From Pseudomonadales bacterium (GTDB lineage: Bacteria; Pseudomonadota; Gammaproteobacteria; Pseudomonadales; DT-91), in assembly GCA_013215055.1 (NCBI GenBank), contig JABSRQ010000007.1, positions 372,001-436,000 on the forward strand: a stretch of 64,000 nucleotides of DNA. Direction: 5' to 3'. Below are positions 1 to 64,000 of this stretch, piece after piece. The notes beneath the pieces were generated by a model. It made no database searches, was not told the origin of the DNA, and saw nothing but the letters and a program-made list of their open reading frames with translations. The number at the start of each line of letters is the position of its first letter. The first letter of the stretch is position 1. The translations under genes and the position numbers were made by a program.

Positions 1-1245
1 TAATAAAAAAGCGGTTAGCTGTGTGGTAAATGCTTTGGTTGAAGCAACGCCTATTTCTGGCCCGGCTAATGTCATTAATGCAATATCAGATTCTCTAACC
101 AAAGAACTCTGAGCAACATTACAAATTGTCATCGTAGCGACATAACCCAAGGTTTTAGCTAATCGTAAAGCCGCTAATGTATCTGCGGTTTCACCCGATT
201 GTGATACCGTTAATAATAATGAATTAGGCTGAACCACCATCTTGCGGTAGCGGAATTCACTGGCGACTTCTACCGAGCAACGTATATTTGCGTAAGCTTC
301 AATCCAGTATTTTGCTACGGTTGCAGCATGATAGCTGGTACCGCAGGCCACAATCTGAACTGACTGAATACCTATTAAGGCTTCTTTGGCTTTAACCCCA
401 AACGATTCATCTAACAAACATTCATCCGTAATTCGGCCTTCTAAGGTCTTACGAATAACGGCGGGCTGCTCATAGGTTTCTTTGAGCATAAAATGCTTAT
501 ATTCACCTTTATCTGCGGCTGCGGCCGCTTCGGTAATTTGGGTTTGCTCGCGGGTGACTTCTTTGCCATCTGCATAGATGGTGAAACCGTCTAAACGAAT
601 TTCGGCAATATCACCTTCTTCAAGGTAGACAAACCTATCGGTTACCTGACGTAAAGCTAATTGATCAGAGGCGATAAAGTTTTCATCAATACCTACACCA
701 ATCACCAGAGGGCTGCCACTTCTGGCAACGATGATTTTTCCATCATCGCGCTTATCAATAACCGCTAAACCATAGGCGCCTTTTAATTGAGGGATGGTTT
801 TATTCACCGCATCTAATAGATTATCTGCAGTTTTTAGATTTTTATGAATAAGATGTACAATCGTCTCTGTATCGGTTTCAGATAGAAATTCATAACCGTC
901 TTTTTTTAATTCTTCTCTTAGCTGTTCATAGTTTTCAATGATGCCATTATGCACAACAGCTATTTCATTATTAGAACTATGTGGATGGGCATTCTCTTCA
1001 CAGGGCTTGCCATGTGTTGCCCAACGTGTATGAGCAATACCTGTAGTTCCGCTGACATTTTCTTCTTTGGCAGCGTTATCCAGATTGATAACTTTGCCTT
1101 CACGTTTACAGATGTTCAGATTTTTATCGGCATCAATCACGGCTAATCCGGCAGAATCATAACCCCGGTATTCAAGCCGATATAAACCTTCAATTAAAAT
1201 GTTTGTCACGTTACGACTTGCTACAGCACCTACTATTCCACACAT
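1..1245 (-). CDS. glmS: Glutamine--fructose-6-phosphate aminotransferase (isomerizing), 3' end cut by window
   Basis: Makes glucosamine-6-phosphate from fructose-6-phosphate and glutamine, the first step of UDP-GlcNAc synthesis in the cytosol. Read on the minus strand, the protein starts MCGIVGA; Cys2 is the N-terminal nucleophile of the class II glutamine amidotransferase domain (about residues 2-220), with HTRWATHG and the GNGI-type HNGIIENY segment following. The first sugar isomerase (SIS) domain starts near residue 285 and includes SQSGETADT. 415 codons are in the window; the family has about 610, so the second SIS domain lies beyond base 1. The start ATG lies one base after the glmU stop, and GGAAG about 9 bases upstream is a good ribosome site, so the pair is surely co-transcribed. 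Confidence 0.97.
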
Positions 1246-1246
1246 A

Positions 1247-2629
1247 TTATTTCTTCCTAGGTCTGGTCCAGCCAGATATATTTCTTTGCTTGGCTCTTGT
1301 TACTGCCAGTTCGTTTGCCGGTACATCTAATCCAACCGTTGAACCCGCACCTACGGTTGCGGTATGTCCGATTTTAACCGGTGCAACCAGGGAGGTGTTG
1401 GAACCAATAAAGGCATTATCTTCGATGATTGTCTGATGTTTATTGACGCCATCATAGTTACAGGTGATGGTACCAGCGCCAATATTGACATCTTTGCCGA
1501 TCAACGCATCGCCGATATAACTCAGGTGATTAACCTTACTGCCTTGACCAATTTTTGATTTTTTGGTTTCTACAAAATTACCAATTTTAACACCTTCTGC
1601 CAACTCTGTTGCCGGACGTAAACGTGCATAAGGGCCGATAACACAGGCATTCGCAATAATTGCATCTTCGATAATACAGTTAGCCTTGATTTCAACATCA
1701 TTGCCGATAGTCACTTTTTTACCGATTTCACCAATTATACAGTTGGCTGCAATGCTGACGTTATCCCCAAGAATGACTTCACCCTGGAAAATACAGTTCA
1801 CATCAATAGAGACATCTTGGCCTACGGATACAGTGCCACGCACATCAATTCTTGCGGGGTCTATTAATGTTACACCTGCCACCATCAACGCTTCAGCTTG
1901 TCTTGCCTGATAGGCTCGCTCAAGGGCGGATAATTGTTGTTTATCATTCACACCTTGTACTTCAATGTCATCATTGATACATAAGGCATCTACACCAACA
2001 CCATTGGCGACACTCATGGCAATAATATCGGTTAGATAATATTCACCTTGGGCATTTTGGTTAGATAATTGGGGGAGGTAAGCTTTAAGTTCTGCGGTTT
2101 TAATCGCTAGGATACCGGTATTCACTTCTTTAACAGCCAGTTGCTCAGCATTGGCATCTTTCTGCTCAACAATAGCCACAACGTTTTTATTTTCATCTCG
2201 AATGATGCGTCCATAACCTGTTGAATCGACTAACTCTACGGTTAATAGCGCCATGGTGTTTGCAGTGACTTTTTCTAATAACGCCTTTAAGGTTTCTTTT
2301 TTAACGAGAGGCACATCGCCATATAAAATCAGGCTTATTGAATCATTATCTATAAACGGCATAGCCATATCTACCGCATGGCCCGTGCCTAATTGTTCAG
2401 TTTGCATAACCCATGAAGCGACATCTGTATTTTCAAAACGGGATTTAACTTCATCCGCACCGTGGCCAATAACCACATGGGTTCGGCTATTCGCTAAGGC
2501 TTTAGCCGTCTCAAGTACATGGGCGAGTAGTGGTTTGGCTGCCAGAGGTTGTAATACTTTGGGAAGTTTGGATTTCATTCTGCTGCCTTTGCCTGCAGCG
2601 AGAATGATGATATCAATATTATTTTTCAC
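1247..2629 (-). CDS. glmU: Bifunctional N-acetylglucosamine-1-phosphate uridyltransferase / glucosamine-1-phosphate acetyltransferase
   Basis: Catalyses the last two steps to UDP-GlcNAc: acetylation of glucosamine-1-phosphate, then uridylyl transfer. The N-terminal pyrophosphorylase domain shows [11 protein letters not shown] at residues 10-20 followed by KLPKVLQPL, and YGDVPL near residue 103. From about residue 250 the protein becomes a left-handed beta-helix with isoleucine-rich hexapeptide repeats (for example [14 protein letters not shown]), typical of the acetyltransferase half. At 460 residues it has the usual family length. It is directly upstream of glmS with a one-base gap. A terminator hairpin sits between it and atpC, so glmU-glmS probably has its own promoter in the short A/T-rich leader. 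Confidence 0.97.
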
Positions 2630-2698
2630 AATGCCATCTGTTCTTTTTAATAAGTGTCCATTCTACGTTTTTTTAGCTTTTTTTTCTAAACTTTTACG

Positions 2699-2738
2699 CC
2701 AAAAAAAAGGGTAGCTTTCGCTACCCTTGGTATTTTTT
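2699..2738 (-). terminator. Rho-independent terminator of the atp operon
   Basis: A 9-bp perfect stem (AAGGGTAGC, 2707-2715, with GCTACCCTT, 2720-2728) closes on a four-base loop TTTC. On the minus strand the stem is followed by a run of T (the A-run at 2701-2708), as expected for an intrinsic terminator after atpC. A T-run also follows on the plus side, so it could act both ways, but no rightward gene ends here. Confidence 0.85.
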
Positions 2739-2752
2739 TGGCTGAATAATTA

Positions 2753-3169
2753 CTATCTACTACGTAATTTATTCACGGCACGAATCTGTGCCGTTAATTC
2801 AGCTAACTCAGCAGCAGCACGAGAATAATCAAACTCGCCTGATTGATTTGTTATTGCATGTTCTGCATTCTCTTTGGCCTGTTTTATCGCAGCTTCATCA
2901 ATATCATCAGCGCGTAAAGCAGTATCAGCAAGAATCGTAATCTTGTTAGGTTGTACTTCAAGGAATCCACCGGATACGTAGAAAACCTCTTCTTCACCAC
3001 CTTGTTTGATTACACGTACAGGACCAGGAATCAAATTTGTTAGTAGAGGTACATGCCCATATTGGACACCCAAATCACCTAACGCACCTGTTGCAATAAC
3101 CATTTCAACCAATCCACCAAAGATTGATTTTTCTGCGCTAACAATGTCGCAGTGTACGGTCATAACCAT
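2753..3169 (-). CDS. atpC: F1Fo ATP synthase subunit epsilon
   Basis: Central-stalk subunit of F1 that couples rotation to catalysis and inhibits ATP hydrolysis. The 138-residue protein begins with the beta-sandwich typical of the family ([15 protein letters not shown], then [14 protein letters not shown]) and ends in a charged two-helix segment ([13 protein letters not shown] through [12 protein letters not shown]). Length matches the family. The reading frame starts MVMTVHCD, so the second Met (residue 3) is an equally likely start. It is the last gene of the atp operon, followed by a strong terminator and preceded by atpD with a 26-base gap. Confidence 0.96.
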
Positions 3170-3195
3170 AGTCTTAACCTTTTAACTAAGAGCCC

Positions 3196-4605
<1,410 letters not shown>

Positions 4606-4673
4606 TCAAAATTTAAACTTGTTTTGTATGTGAAGCCTAGGCTTCAAATACGCTAATTACTTTTACAACTGCT

Positions 4674-5534
4674 TTAAACCGCTGCTGCACCACTGACGAT
4701 CTCGGAAATTTCCTGAGTGATCGCCGCTTGTCGTGCGCGGTTATAAATCGTTTGCAATTCATCGATGATGTCACCGGCATTGTCGGTCGCACTTTTCATC
4801 GCCATCATCCTAGCTGCTTGCTCACAGGCACCGTTTTCTACAACAGCTTGATATACCTGAGATTCGATATAACGCAGTAACAGGCCATCCAGTAAATCTT
4901 TCGCTTCGGGTTCATATAAATAATCCCAGCTATGCGCTTTTTTACTTTCTTCATCGGCCTGTAATGGTAACAATTGCTGAATTCGAGGGGTTTGAGTCAT
5001 TGTATTCACATACTCATTACCCACTAAAAACAGTTTATCAATTTGCCCATCTGTAAAAGCTTCAAGACTAACTTTTACTGCACCAATCAGGTCTGTAACC
5101 GCAGGCGCTTCGCCTAGGTCTTTTGCCGCAGCACTGATATTTGCTGCATAACCACCAAAAAAGGAGGCGGCTTTTGAACCGATAGTACAAATTTCTACAG
5201 CAACACCATCATTTTCATATTCCTGCATAGCGGCGATTACTTTTCTGAACAAGTTCGAGTTCAGACCACCACATAGGCCACGATCAGATGACACTACAAT
5301 AAAGCCAACACGTTTTACTTCACGCTCTTGCATATATGCGTGATTGTATTCCGGTGTTGCGTTTGCTACATGTCCGATTACCGAGCGGATACTGCTTGCG
5401 TAGGGTTTACCCACCTGCATGCGTTCCTGAGCTTTACGCATCTTACTCGCTGCAACCATTTCCATGGCTGAAGTGATTTTTTGCGTGCTCTTGATGCTCG
5501 TAATCTGCGTACGTATTTCTTTGCCACCAGCCAT
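4674..5534 (-). CDS. atpG: F1Fo ATP synthase subunit gamma
   Basis: Central rotor shaft of F1. The N-terminal helix [20 protein letters not shown] and the segment [16 protein letters not shown] are family hallmarks, as is the C-terminal helix with [16 protein letters not shown] and [15 protein letters not shown]. The central Rossmann-like part includes [14 protein letters not shown]. 286 residues, the usual length. The gap to atpA is 80 bases and to atpD 80 bases, both without an obvious terminator. Confidence 0.97.
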
Positions 5535-5614
5535 CTTTAAACCCCTTCGCTTCTAACAAATTAAAACACGTCAGAAGCAACAAAGCAGAGACTCAATGAG
5601 CCTCTGCTAATAAA

Positions 5615-7162
5615 TTACCAGGTTTGTGTTGCTTTGAACTTCTCAACCGCTGACTTGAAAGTGCCTTCGATTTCGCCGTTCCAGCTACCTGTCGCATTGA
5701 TATCTTTCATCAGTTCGCCGTGTTCGGCATCCATGTAAGATAATAATGCCGATTCGAAGTCCAAGACTTTTGCCACTTCGATATCGCTTAAGTAACCTTC
5801 GTTCGCAACATACAGTACCACACCCATTTGCGCCGTGCTTAATGGAGCATATTGCTTTTGCTTCATTAATTCAGTTACACGTTCACCGTGGTTTAACTGC
5901 GCTTTGGTTGCATCATCAAGATCAGATGCAAACTGTGAAAACGCCGCCAGTTCACGATATTGCGCCAGAGCGGTACGAATACCACCAGCTAATTTCTTAA
6001 CGATTTTGGTCTGTGCTGAACCACCAACGCGTGATACCGATACACCGGCGTTCATTGCTGGACGTACGCCTGCATTAAACATGTCAGTTTCTAGGAAGAT
6101 CTGACCATCGGTAATAGAGATAACGTTAGTTGGTACAAACGCTGAAACATCACCTGCCTGAGTTTCGATAATAGGTAGAGCGGTTAAAGAACCGGTTTTA
6201 CCTTTTACTTCACCGTTGGTAAATTTCTCAACATAGGCTGCAGATACACGAGAAGAACGTTCCAATAAACGAGAATGTAAATAGAATACATCCCCTGGAT
6301 ATGCTTCCCTACCTGGAGGTCTACGTAATAACAAAGAGATTTGACGGTAAGCCCAAGCTTGTTTAGTTAAATCATCAAAGATGATCAACGCATCTTCGCC
6401 ACGGTCACGGTAATATTCACCCATGGTAGAACCGGCAAAAGGAGCCAAGAACTGCATAGATGCTGGATCAGCTGCGGTAGCCGCAACAATGGTGGTATAT
6501 TCCATTGCGCCGTGTTCTTCCAGTTTACGCACGACGGCGGCTACTGAAGATGCTTTCTGACCGATAGCAACATAAACACATTTAATGCCTGAGCCTTTTT
6601 GGTTTATGATCGCATCGATAGCGATAGCGGTTTTACCTACTTGACGGTCACCAATGATTAATTCACGTTGACCACGACCTACAGGTACCATTGCGTCAAC
6701 ACACTTCAGACCCATTTGTACAGGTTGATCTACCGATTGACGCCAAATTACACCCGGTGCAATCTTCTCGATCGCGTCGGTTAATTTGCAATCAACAGGG
6801 CCTTTACCGTCGATAGGTACACCCAGGGCGTTAACCACACGGCCTTGTAATTCAGGACCGATTGGCACTTCAAGGATACGACCTGTAGAACGACATTTTT
6901 GCCCTTCTTGCAGGCCTAAGTAATCACCTAATACGATTGCGCCTACAGAGTCACGCTCTAAGTTAAGCGCCATGCCGTAAACACCGCCGTCGAATTCAAC
7001 CATTTCACCGTACATTATGTCGGCTAAACCGTGAATACGCACGATACCATCGGTTACTGAAACGATGGTACCTTCATTTTTTGCATCAGACGACACATCA
7101 AGAGACTCGATGCGTTGTTTGATGATGTCACTAATTTCTGATGGATTCAGTTGCTGCATCAT
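5615..7162 (-). CDS. atpA: F1Fo ATP synthase subunit alpha
   Basis: Non-catalytic nucleotide-binding subunit of F1. Walker A GDRQVGKT is at residues 171-178; the arginine-finger region LFETD-type [16 protein letters not shown] follows in the C-terminal half. 515 residues, near the 513 of E. coli. The frame begins with two methionines ([18 protein letters not shown]); comparison with the E. coli start MQLNSTEIS favours the second Met, and GAGGGATAAATG-like purine-rich sequence precedes either. The gap to atpH is 14 bases. Confidence 0.98.
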
Positions 7163-7176
7163 TTATCCCTCAAACC

Positions 7177-7713
7177 CTAGGAAGTCATCGCTTCGTTAAG
7201 CTTGGCTAAACGCGCCTTAACCGAGCTATCGATGACCAAGTCACCAGCACGAATTACTGCACCGCCTATTAGAGTTTCATCAACCTGAGTGTGAATATTT
7301 ACTTTCAAGTTGAGCTTATTTGTTAGAGCTTTTGCCAGTTTGTCGCTTAGCTCACTGTCAATTTCAAACGCAGATGTAATTTCTACATCACACATTTCTA
7401 GCTGTTTGGCTTTCAATACTTCGTATTGTTGCGCGATCGCAGCTAATAAAGGTATACGTTTGTTGTCGGCCAGAACTACAACGAAGTTTTTAGCTGCTTC
7501 GTTTAATTCATCACCGCATACAGTGGCTAATGTTGCTACAAGTTGTTCAGATGTTAACGCCGGTGAGGCCAAAACCTCGGCCACAGCAGAATCCTGGGAA
7601 ACTGCTGCCAGTGTGCCTAACATCTTAGACCAGGCTTCAAGATCTTGATTCGCTAAAGCAAAACCAAATACCGCTTTGGCATAGGGTCTTGCTAAGGTAG
7701 TCAATTCAGCCAT
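7177..7713 (-). CDS. atpH: F1Fo ATP synthase subunit delta (OSCP)
   Basis: Peripheral-stalk subunit that ties the b subunits to the top of F1. The 178-residue sequence has the helical N-terminal domain (TTLARPYAKAVFGFA) and the conserved C-terminal segment with DETLIGGAVIRAGDLVIDSSVKARL, in which GG...R.GD..ID.S.. is the family signature (split here for brevity). It lies nine bases after atpF and 14 bases before atpA. Confidence 0.97.
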   Translation of the reverse strand: MAELTTLARPYAKAVFGFALANQDLEAWSKMLGTLAAVSQDSAVAEVLASPALTSEQLVATLATVCGDELNEAAKNFVVVLADNKRIPLLAAIAQQYEVLKAKQLEMCDVEITSAFEIDSELSDKLAKALTNKLNLKVNIHTQVDETLIGGAVIRAGDLVIDSSVKARLAKLNEAMTS

Positions 7714-7722
7714 GATAACCTC

Positions 7723-8193
7723 TTATAGCTCGGAAGCTAGGTTATCTAACATGACTTTATGCGCAGCTGCATCAACTGAAGATTCTAAAATCTTTTCAGC
7801 TCCTGCAATTGCTAATGTAGCGACTTGACTACGCAGTTGTTCTTTAGCACGGTTGACTTCTTGCTCAACGTTGGCCTCTGCAGCGGTTAAAATACCCGCA
7901 GCTTTATCCTGTGCTTTAACTTCTGCTTCTTCAATGATCTTGTTAGCACGCTTATTTGCTTGCTCGATAATGCCCGCTGCGTCATGTTTGGCTTCAGCCA
8001 TTTGAGACATTGCTTTTTGTTGCGCAAGTTCCAAATCACGTGAAGCACGGTCTGCCGCTTCAAGGCCATCTGCAATCAGTTTTTGACGTTCAGCCATTGC
8101 GTTAGTAATCGCAGGCCAAACAAACTTCATGCAAAATGCTACAAAGAACAAGAATGATATGGACTGGCCAATCAATGTAAGATTTATGTTCAT
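7723..8193 (-). CDS. atpF: F1Fo ATP synthase subunit b
   Basis: Membrane-anchored peripheral stalk. The 156-residue protein has one N-terminal transmembrane segment ([20 protein letters not shown]) and then a long charged, alanine-rich helix (about residues 30-145) predicted to form the right-handed coiled coil of the stator dimer. Length equals the E. coli protein. Between atpE and atpH. Confidence 0.97.
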
Positions 8194-8240
8194 TCCAGCA
8201 CCTCTGCTTTAATTAAATAAAGTATTAAGCAAAAGCCTGA

Positions 8241-8504
<264 letters not shown>

Positions 8505-8538
8505 TTAAAGTTTGTAAATCGTTTTGTTCTAAATGCTT

Positions 8539-9438
<900 letters not shown>

Positions 9439-9450
9439 CTAAATCAAATT

Positions 9451-9900
9451 TTAAATTCTGTTTGTGTTTCGGCCAACAATGAAAGCGGCCAAAACTTGAT
9501 GTACAACAAATAACAGACCGTAAGTCGCAAAAATCCAGGCCGCACCTACCGGTTGTAACATCTTAAAACTGTATGCAAATAAACCCGCGGTGAGCATAAA
9601 CTTCATACTAGCAGCGCGGTAAAAAGATTGGTTTATAATCATGAAATTCACTTTTGTGATATTTCTAAACACAATCCAGGCAAAAACGCCATTTGGGATC
9701 AAGAAGATTAAGGCACCTACTATCACTGATTTAAAGCCTGCTTCAGCCAGTAGATAGACAGCCGCTATGACCAGTAAAGCAAATAACAGATCGGCGGATA
9801 AAAGCCTGTTTACATCTGTTTTAATTTGTTTTGCTTCGGCCTCACTACCTTTGCGGTTTTTAACATTTTCCGCATCTGTTTTACTATCGGTAGAAGACAT
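9451..9900 (-). CDS. atpI: F1Fo ATP synthase assembly protein I
   Basis: First gene of the atp operon; AtpI proteins help c-ring assembly and are not part of the final enzyme. The 149-residue protein has a charged N-terminal 30 residues (many Lys, Asp, Glu) and four hydrophobic segments (LLFALLVIAAVYLLAEAGF; VIVGALIFLIPNGVFAWIVF; KFMLTAGLFAYSF; WIFATYGLLFVVHQVLAAF). A good sigma70-like promoter lies 30-60 bases upstream of the start. Confidence 0.93.
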   Translation of the reverse strand: MSSTDSKTDAENVKNRKGSEAEAKQIKTDVNRLLSADLLFALLVIAAVYLLAEAGFKSVIVGALIFLIPNGVFAWIVFRNITKVNFMIINQSFYRAASMKFMLTAGLFAYSFKMLQPVGAAWIFATYGLLFVVHQVLAAFIVGRNTNRI

Positions 9901-9931
9901 TTCTCAATAGAGCCATTTTTAAAGCGAGCGA

Positions 9932-9960
9932 AGTATAAATAAAAACATGCACTGCTTCAA
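9932..9960 (-). promoter_or_regulatory. Sigma70-type promoter of the atp operon
   Basis: On the minus strand TTGAAG (9955-9960) and TATACT (9932-9937) are separated by exactly 17 bases, a near-consensus housekeeping promoter about 30 bases upstream of the atpI start. Identified by eye only. Confidence 0.6.
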
Positions 9961-10025
9961 GCCTGATTATCTATAAACAAGGCTTTAAATCTGTTTATTA
10001 TTTGAACAAATTATTTAATCACCGC

Positions 10026-10964
10026 TTAGCGGCGTAAATGAGCCAGTACGCCGTCTAATTCATCCAGATTATTGTATTTAATCACCAACTTCCCCTTACC
10101 CTTGGCACCATGTTGCACCAGCACACCGGCACCGAGTTTTTGTGATAACTCTTCTTCCAGATTTTTAATGTCGGCCGAAGGTTCGGTTTTCTCAACCGGC
10201 GTCGTGGAAGCTTCTTCTTGAAGTTTACGCACCAGGGATTCTGTTTGACGTACAGAGAGACCTTTGGATACCACCATCTGCGCGGCTTTTGATTGCATAT
10301 CTTCGCTCAGACCTAAAATGGCTCTGGCATGGCCCATTTCCAGGTCGCCATGTTCCAATAAACGTCTGACATCGTCTTTTAAGCTCATCAAACGTAAAAG
10401 ATTGGTCACCGTAGAACGGGATTTACCCACAGCATCCGCCACTTCTTGCTGGGTTAATTCAAATTCTTGCTGCAGTTTATTCAACGCCATCGCTTCTTCG
10501 ATGGGGTTTAAATCTTCCCGCTGAATATTTTCTATAAGCGCCATGGCGATGGCCGCATCATCATCAACATCTTTAACAATAACGGGCACATTGTGTAATT
10601 CAACCATTTGCGCCGCACGCCAGCGACGTTCACCGGCAATAATTTCATATTTTGCAGTGCCGCCACTACGCGATGGGCGCACAATAATTGGCTGCATAAT
10701 GCCCTGGGCTCTAATCGATGCGGCTAAATCTTCCAGCGCCTCGGTGGACATATCTCTGCGTGGCTGATATTTACCCCGCTGCAACCATTCGATAGGCAGA
10801 TTACGTAATTCCGTAGGCTGATCAACTGCGGCTACCGCAGATTGTGCCGTTGCGGCTTCAATATCCGCAGGCTGAATTTTCTTGCTGGGTTTTGTAGCAA
10901 CCGAGGCGTTAGCACTTAATAATGCATCCAATCCTCTTCCCAAACCGCGTTTTTTAGCTGCCAT
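10026..10964 (-). CDS. parB: Chromosome partitioning protein ParB
   Basis: Binds parS near the origin and spreads as a CTP-dependent clamp to organise segregation. The 312-residue protein has the ParB N-terminal domain with the arginine-rich patch GERRWRAAQ and the segment ENIQREDLNPIEEA, then a helix-turn-helix (LTQQEVADAVGKSRSTVTN), and a C-terminal dimerisation region. Starts MAAKKRGLGRGLDALL, the typical family start. It is 64 bases downstream of parA. Two parS-like sites lie inside recF in this same window. Confidence 0.97.
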   Translation of the reverse strand: MAAKKRGLGRGLDALLSANASVATKPSKKIQPADIEAATAQSAVAAVDQPTELRNLPIEWLQRGKYQPRRDMSTEALEDLAASIRAQGIMQPIIVRPSRSGGTAKYEIIAGERRWRAAQMVELHNVPVIVKDVDDDAAIAMALIENIQREDLNPIEEAMALNKLQQEFELTQQEVADAVGKSRSTVTNLLRLMSLKDDVRRLLEHGDLEMGHARAILGLSEDMQSKAAQMVVSKGLSVRQTESLVRKLQEEASTTPVEKTEPSADIKNLEEELSQKLGAGVLVQHGAKGKGKLVIKYNNLDELDGVLAHLRR

Positions 10965-11028
10965 GCGTTTTCTCTGCCTGCGTATATTTTGATGTACTTG
11001 AAATGACGTATTTTAAAGGGCTTAAACC

Positions 11029-11811
11029 TTAAGCTTCAACATATTCTTGCTGATCTTTACGAATTAACTCACCCGCAAACGCTAAATAAGCCATCGCTCC
11101 ACGACTGGCTTTATCGTACATCAGCGCCGGTAAACCAAAACTGGGCGCTTCTGCCAAACGTACATTTCTTGGAATGCAGGTTCTAAACACCTTATCACCA
11201 AAATACTCATGTAATTGTGCAGAAACATCTTTGGTTAAGCTGTTCCTAGGGTCATACATGGTTCTGAGGATGCCACTGATTTCCAGATCTGGATTAGCGA
11301 CTTCTTTGATGCGATTAATCGTGGTCATCAAATCCGATAAACCTTCCAACGCATAATATTCACATTGCATAGGAATAATCACGCCATCGGCAGCGGATAA
11401 ACCATTGATGGTCAGCATGCTTAACGAAGGTGGACAATCCAGGATAATATAATCGTAGCGATCTCTAACCGTATAAAGCGCATCACGCAGGCGATGTTCT
11501 TTGTTTTCAAGGCCTAACAAACCTATTTCAGCCGCGGTTAAATCGGAATTCGTGGCTAATAAATCATAACCAGCTTTGGTTTCGTAGATAATCGCATCTT
11601 CGATCTTGGTATCACCCATCAAAACATCGTAGGCGGCTTCTTCCAATTCGTGTTTGTTTACACCCGAGCCCATGGTGGTATTGCCCTGTGGATCCAGGTC
11701 TACCAATAGGACATTTTTTTTAGTTGCAGCCAAAGAAGCTGCCAGATTGATACTGGTGGTTGTTTTACCCACGCCACCTTTCTGATTCGCTATCGCTAAG
11801 ATTGAGCCCAC
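11029..11811 (-). CDS. parA: Chromosome partitioning ATPase ParA (Soj)
   Basis: Walker-type ATPase that drives origin segregation with ParB. The deviant Walker A KGGVGKTTT is at residues 10-18 with the signature lysine, followed by VDLDPQGN and LDCPPSL (Walker B). 260 residues, usual length. The start is GTG at 11811. It follows rsmG by 36 bases in the order mnmG-rsmG-parA-parB common in gammaproteobacteria. Confidence 0.97.
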   Translation of the reverse strand: MGSILAIANQKGGVGKTTTSINLAASLAATKKNVLLVDLDPQGNTTMGSGVNKHELEEAAYDVLMGDTKIEDAIIYETKAGYDLLATNSDLTAAEIGLLGLENKEHRLRDALYTVRDRYDYIILDCPPSLSMLTINGLSAADGVIIPMQCEYYALEGLSDLMTTINRIKEVANPDLEISGILRTMYDPRNSLTKDVSAQLHEYFGDKVFRTCIPRNVRLAEAPSFGLPALMYDKASRGAMAYLAFAGELIRKDQQEYVEA

Positions 11812-11847
11812 AGCTTCCTCTCGATGTAATTTAATAGAATTGTTTAT

Positions 11848-12507
11848 TTATTCTTGAGAAATAATAACAAGATGACGTTCTGCGGTATTACCCACCCAGC
11901 TAATCGGCTCAACTTTATAAGGTTTTGAAATGACCTGCAACTCATCTTCTGGATATAGCCCTTTCATCGCAAAGAAGTTGCCACCTTGGCGGCATAAATG
12001 CGTCGAACCGATGATCATATCTTCCAACGTGGCAAATGCGCGGCTTAAAACCCCATCAAAAAGTTCTTCCGGTTGATATTCATTTACCCGGCTATTGACG
12101 ATGCCGATGTTTTCCAAACTCAGTTCTTGTTTAGCCTGTTGCTGAAATCGCGATTTTTTACCGTTGCTATCCAATAATGTGAAATGCTTTTCAGGATATA
12201 AGATTGCCAATGGAATACCCGGTAAACCCGGGCCTGTTCCAACATCGATAAAACGCTCACCTTCAAGCATTTTTGCAATGCTTAAACTGTCGTTAAGATG
12301 GCGTTCTAACATCTCATCGATATTTCTTACCGCGGTTAAATTAAAAGCCTTATTCCATTTAGCTAATAGATTGATATAACGATTAAATAAATCTATCTGC
12401 TTTTCTGACAATTCCAATTCAAATAACTTGCCACTGGCTCTAACTTTTTCGCTTAAGTCTTTAATCAATTTAACCTCAGGCACTTTTAGAACGCTCCAGC
12501 AAATCAT
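11848..12507 (-). CDS. rsmG: 16S rRNA (guanine527-N7)-methyltransferase
   Basis: SAM-dependent methylation of G527 in 16S rRNA. The AdoMet site [15 protein letters not shown] is clear, as is [12 protein letters not shown] upstream and [10 protein letters not shown] downstream. The longest frame starts at 12507 and overlaps mnmG by 32 bases; a GTG at 12483 ([10 protein letters not shown]) or a TTG at 12468 would give less overlap and an N-terminus closer to the family's usual 205-215 residues, so the true start is probably one of these. Confidence 0.94.
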
Positions 12508-14365
12508 TTTTCTTTAAGTAAACTAACAGTAACGATAAAGCTGCTGGTGTTACGCCGGGAATACGTGATGCCATACCCAAGGTTTGTGGCCTAACGTTAG
12601 ACAGTTTATCTTTCATCTCATTCGATAAACCTTCGATGACCATATAGTCTAACGATTCAGATATACCCGTATTTTCATAACGACGCATGCGCGCAATTTC
12701 TTCTTCTTGCCTGGCAATATAACCGGCATATTTAGTTTTTACTTCAACCTGTTCAGCCACCGCCGGATCATTTACCACTTTGCCGGTGATATCTTCAATA
12801 TTTTTATAGCTTAAATCGGGGCGCTTTAATAAATCCATCAAACTGTATTCACGCTGCAACGGTTTAGGAATAATTTTATTAAATGCTTTTGCTTCTACGC
12901 TGTCGGCCTGAATCCAGCGTTGACGTAAACGTTGTTCTTCGATGTCTATCGCTTCACGTTTTTCTGAAAATGCCCTCCATCGCTCGTCATCGATCAAACC
13001 CATTTTGTGTGCTTGTTCGGTTAAACGTAAATCGGCATTGTCTTCCCGTAATAACAGACGGTATTCAGCCCGGCTGGTAAACATACGATAAGGCTCTTTA
13101 GTGCCTAAGGTAATCAAGTCATCCACTAATACCCCCAGATAAGCTTCGTCTCGACGTGGTGACCACGATTCTTTTTCTTGGGCCAATAATGCTGCATTTA
13201 GGCCTGCTAATAATCCCTGTGCTGCAGCTTCTTCATAACCCGTTGTGCCATTGATCTGGCCGGCAAAAAACAAACCGTTCATTAACCGTGTTTCTAATGA
13301 AGGTTTTAAATCTTGCGGATTAAAATAATCATATTCAATTGCATAACCTGGGCGAGTGATATGCGCATTCTCAAAACCTTTAATGCTTTGCACCAAATTT
13401 AACTGCACATCAAAAGGCAGGCTGGTTGAAATACCATTGGGATACAACTCGTGGGTATTTAAACCTTCGGGTTCTATAAATATTTGATGTGAAGGTTTAT
13501 CCGCAAATCGATGTATTTTATCTTCAATAGAGGGGCAATACCTGGGGCCTACACCGTCTATTACTCCCGTATACAAAGGAGATCGATCTAAACCGTTTCT
13601 TATAATTTCGTGGGTTTTTTCATTGGTGTGAGTTATCCAGCAGCATACTTGCTGTGGATGATCTTCAACTTTTCCGGTAAACGACATCACGGGTTCGGGT
13701 TTATCGCCCCATTGTTCTTCTAAGCCGTCAAAATTTACGGTCTTTGCATCGATACGTGGAGGGGTGCCGGTTTTTAAGCGGTCAATTCTAAACGGAAGTT
13801 CACGTAAACGACTGGCTAAGGCGTTGGATGGGGGATCACCGACACGTCCGCCTTGAGATTTATCTAAGCCTATATGAATAATTCCGCCTAGAAAGGTTCC
13901 TGTTGTTAAAACTACGGTTTGGGATCTAAAGGTCACGCCCATATTGGTAACGACGCCACAGACTTTGTCACCTTCAACCACTAGATCATCGGCAGCTTGT
14001 TGAAAAATCGTCAGGTTTTCCTGATTTTCGAGAATATTACGAATTGCAGCTTTGTACAGTGCTCTATCGGCTTGTGCACGTGTGGCTCTTACAGCAGGCC
14101 CTTTTCTAGAATTTAAAACTCGAAATTGTATACCGCCTAAATCGGTCGCTTTAGCCATAGCGCCACCCATGGCATCGACTTCACGCACTAAATGACTTTT
14201 TCCTATACCACCTATTGCCGGATTACAGGACATTTGGCCCAGGGTTTCAATATTGTGTGTCAGCAACAGAGTTTTCACACCCATACGTGCAGAGGCTAAG
14301 GCAGCTTCTGTACCGGCATGTCCACCACCTATAACAATGACACCAAACTGTTCTGGAAATTGCAC
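12476..14365 (-). CDS. mnmG: tRNA uridine 5-carboxymethylaminomethyl modification enzyme, FAD subunit
   Basis: Works with MnmE to put the carboxymethylaminomethyl group on U34 of certain tRNAs. The FAD-binding motif [13 protein letters not shown] is near residue 13; [20 protein letters not shown] and the GIDA signature [11 protein letters not shown] are present. 629 residues, same as E. coli. Start is GTG at 14365 with GAGGA eight bases upstream. In most relatives mnmE lies directly upstream; here 3.6 kb of non-coding DNA, IS debris and one gene intervene. Confidence 0.97.
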
Positions 14366-14419
14366 TTTGTATCCTCGGGGATCGTGGGTATGAGATGACG
14401 AGTCGATTTAAAGGCGCGC

Positions 14420-14448
14420 AGTATACGCGAATTAATAGCAGTCGCACA
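14420..14448 (-). promoter_or_regulatory. Possible promoter of mnmG
   Basis: On the minus strand a consensus-like -10 TATACT (14420-14425) lies about 55 bases upstream of the mnmG start. No convincing -35 box is found at 17 bases (TGTGCG), so this is a weak call. Confidence 0.3.
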
Positions 14449-14469
14449 TTATACAGGGTGTACGTTTTT

Positions 14470-14830
14470 TATACAGTTCATTCCTGTCTTTTATACCGTT
14501 TGTTTTTATACTTACTTATTTATTTATTTATATACTCTTATATATAGTAATTATTAGCCAAATTTTTTCTGTTGATAAGTCTATTTAGTTTAATTAAATC
14601 ATTCGCTTAGCTGTTCGCAAACTGCGTTCATTAACGTTGGTTAGCCTGCAAATGATTTGTGGGTAAGTTTTAGGAACTTTTTCGGTATAACGTCGTTTTT
14701 ATACAGGTTGTGGATAAGCAATGCTTTTATCCACTAAATACTCAGGTTTAAAAATGTGATTTTTATTTGCCTGTGTATAAACCTGTTAATTATGTGTGTA
14801 ACTTACATTTCTGTGTTTATCCTGTGCCGA
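14470..14830. other. Origin-like region next to mnmG (AT-rich block plus DnaA boxes)
   Basis: A very AT-rich stretch (about 14470-14600, with TTATT repeats and TATATATAG) is followed by a cluster of DnaA-box-like 9-mers. Matches to TTWTNCACA on the minus strand are at 14709-14717 (TTATCCACA) and 14772-14780 (TTATACACA). One-mismatch sites are at 14658-14666, 14727-14735 (TTATCCACT, plus strand) and 14793-14801. This is the same place relative to mnmG (gidA) as oriC in enterics. The rest of the tract to 15235 shows no gene. Whether it is active is unknown; the rpmH-dnaA gap is a second candidate. Confidence 0.5.
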
Positions 14831-15234
14831 TTCTTAGTATAAGTTGTTGGTTTGCTGTGATTTGCAGATATTGTTGTCTAGCTACCTGTCAACAGCCACG
14901 CAGTGGGTAATCAGATTGATTGTTTTTAAAACCCGTGTTTAATGTTCTTGCTAGCAAAATATGAGCGCTTATCGCTAATAGAATATGGATATCTACGATT
15001 AGAGAAGGCAATGAAGAAGTTTTGAACTAAGGTTTTGTCAAAGCCTGTACGGTATTAACTCCGGTTATTCGCATTTCCTATATACCGGGAAATAGTTAGC
15101 CTGCAGTGAGGCTAAAGCTATACTTAGTCTCTCAAATTAAGTAGTTGATAGAGGATAGTTATCTCGATTTTGATAGATATTTATCAGGGCATGGAAAATA
15201 CTTGCCAACTAACTTAGAACGATAATTTGAGGCT

Positions 15235-16618
15235 TATTTGAAATGTGGGAAACTCGAGAACGGCTTCCTGTCTGCGATGTGAAACCTGCCATTATGAACT
15301 ATTAGTGCCTTTTAGTTGTAAAAAGAGATGATTCTGCCCTAGTTGTGGAACCAGTCGCAGCATCCCTATTAAGTGATCAACTATTCCCCAGCAAGCTATC
15401 AGGCAGTGGGGTGTAAGTTTACCTTTCCCCTTATGGTTTCTGCTCGTAGCGAAGCCAGAGCTCATTTCTCCCGTTTTACACATTATTGTAAAGTCGATTT
15501 CTACGGCACTCATCAAAAAATCTGGGCTCACCCACACAGAAGCAGAAGTCGGTGCTGTGGCGTGCAGGGATGTACTAATGCCGTGGGTGCTGGAGGCGCA
15601 GGAACGATGACAATGATTCAGCGTTTTGGCAGTGCGTCAAACTTCAATATTCATGATCACATGCATTTTCTTGATGGCGTATATCGGAAAACGGCGAGTA
15701 TGCCCTCTTCCATTTCTGTAAAAGCCTTTACTGGCGCGTAACTCGGAACAGTTTTAAATCGAATCAGCTTACGTGTTGTGAGGTTTCTGGAAAAAACAGG
15801 CTATTTGGAAAGTATGCCGAACAACCTTTTTTAAATATGGATTAGCCAGACGATACTGGCATGCGGCAATTACAGGGCAGTGCAATTTGCTATTGCATAG
15901 CGGTTGGCCCTCATAAAGGTGAAAAGGTATTAATTCTTCAAACCATTCCAGCCATTATTGAACAGAATTATTCTCCCTCTGTAAAAGTAAATGGCTTCTC
16001 CTTGCATGCATGCATGCAGGCGTGGTTTGGCAGGTGAAAGAACGCAAAAAACTGGAACATGCGGGTAGTTATCAAGGGGCGCGTTGTCAGAAAGCTGATT
16101 ATCCATTGGCAAACAAGGGCAAGTGATTTATCGACTTAAGACGCCTTACAACAACGGCACCTGCCATGTGGTGTTCAACCCCATGGACTGTCAGGATTTT
16201 TACTCCCGGTAAATGCTAAGTACCACCATCCATGTAGGCAATGGCAATACTTACCTCTTTGATACCGCCACCGCGCCTAATTATGACCCGCTATCTCGGC
16301 GTCTTTCCTCGAATAGCAAGCATCACCAAATCACAAAGTAAAAAGACACCTATTTCCTGCCCCCCCCCCATCAGCTACTGTATGACCTGGGCTGAGCGCT
16401 TAAAAGGGGTATTCAAGATTGATATAGAGGTGTGCAGAAAGTGTGGCAGTAAGGTAAAAATTACCGCCTCGATTAAAGACCCATTGATTATTAATAAGAT
16501 ATTAACCCATTTGGATTTAATCGATGAAGTTATCCCTGCCGCCTTTCAGTTACCCAAGTCGCTAGGGCCACCACCAGAGTTTAAGCTAGATACTGATTAT
16601 ACGGGCATAGACCTGTAG
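15235..16618 (+). pseudogene. Decayed IS91-family transposase
   Basis: Fragments in several frames add up to an IS91-type (HUH, rolling-circle) transposase. In order: an N-terminal zinc-finger remnant (CETCHYELL, then FCPSCG) near 15275-15350 with an internal TGA; a central piece with MTMIQRFGSASNFNIHDHMH near 15605-15670, which is the HUH-like catalytic region; LKTPYNNGTCHVVF near 16130-16175; then PPRLIMTRYLGVFP near 16265-16310; and the C-terminal zinc-ribbon part WAERLKGVFKIDIEVCRKCG followed by KITASIKDP (16387-16510). Many frameshifts and stops separate the pieces, so it is dead. It sits between mnmG and mnmE. Confidence 0.8.
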
Positions 16619-16953
16619 CGCTGTTTTTACCTGGTATACAGTTATTAGACCCAGGCACTGCTCTCCAAGACTTATGGACTAAAACGGCTATATTTAATTA
16701 TGAGCAAACCATGATGATATAGGCTTGATCTGCAACAGCCGTTATATTCCAACAAATGTGGTCATTAATACTGCTTCAATCGTTATATTAGCAGCTGAAA
16801 TGATAGTGGTTACCACTAGATAATATCTCCATGGTAGCGAATAAAATGTCGGCCCCTCTTTTTTGGCAAAAAAGGCTGTCTATTCTCAAGTTATGCAAAC
16901 ACTATCACGAGATGCTTCACCGTGTTGTAGGCATTGCCTACCAGGTAAAACTC
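16619..16953. other. Intergenic stretch without recognisable gene
   Basis: Between the end of the IS91 remnant and the chosen start of the solute-binding protein I see no conserved coding sequence, hairpin terminator or RNA gene. The frame of the next gene runs open upstream to 16831 but that part has no signal-peptide character and is probably not translated. Confidence 0.4.
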
Positions 16954-17709
16954 ATGGAACAAAAAGTTTTTGCCTTTTTCGTTGCCATATTATTGTTAAT
17001 CGGCTTATCAAGTCGGGCTATTTGTCAGGAAAGACAGACGATAAAAATAGTTACAATTGGCTTTTCCCCTTACGGCATTCAAACCGAACAGGGTAATAGC
17101 GGTATCTACTATGATATTGCTAATATTCTGGTACAAAAATCGGGCTATCACGCAGAAAATACCATTGCACCGTATGCACGTATTATCAACGATTTAAAAT
17201 ATGGGCAAGCTGATATCAGCATTTTATTTCGTTATGAAGAATTGGAAGCCTATGTCTTTTATATCGCACCACTAGCACCTTTACAAACCGTTGTATTAAG
17301 TAGGCAAGATAGTCATTTAAAAAATATAGAGAGCTTGCATGGGAGAAGACTTGCATATTTACGAGGTGCACATTTTAGCGAGGTGATTGATAAAAATAAT
17401 GCGATTAAATTACATAAAGTCACCGATTTTAAACAAGCCGTGAAAATGTTATTAAACCATCGAGTTGATGCGATAGTCGGTCCAATGGATCCGATTATCT
17501 CTGCCGCTGCAGAGATCGGTTATGGCATGGAAATATTTGGCCACCCTATTGTTGTTGGAGAGCGTACGCCATGGATACAGTTATCCAAAAAAAGTACTGC
17601 TAATATTAATATAAAATCTTTGCAGGAAACGTTTATTAAAATGAAGAAAGAAGACGTTATTCTTTTGTTACGTAAACAATACCTGCCTGAAAGATTAAAG
17701 ATTAAATAA
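16954..17709 (+). CDS. Periplasmic solute-binding protein, family 3 type
   Basis: The chosen ATG gives a clean signal peptide (MEQKVFAFFVAILLLIGLSS, cleavage expected near ICQ/ER), and the mature protein resembles extracellular solute-binding proteins of family 3: an early TIGFSPYG segment, GIYYDIANIL, then PYARIINDLKYGQADISILF, and a second-lobe stretch with VDAIVGPMDPI. 251 residues, about the family size. An open frame upstream to 16831 adds 41 residues that would bury the signal peptide. No ABC permease or ATPase gene is nearby, so it is an orphan; a sensory role or service to a distant transporter are both possible. The ligand cannot be told from sequence. It is the only rightward intact gene between mnmG and dnaA. 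Confidence 0.75.
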   Translation: MEQKVFAFFVAILLLIGLSSRAICQERQTIKIVTIGFSPYGIQTEQGNSGIYYDIANILVQKSGYHAENTIAPYARIINDLKYGQADISILFRYEELEAYVFYIAPLAPLQTVVLSRQDSHLKNIESLHGRRLAYLRGAHFSEVIDKNNAIKLHKVTDFKQAVKMLLNHRVDAIVGPMDPIISAAAEIGYGMEIFGHPIVVGERTPWIQLSKKSTANINIKSLQETFIKMKKEDVILLLRKQYLPERLKIK

Positions 17710-17721
17710 GGCGCTTTGCAG

Positions 17722-17802
17722 CTCTGTTTTTCCGAGCCTAAAAATCAGGCATGATTTTGTGCAGACTACACTGATGTATTTATGGGTGTCGGAAAAACTG
17801 AG
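17722..17802. repeat. 81-bp element bounded by 14-bp inverted repeats
   Basis: CTCTGTTTTTCCGA (17722-17735) and TCGGAAAAACTGAG (17789-17802) are inverted copies with 13 of 14 positions matching, separated by 53 bases. It looks like a small inverted-repeat (MITE-like) element or a long-loop hairpin downstream of the solute-binding protein gene. It is not followed by a T-run, so it is not a typical terminator. Confidence 0.45.
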
Positions 17803-17946
17803 TACCGATGAGGCCTAGCGCAAGGAATGGGAAGTTACAGAGACTGAGCAATGATAAGTTAAAAAAAACAAGCGGGTTGCGAAGTCGGTTGATAGGGGGT
17901 TATGACGAGTCTGGCAGTGTAACGGAAAGTTTGGGCTTTCTCTTTA

Positions 17947-19329
17947 TTATTTTCCGATACAGAAGCTGGAAAATATTTCGCCTAAAAGATCATCGGAGCT
18001 GAATGAGCCGGTGATTTCGTTCAGGCTTTGCTGGCAGTAACGTAAATCTTCGGCCAATAATTCGCCCGCTCCCATGCCCACCAATTGCTGCATGCCATTA
18101 TCCAGGTAATCCATGGCTTGGTTTAATGCTGTCAGGTGTCTGCGCCTGGCGGTAAAGCCACCTTCAGTTTGGGTTTGTAGGCCAGCAACTTGTTTTAAGT
18201 AGTTGCGTAAAATATCCATGCCCCTATCTTCTTTGGCTGATAGGGTTATGGTTGTTTGCCCTGCTACTTCTTTAATACCGGGTTCTAAATTAGAGAGATC
18301 ACATTTATTTCTGATTATGGTTAGATGGGATAGATCATGCAGCTTTTGGGTAAATTCAGGCCAGATATGATCAGTAGATTCGTTTTCTTCAGAACTGGAA
18401 TCGGTCATCAGAAGAATCGCATCGGCATTTTCGATTTCCTTCCACGCCCGTCGAATGCCTTCTTGTTCTACCACATCGGGGCTTTCTCTAAGCCCTGCGG
18501 TATCGATAATATGTAAGGGCATGCCATCAATAAGGATCTGCTCTTTTAATACGTCTCTGGTGGTGCCTGCTATATCGGTAACTATAGCGGCATCATGGCC
18601 TGCCAACGCGTTTAACAAGCTAGATTTACCGGCATTAGGCCGCCCGGCAATCACCACTTTTATACCTTCACGTATAATGCGGCCTTGTTTGGCAGTGGCT
18701 AATACAAGGCCTAAGTTTTCTATAATGGCTTCAAGCTGTTCTTTTACTCTGCCATCAGAAATAAAGTCGATTTCTTCTTCCGGGAAATCTATCGCCGCTT
18801 CAACAAAGATTCTCAGGTCTATGACCTTTTTAACCAGGGCATGAATTTTCTTGGAGAAATCACCTTGTAAGGAGCGCATGGCATTTTTTGCTGCCTCTAC
18901 CGACGAGCTGTCGATAAGATCGGCTATGGCCTCGGCTTGAGTTAAATCGATTTTGTCATTGAGGAAGGCACGTTCTGAAAACTCACCGGGGCGGGCTAAA
19001 CGCGCACCTTGTTGGATACATTCGTTTAATAAAATATCCAGAATCACCGGGCCGCCATGACCTTGCAGTTCTACAACATCTTCGCCGGTAAAGGAGTGTG
19101 GGGCTTTAAAAAAAATCGCCAAACCTTCATCCAATAAGTTATCGGCGGAGGCGATTTTTTTTTCATAAAAGGGGCTGAAATGAGCATAGCGGACATTCAG
19201 CGTCATCTGGCAAATTTGCTCACCAATCAGCAGGGCTTCAGGGCCGGATAAACGAATGATGCCTACACCACCTTTACCCGATGGTGTAGCGATTGCTGCA
19301 ATCGTATCCTGATCTAAAGCCTGTGACAT
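17947..19329 (-). CDS. mnmE: tRNA uridine-5-carboxymethylaminomethyl modification GTPase
   Basis: GTPase partner of MnmG. The N-terminal formyl-THF-binding domain starts [19 protein letters not shown]; the inserted G domain has the P-loop [12 protein letters not shown], then DIAGTTRD and DTAGLRES, and NKCD; the C-terminus ends FCIGK with the functional cysteine. 460 residues against 454 in E. coli. It starts six bases after yidC ends, in one operon with rpmH-rnpA-yidD-yidC. Confidence 0.97.
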
Positions 19330-19335
19330 AGTTTG

Positions 19336-21054
19336 TTACTTTGTTTGTGCTTCAATTTTTCTAGTGATGTAAGATTGCTGAATGATCGTCAGAATATTAT
19401 TCACTACCCAGTACAGAACCAAGCCTGAGGGGAAGAACAGGAAGAAGAACGTGAAGATCACCGGCAAAAACTGCATGATTTTGGCTTGCATAGGATCTGG
19501 TGGTGGTGGATTCAATTTCTGCTGGAAGTACATACTCACACCCATAATCAGCGGCATGATGAAATACGGATCCATCGCCGATAAATCATGAATATAGCCA
19601 ATAAACGGCGCATGACGTAATTCAACCGATTCCAGTAATACCCAATAAAGGGCGATAAATACCGGCATTTGTACCAACATCGGTAAACAACCACCGATGG
19701 GATTGACCCCTTCTTTTTTATACAGCGCCATGGTTTCCTGTGACATCTTTTGTCTATCGTCACCGTACTGATCTTTCAGCGCCAACATTTTAGGCTGAAT
19801 GGCACGCATCTTGGCCATGCTTTTATAGGCCTTGGCGTTTAACGAGAAGAAACAGGCTTTTACAAATATGGTTAACGCAATAATTGAGAAACCCCAGTTG
19901 CCAAAGCTAAAACCTAAATCAAAGGTATAACCATAAATATGTAATATGCCTTCGTTAAACATATGCAGCAATGCATAGAGGGGCTGGGCGATCATCCATA
20001 GGAAACCATAATCGACGGATAAATCCAGGCCTTCAGAAATTTCTTCTAAAGTGTATTGGTCTTTAGGTCCAGCATAGAAGCTGGCATGAATCTGCCCCTG
20101 TTCACCGGCAGCAACCGTTGTCACCGGAGATTTAACCCGTGCAATATTAAAACCACTCTTGGTCCTAACGGTAGAGTAGGTATTTTGTGTTGCTGGGTCA
20201 GCAATCCATGCGGATAAGAAATAATGCTGAATCATCGCAATCCAGCCACCTTCAATTGTCGTCGCTGGGAAGGCTTTATCTTTAACATCATCGAAGTCGA
20301 TTTTCTTAAAGCGGTCTTCCAGGGTATGTGTAGCAAAACCTAAATAAGGTGCCATGCCCATGCCACCATCTCCGGCGTCGTCCACGGTATCATCTCGTTT
20401 GATTTGTGCGTAGAAAGCCGCCTGCCAGTTTTCTGCTGATTGGTTATTAATCAGGTAATCAACATCAACCAGGTAAGAATCACGTTTAAAGGTAAAACGT
20501 TTGCTGATCTCTACTTGGTTTTGCATAAACGCTAACGTGACCACAAGTTCATCGCTGCCATCGGCTAAAACATAGTTGCTTTGAACACTGGAGAAATGTG
20601 GTCTGCCTTCGGCGCTGTCGGTGCCATTTTTACCGACTAAACCACTGGCGGCAATATAGGTCCTAGAGCTGCTATCTTCTAATAATACAAACGGGATGTC
20701 GGGTGTATCGATACGGGCTAATTGCTGTCTTAATGCCACATAAACAATATCGCCACCGATAGGGTTGATCTTGAATATCAAGGTATCGGTTTCGGCGCTA
20801 ATTAAATCATTGCTGATGGCGGTAGGCATTTCTTGTTCAATCGCAACATCATCATGGGCACTGGGTAATTCACCGTCATCAACGGTATTCGATGTGGGTG
20901 AAGGAATGCTTGTGTTCGCAGGTGCAAAACTTTGTTCCTGTTTTGCCATCAGGCTTTCTTTATTTTTATTATCTCTGAATTTAGCAAATTCGATAATCAG
21001 CATAAAGCTGAGCATCGCTATCGCTGCAATCAGTACAATGCGGATTTTATCCAT
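19336..21054 (-). CDS. yidC: Membrane protein insertase YidC
   Basis: Inserts and folds inner membrane proteins, alone or with SecYEG. Starting at the ATG at 21054 the protein opens [20 protein letters not shown], the first transmembrane helix, followed by a large periplasmic beta-domain (about residues 60-340) and the conserved C-terminal five-helix core with [39 protein letters not shown] and [17 protein letters not shown]. 572 residues against 548 in E. coli. The frame is open 23 codons further upstream, but that part overlaps yidD and has no family counterpart. The chosen start overlaps the yidD stop by eight bases. Confidence 0.96.
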
Positions 21055-21352
21055 TGTGACAACTCTTTTTACAATTTTTAATTTTGGATGTGCTGTGCTT
21101 TTCAGGTACAGGGTCATAACCACCTGGATTACCTGGGTGACAACGGCAAATTCTATGAACGGTTAAATAGCTGCCTTTTAAGATGCCGTGGGTAGTGAGG
21201 GCTTCTAGGCAATAATGGGAACAGCTGGGGTAGAATCGACAACCACTTGCAAAGGCAGGTGATATAAATAATTGATAAAAACGAACCAGTATTAATAAAC
21301 CCTGTAATAAAAGGTGCTTAATGCCATTAGCGATGTGGTTAAGCATTTTCAA
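21047..21352 (-). CDS. yidD: Membrane protein insertion efficiency factor YidD
   Basis: Small membrane-associated protein that aids YidC-dependent insertion. The family core [21 protein letters not shown] is clear (split at SPAF), followed by [10 protein letters not shown] and [15 protein letters not shown]. 101 residues with an N-terminal amphipathic/hydrophobic stretch ([17 protein letters not shown]). Overlaps yidC by eight bases and follows rnpA by 37 bases, the conserved order. Confidence 0.95.
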
Positions 21353-21389
21353 GGTTTTGCCATCTCTTTAGGCACTCTATAAAAGTGAC

Positions 21390-21788
21390 TTATGATGTTG
21401 GGGATTTATTCGCTTTTTTGATTAACCTGCGCCAAGTGTCTTCAAACTGCTTATGAATTTCAGCGTTTGTTTTTTCTCCCAAACCTCGTCTGGCAAGAAT
21501 GACAATATCGGCATTCGGCAATACATGCTGATGCAAGCGAAATGAGTCACGTATGATACGTTTGATTCGATTTCTATGCACTGCAAGCTTTACGTTTTTT
21601 TTGGCAATCACCAAACCCAGTCTAGGGGCTTGTTTATCGTTTTTGACACTGAGACAGAGACTCTCTTTATTAGAGACTTTCCACTCGTTATTATCAAAGA
21701 CGTTTTTGTAATCTGCAGCTACAAGCAGACGTTTGTCTTTACCAAAGGCATAACTACTGGAGTTGGCCATAGTAGATTCAAACGCCAT
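21390..21788 (-). CDS. rnpA: Ribonuclease P protein component
   Basis: Protein subunit of RNase P, which trims tRNA 5' ends. The RNR signature is KNVKLAVHRNRIKRIIRDSF near residues 65-84. 132 residues; the first 15-16 (MAFESTMANSSSYAFG) look like a non-conserved extension, and a Met at residue 7 could be the start. It lies 24 bases after rpmH. Confidence 0.95.
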   Translation of the reverse strand: MAFESTMANSSSYAFGKDKRLLVAADYKNVFDNNEWKVSNKESLCLSVKNDKQAPRLGLVIAKKNVKLAVHRNRIKRIIRDSFRLHQHVLPNADIVILARRGLGEKTNAEIHKQFEDTWRRLIKKANKSPTS

Positions 21789-21812
21789 GCTTATATTCTG
21801 TAGATCGCAAAA

Positions 21813-21947
21813 TTACGCAGATAAACGCGCGCGGCCTTTAGCACGACGACGGTTGATCACATTACGACCACCAACAGTTGCCATACGAGCACGGAAACCG
21901 TGAGTGCGCTTACGCTTTAGTACGCTAGGTTGAAATGTTCTTTTCAT
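21813..21947 (-). CDS. rpmH: 50S ribosomal protein L34
   Basis: A 44-codon gene coding for [18 protein letters not shown] at its N-terminus and ending AKGRARLSA. This is the highly conserved, arginine-rich L34 of the large ribosomal subunit, with the usual 44-46 residues. First gene of the rpmH-rnpA-yidD-yidC-mnmE operon, with a near-consensus promoter about 50 bases upstream. Confidence 0.97.
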
Positions 21948-21994
21948 GGTCTTGTACCGTTTAAATTGTTAAATACCTATTTCTAGGGCGGCAA

Positions 21995-22023
21995 AGTATA
22001 TGGATAAACGCCAAGTAATTCAA
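21995..22023 (-). promoter_or_regulatory. Sigma70-type promoter of rpmH-rnpA
   Basis: On the minus strand TTGAAT (22018-22023) and TATACT (21995-22000) are exactly 17 bases apart, about 50 bases upstream of the rpmH start. Confidence 0.6.
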
Positions 22024-22087
22024 CGATTTTGATAACAAATGGCTGAAAATTAGGCAGAAAATGCACATTAGTTGTTTTAAACAGTAT

Positions 22088-22323
22088 TTATACACTTTAT
22101 CCACAGGGTTATGCACAGCTGTGTGTTTTAACAGTCGTGCAGAGTCTGCCTTTTACCTCTTCCTGCATGTTTATATAAGCTATTGATAATTATGCTTATT
22201 ATTTAAATCTAGAATCTGAAGGGTAAAAACAATGCAAATTTGTGGATAACTATAGGTGTCGACGATATAATATGCGACCGAAATAAATGACCTTTTGGTG
22301 ATTTACAGGATTTCTGTGGAAAA
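22088..22323. other. Probable replication origin (oriC) with DnaA boxes between rpmH and dnaA
   Basis: Four exact matches to TTWTNCACA lie in the strand-switch gap: 22097-22105 (TTATCCACA, plus), 22109-22117 (TTATGCACA, plus), 22241-22249 (TTATCCACA, minus) and 22315-22323 (TTTTCCACA, minus). A one-mismatch site TTATACACT abuts the first at 22088-22096. AT-rich DNA follows (22160-22210 and 22260-22390). Genes diverge from here, all important ones to the left reading leftward and dnaA onward rightward, as at Pseudomonas origins. Position and box content make this the leading oriC candidate. Confidence 0.75.
22243..22271 (+). promoter_or_regulatory. dnaA: Possible dnaA promoter overlapping a DnaA box
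   Basis: TATAAT at 22266-22271 has TGGATA (22243-22248) 17 bases upstream. The -35 part lies inside the DnaA box at 22241-22249, which would allow DnaA to repress its own gene. The -35 match is only four of six. Confidence 0.4.
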
Positions 22324-22475
22324 CTCTATTTTTTGTGTTTTTTTCACTTTATCTGTTCGGTTTTAATCCAAATATTGCTTCATTAATGCCTCTATATACA
22401 GGGATAAGTCTTTTTCTAGGGCTGTGCTTTTAATGTGTCAGTATGGATGCTGATATTGAAAGAAGGATAAGAAAC

Positions 22476-24065
22476 GTGCCGTTGAATAATGTCTGGCAAC
22501 AGGTTGTCAATACTTTAGAAAATGAACTGCCTTCACAGCAGTACACAACCTGGATCAAACCATTACAATTACATATAGAAGGTGATGAACCTGTCTTATT
22601 ATTAATTGCGCCTAATCGTTTTATTAAAGATTGGGTCAATGATAAGTTTATGGCCCGCATCCAACAGCTGTCGGCACAGTTCAGTGATAATCATATTACT
22701 TCGGTAACGATAGAGACGAATGCTGCGGGCAGTAGTATTCCGGCTACCTCACAGGGCATCTTTGATAATAGAGTCGAACCAGCGCCGTCTCAGCCGCCAG
22801 GCCAGCCGCTTGCAACACCGTTTTCCGCTAATACTTTTTTAGAAAGTGCAGATGTGGCCCAAGCTGTACCGGGGATTATGAATGCACCACATCCTGCGGC
22901 TATTCCCTCGGCGACATCCGAATTTGTTGCCAGCCCTGAGCTTAATGATGCTGAAGAAGTTTTATTAGAGCCGAATGCGTTGCAAACCCAAATGCCTTTA
23001 ATGCCCAAGGTGAAAAAGGCGCAAGCTGCTAATAACCATGCTGCCATTAATAGTGTTATCAGCAATCAAAACTTTGAAACCTTTGTAGAAGGTAAATCTA
23101 ACCAATTAGCCCGTGCCGCAGCGATGCAAGTGGCAGAAAACCCCGGTGGTTCTTATAACCCGCTATTTCTTTATGGCGGTGTAGGTTTAGGTAAAACCCA
23201 TTTAATGCATGCGGTGGGTAATGAGCTATTACGCAAAAACCCCAACGCTAAAGTGGTTTATCTACACTCTGAGCGCTTTGTTGCGGATATGGTTAAGGCG
23301 CTGCAGTTAAATGCGATCAACGACTTCAAACGTTATTACCGCAGCGTTGATGCGTTATTAATTGATGATATTCAATTCTTCGCCAATAAAGAGCGTTCAC
23401 AGGAAGAGTTTTTCCATACCTTTAATGCGTTATTACAAGGTGGCAAACAAATCATCTTAACCTGTGATAAATACCCTAAAGAAATTAAAGGTTTGGAAGA
23501 GCGTTTAAAATCACGTTTTGGTTGGGGCTTAACCGTAGCCGTAGAGCCGCCAGAGCTGGAAACTCGTGTAGCGATTTTATTACAAAAAGCCGATCAGGCC
23601 GGGATTGATCTACCTCGTGATTCTGCCTTCTTTATTGCCCAGCGTCTGCGTTCCAATGTGCGTGAATTAGAAGGTGCATTAAAGCGGGTTATTGCGCAGG
23701 CACACTTTAAGGCCATCCCCATCGATATTCCGCTGATTAAAGATTCATTAAAAGATCTTTTATCGTTGCAGGATAGATTGGTCAGCATCGATAATATCCA
23801 AAAAACCGTGGCCGAATATTACAAGATCAAGATCTCAGATCTACATTCCAAGCGCCGCAGTCGCTCAGTTGCTCGCCCAAGGCAAGTCGCGATGGCGTTA
23901 TCCAAAGAATTAACCAGCCACAGCCTGCCAGAAATTGGTGATGCTTTTGGCGGACGCGACCATACCACGGTGTTACATGCCTGTAGAAAAGTGCAGGAAT
24001 TAAAAGAAAGTAGCACTGATATGCAGGAAGATATAAAAAACCTGCTTAGAAGCTTAACAACCTGA
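22476..24065 (+). CDS. dnaA: Chromosomal replication initiator DnaA
   Basis: Binds DnaA boxes and opens oriC. Domain I starts [20 protein letters not shown]; domain II is a long, Pro/Ala-rich linker (about residues 90-180); domain III has Walker [17 protein letters not shown] and Walker [11 protein letters not shown]; domain IV ends with the box-binding signature [16 protein letters not shown] prefer the GTG at 22476, which has AAGGA nine to ten bases upstream and gives the family N-terminus; an in-frame ATG at 22443 adds 11 residues ([11 protein letters not shown]) but has no ribosome site. Confidence 0.97.
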
Positions 24066-24165
24066 TAAAAACAACGCAGCAGATATTGCACCATGGGTGT
24101 TAACTGCTGCACTATAGATCTATAGCAATAAAAGATAGTCACAAGGACAAAAGGAATCTCAGTCG

Positions 24166-25278
24166 ATGAAATTTTCTGTACAACGCGAAGCCTTATTAAA
24201 ATCGTTAACCCTGGTTGCCGGTGTCGTTGAACGCCGTCAAACCTTGGCGGTATTAGCCAATGTGTTATTTGATGTAAAGGGACAAACCCTATCGATTACC
24301 GGTACGGATTTAGAAGTTGAAATCACCGGCAGGGTAGAGATGGAAGGCCCGGCTTCTGAGGATGGTCAGCTAACCTTGCCGGCTAAAAAATTATTAGATA
24401 TCTGTAAATCTTTATCCGATGGCAGCTCTATTTCTTTTGAGCTTGTGGAAAATTCTAAGGTTAAAGTCAGCTCGGGTCGTAGCCGCTTCACGTTGGCGAC
24501 GTTGCCTGCGAATGAATTCCCCAATGTAGAAGAAGGCGATATCAATGCCGAATTCAATATTTTACAGGGTCAGTTAAAGCGTTTAATTGATAGAACCGCG
24601 TTTGCGATGGCACAGCAAGATGTACGTTATTATTTAAATGGCATGTTATGGGAAGTTACCCCTCAGCAGTTACGTACGGTAGCGACCGATGGGCATCGCC
24701 TGGCCCTATGTGATCTGCAATCTGATGCGATTAATGTCGCCGAATCTACCCAGATCATCGTGCCTAGAAAAGGTATTCTTGAATTAGCCCGCTCTTTAAT
24801 TAATGAAGATGCCAACGTTCAAGTGGTCTTTGGCCATAATCACCTTAGGGCAACAACCGAAAGCTTCACCTTTATCACTAAATTAGTGGATGGTAAATTC
24901 CCTGATTATCAACGTGTACTACCTAGAGGTGGTAATAAAACTATCTTGGGTTCACGCTTAGGTTTACGTGAAGGTTTTAACCGTGCGGCGATTCTTTCAA
25001 ACGAGAAGTACCGTGGTGTACGTTTGATGCTGAGTGACGATACCTTAACTATTCAGGCGAATAATCCAGAGCAGGAAGAAGCAGAAGATTCTGTAGCGGT
25101 AGAATACAGCGGAGATTCTTTAGAAATCGGATTTAATGTTAACTATTTGATCGATGTATTATCGGTATTATCCGGTGATACGATCAAGCTAACGCTGGCC
25201 GATTCTAATAGTTCGGCCCTGTTAGAAGAGGCGTCAGACGGCGACTCAGTTTATGTTATCATGCCCATGCGTCTGTAA
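24166..25278 (+). CDS. dnaN: DNA polymerase III subunit beta (sliding clamp)
   Basis: Ring-shaped processivity factor. The 370-residue protein has the three-fold clamp architecture, beginning MKFSVQREALLKSLTLVAGV and ending with YVIMPMRL, the conserved C-terminus that borders the peptide-binding pocket. It is 100 bases downstream of dnaA and followed at once by a strong terminator, which is unusual because recF normally follows in the same transcript. Confidence 0.98.
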   Translation: MKFSVQREALLKSLTLVAGVVERRQTLAVLANVLFDVKGQTLSITGTDLEVEITGRVEMEGPASEDGQLTLPAKKLLDICKSLSDGSSISFELVENSKVKVSSGRSRFTLATLPANEFPNVEEGDINAEFNILQGQLKRLIDRTAFAMAQQDVRYYLNGMLWEVTPQQLRTVATDGHRLALCDLQSDAINVAESTQIIVPRKGILELARSLINEDANVQVVFGHNHLRATTESFTFITKLVDGKFPDYQRVLPRGGNKTILGSRLGLREGFNRAAILSNEKYRGVRLMLSDDTLTIQANNPEQEEAEDSVAVEYSGDSLEIGFNVNYLIDVLSVLSGDTIKLTLADSNSSALLEEASDGDSVYVIMPMRL

Positions 25279-25295
25279 AGACACCGCAGTAAACT

Positions 25296-25318
25296 AAAGC
25301 GCTTCGGCGCTTTTTTTG
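25296..25318 (+). terminator. Rho-independent terminator after dnaN
   Basis: A 7-bp stem AAAGCGC (25296-25302) / GCGCTTT (25307-25313) with a TTCG tetraloop, followed by a T-run to 25317. It ends dnaA-dnaN transcription before the IS256 remnant. Confidence 0.85.
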
Positions 25319-25429
25319 TATCTATAAATCCTCTTTTTGACCTCTTAATTAATTCTTAGAGATATAGTCAATTCTGGTGTGCAGGGGCATTAATTAAGCA
25401 GCGCTCCTATTATCTTTCTCAACTTATTT

Positions 25430-26612
25430 AATACCGTTTTTAAACTCCACACCTTCAATAATATCTGCCATTAAAGCAAACCCGAGTAAACGTTGCCAAC
25501 GTTTTTGGGCGCTCTGAACCAGCTTAAAAACTATCGTGAAAATACTCTCGCTCGATACACAGTTACGGGTTTTTGTTGTACGTAATCGCAGCGTAGAAAA
25601 GGTCGATTCTATCGGCTTTGACGGGTAAATATTACGCCAGTACTTAGCTGGAAAATATAAGAAGCTAACATCGCAACCTTGTCTTTTACTCGATATTTCA
25701 TAGGCCTTGCATACTTCGCTTCAACCGTTTAACGGTATTATCAAATGCCGTATAAGCCTTTTCTCGACTATCAGCCATCCAAATATCTTGCATAGTTTCT
25801 TTCACTTTTGGCTGTACTGATTTAGGGGGCTTATTTAGAACATTAGCTATTTTATGCAGCAGCGCTGGCCTTTATTCTCAGGATAAACTTTGGCCAACGC
25901 TCTCCAAAAGTCTAACGCACCATAACCTACTGCTAACTTAGGAGCTTTGTCTAAGTGGCGATTACATCAGACTTATCATACTTTTGTGCAATTTTGTTCG
26001 CTTTCTCGAAGGCCATCTTCAATGGTTATCAGTTCCTGTTTACCCTTGTCGGTAGCGCCTACTATCACCAATATACATGAGTGATCATTATCGCCACGTA
26101 CATTGAATGAATGGCGTCAGCCGAAATATAAATTTTTAACGATAAATCACGCTTATTCCTCGTCTTGTATTCATCTTTCCAACCGGCCTTTAAACGGTTG
26201 ATGGTATTGGCTTAAAGCCTTTTAGCATAGTCGCATAGCAGAACGTTTAAAGCGTCATTAACGTCACCCGTTGAGAGGCCCTTGAGGTATAAAAGATAAA
26301 ATCTCTTCAACACGCGTCGCGCGTTTTAAATTGGGCGGTATTAATTTGAATTAAATTTTATGCCTTGGGCGCAGATTAAGCACCTTTGGGATTTTAATAT
26401 TTACATATCTCCGGCTTATTTTCAGCTGTCTTTTCCGTCTATTCTTACATTGTTGAACTGTGCTAATAATTTCTTAATTTCAGCTTCAACCGCTTTGCTG
26501 ATTAGTTGTTTAGCGCCGTTCCTGAGTCGCTCAGTTAACGGATCATCGATCTCATCTGGTTGTTCTAGCGTCACTACGTTATTATTTGTTATAGCGTATT
26601 CCTTTTAGTTAA
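25430..26612 (-). pseudogene. Decayed IS256-family transposase between dnaN and recF
   Basis: Reading the minus strand gives pieces of an IS256-type DDE transposase. Near 26590-26460: EQPDEIDDPLTERLRNGAKQ then LISKAVEAEIKKLLAQ, the N-terminal start. Near 26130-25990: ISADAIH, and after a frameshift DNDHSCILVIVGATDKGKQE then LITIEDGLRESEQN. Near 25950-25890: APKLAVGYGAL. Near 25660-25435: PSKPIESTFSTLRLRTTKTR then FALMADIIEGVEFKN, the C-terminus with the third acidic residue in PIES. Stops and frameshifts disrupt it throughout, so it is inactive. Clear terminal inverted repeats were not found by eye. Confidence 0.85.
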
Positions 26613-26693
26613 TTTCCCGGTCAACAAAAACTACAGGGTACGCAGCCTTTCAAATTACCCCAAACGCCATAAACGACTATATCCCTAATTCAT

Positions 26694-27845
26694 ATGCAAA
26701 TACGCAGAGTTCAGCTTAATCATACCCGCAATCTTGAAGCTGTTGATCTTGATGCTTTTTCGCAGCTCAATTTTTTTATTGGCCCTAATGGCTCCGGTAA
26801 AACCAGTTTTTTGGAAGCTATCTCCATCGCCAGTTTAGGCCGTTCTTTTCGCAGTAATAAAGTTCATACTGTGATTAACCAACATCAGTCACAGCTCAAC
26901 GTTTTTATTGCGCTGGATGATGAAAATGGCTTAACCCATAAATTGGGCATACAGCGAGACCGTAAAAATAGCTTTATTGTGCGTATCGATGGTGCCAATG
27001 CGAAAAGTCTTTCACAGTTATCGGCACTGTTACCGCTAGTTATTCTTGATGCTAATGCCTTTGATCTATTGGATGGCTCCCCTTCTGTACGTAGAAAATT
27101 TATCGATTGGGGAGTGTTCCACGTGGAACATGCTTTTTTAGCCTGCTGGAAAAACTTCAATCGCATATTGAAACAACGTAATGCTCTACTGCGAAAAGGC
27201 ATAGATGACTACGATTTATATCTGCCCTGGGATAAGGAGCTAGTAAACTTATCTCTTCAAATTGAACAATTTAGGCTCAAGTATTTATCCGTATTTCAGC
27301 AAGAATTAAAGATCACCTTATCGGCCTTAGATAAAAGCTTAACCGATCATAAGGTGTTTTATAAAAATGGCTGGGGTATTGATCGACAAGAATTGCAGGC
27401 TCTTGATGCTGACGGTATCGTTAGCTTTGATGCGACACATTTATTGGCGCTATTAAAAGCAGGTTTTGAAAGAGACCTTAAATATCAACGTAGCCATATT
27501 GGCCCACATAAGGCTGATATGGAAATTAAGCTTTCTCGTCTATCGGTCAAAGATATTTATTCAAGAGGTCAGAAGAAGACTCTGGTTGCTGCTATGCAAT
27601 TAGCGCAGGCTAGAGTGCTCTCTCAGTTGACGTCTAAGCGCCCTATTCTCTTATTGGATGATCTGCCTTCAGAGTTGGATGCAGCGCATTTAAAGGCCTT
27701 TTTAGGCTTTGTTATAGCCGAAGGTTATCAATGTTTTATAACCTCGGTCGATGAGCAAATATATAGACAGAATATGCACACAAAAGCACGCATGTTTCAC
27801 GTGGAACGTGGTAAAATAACCCCATACAATGGCATTGAAGCCTAA
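26694..27845 (+). CDS. recF: DNA replication and repair protein RecF
   Basis: SMC-like ATPase that helps load RecA at gaps. Walker A GPNGSGKT is at residues 30-37; LLLDDLPSELD near residue 320 is the Walker B/D-loop, and the signature segment YSRGQKKTLVAAMQLAQA precedes it. 383 residues, about 25 longer than E. coli. Two parS-like palindromes lie inside the gene. The stop is 12 bases before gyrB. The IS256 remnant separates it from dnaN, so it needs its own promoter upstream; I see no clear one. Confidence 0.96.
   Translation: MQIRRVQLNHTRNLEAVDLDAFSQLNFFIGPNGSGKTSFLEAISIASLGRSFRSNKVHTVINQHQSQLNVFIALDDENGLTHKLGIQRDRKNSFIVRIDGANAKSLSQLSALLPLVILDANAFDLLDGSPSVRRKFIDWGVFHVEHAFLACWKNFNRILKQRNALLRKGIDDYDLYLPWDKELVNLSLQIEQFRLKYLSVFQQELKITLSALDKSLTDHKVFYKNGWGIDRQELQALDADGIVSFDATHLLALLKAGFERDLKYQRSHIGPHKADMEIKLSRLSVKDIYSRGQKKTLVAAMQLAQARVLSQLTSKRPILLLDDLPSELDAAHLKAFLGFVIAEGYQCFITSVDEQIYRQNMHTKARMFHVERGKITPYNGIEA
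27115..27130. promoter_or_regulatory. parS centromere site inside recF
   Basis: TGTTCCACGTGGAACA is a perfect 16-bp palindrome matching the ParB-binding parS of Pseudomonas and Bacillus (core GTTNCACGTGNAAC). parA and parB are encoded 15 kb away in the same window. Confidence 0.88.
27793..27808. promoter_or_regulatory. Second parS-like site near the 3' end of recF
   Basis: TGTTTCACGTGGAACG has the parS core GTTNCACGTGNAAC intact with changes only in the last base relative to a perfect palindrome outer position. It lies 663 bases after the first site. Confidence 0.8.
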
Positions 27846-30278
<2,433 letters not shown>

Positions 30279-30349
30279 GTTTTATTGCTCCTGTTGGTTA
30301 ACCCATAAAGTGTCACTTTAATGTATAAGTCGTCACTGGAAAAATTAAA

Positions 30350-30378
30350 ATACCCGCTTTATTGCGGGTATTTTTTTG
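30350..30378 (+). terminator. Rho-independent terminator after gyrB
   Basis: An 8-bp perfect stem ATACCCGC (30350-30357) / GCGGGTAT (30364-30371), loop TTTATT, followed by a run of T. Confidence 0.9.
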
Positions 30379-30524
30379 TATGTAAGTTGATGATTTTATG
30401 AGAAAAAGTATTAAGTTATTGAGTTTGGGAATTATTGGAATAATAAGATGTTTTTAACAAATATTGAAAATAGGCTCAAAAGTAAATGTCTGATATATAA
30501 AATTTATGCCAGACTTGAGTCTAG

Positions 30525-30710
30525 TTAAGCGACTTCAGTCTCTTCAAACTGTCTTTTTAGATCTGAAATGCGTTGTTTTTCGATGATTCTGTCTTCATCA
30601 GAGGCTTGAGGCAACTCGTCACGGGCTTTGGAAAGCAGTCCCTGTTGCAGCCCGATCCATAGCTTTAGTAAGCTTCATTGCTGTTTTGAAGCCGTTACCG
30701 CTTTTGCCAT
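30525..30710 (-). pseudogene. Small unknown gene with an internal TGA
   Basis: On the minus strand an ATG at 30710 has AAAGGA seven bases upstream and opens MAKAVTASKQQ, then an in-frame TGA as codon 12, then a clean charged helix-rich tail (LLKLWIGLQQGLLSKARDEL and onward, ending RQFEETEVA) to TAA at 30525. One base change from TGG would restore a 61-residue protein. I do not recognise the family. Most likely a recently inactivated gene. Confidence 0.35.
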
Positions 30711-30844
30711 TACGAGATCCTTTCATAAGTAATTGTTTAATTTAATGTATCACGGACGAGTGACTTGAACCCTGTTTGATAACAAGGAAAGTGGATAATC
30801 CCCCTGTCTGTTATAATAATTTATTCATCAAGACTGGTTTCCAT

Positions 30845-31262
30845 TAAGGGAATCTTAAAATTTATGAGGAGCTCTTGTTGAATAGACAATTCATTGTCTT
30901 TGATATATGCATGTAAATGAGTACTGGGAAATAAGATTTACCACTAGCACTGAATTTCACAAGTTCTTTATAGTGCTTATTATGATTGTTTAGATTGAGT
31001 GGAAGCTCGGGTAACTCTAAATGATGGAACATTAAGGCTGTTAATATAGCCTCTACGAGCAATATTTAGACCTGCGAGGTCGAAGTCATACAATGCACTG
31101 TGAATTGGCATTTTTAACAAGCAAGTCGACTTCTCTAGCGTTACTACCACTACCTCTATAGATAATTAACAGTGAGGAACAATCACTGATGCTCTTTATA
31201 TTGGCAGAATGGATATTATTAAGTATCTGTGGTTATTGCGTGCCTAATTTGGAAAGGGCTCT
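30845..31262 (-). pseudogene. Decayed gene with a TOPRIM-like DFDxAG motif
   Basis: Joining minus-strand frames gives ISDCSSLLIIYRGSGSNARE, then after a frameshift ALYDFDLAGLNIARRGYI, then SLNNHNKHYKELVKF-type sequence in a third frame and finally FPSTHLHAYIKDNEL and QQELLINFKIPLME. The order YRGSG...YDFDLAGL...QE resembles the TOPRIM-like C-terminal part of DUF2220/JetD-like and DUF7281-like proteins. At least two frameshifts and stops disrupt it. The N-terminal part of the gene is absent. Identification is tentative. Confidence 0.35.
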
Positions 31263-31276
31263 ATATTTTTGGAATT

Positions 31277-32068
31277 TTAATTTTTTTGTTTTAACAGCGC
31301 TTTAATCTCATCCAACTCTTGTTTTAATTCTGCCAAACTGGGTTGAGGATGCAGTTCTTGTTCCATGATTCGATGTTCATTTTCCATCACGCCTACAACA
31401 ATACCTATCACCATATTTAAGAACGCAAAGGTAGTAAGGAAAATAAAGCTTAAAAAATAAATCCAGCTAAGGGTATAAACCTCCATGGTTTCATACATCA
31501 CATCGGTCCAGTCTTCAAAGGTCATAACCCTGAACAAGGTTAACATCGAGATACTGATATCCCCCCATAACACCGGGTTGATTTTGGAGAACATAATCGC
31601 GCCAAAAGCGGCATAGATGTAGAAGATGATAAACATCAGCAGGATTACATAACCTAATTGTGGCAGCGCCTTAAGTAATGAGTTAAGTAATAAACGCAGC
31701 TCGGGGATCACCGAGATCATTCTTAATACACGGAAGATACGCACTAATCGGCCTAATAAGGCCATTTCACTGTCTTCTATGGGGACTAGGCTGATGATGA
31801 CGATAAAGCTGTCAAACAGGTTCCAGCCACTCTTAAAAAACTGCTTTTTATCCTGTTCGGCAAAAAAGCGTATGCTGACTTCTGCCAGGAAAAAAATCGT
31901 GATAGCGACGTCTAACCAGGCGATGATCATCAATGCGAGTGGCGGAATCTCATAGGTCTTGGCGCCGATAACCAGGGCCGAGAATATGATGACACCCACG
32001 ACAAACAGCTCGAAGCTGCGTTTGTCTTTAAGGCGTAAAAATTGGTTTTGCAGATTTTCTAATAACAT
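31277..32068 (-). CDS. Voltage-gated ion channel of the bacterial NaV/CaV type
   Basis: A 263-residue single-domain six-helix channel that would work as a tetramer in the inner membrane. The S4 voltage sensor has arginines every third residue (R107, R110, R113, R116 in GRLVRIFRVLRM). The selectivity filter is TFEDWTD at residues 183-189, followed by S6 (FLNMVIGIVVGVMEN) and a C-terminal charged coiled coil (about 240-262). Family members of this size include NaChBac and NavAb, whose filter is TLESW. Here two extra acidic residues (D186, D189) flank the ring glutamate, which points to Ca2+ permeation by inference. The gene is alone, 11 bases downstream of a plsC paralogue on the same strand. 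Confidence 0.88.
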   Translation of the reverse strand: MLLENLQNQFLRLKDKRSFELFVVGVIIFSALVIGAKTYEIPPLALMIIAWLDVAITIFFLAEVSIRFFAEQDKKQFFKSGWNLFDSFIVIISLVPIEDSEMALLGRLVRIFRVLRMISVIPELRLLLNSLLKALPQLGYVILLMFIIFYIYAAFGAIMFSKINPVLWGDISISMLTLFRVMTFEDWTDVMYETMEVYTLSWIYFLSFIFLTTFAFLNMVIGIVVGVMENEHRIMEQELHPQPSLAELKQELDEIKALLKQKN

Positions 32069-32079
32069 AACGTAGGCTG

Positions 32080-32808
32080 TTAAGCGGCCGGGATATTTCC
32101 TTCTATCCAGGTTTGCGCTTCATCGGTGAGTTGTTTGGCGGTTTTCCCTGCCGTTGTAACGGGGGTATTGATGCGAATTTCAATCAGCCCCGGGTATTTT
32201 AACCAGCCTTTATCAGGCCAGCATAAGCCGGAATTAAGGCTGATAAAAATTGCCGGTTTTTCGGCTTTAATGGCTAGTTGAGCCGCAGACCTGGCGTATT
32301 TACCGGTTTTCCCCACCGCTGTTCGGGTACCTTCGGGAAAAATTAATACCGGCATATTATCTTCTTGTAAACGTTCTATACCCGTGGCCTGAATCTGTTT
32401 CAGTGCCTGCCTGGGGTTGCTTCTGTTGATGGTGATGGGGTTTAGCAGTGAGATACCGTAGCCGACACCTAAAGGCAGTTTTAATAATTCCTGTTTGCAG
32501 ACGATGCTGATGGGTTGTAACAAATTCACTAAAAAGAAGGTTTCCCATTGGCTTTGGTGTTTGGCCATCACCACATAGCTGCCCTCTTCTGGGATATTCT
32601 CCAGGCCGGTGACTTTATAGCGTATGCCACAGATAAACCGGGCTAAAAAAACCAGGCTTTTACTCCAGATGGTGAGATAACGAAAGCGTGATTGATAGGG
32701 AATAAATTTCACAAAGGCGATAGAAATGACGGTGTAACAGAGGGTAAAAATCAGTACGGTTAAATGAAATAACACCGAACGTAGAAATGTAAAGGCCGTT
32801 GCCAGCAT
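32080..32808 (-). CDS. 1-acyl-sn-glycerol-3-phosphate acyltransferase family protein (copy 2)
   Basis: PlsC-type acyltransferase that would turn lysophosphatidic acid into phosphatidic acid at the inner membrane. The catalytic motif is H84-QSQW-E89, the HX4E variant known from pseudomonad lysophosphatidic acid acyltransferases near the origin, and FPEGTRT is the substrate-binding motif. An N-terminal hydrophobic segment (LFHLTVLIFTLCYTVISIAF) anchors it. 242 residues. It is 22 bases downstream of a close paralogue and was probably formed by tandem duplication. Confidence 0.9.
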   Translation of the reverse strand: MLATAFTFLRSVLFHLTVLIFTLCYTVISIAFVKFIPYQSRFRYLTIWSKSLVFLARFICGIRYKVTGLENIPEEGSYVVMAKHQSQWETFFLVNLLQPISIVCKQELLKLPLGVGYGISLLNPITINRSNPRQALKQIQATGIERLQEDNMPVLIFPEGTRTAVGKTGKYARSAAQLAIKAEKPAIFISLNSGLCWPDKGWLKYPGLIEIRINTPVTTAGKTAKQLTDEAQTWIEGNIPAA

Positions 32809-32830
32809 GATTAGTCCTTTATTCTTGAGA

Positions 32831-33604
32831 TTAAGTTGCCGTATTCAGAGACACCGGTTTATCGGCTTCACTGTGATAGGCAACGTGGCTTTCAATCCAT
32901 TGTTCGGCTTTATTGGTTAACTCCAGAGCCGTGATATTTTCACTGCTGACCGGTTTAGAGATAAAGATATCAATCATGCCAGGGTATTTAATAAATTGAC
33001 CTGAAGGCCAGCAGTAACCTGCATTGTGGCTGATAAAAACCACCGGTACACCGGCTTTAATGGCCAAGGCAGCACCGCCTCTGGCGTATTTATTGGTTTT
33101 CCCAATATCGGTTCTAGTGCCTTCGGGGAACACTAAAACAGGGACTTTATCTATAGTCAGGCGTTCAAAACCTATGTTTTGAATATCTTTTAAGGCCTGG
33201 CGTGGCTGTGATCTATCGATAGCGATGGGTTTTATCAGGCTAAGGCAATAACCAAAACCGGGAATTTTTAATAATTCTTTTTTACAGATAATGCTAACCG
33301 GGCTTAGTAGCTGCATTAAAAAATAGGTTTCCCACTGACTTTGGTGTTTGGATAACACCACATAGGGTTGATCTTTAGGCAGATTTTCAAGCCCGGTGAC
33401 GTTATAGCGAATGCCACATAAATACCGGGTGCAAAAAAGGCAAATTTTGCTCCAATAAATCATTAATGCACAGCGGATGTGAAAATCAAAAAATGAAATA
33501 AACAGCGCTGCAAAAATGAAATAAACAAGGCTGAGCAAGGCATAGGATGCATAAAACAGCCCAGCGCGAACGCTGAGCTGTAGATGATTCAGTGAGGACA
33601 ACAT
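32831..33604 (-). CDS. 1-acyl-sn-glycerol-3-phosphate acyltransferase family protein (copy 1)
   Basis: Paralogue of the next gene. The motif is H87-QSQW-E92, with FPEGTRTDIGKT further on and two N-terminal hydrophobic segments (LFYASYALLSLVYFIFAALF). 257 residues, with a non-conserved tail of about 15 residues (SEADKPVSLNTAT). It starts 16 bases after glyS, so the two acyltransferases and the channel probably share a transcript with glyQ-glyS. Confidence 0.9.
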   Translation of the reverse strand: MLSSLNHLQLSVRAGLFYASYALLSLVYFIFAALFISFFDFHIRCALMIYWSKICLFCTRYLCGIRYNVTGLENLPKDQPYVVLSKHQSQWETYFLMQLLSPVSIICKKELLKIPGFGYCLSLIKPIAIDRSQPRQALKDIQNIGFERLTIDKVPVLVFPEGTRTDIGKTNKYARGGAALAIKAGVPVVFISHNAGYCWPSGQFIKYPGMIDIFISKPVSSENITALELTNKAEQWIESHVAYHSEADKPVSLNTAT

Positions 33605-33620
33605 ACTGAAGGCCTTTTTA

Positions 33621-35687
33621 TTATTTGGCTGCTAATAAAGAAATATCAGCCACTAATAAGAAGTAATTACGCAGCGTTTGCAAGATGGCCAAACGGTTAT
33701 TACGTAAGGCTTCATCGTCGGCCATCACCATCACATTATCAAAGAAGGTATCGACCTCTACGCGTAAATCAGCCAGCGTGGTTAATACGCTTTGGTAATC
33801 GTTAACCGCTGCGGCTGCTTCAATGCTAGCGCCTTTGGCATTTAATGCGTTGACCAAGGCTTTTTCGGCGTCTTCTTGTAATAAATCGGCTTTTATTTCG
33901 GTGCTTACCGCAGCGTCTTGTTTAGCCAGAATATTGGCCACCCGTTTATTGGCGGCCGCCAGTGCACTAGCAGCTTCAAGCTGGCTAAAGGCAAATACGG
34001 CTTTTACGCGGCTATCAAAATCCAGCGGCTTGGTAACATTGCGTGAGACCACGGATAAAAACACTTCGGTTTGCATTTTCTGGGCTTGATAAAATGCGCG
34101 GAAACGTTCGATGGTATAGGCCAGCGTCTGGGCTACAACATCCTTTTCGCTGAGGTTTTCACCGTGGCAATCGGCCGCAAACTGATACAGCTCGGCTAAA
34201 TCGACATCCAGCTTCTTATCGATAATGATATTGATAATACCTAAAGACGCTCTACGTAAAGCAAAGGGGTCTTTATTGCCGGTAGGTTGTTGGCCAATGC
34301 CAAAGATACCAATTAAGGTATCGATTCTATCGGCCAAGGCTAATACCGCACCGGTTTGAGTTTGTGGCAGTGCAGAATCCGCACCTTTGGGCAGATATTG
34401 CTCCATTAAAGCATGTGCAACTTCTGTCGCTTCACCTTCATGGTTGGCATAGTGATAACCCATAAGGCCTTGTAAGTCGGTGAATTCACAAACCATTTCT
34501 GAAACTAAATCCGATTTAGAAAGCTCGGCTGCACGCTGGGCGTGAGTCACGTCAGAACCAATTTTTTCGGCGATAAAAGCACATAGCTTTTGCAGACGTT
34601 CAGTTTTTTCAAATACAGTGCCCAAGTCTTTCTGGAAGACGATCTTTTTCAGGGCTTCACGGCGTGCTTGCAGAGTGGTTTTTTTATCGGTCTCAAAGAA
34701 GAACACCGCATCGGATAAACGTGGGCGAATAACCCGTTCGTTACCATCGATAACCTGGGCAGGATCTTTTGATTCGATATTGGAAACGGTGATAAAGTTG
34801 GGTAAAAGTGCATCGCTTTTATCAAAAACGTGGAAGTACTTTTGATGTTCTTTCATGCTGCTGATTAACGCTTCGGCCGGTACCTCTAAAAAGCGTTTTT
34901 CAAAATTACCGGTTAACGCGACGGGCCATTCAACCAGCGCGGTCACTTCGTCTAATAAATCCTGCGATATTTGTGCAATACCGTCGATATTGGCAGCTTC
35001 TTTTTCTACCTGCTGTTTGATCATTGCCTGGCGCTTATCGTAGTCGACAATGACTTTTTTGCTGGCTAAGTCGGTTTCATAGCTGGCAATACAAACATCA
35101 AAGGCTTCCGGGCTATGGAATCGATGGCCTCGGCTTTGTTTACCTGCGGTAACACCTAAAACGGTGGCGGGAATGATCTCATCACCTAATAATAAAACCA
35201 GCCAATGTATAGGGCGTACAAATTCTACGCGACTCGATCCCCAGCGCATACGTTTAGGAATCGGCAGTGAATTTAATGCGTTTTCGACCATGGCCGGAAT
35301 CAGTTCTGCGGTAGGTAGACCTTTAACCACCGATTTAAAGGCTAAACGTGGGCCTTTGGGTGTTTCAACTTGCTCTAAGGCTTCAAAATCTACGCCGTTG
35401 GAGCGGGCAAAACCTGCGGCGGCCTTGGATGGTTTACCTTCTTTATCGTAGGCGGCAGCGACAGCAGGGCCTAGTTTTTCAACGGTTTGATCGGCCTGTT
35501 GCTCATCGACGCCACTGATCTTAATCGCTAAACGACGCGGGGTTGCAAACAACTGGGCATCGGTGAAATTCAGCTTGGCATCTTTTAATTGCTGCTGAAT
35601 CGATTGGCCAAAACTTTGGCTGAGTTTTTTAAGGGCTTTAGGCGGTAATTCTTCGGTGCCTAGTTCTATTAATAAATCTTTGGCCAT
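33621..35687 (-). CDS. glyS: Glycine--tRNA ligase subunit beta
   Basis: Beta subunit of the alpha2beta2 bacterial glycyl-tRNA synthetase, which binds tRNA. Starts MAKDLLIELGTEELPPKAL, a family signature; SRVEFVRPIHWLVLLLGDE and SSMKEHQKYFHVFD are conserved; the HD-like segment and a C-terminal anticodon-binding domain (about residues 560-688) follow. 688 residues, as in E. coli (689). It starts three bases after glyQ ends. Confidence 0.97.
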   Translation of the reverse strand: MAKDLLIELGTEELPPKALKKLSQSFGQSIQQQLKDAKLNFTDAQLFATPRRLAIKISGVDEQQADQTVEKLGPAVAAAYDKEGKPSKAAAGFARSNGVDFEALEQVETPKGPRLAFKSVVKGLPTAELIPAMVENALNSLPIPKRMRWGSSRVEFVRPIHWLVLLLGDEIIPATVLGVTAGKQSRGHRFHSPEAFDVCIASYETDLASKKVIVDYDKRQAMIKQQVEKEAANIDGIAQISQDLLDEVTALVEWPVALTGNFEKRFLEVPAEALISSMKEHQKYFHVFDKSDALLPNFITVSNIESKDPAQVIDGNERVIRPRLSDAVFFFETDKKTTLQARREALKKIVFQKDLGTVFEKTERLQKLCAFIAEKIGSDVTHAQRAAELSKSDLVSEMVCEFTDLQGLMGYHYANHEGEATEVAHALMEQYLPKGADSALPQTQTGAVLALADRIDTLIGIFGIGQQPTGNKDPFALRRASLGIINIIIDKKLDVDLAELYQFAADCHGENLSEKDVVAQTLAYTIERFRAFYQAQKMQTEVFLSVVSRNVTKPLDFDSRVKAVFAFSQLEAASALAAANKRVANILAKQDAAVSTEIKADLLQEDAEKALVNALNAKGASIEAAAAVNDYQSVLTTLADLRVEVDTFFDNVMVMADDEALRNNRLAILQTLRNYFLLVADISLLAAK

Positions 35688-35690
35688 GGT

Positions 35691-36656
35691 TTATTCCTCG
35701 CCCTTCTTCGTGTTTTTGGCAATCACTTCGTCTCTAAGTGCTTCGGGGGCAAGCGGGAAACCCAGCTCCATGCGTACGGCAAAATAAGATTCAGCCACGG
35801 ATCTGGAAAGTGTGCGTACACGTAAGATAAAGCGTTGACGCTCGGTGACCGAGATAGCATGGCGGGCATCCAGCAAGTTAAACGCATGTGAGGCTTTCAT
35901 GACCATTTCATAGGCCGGCAGCGGCAAGTTTTTCTCAATCAGCTTCTTACATTCGGCTTCATAGGTATCGAAGCTAGAAAATAAGAAATCGGTATTGGCT
36001 TCTTCGAAGTTATATTGCGACATTTCCACTTCGTTTTGATGGAAAACATCGCCATAGGTCACGTCACCATTAGGGCCTCGGGTCCAGACGAGATCGTAGA
36101 TGCTGTCAACACCTTGTAAATACATGGCGATACGTTCCAGGCCATAGGTGATCTCACCGGTTACCGGGTAACATTCCAAGCCTCCGACTTGTTGAAAGTA
36201 GGTAAACTGTGTCACTTCCATGCCGTTTAACCAGATTTCCCAACCCAGGCCCCAGGCCCCTAACGTCGGTGATTCCCAGTTATCTTCAACAAAGCGGATA
36301 TCGTGGGTTAAAGGGTCTAAACCTAAATGGCGTAAGCTATCTAAATACAGTTCCTGAATATTGTCGGGTGAAGGTTTTAATACCACTTGAAATTGATAAT
36401 AGTGCTGTAAGCGGTTAGGGTTCTCACCAAAGCGGCCATCGGTAGGTCGTCTACAAGGTTGAACATAGGCTGCATTCCAGGTTTCTGGGCCTATCGCACG
36501 TAAAAATGTACCGGGGTGAAAAGTGCCCGCACCTACTTCTAAGTCCAGCGGTTGTAAAATCACACATCCGTGGCTTGCCCAGAAATGCTGAAGGGCTAGA
36601 ATAAGGCCCTGAAATGTAGACACATCTGGTTTAGTCGAATCAGACACCGCTTTCAC
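35691..36656 (-). CDS. glyQ: Glycine--tRNA ligase subunit alpha
   Basis: Catalytic subunit of glycyl-tRNA synthetase. [40 protein letters not shown] and [16 protein letters not shown] are highly conserved. The open frame starts at a GTG at 36656, but a second GTG at 36647 (giving [13 protein letters not shown]) has AAAGG eight bases upstream and is the likelier start. Length about 318-321 residues against 303 in E. coli. Confidence 0.97.
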
Positions 36657-36689
36657 CTTTGCTTATGCTTTGGAATTGACAAGCGCGGG

Positions 36690-36695
36690 ATTATA
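36690..36695 (-). promoter_or_regulatory. Possible -10 box of the glyQ-glyS promoter
   Basis: Minus-strand TATAAT, a perfect -10 hexamer, 35-45 bases upstream of the glyQ start. The -35 at 17 bases (CTGAAC) is poor. Confidence 0.35.
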
Positions 36696-36755
36696 GCCTG
36701 TGTGGATGTGAAGTTCAGCATCCATCGCTGTTTTGCCTATTATTTGGAACAATTA

Positions 36756-37646
36756 ATGAAAATAGAGTTTAAATCTTTCTTGGCGGTGTTTTTTTTGCGC
36801 TTTTTTGCAGCACTACCCAGACCTGTGCTCAGGGCCACGGCCAAGTTGGCAGCCTGGTTTTTATGGGTTAGCAATAGCAAATCCAGGCGCATTACCGAGG
36901 TAAATTTAAACTTTTGTTATGCTGAAAAAACGGCGGCTGAACGTCAGATTTTGGCTCAACAGTCTTTATTGGAGACCGCCAGAACGGCGCTGGAAATGCC
37001 CGCTTTTATGCTTAAGCCTATTGCCACACGCTCTCCGCAAGTTTCTAACGTTCGCAATGAACATTTACTGCATAACGCGATGGCCAAAGGTAAAGGTGTG
37101 ATTATGATTGCACCCCATATCGGAAACTGGGAATTTTTAGGGCATGAATTAGCCCGGCATTATCCGCTGCGTAATCTGTATCAACCGGTAAAAATCCCGG
37201 CCATTAATGCGATTATTAAAAATGGCCGCACAGCGACAGGGTCCAAGCTGGAACCTACCAATAAAAAAGGTGTGATGGGTTTATTAAAAGGGCTTAAAAA
37301 TGGCGAATGTATAGGCATTTTACCCGATCAAATCCCCGATGCTGAAAATGGCACGATGTATGCCCCGTTTTTTGGCCAGTCTACCGCGACGATGACGCTG
37401 GTTTCCAGTTTTTTAAAACGCACCGAGGCCACCGCATTAGGCGGCATGGCGAAAAGGTTGGATGACGGCACATTTGAAGTCATCTACCTGGAAGTTGATT
37501 CGGGCTTATATGATGAAGATCTTGAAACTTCGGTGGCGGCATTAAACAGCACGGTTGAAATGTTGATTGCGCAAGCGCCGGCGCAGTATCAATGGGAATA
37601 TAAACGCTTTAAAAAAGGCCCGGATGGGCGCAGAGCGATTTATTAA
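36756..37646 (+). CDS. LpxL/HtrB-family lipid A acyltransferase
   Basis: Lysophospholipid acyltransferase-fold enzyme of the lauroyl/myristoyl lipid A acyltransferase family, which adds secondary acyl chains to lipid A at the inner membrane. The catalytic motif HX4E is HIGNWE; GILPDQIP and YAPFFGQSTATM are further family features; an N-terminal hydrophobic segment (FLAVFFLRFFAALP) anchors it. Using the ATG at 36756 (with TTGGAA upstream) gives 296 residues. The frame is open to a GTG at 36702, which adds a non-conserved stretch. Divergent from glyQ. Confidence 0.88.
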   Translation: MKIEFKSFLAVFFLRFFAALPRPVLRATAKLAAWFLWVSNSKSRRITEVNLNFCYAEKTAAERQILAQQSLLETARTALEMPAFMLKPIATRSPQVSNVRNEHLLHNAMAKGKGVIMIAPHIGNWEFLGHELARHYPLRNLYQPVKIPAINAIIKNGRTATGSKLEPTNKKGVMGLLKGLKNGECIGILPDQIPDAENGTMYAPFFGQSTATMTLVSSFLKRTEATALGGMAKRLDDGTFEVIYLEVDSGLYDEDLETSVAALNSTVEMLIAQAPAQYQWEYKRFKKGPDGRRAIY

Positions 37647-37766
37647 GCTTGTGGTCTTAAAATTAAACCGTTCATGCCGTAAATTATCAGATGCGCTTTC
37701 ATTATTTATATAAGTCATTTAGTTTTTATCATAACGTTATTTGCTTTCTATCGCTTGTGGAATGTC

Positions 37767-38241
37767 ATGAACACCCGATCATTTAAACACCATGGTTTTA
37801 CCTGATTGAGCTATTAGTTGTTTTGACGATAGTGGGTGTTCTTGTGTCTATGTCGGCCCCAAGTTTTGTCAATATCATTAGAGATAATCAATTAAAATCC
37901 GCGGCGATTAACTTTCAAAGCTTATTTAAAAAAATTCCCGCGCCGAGGCGATGCGGCCGCGCTGTGGCGGTGATGCCGGTAAAGGCTTTTATAAATCCAA
38001 AACTACCACGCTATCTGCAGTTGAAATTCGTCGTATGGCGATTCCTGGCGGTATTGATATAACTTCCAGTGTTAGCGGTTTACGCTTTAACAGCCGGGGT
38101 TTTATTGAATCGGCCAGCCCTTTATACTGCAACCGAAATTAAGAATTTTGTGATGCACGTGAATCCGAGGTGGGCCGTCTGGTGACGATTCTGGAATCTG
38201 GCATTGTCATCATTCAGGAGCTGGATTGTGCAGCCAGTTAA
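37767..38241 (+). pseudogene. Broken type IV pilus minor pilin (FimT/GspH-like)
   Basis: Begins MNTRSFKHHGFT, and the next bases read TGA TTG AG instead of CTG ATT GAG, so one base is missing exactly in the prepilin peptidase motif GFTLIE at 37802-37803. In the shifted frame the pilin helix continues (IELLVVLTIVGVLVSMSAPS). A second frameshift near 37930-37950 leads to RAEAMRPRCGGDAGKGFYKS and then GGIDITSSVSGLRFNSRGF. An in-frame TAA stands near 38141, after which the family C-terminus FCDARESEVGRLVTI continues to TAA at 38239. At least two frameshifts and one nonsense codon make it non-functional. Confidence 0.8.
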
Positions 38242-38248
38242 ACAAAAA

Positions 38249-38734
38249 ATGAGCATAAAACAATCCGGTGTTGGCATGATCGAAGTGCTGATCACCATTG
38301 CGATTATTGCGATAGGATTTTTTACGTTATTGGTGTTTCAAATGAGTAACCTGGAGCGTGTTAGTAACGCGAATCAGCAGTATGCAGCGATATTATTGGC
38401 CCATGATATGGGAGAGCGTATACGTGCTAATATTTTGTCTGCTGCGCATTATGATGGCATCAATACACAGAAGACATTGAACTGTGGTGGGCGTTTGGCT
38501 AATTTTGATGCCTGCAGCTGGAAGAATGCGCTGGTTGATCCCAGCCATCATTTTTATAGTTTAAACAACGGCAAGGTTGCAGAAGGTGCGTTGGGAGAAG
38601 TTGTGATTGCTGATGATGGCCGTATTGCCAGAGTGACGATGTATTGGTTGGAGAGAGTTAATCGTCAGGTCTCTGTTAATCGTGCTTTCCGCGAGGATTT
38701 ACGTTCTTATGAATTGGTTGTGCCACTATTATGA
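38249..38734 (+). CDS. pilV: Type IV pilus minor pilin PilV-like
   Basis: A 161-residue prepilin with the cleavage site SG/VGMIEV (glutamate at mature position 5) and one hydrophobic N-terminal helix (IEVLITIAIIAIGFFTLLVF). The C-terminal half (LNCGGRLANFDACSWKNAL) fits PilV. The ATG at 38249 is chosen over the open upstream part because it puts the short leader MSIKQSG directly before the motif. It is the only member of this cluster with an unbroken frame, and its TGA overlaps the pilW ATG. Confidence 0.8.
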   Translation: MSIKQSGVGMIEVLITIAIIAIGFFTLLVFQMSNLERVSNANQQYAAILLAHDMGERIRANILSAAHYDGINTQKTLNCGGRLANFDACSWKNALVDPSHHFYSLNNGKVAEGALGEVVIADDGRIARVTMYWLERVNRQVSVNRAFREDLRSYELVVPLL

Positions 38735-39900
38735 GTGTTTTTAAATTCAAGCAATCGGGTCTGACCCTGATAGAGCTTTTAATTTCGCTGCTATTAACCG
38801 GCCTGGTTTTGGCCGTATTAATGCAGATGTATGTGATGAACTTACGTAATAATGCGCTGGCCCAGAGTGTGGGAGAAACTCAGGAATATAGCCGCCTGGC
38901 GATAGACTTATTATCCAAATCTTTGCGTATGGCGGGTTATATGGGCTGGATACAGCCCAAATCACCTCGTTGATTGATACCGGCTCCAAAGCTGATCAGC
39001 CCTTATTACATGATTTTTCACGCCCTATAACGTTGGTGAATAATTATCAGGCCAAACCGGCACTCAGTTACGCGTATTCCAGTAATCGAAAAGCCCATAA
39101 CTCGGTGTCTATCGGCCCCATTCTTGGCAGCGATATTATCTATAACCACGGTGCGATGGCGACCAATCTAGTGCTTAAAAAATCACTGGAAGTTGATACG
39201 ACTGAAATGGAGATTATTGGCAGAAAATCTCAGGCCGATCATATTGCTGTTGGTGATATATTGATGTTGTCTGATTGCAGCCATGCCTTGGTATTTGTGG
39301 TCAGTAGCCTACATCGTGAGGTGGATAAAAACGATATTGTGACGTTGACGGTGCAGCTGACTGGAGACAAAAACAACTTAGGTTTGGTGAATACCGAGGC
39401 AGCCTTGGGCGGGCATCGCTATGCCCGTGGTTCACAAATATTGTTGATGAATACCTATCAATATTTTATTGCCTCCACCGGTGAACCTTATGCCCGTAAC
39501 TCATTATTTCGTTATAAAGCTCTAGGTGAAAACACCGTTTATGCAAGTGAGCTGGTGCCTAATATCGATTCGTTGCAATTTAGGTAAAGTGTTGATTCTG
39601 ATAGAAAAAATTGCCCTTCTGAATACCTCCGCTATGCTTAAGAGTGTCAATACGATTTATGCGATTTATGCGATTTATGCGATTTATGCGATTTATGCGA
39701 TTTATGCGATAGAGGTGATGATGGTGGTTTCTGGCAAGGCCAATGTGAATGCGCCGGCCTTACAAGCTATTGCTGCACCACCAGCCGCTTATGCTGTGGC
39801 GCTGCCGCCGGAAGAAAGCGCCAAGCGCCACGATGGACATTTACGTAAACGTTATTCTCAGGTGATTGCGTTGCGTAATGCGGGTCATGGCAATGACTAA
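38731..39900 (+). pseudogene. Broken type IV pilus assembly protein PilW
   Basis: N-terminal part (38731-38973) has the prepilin motif QSG/LTLIELL and the helix that follows; it ends at a stop after a frameshift near 38950-38960. The other frame continues as LDTAQITSLIDTGSKADQPL to 39587, where the family segment VPNIDSLQFR meets a TAA in place of the expected tyrosine. A six-copy 9-bp tandem repeat follows, and in a further frame the PilW C-terminus KRHDGHLRKRYSQVIALRN is readable to TAA at 39898. PilW normally assembles into the pilus tip complex. Confidence 0.8.
39653..39706 (+). repeat. Six tandem copies of a 9-bp unit (CGATTTATG)
   Basis: CGATTTATG is repeated six times without a mismatch from 39653 to 39706. 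Because the unit is nine bases it does not shift the frame. It lies in the decayed 3' part of pilW. Confidence 0.97.
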
Positions 39901-40574
39901 ACCTTCGCAGCGCCAATCGGGTTCGGTATTGCTGATCAGCTTGATGTTGCTGGTGGTGGCTACGTTGCTGACGTTTAGCGTAACAGAAAGCTCAAGCTTA
40001 CAGCTGAAGATGACCGAGAATTCTCGGGATTATCTATTTGCGTTGCAGGTTCGCCGAAGAGGCCGCGCTTGAGGCTCAGCATCAGGTTAATACCCTGCCT
40101 TATACCGCCACCGGTGGTGTTAACGGCTATTATTATGGTGCCGAAGACTTAACATGTAGCGGCGATGGCGCTTGTTATATGGGCGCTGTAGAACAGTCCG
40201 ATCTTTTTAATCAGGCCACATGGAGAAAATCGACGTTATCAGCAAAGGGTGTACCGATACCGGGTTGAACAGGCGCAGACTGTAGCGTTAAGGGTCGCTA
40301 TATCATCATCTTTCAAGAGGAAATGGAAAATCGGCAAGTTTCTGTTGCTGAAACCGCCACCTATAAATTTAAAATTTATGCCAAAGGCCACGGTGTGATT
40401 ACCACATATTATGTGGTGTTAGCGTCAAAAAACGATGATGATGTGAAGGAAGCTGGCGCGACGAAAGTAAAGTTACAGGCTATTCCAAATGACCTCGCAA
40501 CTCAGAACGTAGTCATGGGGGGGCAGATAAGCCTAAATCAGTATTTGACAGTTTTATCAAAGGTCGGCGTTTAG
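39893..40574 (+). pseudogene. Broken type IV pilus assembly protein PilX
   Basis: The ATG at 39893 overlaps the pilW stop and gives MTKPSQRQSGSVLLISLML with a long hydrophobic helix. After YLFALQ a frameshift near 40045-40055 moves to the frame with RFAEEAALEAQHQVNTLPYT. That frame meets a TGA at 40266 and then continues in the same frame (GADCSVKGRYIIIFQEE through VSVAETATYKFKIYAKGHG) to 40574. So one frameshift and one nonsense codon inactivate it. No pilY1 or pilE follows; trkH begins on the other strand. Confidence 0.78.
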
Positions 40575-40610
40575 GCTGGCAAGAAAACTACCGCCACTTA
40601 AGTGATTAAT

Positions 40611-42062
40611 TTATTGTCGCCAGAAGGCCGGGGTAAACAAAACCAATAACGTGAATATCTCGAGGCGGCCTAATAACATGGCGGCACACATAATCCACTT
40701 GGCCGCATCACTGACTTCGCCATAATGCGCAGAAACCGAACCTAAACCGGGGCCCAGATTATTAAGCATGGCTATCGTGGCAGAATTGGCCGATTCATGG
40801 TCTAAACCCGCCATCTGTAGACTTAGAGATAAAACCACCGAGGTTGCCATATAAACGGCGATAAAGCTCCACACGGCCGATAAAACCTTGCTGCTAACCA
40901 ATTGTTTTTTCAGTTTAATCGGTATCACGGCCTTGGGATGCACCAGCTGTTTCAGTTCTCGTATCGCCTGCTTGGCTAATAACACGATGCGTATCACCTT
41001 CATGCCGCCCCCGGTAGAGCCGGCACAGCCGCCGACAAAACTTAAGTAGATCAGCATATAAGGTAAAAAAGTGGGCCAGCTGGAGAAATCGGTGGTGGCA
41101 AAACCGGTGGTGGTGGCCATGGATATGACCTGGAATATGGCTTCGATAATCAGGTGATCGTTGCTGTGTTCAAAGCCTGTGTATTTTAAATAGCCGATGG
41201 TGATCAATATCGCAATAAGAATATAGAAGAAGAAAAATTTGGCTTCAGAATCGGTGAAATATTGTTTTAACTGACCTTTACGCCAGGTATAAAAATGCAG
41301 CGCAAAGTTCAGTGCCGAGATAAACATAAAGAAGCTGCAGATCAGCCAGATCACCGGGTTCTGGAAATAGCCCATGCTGGCATCATGGGTAGAAAACCCA
41401 CCGATGGCGATGGTCGAGAAACTATGGCAGATCGCATCAAAGACACTCATGCCTGCAATCCAGTAACACAGAGCGCAGATCGCGGTTAATGTCGCATAAA
41501 TAAAGAATAACCATTTGGCGGTTTCGGTGATTCTGGGGGTCAGCTTACTGTCTTTTACCGGCCCCGGTGTCTCGGCGCGGTATAACTGCATGCCCCCGAT
41601 ACCTAACATAGGTAATATGGCTACGGCGATAACAACAATACCGATGCCGCCTAACCATTGTAATTGTTGGCGATAAAATAGCAGGGATTTAGGCAGATAA
41701 TCCAGCCCGGTAATAACTGTAGCTCCGGTGGTAGTGAGGCCAGACATGGATTCAAAGACCGCATCGGTCAGGGATAAATGGATGTTTTCATCCATAATAA
41801 AAGGTAAAGAACCAAACACCCCCAGTACCAACCAGAACAGCGCGGTGATTAAAAAACCGTCACGGGTGCGTAAATCTTGTTTGGCTCTATAGACTGGGGC
41901 CCAGATAATCGCGCCGATGATGGAGGTTAATAAAAAAGAGGAGATAAATGCCAGGTGCAGGCCATCGTTATAAATCAGTGATACGGCCAGCGGTACAAGG
42001 TGGGTTAAGCTGAATAACATCAGCAAAATACCCAGAATTCTGAAGATAACGGCGAAGTGCAT
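40611..42062 (-). CDS. trkH: Trk potassium uptake protein TrkH
   Basis: Membrane channel subunit of the Trk K+ uptake system, controlled by TrkA. The 483-residue protein has ten or so hydrophobic segments and the P-loop filter glycines of the TrkH/KtrB family, e.g. SMSGLTTTGATV, STIAIGGFSTHDA, ATTTGFATTDF and NLGPGLGSVSAH. Lies 20 bases after trkA in the same operon. Confidence 0.97.
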   Translation of the reverse strand: MHFAVIFRILGILLMLFSLTHLVPLAVSLIYNDGLHLAFISSFLLTSIIGAIIWAPVYRAKQDLRTRDGFLITALFWLVLGVFGSLPFIMDENIHLSLTDAVFESMSGLTTTGATVITGLDYLPKSLLFYRQQLQWLGGIGIVVIAVAILPMLGIGGMQLYRAETPGPVKDSKLTPRITETAKWLFFIYATLTAICALCYWIAGMSVFDAICHSFSTIAIGGFSTHDASMGYFQNPVIWLICSFFMFISALNFALHFYTWRKGQLKQYFTDSEAKFFFFYILIAILITIGYLKYTGFEHSNDHLIIEAIFQVISMATTTGFATTDFSSWPTFLPYMLIYLSFVGGCAGSTGGGMKVIRIVLLAKQAIRELKQLVHPKAVIPIKLKKQLVSSKVLSAVWSFIAVYMATSVVLSLSLQMAGLDHESANSATIAMLNNLGPGLGSVSAHYGEVSDAAKWIMCAAMLLGRLEIFTLLVLFTPAFWRQ

Positions 42063-42082
42063 GAGGGTTTCCTAGCGCGCAA

Positions 42083-43456
42083 TCATATAAAGGTGAAGCC
42101 AACCTGAAACAACTTCTCCACTTCGTAGATATGGCTTCTATCCACCAGGAATACAATAACGTGATCTTCTGATTCGATAACGATATGTCGATGGGCGATA
42201 ATAACATCCTCGCCTCTAACGATAGCACCAATGGTAACACCTTCAGGGAGACTGATATCACCAATACGTTTACCCACAACTTTGGAGGTAGTTTGGTCTC
42301 CGTGAGCAATATACTCTACCGCTTCGGCTGCACCTCTACGCAAAGAATGCACGTTAGACATATCACCGCGGCGTACATGCTTTAATAAACTAGCGGTGGT
42401 GATTTGCTGTGGCGAGAGGGCAATATCGATATCTCCGCCTTCTAATAACTCCACATAGGCCATATTGGTGATCAGGCTGATCACCTTGCCAGCGCCCAAT
42501 TTCTTGGCCAGCAGAGCCGACATGATATTGTCTTCATCATCATCGGTTAACGCGCAGAAGACATCACATTTATCGATATTTTCTGATTTCAGCAAATCTT
42601 TATCAGAAGGCTCGCCATGTAAAACGATGGTTCTGTGTAATAGCTGCGCTAACACCTTGCAACGTTCTTTATCTTGCTCAACCAGCTTAACTTGATATTT
42701 ACCTTCGATGGCCTGCGCCAGCCTACTACCGATATTACTACCGCCGGCGATGATAATGCGTTTATAGGGTTTATCTTTACCCCTAAGCTCAGACATCATT
42801 GGGGCGATATCATCGGTGGAGGCAATAAAAAACACTTCATCATCCACTTCTACCACGGTATCCCCCGTGGGGATGATGGGGCGATCTTTGCGATAAATAG
42901 CCGCAACCCGGGTATCCAGGTTGGGCATGTGTTTGGGTATTTGATTCAGGGCCTGACCCACAATAGGTCCGCCATAATAGGCTTTTACCGCAACTAAACG
43001 GGCTTTATCATCGGCAAAATCTACCACCTGCAATGAGCCAGGGTGATCTAACAAACGGGTGATGTATTTGGTTACCAGCATTTCCGGGCTGATTAATACA
43101 TCGATGGGAATCGCATCTTTAGAAAATAATTTGCTGTGGGAAAGGTAGGCATTGGAGCGTATGCGGCAGATTTTCTTGGGAATACGAAATAAGGTGTGGG
43201 CCAGCTGGCAGGCTAGCATATTGATTTCATCGCAGTCGGTTACCGCCACAATCATATCGGCATCTTCAGCGCCGGCTTTATGTAATATATTCGGGTGTGA
43301 TGCATGCCCTACAACGGTCGCGATATCTAACCTATCTGCTAAATCTTGCAGATGTTTGGCGTTGTTATCTACCACAACAATATCGTTATTTTCTCGAACC
43401 AGGTTTTCGGCAAGTGATACACCAACAGAGCCTGCTCCCAGCAGTATAATTTTCAT
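42083..43456 (-). CDS. trkA: Trk system potassium transport regulator TrkA
   Basis: Cytosolic NAD(H)-binding regulator of TrkH. It has two tandem RCK modules, each with a Rossmann glycine motif: GAGSVGVSLAENL at residues 7-19 and GGSNIGSRLAQAI near residue 238. 457 residues, as in E. coli (458). Its first codon overlaps the rsmB stop, so it is in the def-fmt-rsmB-trkA-trkH operon, the usual arrangement. Confidence 0.97.
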   Translation of the reverse strand: MKIILLGAGSVGVSLAENLVRENNDIVVVDNNAKHLQDLADRLDIATVVGHASHPNILHKAGAEDADMIVAVTDCDEINMLACQLAHTLFRIPKKICRIRSNAYLSHSKLFSKDAIPIDVLISPEMLVTKYITRLLDHPGSLQVVDFADDKARLVAVKAYYGGPIVGQALNQIPKHMPNLDTRVAAIYRKDRPIIPTGDTVVEVDDEVFFIASTDDIAPMMSELRGKDKPYKRIIIAGGSNIGSRLAQAIEGKYQVKLVEQDKERCKVLAQLLHRTIVLHGEPSDKDLLKSENIDKCDVFCALTDDDEDNIMSALLAKKLGAGKVISLITNMAYVELLEGGDIDIALSPQQITTASLLKHVRRGDMSNVHSLRRGAAEAVEYIAHGDQTTSKVVGKRIGDISLPEGVTIGAIVRGEDVIIAHRHIVIESEDHVIVFLVDRSHIYEVEKLFQVGFTFI

Positions 43457-44781
43457 TAAACAGATTCTTTTTCTAAAAGCGCATAATAAAAACCGTCGTG
43501 GCTATTGGCCTGCGGTAAAAACTGAACACCAACGTCGCATTGTATAGCAGATGGGCCAAAACCCCTATCATCACTATCAAGGCTAAGGTGTTTAGCGTCA
43601 CTTTGCTGTCTTAAAAAAGCATTAATAACTTTAGTGTTTTCCTGGGTTAATACCGAGCAAGTAGCATATAAGAGTTTGCCGCCCGGTTTTAAACATGTCC
43701 ATAATGTGTTTAACATCTCCAGCTGTAATGCCGCCAGCTGCTGAATATCATCGGGTTTACGCAGCCATTTGATATCTGGGTGGCGGCGTATCACACCGGT
43801 GGCCGAACAGGGTACATCGGCAAGGATTTTATCGAAACCTTGGCCATCCCACCAATCATCGGTTGCCAGAATATCGGCGGTGATGCATTGGGCCTGTAGC
43901 TGCAAGCGTTGCAGGTTTTCTTCGACTCTAACAAGGCGGCTGGCATCCATGTCGACTGCAGTAACACTTGCTACCTTAGGTGTATGTTCAAGAATATGGC
44001 AGGTTTTACCACCTGGCGCGGCACAGGCATCTAACACCTTATCATCTGCTTGGGCATCTAGTAAAAAGGCGGCCAGTTGTGGCGCTTCATCCTGCACACT
44101 GAAATAACCTTCTGCAAAATACGGCAAGGCGGTGATATTCACACCTTTTTCTGGCAGATAAACCGCAGAAGATGAAATCACACCTTCTTTAATCGCGATA
44201 CCCTGCTCGGTTAATAACTTGCAGTAGTCGGCCCGGGTGATTTTTGCTTCATTAATGCGTAAACATAAGGGCGGCTCCAGGTTGTTTTGAGCAAAAATGG
44301 CTTCGCTGTGATCAGGCCACATCTTGCGAATTTTTCCAACCAGCCAATCGGGGTGTTCGGTGGCGGCTTTTTCATCATTGACCGAGGGCTTTTCTGTTTG
44401 TTTCTGATATTTGCGTAATACCGCATTAATCAGGCCCTTGGCCCAATCTTTTTTCAGCATCTTACTGGCTGACACACAGCTATCGATGGCGGCATATTCG
44501 GGTGTACGCATCTTATCGAGTTGATAAGCACCAATTAATAATAAAGCGTAGATATCGTAATCTTTATTGCGTAACGGTTTTTCTAACAAGGCATCAATAT
44601 CGGTAGAGAGTGTGCGATAAAAACGGCATACACCAAAGCAGATGGCCTTACATAAACCCTGTTCTTCCGGGGCTAAGGTTTCGCTATATAGAGGAATGGT
44701 CTGATTCAGCGATTGGCCATCAATTAACATCTTTTTTAAGATGATGGCGGCGGCTGATCTGGCGTTGTGTTTTTTACTCAT
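43456..44781 (-). CDS. rsmB: 16S rRNA (cytosine967-C5)-methyltransferase
   Basis: Methylates C967 of 16S rRNA. The N-terminal NusB-like domain (SAAAIILKKMLIDG through LIGAYQLDKM) precedes the methyltransferase domain with DACAAPGGKTCHILE (AdoMet site), DVPCSATGVIRRHPDIKW and the catalytic-cysteine segment YATCSVLTQEN. 441 residues. Overlaps fmt and trkA by a few bases. Confidence 0.97.
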   Translation of the reverse strand: MSKKHNARSAAAIILKKMLIDGQSLNQTIPLYSETLAPEEQGLCKAICFGVCRFYRTLSTDIDALLEKPLRNKDYDIYALLLIGAYQLDKMRTPEYAAIDSCVSASKMLKKDWAKGLINAVLRKYQKQTEKPSVNDEKAATEHPDWLVGKIRKMWPDHSEAIFAQNNLEPPLCLRINEAKITRADYCKLLTEQGIAIKEGVISSSAVYLPEKGVNITALPYFAEGYFSVQDEAPQLAAFLLDAQADDKVLDACAAPGGKTCHILEHTPKVASVTAVDMDASRLVRVEENLQRLQLQAQCITADILATDDWWDGQGFDKILADVPCSATGVIRRHPDIKWLRKPDDIQQLAALQLEMLNTLWTCLKPGGKLLYATCSVLTQENTKVINAFLRQQSDAKHLSLDSDDRGFGPSAIQCDVGVQFLPQANSHDGFYYALLEKESV

Positions 44782-45749
44782 GAATCTGCAACTTGAGAGC
44801 TAAAGCTCTCGCCTTCAGTAAAGAGATCTTTGCGGCCATTTAACACCGCGGCAACGTCCATGCGTTTGCTATTAGGCAATTGTAATTCCTGCAAACGTAT
44901 AGCACCTATGCCACAGGCGACGGTGATGGATTTTTTATCTAGCGCTAATATTTTGCCGGCCTCGGTATACACGGTGTTGCTATCAATAAGCTCGGCCTTC
45001 CAGATTTTAATCACCTGTTCATTTAATAAGCTTGAGCAAACATTGCTGCTATTAAATGCCCGAATTTTTTGATCGATAACAGTGGCACTCAGAGACCAGT
45101 CCAGCTTGGCTTCAAGCTTTTTCAGCTTATGTGCATAGTTGGCCTGGCTACCATCCTGTTTTACCGGTTTGAGCAGGCCTGCCTGTAAGTCATTTAATGT
45201 CGCAGCCAGGGCTTCACAGCCGGGGGTTAATAAGGCGGCTCTTAAAGCATCCCCTGTGGTCTCAGGGCTAATGGCTATTTTTTCGATGTTTAACATGTCG
45301 CCGGTATCCAGGCCTTTATCCATCTGCATGATGGTAATGCCTGTTTCCGTATCCCCTGCTTCTATCGCTCGCTCTATAGGGGCTGCACCGCGCCAGCGTG
45401 GTAATAAACTGCCATGTACATTGATACAACCCAGTTTAGGGGTGTTTAAAACATTTTCGGGTAATAATAAACCATAGGCCACCACCACCATCACATCGGC
45501 CTTTAAGCTTGCTAAGATATTGATATCGCTGGCTTCTTTAAAGTTAAAAGGCTGATAAACAGGAATGTCATGTTGCAGGGCCACTTCTTTAACAGCTGAA
45601 GGCAGCAGTTTTTTACCGCGGCCTTTTTTCCTGTCGGGCTGGCTATAGACAGCCACCACATCAAAACCCTGAGCCACTAAATATTCTAGATGGCCGGCGG
45701 CAAAGTCAGGAGTACCGGCAAAAACGATGCGAAGTGTATTATCAGACAT
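44778..45749 (-). CDS. fmt: Methionyl-tRNA formyltransferase
   Basis: Formylates initiator Met-tRNA using 10-formyl-THF. The signature HGSLLPRWRGAAPIERAI with the catalytic histidine is present, after AGTPDFAAGHL at the N-terminus. 323 residues, with the C-terminal oligonucleotide-binding domain from about residue 210. Follows def by four bases. Confidence 0.97.
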   Translation of the reverse strand: MSDNTLRIVFAGTPDFAAGHLEYLVAQGFDVVAVYSQPDRKKGRGKKLLPSAVKEVALQHDIPVYQPFNFKEASDINILASLKADVMVVVAYGLLLPENVLNTPKLGCINVHGSLLPRWRGAAPIERAIEAGDTETGITIMQMDKGLDTGDMLNIEKIAISPETTGDALRAALLTPGCEALAATLNDLQAGLLKPVKQDGSQANYAHKLKKLEAKLDWSLSATVIDQKIRAFNSSNVCSSLLNEQVIKIWKAELIDSNTVYTEAGKILALDKKSITVACGIGAIRLQELQLPNSKRMDVAAVLNGRKDLFTEGESFSSQVADS

Positions 45750-45753
45750 AAAA

Positions 45754-46263
45754 TTAACGGTTCTGCTTTTTGTGGGCTTTTTCTAGCTTGCTGCGTATGC
45801 GATTACGTTTTAATGGCGATAGATAATCAACAAATAATTTACCGCTTAAATGGTCGATTTCATGCTGAATACAAATCGCCAACATACCGTTATCTGTCAT
45901 CTCGAATTTTTCGCCGTGGCGGTCTTGCGCCGTGACCTTGATATTTCTGGCACGGGTCACCGATTCATAATAGCCCGGCACCGATAAACAGCCTTCGTCA
46001 TAAGACTCCAGCTCATCATCCAAAACTTCTACTTCGGGGTTGATAAACACCAAAGGTTGGTCTTTTTCTTCAGAGATATCCATCACGATTAATTGTATAT
46101 GTTGATCCACCTGTGTGGCGGCCAGGCCTATACCCGGTGCTTCATACATGGTTTCAAACATATCATCGATAAGTTGTTGCAGTGCATCATCGAAGCTCTC
46201 TACAGGTTTGGCGAGCGTGCGCAAACGTGGATCAGGAAACTCAAGAATAGAAAGAAGACTCAT
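45754..46263 (-). CDS. def: Peptide deformylase
   Basis: Removes the formyl group from nascent proteins. The three metal/active-site motifs are [18 protein letters not shown] (cysteine ligand) and QHEIDHLSG (HEXXH). 169 residues, same as E. coli. First gene of the operon and divergent from the LysM gene; the 240-base gap between them has two TATAAT-like boxes on the minus strand but no clear full promoter. Confidence 0.97.
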
Positions 46264-46504
46264 AAATGATACCGAGAATGACTAAATAGCTTTAAAAAAA
46301 GGCGCTAAGATGATGATCAAACACTAGAACTTGTGACATTATACAAGTTAATGTAAGTTCACATGCTATATTATACAAACGGCGAAGCTGGAGATAGCAT
46401 TAACACCAGCAAATAGTTTAACAGTTCCAGATACTTGGTATATATTGGATAAGCTGAAATAAAAATGCGCAATGGCTGAAAAAGCTGTGCAAGGAACCAA
46501 TAAA

Positions 46505-47533
46505 ATGAAAAAGCTACTTCTAGGATTGGTCATGGGTTTTTATGCCTGTGTATTAATGGCCGAATCGCTACAGATGAAAGAGGGACACCCTGACCATTAT
46601 TACGTCAAAAAAGGTGATACCTTATGGGATATATCCAATGTATTCTTGTCTAACCCATGGTATTGGCCTGAAATTTGGCATATCAACCCCCAAGTTGCCA
46701 ACCCACATTTAATTTACCCCGGTGATAAACTGGCTTTGGTTTGGATTGAAGGCGGTCAGCGTTTAACGATTGTTGAGCGTGCGCCGGTTAAATTCACTAA
46801 AAAATTAACCGCTCAGGTTAGAACCACATCGACTGCCGATGCGATTCCTGCGATTCCATTAGACAAGATTTCAGCCTTCCTAAGTAAAACCCGTGTTGTT
46901 AGCAGTAATGAACTAGATGCCGCACCTTATGTCTTAGCCGGTGATAATCGCCGCATCCTCTCCGGTGCAGGGGATAAACTGTATGCCCGTGGTGAATTCA
47001 CCGAAGGCGAAAAAACCTATGGTTTCTACCGTCAAGGGGTTAACTATATAGACCCTAATACGGGTGAGTTATTAGGCATAGAAGCCGAGCATATCGGTGC
47101 CGGTAGCCTGATTGATATGAACTCTGATGTAGGCACGTTATCGATTAATGAATCAGGGCAGGAGATTCGGGTTAACGATAGATTATTAGTCAATGAAGAA
47201 CGCAAGATCACCGCCGTTTTTCATCCCAAGGCACCTGCCGAAGATGTTGAAGGGGTTATCCTGAATGTAGAAGGTGGTGTGAACCAGGTGGGCGCAATGG
47301 ATGTTGTGGCGATTAACCTGGGTGAGCGTGATGGCATCAGAGACGGTGATATTCTGGCTATTGAGCAAAAAGGTGATGTGGTTAAAGATAGGGTCAGAAA
47401 TGAGCTGATTCAACTGCCGGATGTACGTGCGGGTATATTGATTATCTTCCGTGTCTTCGACAAGATGGCGTTTGGCCTGGTTGTTTCTGCCGATAGACCA
47501 CTTAAAACCGGTGATAAGGTGACTAACCCTTAA
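46505..47533 (+). CDS. LysM peptidoglycan-binding domain protein
   Basis: Exported protein with a signal peptide (MKKLLLGLVMGFYACVLMAE) and one LysM domain at about residues 36-83 (YYVKKGDTLWDISNVFL, then NPHLIYPGDKLAL), which binds peptidoglycan glycans. The rest (to residue 342) has no domain I recognise beyond the conserved C-terminal part of this origin-linked LysM family. The ATG at 46505 has AAGGA about 10 bases upstream; the open frame from 46472 is not needed. It is regularly found between def and dprA in pseudomonads; the function is unknown. Confidence 0.9.
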   Translation: MKKLLLGLVMGFYACVLMAESLQMKEGHPDHYYVKKGDTLWDISNVFLSNPWYWPEIWHINPQVANPHLIYPGDKLALVWIEGGQRLTIVERAPVKFTKKLTAQVRTTSTADAIPAIPLDKISAFLSKTRVVSSNELDAAPYVLAGDNRRILSGAGDKLYARGEFTEGEKTYGFYRQGVNYIDPNTGELLGIEAEHIGAGSLIDMNSDVGTLSINESGQEIRVNDRLLVNEERKITAVFHPKAPAEDVEGVILNVEGGVNQVGAMDVVAINLGERDGIRDGDILAIEQKGDVVKDRVRNELIQLPDVRAGILIIFRVFDKMAFGLVVSADRPLKTGDKVTNP

Positions 47534-47570
47534 GTTTTTTTAACACTTCTTCCTCTTCTTGATATTTTCT

Positions 47571-47604
47571 GTATAGCCACTTTTTAGTGGCTATACTTCT
47601 TTCT
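47571..47604 (+). terminator. Likely terminator after the LysM gene
   Basis: A 10-bp perfect stem GTATAGCCAC (47571-47580) / GTGGCTATAC (47587-47596), loop TTTTTA, followed by the T-rich TTCTTTCT. Confidence 0.6.
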
Positions 47605-47662
47605 ACGGTCTGTGTTTTTTCTGCCACCATTTTTTGATTGATCTTAAGCCTCAGGCGCCAGC

Positions 47663-48796
47663 ATGCACGATCTCAGTGATATTGAAGCCCTACTGCTATT
47701 GCAGCGTGTCCCCGGCATTGGGCCTAAACGTCTGCGCCAGTTAATGGGCTTTTTTGATGAGTCTGCGGCTATCTGGCGGGCTGATGTACAACAGTTGGCT
47801 TTTCTACCTACCGCTATCCGGGAAGAAATCAAAGCGATTCAACATAAAGGCCGCGCCCATGCCTACTGGCAGCAAGTATGTTTTGATCTGGAAGCTATCG
47901 ATAAAAACAATATTCAGCTGCTGACCCTGGATGATGACTTATACCCTGGCTTATTAAAAGAAACCGATAATGCACCTGCACTGCTGTATATCAAAGGTGA
48001 TACCAGGCTGTTATCGCAGGCGCAGATCGCCGTGGTTGGTTCACGCAAGGCCAGCACACAGAGCCTGAGGCTGAGCTACCAATGGGCCCAGCATTTGGCC
48101 AATAAGGGCCTGGTGATTACCAGCGGCTTGGCTATTGGGGTAGATGGTGCGGCGCATCAGGGGGCTATTGATGCAGGAAAACCCACGATCGCCGTATTAG
48201 CCCACGGTATGGATAGCCTATACCCGGCCAGACATAAAAAAATGGCTGAGGCGATAGCGGCCTGTGGTGTTTTAGTCAGTGAATTTCCTCTGGGTACACA
48301 GGCTAAACGTGAACATTTCCCGCGCCGCAATCGTATCATCACCGGCTTAAGTTTGGCGTTGCTGGTCACCGAAGCGGCAATAAAAAGTGGCTCGATGATC
48401 TCTGCCCAATATGCGATAGAGCAAAACCGTGATGTCTTTGCGATCCCCGGTAATATTAATAACCCACAGGCAGCGGGCTGCCATTATTTAATCCAACAAG
48501 GTGCTTATTTAGCCACCAGTGCGGATGATATCTTGCAGGGCTTAAACTGGCATACAGGCGATATCAATGCCGAAAATTATCAGCCAAGCCTGTTTGATGA
48601 GGCGCAAGCAAGTGCAAATAATTTAAATGTCCAGCAGCAGAAACTGGTGGACAAAATTCCGTTTGAGCCGATTCATATGGATGAACTGATTAAAAATACC
48701 GCGATTCCCGCCGCTCTTCTGGCCGGTCAGCTCTTGGAATTGGAGATTTTAAACGTGGTGGAATGCATAGGCGGAAACTATCAGCGTATTCAATGA
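47663..48796 (+). CDS. dprA: DNA processing protein DprA (Smf)
   Basis: Loads RecA on incoming single-stranded DNA in natural transformation. The Rossmann-like core has VVGSRKASTQ, SGLAIGVDGAAHQGAI and FPRRNRIITGLS, and the C-terminal winged-helix-like DML1 part follows (about residue 310 on). 377 residues, near the 374 of E. coli. Competence pili genes in this window are broken, but DprA itself is intact. Confidence 0.96.
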   Translation: MHDLSDIEALLLLQRVPGIGPKRLRQLMGFFDESAAIWRADVQQLAFLPTAIREEIKAIQHKGRAHAYWQQVCFDLEAIDKNNIQLLTLDDDLYPGLLKETDNAPALLYIKGDTRLLSQAQIAVVGSRKASTQSLRLSYQWAQHLANKGLVITSGLAIGVDGAAHQGAIDAGKPTIAVLAHGMDSLYPARHKKMAEAIAACGVLVSEFPLGTQAKREHFPRRNRIITGLSLALLVTEAAIKSGSMISAQYAIEQNRDVFAIPGNINNPQAAGCHYLIQQGAYLATSADDILQGLNWHTGDINAENYQPSLFDEAQASANNLNVQQQKLVDKIPFEPIHMDELIKNTAIPAALLAGQLLELEILNVVECIGGNYQRIQ

Positions 48797-48891
48797 GGGT
48801 AAGAGTTTCGAAAAATCATTGCTTTTTAAAAGCGAATTGATTAAATTTTCGCCCCTTGAAAAAAACGGTCTATAGACCACGAAGGACGATC

Positions 48892-49398
48892 ATGAGTGAT
48901 ACATTTGTTGCCATCTTAATGGGTTCTGATTCCGATTTCCCGATCATGGAATCTTGCATTGAAATCTTAAAGAAATTTGATATTCGTGTCGAAGTGAAAA
49001 TCTCTTCTGCCCATCGTACCCCAGAAGCGACACACAACTATGTGAAAGATGCCGATGCACGTGGCTGTTCGGTATTTATCTGTGCCGCAGGCATGGCGGC
49101 TCATTTAGCCGGTGCGGTTTCTGCCAATACGTTAAAGCCGGTTTTAGGTGTACCGATTAATTCATCACTGGATGGCCTGGATGCGTTATTAGCTACCGTT
49201 CAGATGCCAGCAGGCATTCCGGTAGGTACTGTGGCTATCGGTAAAGCTGGCGCTAAAAATGCGGCTTATCTGGCTGCGCAAATCATCGGTACTTCTGATG
49301 CAACTGTACATAAAGCCTTGATTGCCGAGCGTCAGGAAAATGCTGAAATTGTTATGGCCAAAGATGCTGCGCTTCAGGAAAAACTGAAATCGCTGTAA
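48892..49398 (+). CDS. purE: N5-carboxyaminoimidazole ribonucleotide mutase
   Basis: Purine biosynthesis step that turns N5-CAIR to CAIR. GSDSDFPIMESC, ISSAHRTPEATH and AAGMAAHLAGAVSANT mark the active site. 168 residues from the ATG at 48892, which has AAGGA seven bases upstream; the frame is open to 48856 but that part is not needed. purK, which often follows, is not next to it here. Confidence 0.96.
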   Translation: MSDTFVAILMGSDSDFPIMESCIEILKKFDIRVEVKISSAHRTPEATHNYVKDADARGCSVFICAAGMAAHLAGAVSANTLKPVLGVPINSSLDGLDALLATVQMPAGIPVGTVAIGKAGAKNAAYLAAQIIGTSDATVHKALIAERQENAEIVMAKDAALQEKLKSL

Positions 49399-49430
49399 GT
49401 CATACAGTCTCACCCCAGTTTGCGGCTAAA

Positions 49431-49949
49431 TTGCTGCAGCTGGGCCAAATGGTTGCCTATCCGACAGAGGCGGTTTGGGGCCTGGGTTGTGATCCTTTTA
49501 ATGCCGAAGCGGTATACGCCCTGCTTGCGTTAAAACAGCGGCCGGTAGAAAAAGGCCTGATTCTGGTGGCCGCTAACTGGCAGCAGTTAAGCCCCTATAT
49601 CGAAGCCTCAGTATTAACCGCGATGCAGGAGAAGCCAATACCTGCACGCCCTACTACCTGGCTTATCCCGTTCAAAAAAGGCACGTTACCGCACTGGATA
49701 GTGGGTGAACATACAACCGTGGCGGTTAGAATAAGTGTGCATCGTGACGTACAAGCCCTAACCCTGGCCTTCGGCGGCCCCATCATTTCCACGTCGGCAA
49801 ATCCTGCGGGTTGTCTGCCTGCCAAAGAAATTTTTCATTTGCGACGCTATTTTGCATTACAATTGACTATCTGTCGTGGCCGTATAGGGCATGAAGAGCG
49901 GCCCAGCCAGATTATTAATGGCTTAACCGGCCTGCAATTACGCGATTAA
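49431..49949 (+). CDS. tsaC: Threonylcarbamoyl-AMP synthase
   Basis: Makes threonylcarbamoyl-AMP for the t6A37 tRNA modification. [16 protein letters not shown] and STSANPAG are the SUA5/YciO/YrdC signatures. No ATG gives the whole N-terminus: the only start in frame near it is a TTG at 49431 ([15 protein letters not shown]). The frame is open upstream without ATG, GTG or TTG and reads SHTVSPQFAAK just before, which looks like the conserved first helix. So the true start is uncertain, or the start codon has been lost. The family has about 185 residues; this call has 172. Confidence 0.85.
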
Positions 49950-49977
49950 GCCAGTGTCCCAAAGGAATACCAAGACT

Positions 49978-50892
49978 ATGTCTGCTATCGATATCGAAGC
50001 GGTTAAAAGCTTTTTACTGCAATTACAAAACAGCATTTGTGATGCTTTAGAACAGGAAGATGCATCGGCAACATTTGAACACGATAGCTGGCAGCGTGAA
50101 CAAGGTGGTGGCGGTCAAAGCCGGGTCATTAAAGATGGTGCGATTTTTGAAAAAGGTGGCGTGAACTTCTCCCATATTATGGGTGATGCGATGCCGGCCT
50201 CAGCCACTGCAACAAGGCCTGAATTAGCCGGACGTTCGTATCAGGCTATGGGTGTCTCTCTGGTATTACACCCTAAAAACCCGCATATCCCTACAGCTCA
50301 CGCCAATGTACGTTTCTTTGTTGCCGAAAAAGACGGTGAAGAGCCAGTTTGGTGGTTTGGTGGTGGCTATGATTTAACCCCCTATTATCTCTATGAAGAA
50401 GATGCCATCAGCTGGCATCAGGCGGCATTTGATGCCTGTGAACCTTTTGGTGAAGCCGTTTATGATAAATACAAAAAGGCCTGTGATGAATATTTCTGGT
50501 TAAAACATCGAAGTGAGGCCCGTGGTGTCGGCGGCCTGTTTTTTGATGATTTAAATGAATGGGGCTTTGATAAAAGCTTTGCATTTATGCAGGCGGTGGG
50601 TAATAGCTTTACCAAAGCCTATGTGCCGATAATACAAAAACGTAAAGCCATGGTCTGGACCGAAGCACAGCGTGATTATCAGCTCTATCGCCGAGGCCGC
50701 TATGTAGAATTTAATCTGGTTTTTGATAGAGGCACCCTGTTTGGTTTACAAAGTGGCGGGCGTACCGAATCTATTCTTATGTCGATGCCACCTATCGTCA
50801 AATGGGATTATATGTGGGCCCCTGAAGAAGCTTCAGAAGAAGAAAAACTAGTGGCGGTATTACAAAACCCTAAAGATTGGTTGAATAAATAA
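49978..50892 (+). CDS. hemF: Oxygen-dependent coproporphyrinogen III oxidase
   Basis: Aerobic haem step from coproporphyrinogen III to protoporphyrinogen [39 protein letters not shown] and [16 protein letters not shown] are conserved. 304 residues from the ATG at 49978, which has AAAGGAA upstream. A GTG at 49954 is less likely. Its TAA overlaps the aroE ATG. Confidence 0.97.
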
Positions 50893-51713
50893 TGACAGAT
50901 CAGTATGCCGTATTTGGTAACCCCATAGAACATAGCAAATCGCCTGAGATTCACACCTTTTTTGCTGAACAAACTCAGCAAGATCTTGAGTATTCTAAAC
51001 AGTTAGTGGAACTTGATGGATTTTCCTCGGCGGTTGCAGCGTTTAAAGCCGCCGGTGGTAAAGGTATAAATATCACTGTACCGTTTAAGCTAGAAGCCTA
51101 TGAACTGGCAGATAGATTAAGCCAGCGTGCCAGACAAGCAGGTGCGGTAAATACGCTGATATTACATGACGATAGCACAGTAGAAGGTGATAACACCGAC
51201 GGCATTGGCATGGTCAATGATATTGTCGAAAATCATGGCTGGCCTATGGCGGGTAAAATCATCCTGGTTTTAGGTGCCGGTGGTGCGGTACGTGGAGTCT
51301 TGGGTCCTATGCTAGCGCAGAAACCTGCCAAGATCATTATCGCCAATCGCACATTAGAAAAAGCCCAGCAACTGGCCACGGCTTTCTCCAAAATAGGCTG
51401 TATAGAAGCGCTGGGTTTTGATGAGATTCCAGCAGAATCTGTAGATATGGTGATCAACGGCACGTCAGCCAGTCTTTCTGGCGATATTCCGCCGGTACCC
51501 GCGGCCATTATTGGTGTTGATACGGCCTGCTACGACATGATGTATGGCAAAGAATATACCGCGTTTTTGCAATGGGCTCAGCAGCAAGGCGCTACAAAGT
51601 TGGCCGATGGTTTAGGCATGTTGGTAGGCCAAGCCGCAGAGGCGTTTACATTGTGGCGTAAAGTGCGCCCTGACGTGAATGATTTGATTAATGAATTAAG
51701 AGCCAAGATGTAA
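50892..51713 (+). CDS. aroE: Shikimate dehydrogenase (NADP+)
   Basis: Reduces 3-dehydroshikimate in the aromatic pathway. NPIEHSKSPEIHTFFA, the catalytic lysine in NITVPFKLEAYELAD, NTDGIGM and the NADP site GAGGAVRGVLGPM are present. 273 residues. Overlaps hemF by one base and converges with the small gene on the minus strand with a 2-base gap. Confidence 0.97.
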   Translation: MTDQYAVFGNPIEHSKSPEIHTFFAEQTQQDLEYSKQLVELDGFSSAVAAFKAAGGKGINITVPFKLEAYELADRLSQRARQAGAVNTLILHDDSTVEGDNTDGIGMVNDIVENHGWPMAGKIILVLGAGGAVRGVLGPMLAQKPAKIIIANRTLEKAQQLATAFSKIGCIEALGFDEIPAESVDMVINGTSASLSGDIPPVPAAIIGVDTACYDMMYGKEYTAFLQWAQQQGATKLADGLGMLVGQAAEAFTLWRKVRPDVNDLINELRAKM

Positions 51714-51715
51714 GC

Positions 51716-51979
51716 TTAAGTGATTTCGGCTGCGGTGCCGCTGTTGTATTCGCAGCCTTCAATAAAGCTTTTTAGCTGCTCAGCATCTGGCCATTCGCTG
51801 CGCTCAACAAAATAGAGCAGTGCATATTGGGCTTCATTACGGTCTTCAAAAGGCCCGATGTCTAAACCTTCACGGGTCTTGAAATACCAGTGATCACCCT
51901 GCTTTTCAAAGCGGTCGGTACGATCTGATTTATTCTTGCTGGCATCATCTTTGCGGTTTTTACTTAATAAAGAAAACAC
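51716..51979 (-). CDS. DUF6316-like small protein
   Basis: An 87-residue, highly charged cytosolic protein. The core RFEKQGDHWYFKTREGLDIG then PFEDRNEAQYALLYFV matches the short proteins of pseudomonads usually called DUF6316. Function unknown. No membrane segment or signal peptide. Confidence 0.75.
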   Translation of the reverse strand: MFSLLSKNRKDDASKNKSDRTDRFEKQGDHWYFKTREGLDIGPFEDRNEAQYALLYFVERSEWPDAEQLKSFIEGCEYNSGTAAEIT

Positions 51980-52070
51980 AGACCTGTCCTCGTTCTGTTT
52001 ATTAAAAAATTATAGATGAATCTTACCGACAGTTTGTTTGAAATAGAACAAGGAAAGAGGTTTTTTATCG

Positions 52071-52205
52071 TTACAATGCATAAAGAGGCAGGATGATAAA
52101 AAGCCCTAAGCAGACGATAAAGCAGATGATCCCGAATAACGCTGTAGGGTTTTTATCGTTTAAAACAACCGGCTCACGATGATATTTGTGAATATGTTTT
52201 TTCAT
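52071..52205 (-). CDS. Small single-span membrane protein of unknown function
   Basis: A 44-codon frame (MKKHIHKYHREPVVLNDKNP at the start) with one strong hydrophobic segment (about residues 23-43, ALFGIICFIVCLGLFIILPL). The histidine/lysine-rich N-terminus would face the cytosol. No clear ribosome site. A 10-bp inverted repeat lies 26 bases upstream. Confidence 0.45.
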   Translation of the reverse strand: MKKHIHKYHREPVVLNDKNPTALFGIICFIVCLGLFIILPLYAL

Positions 52206-52230
52206 GATGCTCTAATGGTTTATATCAATA

Positions 52231-52261
52231 ACACTTAACGATATTTTATACCGTTAAGTGT
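52231..52261. repeat. 10-bp inverted repeat between the small membrane protein and the gamma carbonic anhydrase
   Basis: ACACTTAACG (52231-52240) and CGTTAAGTGT (52252-52261) form a perfect stem with an 11-base AT-rich loop. No T-run follows on either side, so it may be a weak terminator for the carbonic anhydrase gene or an operator for the 44-residue gene. Confidence 0.5.
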
Positions 52262-52276
52262 AGACCAACGCCCGGC

Positions 52277-52837
52277 TTAGCTTTGGTCTTCGGCCAGATA
52301 TTGATCTTTTAATTTGACGTAATTAGCCGATGAATAGGTGAAATATTGCATTTCCTTATCCGTTAATGGGCGTATTTTTTTAGCCGGCGAACCGACATAT
52401 AAAAATCCGGATTCCAGCGTTTTACCCGGTGGCACCAAGGTGTTGGCCCCCACAACCACATCATCGGGCACTGTCGCGCCATCCATAACGATGGTACCCA
52501 TGCCGATTAAGACCCTATTGCCAATGCTGCAGCCGTGTAATGTTACAGAATGGGCGATGGTGCAATCATCACCCACGGTTAACGCAAAACCGTCGGGATT
52601 AAACGGCCCTGCATGAGTGATATGGCAGATACAACCATCCTGAATGCTGGTGCGTTGACCAATGGTGATTTTATTCATATCACCGCGTATCACCACTAAC
52701 GGCCAGATAGAGCTATCTGCGCCTATGCTTACCTCACCGATAATAACTGCCGAGCGATCGATAAAGACATCTGGGCCTAATTCGGGGTGTTTCGTCGCAA
52801 ATGATCGCAGCGATAAGTCGCACATTTGATGCTTCAA
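52277..52837 (-). CDS. Gamma carbonic anhydrase-like protein (YrdA family)
   Basis: Left-handed beta-helix protein of the gamma carbonic anhydrase-like family. Hexapeptide repeats run from IDRSAVIIGEVSIGADSSIW onward; the zinc histidines are in CHITHAG, AHSVTLHG and GNRVLIGMG follows. 186 residues. Carbonic anhydrase activity is not proved for most YrdA proteins. Divergent from prlC, as in pseudomonads. Confidence 0.93.
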   Translation of the reverse strand: MKHQMCDLSLRSFATKHPELGPDVFIDRSAVIIGEVSIGADSSIWPLVVIRGDMNKITIGQRTSIQDGCICHITHAGPFNPDGFALTVGDDCTIAHSVTLHGCSIGNRVLIGMGTIVMDGATVPDDVVVGANTLVPPGKTLESGFLYVGSPAKKIRPLTDKEMQYFTYSSANYVKLKDQYLAEDQS

Positions 52838-52883
52838 GGTTAAACTTCCTCAAACGAATTGATAAATTAAAGATTAGCCTATT

Positions 52884-54911
52884 ATGCCGCAATCCTCCGT
52901 TTTATCCCTAGCTGAATTCTCTGCCATTAACATTGCTGCCGTTGAGGCCGAGTTAGATCAAATTATCAGCAGCAATAAAAGCAAGATAGACGTTTTGACG
53001 CAATTGGATGATGTTAGCTGGGCCAATTTTTCCGATCCTATTCAGCAAATGGATATGTGTTTGGAAGATTTTTTTTCGCCGGTCAGCCATCTCAATGCGG
53101 TTAAAAATTCAGACGAATTACGTGATGTTTATCAGGCTTGCATCGCCAAACTTACCGCTTATGGCACCGAGTTAGGTCAAAATTCCGCGTTGCAGCAGCA
53201 ATATAAAAAATTGCAGGATGCGGCTGAATTTGAAAATTATAGCGCCGCACAAAAACAGTGGATTAAAAAAACCTTATTAGATTTTCATCTTTCCGGTGTC
53301 GATTTACCACCTGCAGAGCAGGAACGATTTAAGACAATTAAAAATCGCCTGGCCGAACTGGCCCAAACCTATTCCAACCATGTGTTAGATGCCACGGCGG
53401 CCTGGAAACGCCCTGCAACCGAGGCTGAACTCAAAGGTCTGCCGGACTCGGCGTTGGCGATGTTAAAGCAACAAGCACAGGCGAGTGAAATCGATTGTGA
53501 ATATTTACTCAGCCTGGATTTTCCGGTCTATCAGGCGGTGATCACCTATGCCGATGATAGAGGCATCAGAGAAGAGATTTATAAAGCCTATATGACTAAG
53601 GCTTCGGAATCTGGCCCCAATGCCGGTGAATTTGATAATTCTGAATTAATGGTAGAGATCGTTAATCTACGCCAGGAAATGGCCGCTATTTTAAGCTTTG
53701 ATAACTATGGTGAACGTTCACTGGCCACCAAAATGGCTAACAGTGTAGATGAAGTCACAGGCTTTTTAGAGAAGCTCGCTCATCAGGCCAAGCCCTTTGC
53801 GGAACAGGAATTACAAACCTTGCAGAGCTGGTCAGCTGAAAACGTGGGCCTTGAGAAAGTTGAATCCTGGGATTTTGCCTATGTCAGTGAAAAATATCGT
53901 CAGGCATTTTATGCACTCAACGATGAAGCCTTACGTGAATACTTCCCTCTGCAAAAGGTCTTAAGCGGCTTATTTGAAATTGTTGGGCGTTTATTTAATA
54001 TTCAAATCGAAGAGTGTGATAATTTTGATCGCTATCATGATGACGTGGCTTTTTATCAAATAAAACGTGATGGCCAAATCATCGCCGGTTTCTACCTGGA
54101 TTTATTTGCCCGCGATAAAAAACGGGGTGGCGCGTGGATGGCAGATTGCCGCAGCCGTTATATTAAAGCTGATGGAGAAGAAGAATTACCGATTGCCTTT
54201 TTAACCTGTAATTTTCGCCCGGCCAGTGAGGGTAAACCGGCGTTATTAGGCCACGGCGAAGTCACAACCTTATTCCATGAGTTTGGTCACGGCTTACATC
54301 ATATGTTAACCACAGAAAATATCGCCGGTGTATCGGGTATTGCCGGGGTCGAATGGGATGCGGTGGAGTTACCAAGTCAGTTTCTGGAAAACTGGTGCTG
54401 GCAGGCCGAATCGATTCAATTAATAGCCGAGCATTATGAGACAAAAGAAGCCTTACCGCAGGCCATGTTGGATGCGATGTTAGCCGCAAAAAACTTTAAC
54501 GAAGGCCTGATGATGTTACGTCAGGTTGAATTTTCGTTGTTTGATATGCATCTGCATTGTGCCGATAGACTGGCCGATGCCGGCCAGATTCAAGCGGTTT
54601 TAGATGTGGTGCGCAGCGAATTTGCGGTGATAAGCCCGCCTGACTATGTGCGTTTCCAGCATGCATTTAGCCATATCTTTGCCGGTGGTTATGCGGCTGG
54701 TTATTTCAGTTATAAATGGGCAGAAGTGTTATCGGCCGATGCGTTTTCAGCCTTTGAAGAGCATGGCCTGTTTGATCAAAAAACCGGCACCGCTTTCCTC
54801 GAGAATATATTACAGGTAGGCAGCTCTAGGCCGGCAGCAGAATCCTTTAAGGCTTTTAGAGGCCGCGAACCTTCCACCGACGCATTGTTAAGACATGCGG
54901 GCCTAATATAA
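52884..54911 (+). CDS. prlC: Oligopeptidase A
   Basis: Zinc metallopeptidase of family M3 that degrades signal peptides and short peptides in the cytosol. The HEXXH motif is HEFGH starting at residue 465, followed by GLHHML and the downstream glutamate segment EWDAVELPSQFLENW. 675 residues, near the 680 of E. coli. Its stop is followed by a three-copy 16-bp repeat that leads into the next gene. Confidence 0.97.
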   Translation: MPQSSVLSLAEFSAINIAAVEAELDQIISSNKSKIDVLTQLDDVSWANFSDPIQQMDMCLEDFFSPVSHLNAVKNSDELRDVYQACIAKLTAYGTELGQNSALQQQYKKLQDAAEFENYSAAQKQWIKKTLLDFHLSGVDLPPAEQERFKTIKNRLAELAQTYSNHVLDATAAWKRPATEAELKGLPDSALAMLKQQAQASEIDCEYLLSLDFPVYQAVITYADDRGIREEIYKAYMTKASESGPNAGEFDNSELMVEIVNLRQEMAAILSFDNYGERSLATKMANSVDEVTGFLEKLAHQAKPFAEQELQTLQSWSAENVGLEKVESWDFAYVSEKYRQAFYALNDEALREYFPLQKVLSGLFEIVGRLFNIQIEECDNFDRYHDDVAFYQIKRDGQIIAGFYLDLFARDKKRGGAWMADCRSRYIKADGEEELPIAFLTCNFRPASEGKPALLGHGEVTTLFHEFGHGLHHMLTTENIAGVSGIAGVEWDAVELPSQFLENWCWQAESIQLIAEHYETKEALPQAMLDAMLAAKNFNEGLMMLRQVEFSLFDMHLHCADRLADAGQIQAVLDVVRSEFAVISPPDYVRFQHAFSHIFAGGYAAGYFSYKWAEVLSADAFSAFEEHGLFDQKTGTAFLENILQVGSSRPAAESFKAFRGREPSTDALLRHAGLI

Positions 54912-54952
54912 GTAATAGCTAGTATAAGTAACAGGAAGTATAAGTAACATGA
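54905..54952 (+). repeat. Three 16-bp direct repeats before the YheV-like gene
   Basis: AGTATAAGTAACAGGA (54921-54936) and AGTATAAGTAACATGA (54937-54952) differ by two bases; a third, more divergent copy (54905-54920) covers the prlC stop. The last copy contains the start codon of the next gene and the second carries its AGGA ribosome site. Confidence 0.85.
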
Positions 54953-55209
54953 AAAGACGTTTTATAGCTGGGGCCATCTGCCCCAAATGTGAAAAGATGG
55001 ACAAGATTCAGATGTTTGATGATGAAAACCATCAGCGCTGGCGTGAATGTGTGTCCTGCGGTTTTAAAGAGTTGTTAGTTGATCAGCCTAACGATACTCC
55101 GCAGGAAGTTAATACCCGTGTGAATCAGGCCATGCCTGGGGAGAAACCTTTAGCCCATGAAGATGAAGTGCAGGTTGTAAACCTGATTGACCCTAAAAAA
55201 CTGCATTAA
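54949..55209 (+). CDS. YheV-like putative zinc-binding protein
   Basis: An 86-residue protein with a zinc-ribbon made by CPKCEKMDKIQMF and CVSCGFKE; starts MKRRFIAGAICPKC, typical of the YheV family. Usually encoded next to prlC in gammaproteobacteria. Function unknown. Its start lies within a direct repeat. Confidence 0.9.
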   Translation: MKRRFIAGAICPKCEKMDKIQMFDDENHQRWRECVSCGFKELLVDQPNDTPQEVNTRVNQAMPGEKPLAHEDEVQVVNLIDPKKLH

Positions 55210-55232
55210 ACTGGGTATATGTGAGATAAGAA

Positions 55233-55259
55233 ATAGCGGCTTAGCCGCTATATTTTTTG
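55233..55259 (+). terminator. Rho-independent terminator after the YheV-like gene
   Basis: Perfect 8-bp stem ATAGCGGC (55233-55240) / GCCGCTAT (55244-55251) with loop TTA and a T-run after it. It may also help end the convergent arsenosugar operon. Confidence 0.85.
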
Positions 55260-55312
55260 TCTGAGAGGTTTATTTATAGATAGGATATTTACCTGGCAAG
55301 CCTTGTTCGAAA

Positions 55313-55984
55313 TCAAAAACTTTGTATTTCCAGCCATTGATAAAGTTGCCGTTCTTTAGAGCCAAAATGATGTTTGGGTTTATTATCTAACTGCTGTTTG
55401 AGTTGTTTAAGTTCCACCAAGGTATCGATATCATAGGAAAAATCCAATAAAGTTACTGGCTCATTAAGATTCTTTACAAGTTGTTCTAGCGTTGTAGCGT
55501 GGCTGTATGTTGTATTGACCCAGGTGGTTTCTGTGATGGCTTGATTACTGGCAAACAAATAAAATCCGCCGTCATCGGCTGGGCCTATAACAATATTATC
55601 TTCGCCTTCTTGTAATAAAGTGATCGCATTTTGAATGCTTTCAGCGGTTAATAATGGGCAGTCACTGCCAATTATAATAACAATATCCGCCTGTTTTTTT
55701 AACCGGCTATAAACCTGATGTAAACGTTGGCCTAAATCGCCAGGGCCAGTCCATAGCGTGTTTGTTTGCTGCCATAAATTATCTTTTTTATGCTGTTCTT
55801 CGGCTACGGCCCATACTACGTCGATGTTAGTATTTTTATCTTTCAGCTTGTCTAACATAGCCGCCGTGCAGGCCAGACTATGTTGATAAAAAGCTTGAGC
55901 CTGCTCTGTACCAATATCGACGGCTAATCGTGTTTTAACCGGGCTAAGGGCTGGGGTTTTTGCAAATACAGCAAGACTGATCAT
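55313..55984 (-). CDS. TIGR04282-type arsenosugar biosynthesis glycosyltransferase (DUF2064)
   Basis: A 223-residue glycosyltransferase-fold protein of the DUF2064/CofC-like group. SLAVFAKTPALSPVKTRLA is the nucleotide-binding start, IIGSDCPLLTAESI holds the DxD-like acidic site, and GPADDGGFYLFA follows. NCBI names this family for its presence in arsenosugar loci; its exact sugar or nucleotide substrate is unknown. Last gene of the operon. Confidence 0.9.
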   Translation of the reverse strand: MISLAVFAKTPALSPVKTRLAVDIGTEQAQAFYQHSLACTAAMLDKLKDKNTNIDVVWAVAEEQHKKDNLWQQTNTLWTGPGDLGQRLHQVYSRLKKQADIVIIIGSDCPLLTAESIQNAITLLQEGEDNIVIGPADDGGFYLFASNQAITETTWVNTTYSHATTLEQLVKNLNEPVTLLDFSYDIDTLVELKQLKQQLDNKPKHHFGSKERQLYQWLEIQSF

Positions 55985-56008
55985 GTGAATTTATCCTGGC
56001 TATTTATT

Positions 56009-56692
56009 TTAGCTATAACTTTTCCAAAGCCAACGTATAAAAAGGGGCAGCCATTGTTTAAACCAAAGCCAGTTATGCAACAATGAAATGAAAAACCAGC
56101 CGCCCTTCTCGTATTTCCTGGCCGAGGTACTCACCGTCGCAGTGAGAGCTGTTACCGGAATCTGGTTTAAATGGCATAGCCAAACAAAAAAATGGTCTTC
56201 CCCATAAGGCTGGTTTGTATCATAGCCATGCAGTTGGGTAAAAGAACCGTGGTCTATGCAAAAAGCCTGATCACCAAAGGGGGATTTAAGGTAGTGACTA
56301 CGAAACTTTACCCCCAGGCTATTAAGTTTCATACGCTGGCTTAAGAAAGCATTATTAGTATGAAAGTCTAATTGGAAATAGTGCAAGCCTGACGTCGCTG
56401 GTTTTTTAATCAGCTTAAATAATGTTTGCTGAGCGTTTTTATCAATAATGGTATCTGCATGTATAAACCATAACCATTTTCCTGTGGCTGTATTGGCTGC
56501 GGCATTTAATGTCGCCGCCCTGCCTTGATCACAGAAGACGGTTTTAATATGCTTTGGGCCTGAAACTTCTGCACCGGCGAGAATAATTTCGTATTCTTCA
56601 TCTAACAGCTGCAGTTGAGGCAATAACTGCGGCAATAGTGTCTGCCAGCTTTCATCGTCTTTGGCTAATGGAATAATAATAGAGAGCAACAT
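56009..56692 (-). CDS. TIGR04283-type arsenosugar biosynthesis glycosyltransferase
   Basis: Family 2 glycosyltransferase, 227 residues. MLLSIIIPLAKDDESW is the usual GT-A start; GKWLWFIHADTII carries the metal-binding HAD in place of DxD; LKSPFGDQAFCIDH and GEDHFFVWLCH follow. A C-terminal tail with WLWFKQWLPLFIRWLW is hydrophobic and may touch the membrane. It is 24 bases upstream of the DUF2064 partner and 12 bases after arsM. Confidence 0.9.
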   Translation of the reverse strand: MLLSIIIPLAKDDESWQTLLPQLLPQLQLLDEEYEIILAGAEVSGPKHIKTVFCDQGRAATLNAAANTATGKWLWFIHADTIIDKNAQQTLFKLIKKPATSGLHYFQLDFHTNNAFLSQRMKLNSLGVKFRSHYLKSPFGDQAFCIDHGSFTQLHGYDTNQPYGEDHFFVWLCHLNQIPVTALTATVSTSARKYEKGGWFFISLLHNWLWFKQWLPLFIRWLWKSYS

Positions 56693-56704
56693 GCTTTTTT
56701 CCTG

Positions 56705-57760
56705 TTAACAGCAGAGGTTGAGTTCATTATTATCACTGTCATCGGAGCAATCAAAAACACCGTAGTGTTGGCTGAAGTCTCCTATCACTTCAAAGTATTC
56801 ACTGTAACGGGTTTCAGTTAACATTTTTGCGGTATTGCCACATACCGGTACGGGTAAGCCGGTTTTAAATAGATGATGATCATCTAACAAAAAGGCATGT
56901 GGGCTATTTTTAATGCCACCTTTATAAAAGGCAACATGGCCGTAGTTTTCACAGATATCTTCAAAGTCACATTTAAAGGCTCTGATGGTGATGGAGGTGA
57001 AATCGATCATGCCCGCCTGTTGTAAAATCGCTTCATCATGTAATTCAATTTGGCCTTTTTGGGTGGCACGAAAATCTAAGATGTCCAGTCGGTTTAATAG
57101 ACGACGAAAATCTTCCGTATACATCGCACCACCCAAACATTCACCGAGCAATACCGGATCTTGCTGCAGGGTTTTACTGATTCTGCGGCTGGAAAAAACA
57201 TCCGAGAAGTAGAGTTCACCTCCGGGTTTTAATACCCTGAATATCTCTTTAAATACCTGTTCTTTTTCCGGTGATAAATTAATCACGCAGTTGGAAATCA
57301 CCACATCGATGCTATTATCGGCAATGTCAGCACTGCGTAAATCTTCAATATAAGCCTGATGAAATTCTACATTGCTGTGGGAATAATTAAATTTATCCTG
57401 ATGATATTGCTGATATTCTCTGGCAACCGATAACTGCTGTTCGGTCATATCGATGCCTATGACTTTTCCTTTTTCTCCTACCAGCTGGGATAATAAATAT
57501 ACATCACGGCCGGTGCCGCAGCCTAAATCCAGAACCGTCTTACCTTCTAAAGCATGAGGAATAGGCGAGCCGCAGCCGTAGAATTTTTCCTGGATCACCG
57601 GGTGAATATTGCGTAATAACGGGATTAAGTGTTTGGGCATAGCATCGATGGGACAGCAGGCCGAGGTTTTTAAGTCGGCCTTTGTAGCTAAGACTTCACC
57701 ATAATAATTTTTAACACTATCGGCTAGTTGTTGATTATCGATTTGGCTTAAATCATTCAT
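56705..57760 (-). CDS. arsM: Arsenite S-adenosylmethionine methyltransferase
   Basis: Methylates As(III) to mono- and dimethylated arsenic. The AdoMet motif DLGCGTG is at residues 78-84. Four cysteines match the As(III)-binding set known for ArsM: C35 (in SACCP), C63 (YGCG), C158 (SNCVINLSPEKE) and C208 (GECLGGAMY). The spacings 28 and 50 for the first and last pairs equal those of the algal enzyme. The C-terminus ends NLCC, an extra vicinal pair also seen in some ArsM. 351 residues. The eight-base overlap with the sterol desaturase-like gene ties it to the operon. Confidence 0.95.
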   Translation of the reverse strand: MNDLSQIDNQQLADSVKNYYGEVLATKADLKTSACCPIDAMPKHLIPLLRNIHPVIQEKFYGCGSPIPHALEGKTVLDLGCGTGRDVYLLSQLVGEKGKVIGIDMTEQQLSVAREYQQYHQDKFNYSHSNVEFHQAYIEDLRSADIADNSIDVVISNCVINLSPEKEQVFKEIFRVLKPGGELYFSDVFSSRRISKTLQQDPVLLGECLGGAMYTEDFRRLLNRLDILDFRATQKGQIELHDEAILQQAGMIDFTSITIRAFKCDFEDICENYGHVAFYKGGIKNSPHAFLLDDHHLFKTGLPVPVCGNTAKMLTETRYSEYFEVIGDFSQHYGVFDCSDDSDNNELNLCC

Positions 57761-58559
57761 GTGTCTGTCCTGAAAAATGAGTCAAAGGCTGTTTTAATAA
57801 TTGGCTGATACGCTGTTGATCTTCATAGTTGCATCCCTCCAGACCAAATGGCATATCTAATTGCCCGGCCTGGCTATCGTATAAATAACTGGAAAATAGC
57901 CTATCCCAGCAGCTGAGGTTAAAGCCGAAGTTGCAATTGGATTCTTTAATTTGAGTGGAGTGATGCACTCTATGCATATCGGGGCTAACAATAAAATATC
58001 GAATAAAGGTATCGATTTTTTTAGGTATATAAACATTGCCATGATTAAACAAGGCCAGGGCATTTAATAGAATTTCAAAAATTAAAATAGCTTGCGCAGA
58101 TATACCTAAAATAATCACCGCAGTGGCTTTTATAAAAACGGATAAAACAATTTCTAAGGGGTGAAAACGCAGCGCCGTACTACTATCAAAGGCCAAATCG
58201 CTATGATGCACCCGATGTAGCCGCCATAAAACCGGCACAACATGAAACAGCCTATGCTGCCAATAAATCAGTAAATCTAACAGCACTAATACAATGATTA
58301 ATTCTAGCCATGCAGGCAGTTGGATGAGGTGCATCAGACCCCATTGTTTTGCATGGACTATCAACGCAAGCCCGGATAAACCTATAGGCATAACCAGCTT
58401 GGCGGCAAGACTATTGATGATGGTTAGCGAGATATGGTGCCGCCAGCGCTGCAGCGTATACTTGCCTAAATCTCTCCTGGGGCTGATATTTTGCCATAAC
58501 AGCATAAAAGATAAAACGGAAAAAAATACGCTTAGGCGCAGCAGGATATCTAGTGGCAT
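57753..58559 (-). CDS. Sterol desaturase / fatty acid hydroxylase superfamily membrane protein
   Basis: A 268-residue membrane di-iron oxygenase. Histidine motifs: HRLFH (HX3H), HRVHHSD (HX2HH) and MHRVHHS (second HX2HH), with further HGN in LFNHGNVYIP. Four or so hydrophobic segments are visible (LLLRLSVFFSVLSFMLLW, LAAKLVMPIGLSGLALIV, LELIIVLVLLDLLIYW, AVIILGISAQAILIFEILL). The substrate is unknown; its place between arsS and arsM suggests a lipid or lipid-linked arsenic compound, which is inference. Gap of 18 bases after arsS. Confidence 0.9.
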   Translation of the reverse strand: MPLDILLRLSVFFSVLSFMLLWQNISPRRDLGKYTLQRWRHHISLTIINSLAAKLVMPIGLSGLALIVHAKQWGLMHLIQLPAWLELIIVLVLLDLLIYWQHRLFHVVPVLWRLHRVHHSDLAFDSSTALRFHPLEIVLSVFIKATAVIILGISAQAILIFEILLNALALFNHGNVYIPKKIDTFIRYFIVSPDMHRVHHSTQIKESNCNFGFNLSCWDRLFSSYLYDSQAGQLDMPFGLEGCNYEDQQRISQLLKQPLTHFSGQTHE

Positions 58560-58577
58560 GATGGAAACCTATAGCGT

Positions 58578-59576
58578 TTATACAAGGCTGCCTCCACAGG
58601 ATGAACCACTGCCTGCGGTGCAGGCAAAACAATGATCGGCCACCGCAATAAAAGTATTGATATCATCAAAACGTTGAATAGAAAAAATGTCTAAGGTTTT
58701 ACCCGACACCGGAATATCTAACATCTGATTAAAGTCACAATCATAAATAGCGCCATCGAAGCCAATCGAAATCTGGTTTTTACACATCACATTGTCTAAC
58801 GCATCCGGATTGAAGTTATCCAGCAAAAGCTGCATATAATCTTCTAACAAACCGTCACGGTGTAACTGATGTTCAAAACGTTTTATCGGCATATTGGTGA
58901 TGGCGTATAACTGATTAAATTGAATGCCAAAATCCTGAAACAGCTTGTCTTTGTAGTCGCGTTCTAACTGTTGCTGTGGCGGCGGCAAAAAAGCCCCGCC
59001 GGGGTTATAGACTAAATCCAATTTTAAGTTTTCATCTGTGCCATAACCTAGAGCATTCAATAGTTGCAGGGCCTGTATACTTTTCTCAAATACATTTTTA
59101 CCGCGCTGTGCATCGACATTTTTTTGTGAATAACACGGTAAAGAGGCAACAATATGAATGCCTTGGTCGGCAAGGAAATTAGCGGTATCTTCCTGCCCGG
59201 CTTCAAATAAAATGGTTAGATTACAGCGGTTGATGACCTTTTTACCCATGGCCCGAATCGCCGTCACAAAGCGACGAAAATGTGGATTTAGTTCCGGTGC
59301 CCCACCGGTAATATCCACGGTTAAAATGTTTTTATCTTGTTCTAACAAGGTTAATAGGCGGTCAATACTCTCGCCATTCATGTTTTCTGTATGGTCGGGG
59401 CCAGATTCTACATGGCAGTGATGACAGGCTTGATTGCAGCGTTTGCCGATATTTAACTGCAAGGTGGTGATTTTGTCACGTCGCAAGGTTTTATCAGCCT
59501 GTTTGATCTGCTGGGCAAAAGACGTGCTTGTGATAATATTGTTAATAGCTGCACTCGCCGTGTTGACGTTATTCAC
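58578..59576 (-). CDS. arsS: Arsenosugar biosynthesis radical SAM protein ArsS
   Basis: Radical SAM enzyme that, in the known pathway, joins dimethylarsenic to the 5'-deoxyadenosyl group. The iron-sulfur cysteines are C47, C51 and C54 in GKRCNQACHHCHVESG. DITGGAPELNPHFRRFV and NPGGAFLPPPQQQLE are typical of the ArsS family (TIGR04167), and the C-terminal cysteine cluster CFACTAGSGSSCGGS is intact. Some members use selenocysteine in this region; here every site is cysteine. 332 residues. Overlaps the FAD enzyme gene by eight bases. Confidence 0.95.
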   Translation of the reverse strand: MNNVNTASAAINNIITSTSFAQQIKQADKTLRRDKITTLQLNIGKRCNQACHHCHVESGPDHTENMNGESIDRLLTLLEQDKNILTVDITGGAPELNPHFRRFVTAIRAMGKKVINRCNLTILFEAGQEDTANFLADQGIHIVASLPCYSQKNVDAQRGKNVFEKSIQALQLLNALGYGTDENLKLDLVYNPGGAFLPPPQQQLERDYKDKLFQDFGIQFNQLYAITNMPIKRFEHQLHRDGLLEDYMQLLLDNFNPDALDNVMCKNQISIGFDGAIYDCDFNQMLDIPVSGKTLDIFSIQRFDDINTFIAVADHCFACTAGSGSSCGGSLV

Positions 59577-61011
59577 CGTGTAACCTTCTTATTTTATGAA
59601 ACAGCTTTAAAAAAACTAAAGCCAGTCTTGGAATATGTTTTTTACGCCACTCGCTGGCGACAAATTTATTGGCTTCACTCCAGCTGGGGTAAATATGTAA
59701 GGTGGCCAGAATTTTATTTAACCCCAGGCCGTGAGTTTTCGCTAGCGCAAATTCTGCCAATAATTCACCGCCATGTTCTGCAACAATCGTCACACCTAAT
59801 ATCTTGTCTGTGCCGGGTTTGCTTAACACCTTTATAAACCCCTGATTTTTACCTTCACAGATGGCTCTATCCAAATCTTTTAAGTCGTAACGGCTTACCT
59901 CGCAGGCAATGCCCTTTGTTTTAGCCTCTTGTTCGTTGATGCCTAATCGGGCGATTTGGGGGTCAACAAAGGTACACCAGGCCATATTGTCGTAATTCAC
60001 CCTAAAACGTTTGATCGGTGAAAATAATGCATTGACTGTGGCGTACCAGGCCTGATGAGACGCGGCATGGGTAAATTGATAGGGCCCGGTCACATCTCCA
60101 CAAACATAGATGTTTTTGATATTCGTCTGCAAAAATCCATTGCTGCTAATGCGCCGTTGTGGGCTGATTTCCAAGCCTAATTGCTCCAGCCCAAAACCTG
60201 AAATACTGGCCGTGCGCCCCAAGGCGATAAGGATTTTATCAAAGCTTAGTGTCACTGTTTCATCGTGATGGCTGAATTGAGCGGTGTTAGACTCGGCATC
60301 AATAGCCTGTAGTTGATGATTAAGCAGGCAGTCTATGCCTTCTTTTTCAAACTGTTGTAGCAAGCTTTGACTTACATCTTCATCTTCCACTTTTAATAAA
60401 CGGCTGTTTCTATCGGCTATGGTTACCTGGCTGCCAAGGCGCTGGAAAGCTTGCGCCATTTCTACGCCGATAGGTCCACCACCTAAGACCAATAGTTTTT
60501 GGGGCAGCTGGGTTAATTGCCAGAGAGTGTCGCTGCTGAGATAGTCACTCTTATCAAGGCCTGGAATATCAGGCACAAAAGCTTTGGCTCCGGTGGCGAT
60601 GATGATGCTTCTGCAACTGAGGGTTTTATCACCCACACGTACATGATGGGCGTCTTCTACAAAGGCCTTGTCTTGAAAACATTCCACCCCCAGGCCGGTA
60701 AAGCGTTCAACCGAATCGTGTGGTTCGATGGCGGCAATCGCACCGTGTACATGTTGCATCACCGCAGAGAAATCTATCTCAGGTTCGGCACAAGAAATGC
60801 CAAATCGACTCGCATGACGAATTTCATGAGCGGTCTTGGCCGCTTTAATCAACGCCTTGCTGGGTACACAGCCTGTATTCAGGCAATCACCACCCATCTT
60901 GTCGGCTTCGATTAACGCCACCTTGGCCTGTGTGGCGGCGGCGATAAGCGAGGCCACTAAACCGCCGGAGCCTGCACCTATCACAATGACGTTATAGTCG
61001 TATTTAGTCAT
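59569..61011 (-). CDS. FAD-dependent pyridine nucleotide-disulfide oxidoreductase (MerA/Lpd-like)
   Basis: A 480-residue flavoenzyme. GAGSGGLVASLIA (residues 12-24) binds FAD, GGDCLNTGCVPSKAL holds the redox pair C43/C48, and GGGPIGVEMAQAF binds NAD(P)H. The C-terminal region reads IYPSWSEANKF where lipoamide dehydrogenases have the catalytic His (HAHPTxSE), and the MerA vicinal Cys pair at the C-terminus is missing. So it is neither a true mercuric reductase nor a standard dehydrogenase. It overlaps arsS and the TVP38 gene by eight bases each and is part of the operon. Confidence 0.93.
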   Translation of the reverse strand: MTKYDYNVIVIGAGSGGLVASLIAAATQAKVALIEADKMGGDCLNTGCVPSKALIKAAKTAHEIRHASRFGISCAEPEIDFSAVMQHVHGAIAAIEPHDSVERFTGLGVECFQDKAFVEDAHHVRVGDKTLSCRSIIIATGAKAFVPDIPGLDKSDYLSSDTLWQLTQLPQKLLVLGGGPIGVEMAQAFQRLGSQVTIADRNSRLLKVEDEDVSQSLLQQFEKEGIDCLLNHQLQAIDAESNTAQFSHHDETVTLSFDKILIALGRTASISGFGLEQLGLEISPQRRISSNGFLQTNIKNIYVCGDVTGPYQFTHAASHQAWYATVNALFSPIKRFRVNYDNMAWCTFVDPQIARLGINEQEAKTKGIACEVSRYDLKDLDRAICEGKNQGFIKVLSKPGTDKILGVTIVAEHGGELLAEFALAKTHGLGLNKILATLHIYPSWSEANKFVASEWRKKHIPRLALVFLKLFHKIRRLHGE

Positions 61012-61717
61012 GGGCCTGCTCCATCTTGGCTCGGAAATAGTGCATGAGTTTTTTACTGATTAGCGGAAATAAACCCAATAAAACAAACGCGGCTATTAAA
61101 CCCGGTGAGCTGATATCCGACAGCTGGCGAATTTTTCCCAGCTCCGTGCCTGCATAAACATAAACACAGGTTCCAGCTAACATGCCGAGTTGGCTAACCC
61201 AATAAAAGGTCCAGGTTTTAATCGGCAATAAACCCATAAGCAGATTAACCATAAAAAACGGGAATAAAGGCACCAGCCTTAATGCAAACAAATAGAAGGC
61301 CCCCTCTTCTTTAAAACCTTGATGAAAGCGGGGTAATTGCTGCGAAAAACGTTGTTTTAGCTTTTCTCCTAATATAAATCTGGCCATTAAAAAAGCCAGA
61401 GTTGCTCCCAGACTACTGGCAAAGGAGACTAACAATAACCCTTGCCAGAAACCAAATAAGCTACCGGCGATCAATGTCATCAAGCTGGCGGCGGGTAGCG
61501 AAAAGGCGGTGATTAAAAGATAGAGTATAAAAAAACCGATAAGAAAGCTTAGCGCATACTGTTGCTGCCAGGATTGCCAGAGCCGATGTTGCTGTTCAAT
61601 ACCCTGTAATGAAAACAGCTCTGTACCACCGAGTTGATAAAAACCAACAACAACGGCGCTGAAAAATAAAAATAACAGCCCTCTGGCGATACTTGTTGAC
61701 GGGCCTGGCTGTGACAT
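61004..61717 (-). CDS. TVP38/TMEM64 (DedA-like) membrane protein
   Basis: A 237-residue membrane protein of the VTT/SNARE-associated domain group. Typical segments are FSLPAASLMTLIAGSLFGFW, GATLAFLMARFILGE and FLFALRLVPLFPFF-type (YLFALRLVPLFPFFMVN). At least five hydrophobic segments. First gene of the operon. The ATG at 61717 has AGGA eight bases upstream; the open frame to 61762 adds 15 residues without a ribosome site. Such proteins often precede a Lpd/MerA-like enzyme in genomes. Confidence 0.9.
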   Translation of the reverse strand: MSQPGPSTSIARGLLFLFFSAVVVGFYQLGGTELFSLQGIEQQHRLWQSWQQQYALSFLIGFFILYLLITAFSLPAASLMTLIAGSLFGFWQGLLLVSFASSLGATLAFLMARFILGEKLKQRFSQQLPRFHQGFKEEGAFYLFALRLVPLFPFFMVNLLMGLLPIKTWTFYWVSQLGMLAGTCVYVYAGTELGKIRQLSDISSPGLIAAFVLLGLFPLISKKLMHYFRAKMEQAHD

Positions 61718-61751
61718 GATGTGTTCCTGTTTTTGCATAAATAGAGAGTTG

Positions 61752-61781
61752 AGTATAAGCATTATGCTTTTCAGACGTCTG
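61752..61781 (-). promoter_or_regulatory. Possible promoter/operator of the arsenosugar operon
   Basis: On the minus strand TATACT (61752-61757) is a good -10. Between it and the expected -35 are two palindromes side by side: AAGCATTATGCTT (61757-61769) and CAGACGTCTG (61772-61781), the second covering the -35 place. The -35 itself is poor, which is usual for regulated promoters. Only sequence inspection supports this. Confidence 0.35.
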
Positions 61782-61908
61782 CAGCATGAGTTTGTTACAA
61801 GTGAGAATAAATAATTGTGCTATTAAGGTTTAAGACGGCAACTGGTAATAAACCGTATTTCTACTAAAATTGATGAATAAGGTGTGTTAGACATAACAAG
61901 GATCGATA

Positions 61909-64000
61909 TTGAAGCACTTTGAATTCTCCCTTCTTTATATTTTAAAGGCCATTCTTGTATGCAGCAGCGTGCTGTTGAGTATAGAAAATTTATGGGCATT
62001 GGATGCCACTATTGATATTGCCAGCGCCGATTTAAATGATAAAACCTTGCTACAAAAAAATATTGTTGTATTTGAGCAGGAAAACCCTGAACAAGAACTG
62101 AATGCTGAAGACGTTTGGCTGAGCTTTCAAGACTGGCGTCAACATGCAGCCAGCGATCATCAAGCCAATATCTGGCGACCTTTAGATCAATACCCCCAAA
62201 AAACCTACGCTGTCACAACCCTTTGGGTAGGCCTGCATATAGAAAACACCGGTACCGAAGAGGCTGCTCTGATCTTTGAAAATACCGAGGTCACGATTAA
62301 CGATGCCAGCGTCTTTATCTTTACATCCGGGCAGCTGAATACACAGGCAAACTTTGGTAAAAAATACCGCTTTAGTGAACGCTTAATAGAGCATCGGTAT
62401 TTTCGCTTGCCACTTTCTGTTCCTGCCGGTGAAGGTGTGGATCTATTGCTACGGTTTCGTATCAGAGGCATGAATCATATTGCTATTGGCGCCAGTTCTT
62501 TACGGTCGCAGCAAAGTTATGTTTTGGGTATGGCCACAGCTGAACGAATAATTTGGATGTATTTTGGTATGATGCTTCTGATTGTGATTATGAGCGCAGT
62601 GACCGCTTATGGTACGGAAGATATCAGCTTTGCCTATTTTTCGGCTTTTGTTTTGAGTGTCATTTTTTTACATTTTGTTCGAGAGGGTTATGCTTTACGT
62701 TATTTCTGGCCGGATTGGCCCTGGATGCGTTACACCGGCATAGCCTTTGCTGCGACGTCTATGTTTGTCTCACAACTGTTATTTACCAGAAATTTCCTGG
62801 ATTTAAAAAGTAATCACCCCAGGGTGAATATTTATATTCTTTGTACCTGTTTAATCATCCTCGGTTTATTGTTTATTAGCCTTTTTGTTCCGGTGGCTTA
62901 TGTGTATTTACTGGTGATTAGCATGGCTTTTATTTGGTTGCCTGCCCTGTGTTGTCTTTTATATTGCTGCATTGGTTTATGGTATAGCGGCAATGAGATG
63001 GCCAGGGCTTATACCATTGCCTGGTCGGTATATCTTGCGTCGTTAATGATCAATTTTCTGACCTCGTTTTTCCCCACCTATGGTTTTAGCCTGGGAGAAT
63101 GGCCTTCCAATATTGCGCTGTTTATTTTATCGATATTCTTATTTTTAGTCTTGATTAAACGTCTGCGGGACAATCAGTTGGAACATGAGAAGGCTTTGGC
63201 TGAAAGTGCGGCTAAATCGGATTTTTTGGCGAAGATGTCACATGAGATTCGCACGCCTATGAATGGGGTTTTAGGCATGGCCGAACTGCTGCAAGATACC
63301 AAATTAGATGAAACCCAATCCTATTATGCGAGAGTGATTTTTAACTCTGGGCGCACCTTGTTAAATGTGATTAATGAGATTCTGGATTATTCAAAAATCG
63401 CCGCCGGTAAAGTGGAGCTGGAAGACATAGAGTTTGATATTTTCCATATGGGCCAGGAATGTATCAGCTTGTTTACCGTGCAGGCCAGAGAGAAAAAACT
63501 GGAGCTGATCTGCCGTATAGACCCCGCATTGCCGCGAATATTCAAGGGTGATGAAGGGCGTATCCGCCAGGTGATTATTAATTTATTGGGTAATGCATTT
63601 AAGTTTACCGATTCCGGTGAGGTGATGCTGAATATAGAACCTGTGGGTGAATCGATTCGTTTTCAGATTCAAGACAGCGGTATCGGTATCACCGCCGAAC
63701 AACAGGAAAAGTTGTTTCAGGATTTCACCCAGGCCGATGTCTCTACCTCGAGAAAATATGGCGGTACGGGCTTAGGCTTAACGATCAGTAAGCAATTGGT
63801 TGAGCTGATGCACGGCGAGATAGGCATTGACAGTGAATATGGCATTGGTACTACTTTCTGGTTTAACCTGCCATTACAGCGGGCCGTCAAGCAGGCGATG
63901 CCCGCCTTTGATGATAGTCAGCTAAAAGGCTTAAAACTGTTATTGGTGGATGATAATGAAAGTTATAGACGGGTGGCCAGTGAATTACTACGTTTATTAG
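61909..64000 (+). CDS. Hybrid sensor histidine kinase, 3' end cut by window
   Basis: Membrane sensor kinase of the 7TMR-DISM type. A signal-like N-terminus (LLYILKAILVCSSVLLSI) leads into a periplasmic 7TMR-DISMED2-like domain (about residues 40-200), then seven or so hydrophobic helices (about 205-410), the HisKA box with the phospho-accepting His445 (MSHEIRTPMNGVLGM), an HATPase domain (LGNAFKFTDSGE, then YGGTGLGLTISKQL) and the beginning of a receiver domain (LLVDDNESYRRVA). The TTG start at 61909 has AAGGA upstream. 697 codons are present; the C-terminal part is beyond the window. Divergent from the arsenosugar operon. Confidence 0.93.
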   Translation, partial: MKHFEFSLLYILKAILVCSSVLLSIENLWALDATIDIASADLNDKTLLQKNIVVFEQENPEQELNAEDVWLSFQDWRQHAASDHQANIWRPLDQYPQKTYAVTTLWVGLHIENTGTEEAALIFENTEVTINDASVFIFTSGQLNTQANFGKKYRFSERLIEHRYFRLPLSVPAGEGVDLLLRFRIRGMNHIAIGASSLRSQQSYVLGMATAERIIWMYFGMMLLIVIMSAVTAYGTEDISFAYFSAFVLSVIFLHFVREGYALRYFWPDWPWMRYTGIAFAATSMFVSQLLFTRNFLDLKSNHPRVNIYILCTCLIILGLLFISLFVPVAYVYLLVISMAFIWLPALCCLLYCCIGLWYSGNEMARAYTIAWSVYLASLMINFLTSFFPTYGFSLGEWPSNIALFILSIFLFLVLIKRLRDNQLEHEKALAESAAKSDFLAKMSHEIRTPMNGVLGMAELLQDTKLDETQSYYARVIFNSGRTLLNVINEILDYSKIAAGKVELEDIEFDIFHMGQECISLFTVQAREKKLELICRIDPALPRIFKGDEGRIRQVIINLLGNAFKFTDSGEVMLNIEPVGESIRFQIQDSGIGITAEQQEKLFQDFTQADVSTSRKYGGTGLGLTISKQLVELMHGEIGIDSEYGIGTTFWFNLPLQRAVKQAMPAFDDSQLKGLKLLLVDDNESYRRVASELLRLL

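Follow-up and report, generated by a model that had tools for sequence, protein, structure and literature searches.

A sterol desaturase-like oxygenase gene in a predicted arsenosugar-type operon is a repeated partner of arsS

The gene of an FA_hydroxylase/sterol desaturase-superfamily membrane oxygenase (FAH), found in a seven-gene arsenosugar-type operon of a Pseudomonadales bacterium, accompanies arsS repeatedly in genomes of the class and is no peculiarity of a single genome. We propose, with a probability of about 45%, that the operon encodes an arsenosugar, probably an arsenosugar-lipid, pathway, and that FAH acts on the lipid part. The genetic links were observed in the genomes, while the substrates and the product are what we infer. 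In the open-access literature we found nothing linking arsenosugar or arsenic operons with a sterol desaturase-like gene.

The operon and its products

In the ORF list of the window, i.e., of the whole 64,000-nucleotide stretch that was analysed, seven ORFs, all on the minus strand, form one leftward run at 55313–61762. They are given here in the order of transcription (VTT, FAD oxidoreductase, arsS, FAH, arsM, TIGR04283-like, TIGR04282), followed by the repeat past the last gene:

61004..61717 (alternative start 61762), minus strand: VTT-domain (TVP38/DedA-like) membrane protein; PF09335, 82.5 bits
59569..61011, minus strand: FAD/pyridine-nucleotide disulfide oxidoreductase, mercuric reductase/lipoamide dehydrogenase-like; PF07992, 216.8 bits
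58578..59576, GTG start, minus strand: arsS, arsenosugar radical SAM protein, all-Cys form; TIGR04167, 444.5 bits
57753..58559, minus strand: FAH, FA_hydroxylase/sterol desaturase-superfamily membrane oxygenase; PF04116, 100.1 bits
56705..57760, minus strand: arsM, arsenite methyltransferase; NF008823, 191 bits (cut-off 263); 5evj, E 4.1e-100
56009..56692, minus strand: TIGR04283-like family 2 glycosyltransferase; TIGR04283, 138.9 bits (cut-off 182); PF00535
55313..55984, minus strand: TIGR04282 protein, probable CofC-like nucleotidyltransferase; TIGR04282, 138.8 bits; PF09837, PF01983; fold
55233..55251, no strand assigned: inverted repeat of 8 pairs past the TIGR04282 gene, terminator-like on both strands; terminator search

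The junctions consist of three 8-base overlaps and of gaps of 18, 12 and 24 bases, and the earlier note's description of seven leftward genes with 8-base overlaps and gaps under 25 bases was correct to the base. The number of terminator-like sites in the region (10, with 8.0 expected from shuffles) was not above chance, and the matches of a promoter search did not exceed those in shuffles. An identical seven-gene order was present in two of the four other genomes of the genus (G370 and G372), with 35–62% protein identity, and arsS was not found in the remaining two (G369 and G371). The arrangement is more than chance and is conserved within the genus.

ArsM proteins produce methylated arsenite and ArsS proteins add a 5'-deoxyadenosyl group, as has been established for other members of these families. 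ArsS of the window passes the curated TIGR04167 cut-off over the whole protein (444.5 bits, cut-off 300), matches PF12345 with 189 bits, and carries a CX3CX2C motif in its translation. The best NCBIfam match of ArsM, to the general family NF008823, is below the cut-off, and the match to the arsenosugar-ArsM model NF038099 does not reach its own either (114.2 bits, cut-off 400); the protein is similar over its full length to solved arsenite methyltransferases (5evj over residues 9–340; 4kw7, E 1.1e-91). The earlier note's assignment of an arsenosugar-type operon with arsS and arsM is supported. The accessible parts of the literature describe SsArsS as acting with SsArsM in the first steps of the Synechocystis arsenosugar pathway (PMC8552651), and the adenosylation of arsenic by a radical SAM enzyme (PMC12159101); in those parts, neither the steps past ArsS nor the way in which arsenosugars come to be attached to lipids carry an assignment. 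The window encodes the same two core enzymes by family (ArsS by the TIGR04167 cut-off, ArsM by similarity), but its operon has five further genes, including that of the membrane oxygenase.

The ATG of the VTT gene at 61717 has an SD-like AGGAA just upstream. The flavoprotein encoded next to it reaches no NCBIfam cut-off (MerA TIGR02053, 361 bits against 454), and its best-scoring solved chain is mercuric reductase 5x1y (E 1.5e-68). DedA proteins of COG0398 are proposed phospholipid scramblases, some of which are fused to such a flavoprotein, according to PMC10127716. In the window, a VTT gene is likewise followed by the gene of the flavoprotein, but the two are separate genes inside an arsenic operon, and the VTT protein is likened to the COG0398/TVP38-type by PF09335.

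The TIGR04282 protein exceeds the cut-off of its own model (134), which is labelled 'arsenosugar biosynthesis glycosyltransferase', and also those of PF09837 and PF01983 (26.6 bits, cut-off 22). The fold of its AF2 model (pLDDT 93) hints at another function than the label: the top solved fold was 3cgx (Z 25.9), titled putative nucleotide-diphospho-sugar transferase, and ranks 2–14 were nucleotidyltransferases or entries titled putative or unknown. CofC-like folds matched over 190–192 residues (2i5e, Z 19.6; 7p97, Z 18.9; Rv2983, Z 17.1), whereas the first glycosyltransferase in the list, mannosylglycerate synthase 2y4j, reached Z 13.0 as against 17–20 for the CofC-like folds. The protein is probably a CofC-like nucleotidyltransferase and not a glycosyltransferase as labelled. 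It shares its predicted fold with CofC, FbiD and 3-phosphoglycerate guanylyltransferase, along with PF01983 and a TIGR03552 match at E 1.9e-8, but at 34.1 bits it is below the TIGR03552 cut-off of 105, and we rejected its identification as CofC itself. The TIGR04283-like protein, which is below the cut-off of that model, exceeds that of PF00535 (29.4 bits, cut-off 23.3).

The membrane oxygenase and its association with arsS

Characterised PF04116 members act on lipids or sterols. FAH is well over the Pfam cut-off of 31, and ten of its histidines (H102, H106, H115, H118, H119, H133, H173, H196, H199 and H200) are invariant in 27 sequences. No solved relative was found by sequence at E up to 1. 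With the AF2 model (pLDDT 86.7), Foldseek returned two matches, the better being Scs7p (E 0.82), and VIA-align 2 also gave Scs7p (4zr0) as the best solved match, with a middling Z of 7.5 and only 19% identity. The nearest named model is that of the ornithine lipid hydroxylase OlsE (NF052566), to which FAH is alike in its PF04116 superfamily, conserved histidines and membrane helices; however, FAH is far below the cut-off (81.5 bits against 475) and was not taken to be OlsE.

The earlier note proposed a search for co-occurrence of arsS with this subfamily, and the association proved strong. In a class sample of 369 genomes, with the FAH subfamily counted at E at most 1e-35, it was present in 146 of 183 genomes with arsS and in 26 of 186 without it (odds ratio 24). 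Within the 32 families of this sample that were discordant for arsS, the Mantel–Haenszel odds ratio was 18.5 (p 1e-6).

The two genes are also physically linked. They lay at most 12 kb apart in 34 of the 105 class genomes in which the places of both were listed, the window included, where we estimate that about one would be expected. Among the 60 best-scoring arsS loci, FAH was within 8 kb of arsS in 19, always on its strand; the other genes at the same loci were TIGR04282 (34), arsM (25), VTT (24), the flavoprotein (17) and TIGR04283 (7). The note's tie between the sterol desaturase-like gene and arsS loci is borne out by this recurrence, and as FAH is present at other arsS loci, the outcome that the note had named as refuting it, absence from all others, was not what we found. 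Moreover, FAH and arsS shared a strand in 42 of 44 linked loci, FAH occupied several different operon positions among such loci, and in 16 linked loci and in the window its immediate neighbour was arsS, TIGR04282 or the flavoprotein gene, all of them genes of the pathway, the matches being 2–190 bases apart.

The association has clear bounds. FAH is missing from 37 of the 183 arsS-bearing class genomes and is therefore dispensable for the core pathway. Of the 26 class genomes that carry FAH and lack arsS, 17 were also without TIGR04282 (E 1e-20). In the tree, no more than 2 changes of linkage are required by the well-supported branches taken alone. In the window's order, it was present in 35 of 125 genomes with arsS and in 43 of 265 without, a weak association (odds ratio 2.0, p 0.01). 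The DNA examined around FAH's 80 closest named relatives lacked arsS in 78 cases, so the subfamily is not specific to arsenic, and the view that FAH is dedicated to arsenosugars was ruled out.

These relatives, together with the weakness of the association in the order, suggest that FAH might instead hydroxylate membrane lipids in general, under stress from metal(loid)s, sulfur or oxidants, and that it stands near arsS by shared induction and has no arsenic substrate, and we hold this to be possible, though somewhat doubtful. An ArsR-rhodanese regulator, in which YCRGPxC is invariant in 24 aligned members, occurred in the examined DNA of 19 of the 80 closest-relative FAH loci and at 19 of the 44 loci with arsS, and VTT came after FAH in 38 loci, 28 of which had a rhodanese domain immediately behind, as would suit a stress function. 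However, the two same-genus loci gave no match to this regulator, FAH stands directly beside a pathway gene at the linked loci described above, and the class-wide association is strong within families, all of which speaks against this reading.

That FAH acts on the arsenical or the sugar, e.g., by oxidising trivalent arsenic or hydroxylating ribose, and not on a lipid, appears improbable to us. The recurrent link to arsS, and the fact that in the window's genus FAH is immediately flanked by arsS and arsM, would fit such a substrate, but the substrates of characterised superfamily members, the best solved match, which is a fatty-acid hydroxylase, and the lack of a nearby arsS for most of the closest named relatives argue against it. 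Chance or hitchhiking, in which FAH was inserted in this genus and its wider spread reflects a shared lifestyle, is already disfavoured and very unlikely, since the weak association in the order and the position of FAH and arsS on different contigs in several relatives (e.g., G377, G392, G395 and G402) are set against the recurrence within 12 kb, the common strand and the several arrangements. A one-off insertion, suggested by 56 close relatives in which FAH was beside arsS in the same genus only, was ruled out by the class sample.

Candidates for the removal of adenine

The earlier note stated that the operon has no separate nucleosidase, and for the window locus this stands: a phosphorylase was found neither there nor in the two same-genus loci, and near arsS in none of the 60 class loci. 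It does not extend to the relatives, nor to the rest of the window genome, which has such an enzyme elsewhere. Judging by eye, and counting the clusters shared by 5 or more of 62 loci, we first held that no nucleosidase accompanies arsS loci; this view was overturned by a direct search, which revealed phosphorylases in 2 of 86 arsS-bearing sequences, and by the survey of the order given next.

Phosphorylases of a methylthioadenosine phosphorylase subfamily were found within 7 kb of arsS in 13 of 80 arsS-bearing genomes of the window's order, and additionally in the locus L233. In these 80 genomes, all 13 matches scoring 215–246 bits were within 7 kb of arsS, the other 62 (173 bits or less) were all away from it, and in 74 genomes without arsS no match fell within 215–246 bits. 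The arsS-linked genes occur in three arrangements. The 14 linked phosphorylases outside the locus L217 belong to genomes of three families within a single order. They are 56–95% alike, and share 35–40% identity with the enzyme that the window genome itself encodes. The two linked genes that were scanned, those of L217 (287.2 bits) and L233 (314 bits), pass the TIGR01694 cut-off of 274.85 for methylthioadenosine phosphorylase, from which the relatives' enzymes differ in standing beside arsS. Such a phosphorylase could be a candidate for the removal of adenine in these relatives.

In L217, the phosphorylase gene is inside the operon itself (VTT, flavoprotein, arsS, FAH, phosphorylase, TIGR04283, TIGR04282). 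Five genomes without arsS have phosphorylases (331–366 bits) that resemble the L217 enzyme more closely than its linked counterparts do, so the L217 operon may have taken in an ordinary phosphorylase. At 353.9 bits against a cut-off of 223, the only PF01048 match of the window genome, away from the operon, is identified as a methylthioinosine phosphorylase, which by its name prefers a deaminated substrate. A second kind of PF01048 gene stood directly upstream of FAH in L144, and a similar ORF was present in L149, among 105 loci.

The proposed route

In the arsenosugar-lipid pathway that we favour, ArsM would methylate arsenite and ArsS would add the 5'-deoxyadenosyl group, as assigned by family. 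Adenine might then be removed by phosphorolysis, by an enzyme of the methylthioadenosine/methylthioinosine phosphorylase type, giving arsenoribose-1-phosphate, which the CofC-like nucleotidyltransferase, judged by its fold, would convert to an NDP-arsenosugar. The TIGR04283-like glycosyltransferase would move the arsenosugar to a membrane acceptor, and FAH would hydroxylate the lipid part of this acceptor or of the product. The VTT protein may move the lipid across the membrane, and the flavoprotein may keep arsenic or thiols reduced.

It is conceivable, though we think it unlikely, that the operon and one phosphorylase outside it make up a complete route from the ArsS product to an arsenolipid, and that in alphaproteobacteria these genes, combined with another radical SAM protein, would make a related product. 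For the steps of the route, the analysis names as candidates an arsS-linked phosphorylase, the TIGR04282 protein, which is labelled a glycosyltransferase but is probably a nucleotidyltransferase, and a conserved membrane oxygenase.

Operon and predicted oxygenase function

The seven-gene leftward operon described in the earlier note was recovered by ORF calling at exactly the same positions. It runs in the order VTT (TVP38/DedA-like membrane protein), FAD disulfide oxidoreductase (flavoprotein), arsS, FA_hydroxylase-like oxygenase, arsM, TIGR04283-like gene and TIGR04282, with neighboring genes overlapping by 8 bases at three junctions and separated by 18, 12 and 24 bases at the others.

Features of the window
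55313-61717, leftward: seven-gene operon
56705-57760, leftward: arsM
57753-58559, minus strand: oxygenase
61912 to the window end, plus strand: divergent ORF containing an H-box of histidine-kinase type (HEIRTPMNG, identified visually) and running off the edge

ArsM and ArsS carry out the first steps of arsenosugar synthesis, according to excerpts of PMC8552651 and PMC12159101. The NCBIfam names of TIGR04282 and TIGR04283 already include "arsenosugar biosynthesis". ArsS and the TIGR04282 protein scored above curated cut-offs, as did the oxygenase and the VTT protein via Pfam; the window ArsM and TIGR04283-like protein fell below the NCBIfam ones. ArsM could be aligned almost end to end to an arsenite methyltransferase of known structure (E 4e-100). 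It was closer to the solved enzymes of 377-387 residues (5evj, E 4e-100; 4kw7, 1e-91), which we take to be algal, than to the 321-residue 8xt7 (2e-66). The genome is a 7.19-Mb draft in 460 contigs (completeness 84.7%). Of four other same-genus genomes examined, G370 and G372 carried the identical seven genes in identical order, and arsS was not found in G369 and G371.

Ten histidines of the oxygenase were invariant in 27 relatives (HX3H, HX2HH, H133, H173, HX2HH). Its AlphaFold2 model was good (pLDDT 86.7), and the top Foldseek match, although weak (E 0.82), was the fatty-acid hydroxylase Scs7p, with which it aligned over 188 residues at 19% identity (VIA-align 2, Z 7.5). The invariant histidines and the match of the model to Scs7p fit a predicted lipid-acting member of PF04116.

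Association of the oxygenase with arsS

The co-occurrence of arsS with this oxygenase subfamily, which the earlier note proposed to check, proved strong across Gammaproteobacteria. Among 369 genomes (arsS E <=1e-60, oxygenase E <=1e-35), arsS was present in 183 and the oxygenase in 172: both occurred in 146, arsS alone in 37, the oxygenase alone in 26 and neither in 160 (odds ratio 24, Fisher p 1.7e-39, without correction for kinship). When kinship was partly controlled by comparison within the 32 listed families discordant for arsS, the oxygenase was found in 41/48 genomes with arsS versus 10/43 without it (Mantel-Haenszel odds ratio 18.5, p 1e-6). Within the order Pseudomonadales, the link is weak: at a stricter E of 1e-40, the oxygenase occurred in 35/125 arsS-bearing versus 43/265 arsS-lacking genomes (odds ratio 2.0, p 0.01). 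Among 56 close relatives, it lay near arsS within the genus only.

The two genes were at most 12 kb apart in 34 of the 105 class genomes, window included, that had both places among the matches listed; by our estimate, about one would be expected by chance, assuming random placement in genomes of ~3 Mb. Moreover, in the best-scoring 60 arsS places of the class search, chosen regardless of the oxygenase, it lay within 8 kb in 19, always on the arsS strand (19/19), even though 18 of these 60 stretches were shorter than 16 kb, owing to contig ends. In 44 loci with both genes, which include loci picked for gene closeness and a few others, the strand was shared in 42.

Arrangements of the oxygenase in arsS loci of other genomes
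Directly after arsS: L060, L061, L217, L233
Directly before arsS: L084, L106, L114, L131, L172, L218
Before TIGR04282: L085, L097, L102, L132
After the flavoprotein gene: L234, L235
Oxygenase-VTT pair to one side: 25 loci
Outside these arrangements: L091, L236, L256

On a tree of 154 oxygenases, arsS linkage required 21 changes versus a shuffle mean of 39, and well-supported branches alone forced only 2. The link was likely gained repeatedly, as indicated by the varied arrangements more than by the tree. As far as our searches show, this recurrent arsS-associated oxygenase is new, since no earlier account of it with arsenosugar genes was found in the open-access literature searched.

The oxygenase apart from arsS

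The oxygenase also exists apart from the arsenic pathway. Among its best 80 relatives from named genomes (Alpha-, Beta- and Gammaproteobacteria, Nitrospirota, Acidobacteria and others), only two had arsS in the locus DNA (L167, Thioglobus; L172, Hydrogenophilales). An ArsR-rhodanese regulator, mostly divergent, accompanied 19/80 of these named loci and 19/44 arsS-linked loci, and where VTT followed the oxygenase, a rhodanese domain often came next (28/38 pairs); this ArsR-rhodanese/VTT-rhodanese module occurs with and without arsS. Additionally, TIGR04282 (E 1e-20) was found in 9/26 class genomes with the oxygenase and no arsS versus 4/44 chosen genomes with neither. Given these settings, the leading alternative explanation is a stress-lipid role, favored by the wide distribution of the oxygenase without the arsenic pathway and by its recurrent rhodanese neighbors. 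The rhodanese part of the regulator kept YCRGPxC in 24 aligned members.

The ArsR-rhodanese fusion near the oxygenase was seen at L146:7970-8653 and in 39 other ORFs, mostly divergent, and a VTT-rhodanese fusion followed the oxygenase at L160:10765-11817. In L144, a locus without arsS, the oxygenase is immediately preceded by a PF01048 nucleoside phosphorylase-like gene (9345-9926); L149, again without arsS, has an ORF 50% identical to it (8969-9916). In L184 and L251, an ORF upstream of the oxygenase looks MtnB-like, presumably the methylthioribulose-phosphate dehydratase of methionine salvage.

A second radical SAM family was found near the oxygenase in a Novosphingobium MAG (L141:10168-11175), with relatives in L213, L204, L211 and L186 (57-61% identity) and L192 (82% over 60 residues). 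Its companions in L141 are TIGR04283 and TIGR04282 (216 and 202 bits, both above cut-off), VTT and flavoprotein genes. It reached no NCBIfam cut-off among the models listed (best, Rv1681 family, 97/380 bits; TIGR04167, 64/300). In an Elusimicrobia MAG, an 885-aa ORF (L196:1565-4222) fuses radical SAM and ArsM-like domains. The genes after it resemble those of the window for the oxygenase, TIGR04283, TIGR04282, VTT and the flavoprotein, and this locus gave no match to ArsS.

Proposed adenine removal and later steps

The earlier note's claim that the operon lacks a separate nucleosidase held for the window, where the only PF01048 match of the genome, an S-methyl-5'-thioinosine phosphorylase, lies on another contig; in some relatives, phosphorylases that could take this step lie near arsS. 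The ArsS product would be similar in shape to methylthioadenosine. Direct search found phosphorylases in 2/86 arsS-bearing sequences, L217 and L233, both from the closeness-picked set and both above the TIGR01694 (methylthioadenosine phosphorylase-type) cut-off; none was found in the 60 unpicked arsS loci. The L217 phosphorylase gene is flanked by those for the oxygenase and TIGR04283; its operon otherwise follows the window's order, without arsM.

When the L217 protein was searched against 80 arsS-bearing genomes of the order and the matches were compared with arsS positions, relatives were found in 75. All 13 matches at 215-246 bits lay within 7 kb of arsS, and none of the 62 at <=173 bits was near it. 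These 13 and the L233 protein were 56-95% alike and came from genomes of three families.

Positions of arsS-linked phosphorylase genes
Just upstream of arsS: L258, L259, L261, L263
Divergent from arsS: L233, L260, L262
Past the transferase genes, opposite strand: L264-L270

In 74 arsS-lacking genomes, no match fell between 174 and 331 bits. A particular phosphorylase subfamily is thus linked to arsS in some members of the order, since matches in its range were all near arsS and absent from arsS-lacking genomes. The latter gave five matches at 331-366 bits, closer to the L217 protein than the arsS-linked group, which suggests that the L217 enzyme may be a recruited ordinary one.

The VTT gene beside the flavoprotein gene fits putative membership in the COG0398 DedA group, which excerpts of PMC10127716 describe as possible phospholipid scramblases, some fused to this flavoprotein type. 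In the arsS locus L226, these two genes are separated by an ORF resembling a cytochrome (10289-11557), in which several CXXCH motifs occur.

The TIGR04282 model (pLDDT 93) aligned best with 3cgx (Z 25.9), 2i5e (19.6), the 3-phosphoglycerate guanylyltransferase 7p97 (18.9) and Rv2983 (17.1), the first glycosyltransferase listed being mannosylglycerate synthase (13.0). The protein scored above the Pfam CofC cut-off and below that of the NCBIfam CofC model. As its model seems nearer to nucleotidyltransferases and it matches Pfam CofC, we infer that TIGR04282 is probably a nucleotidyltransferase and TIGR04283 a glycosyltransferase using its product. Phosphorolysis of the ArsS product would yield arsenoribose-1-phosphate, a compound suited to such a nucleotidyltransferase; TIGR04282 would activate it, and TIGR04283 would then use the activated product.
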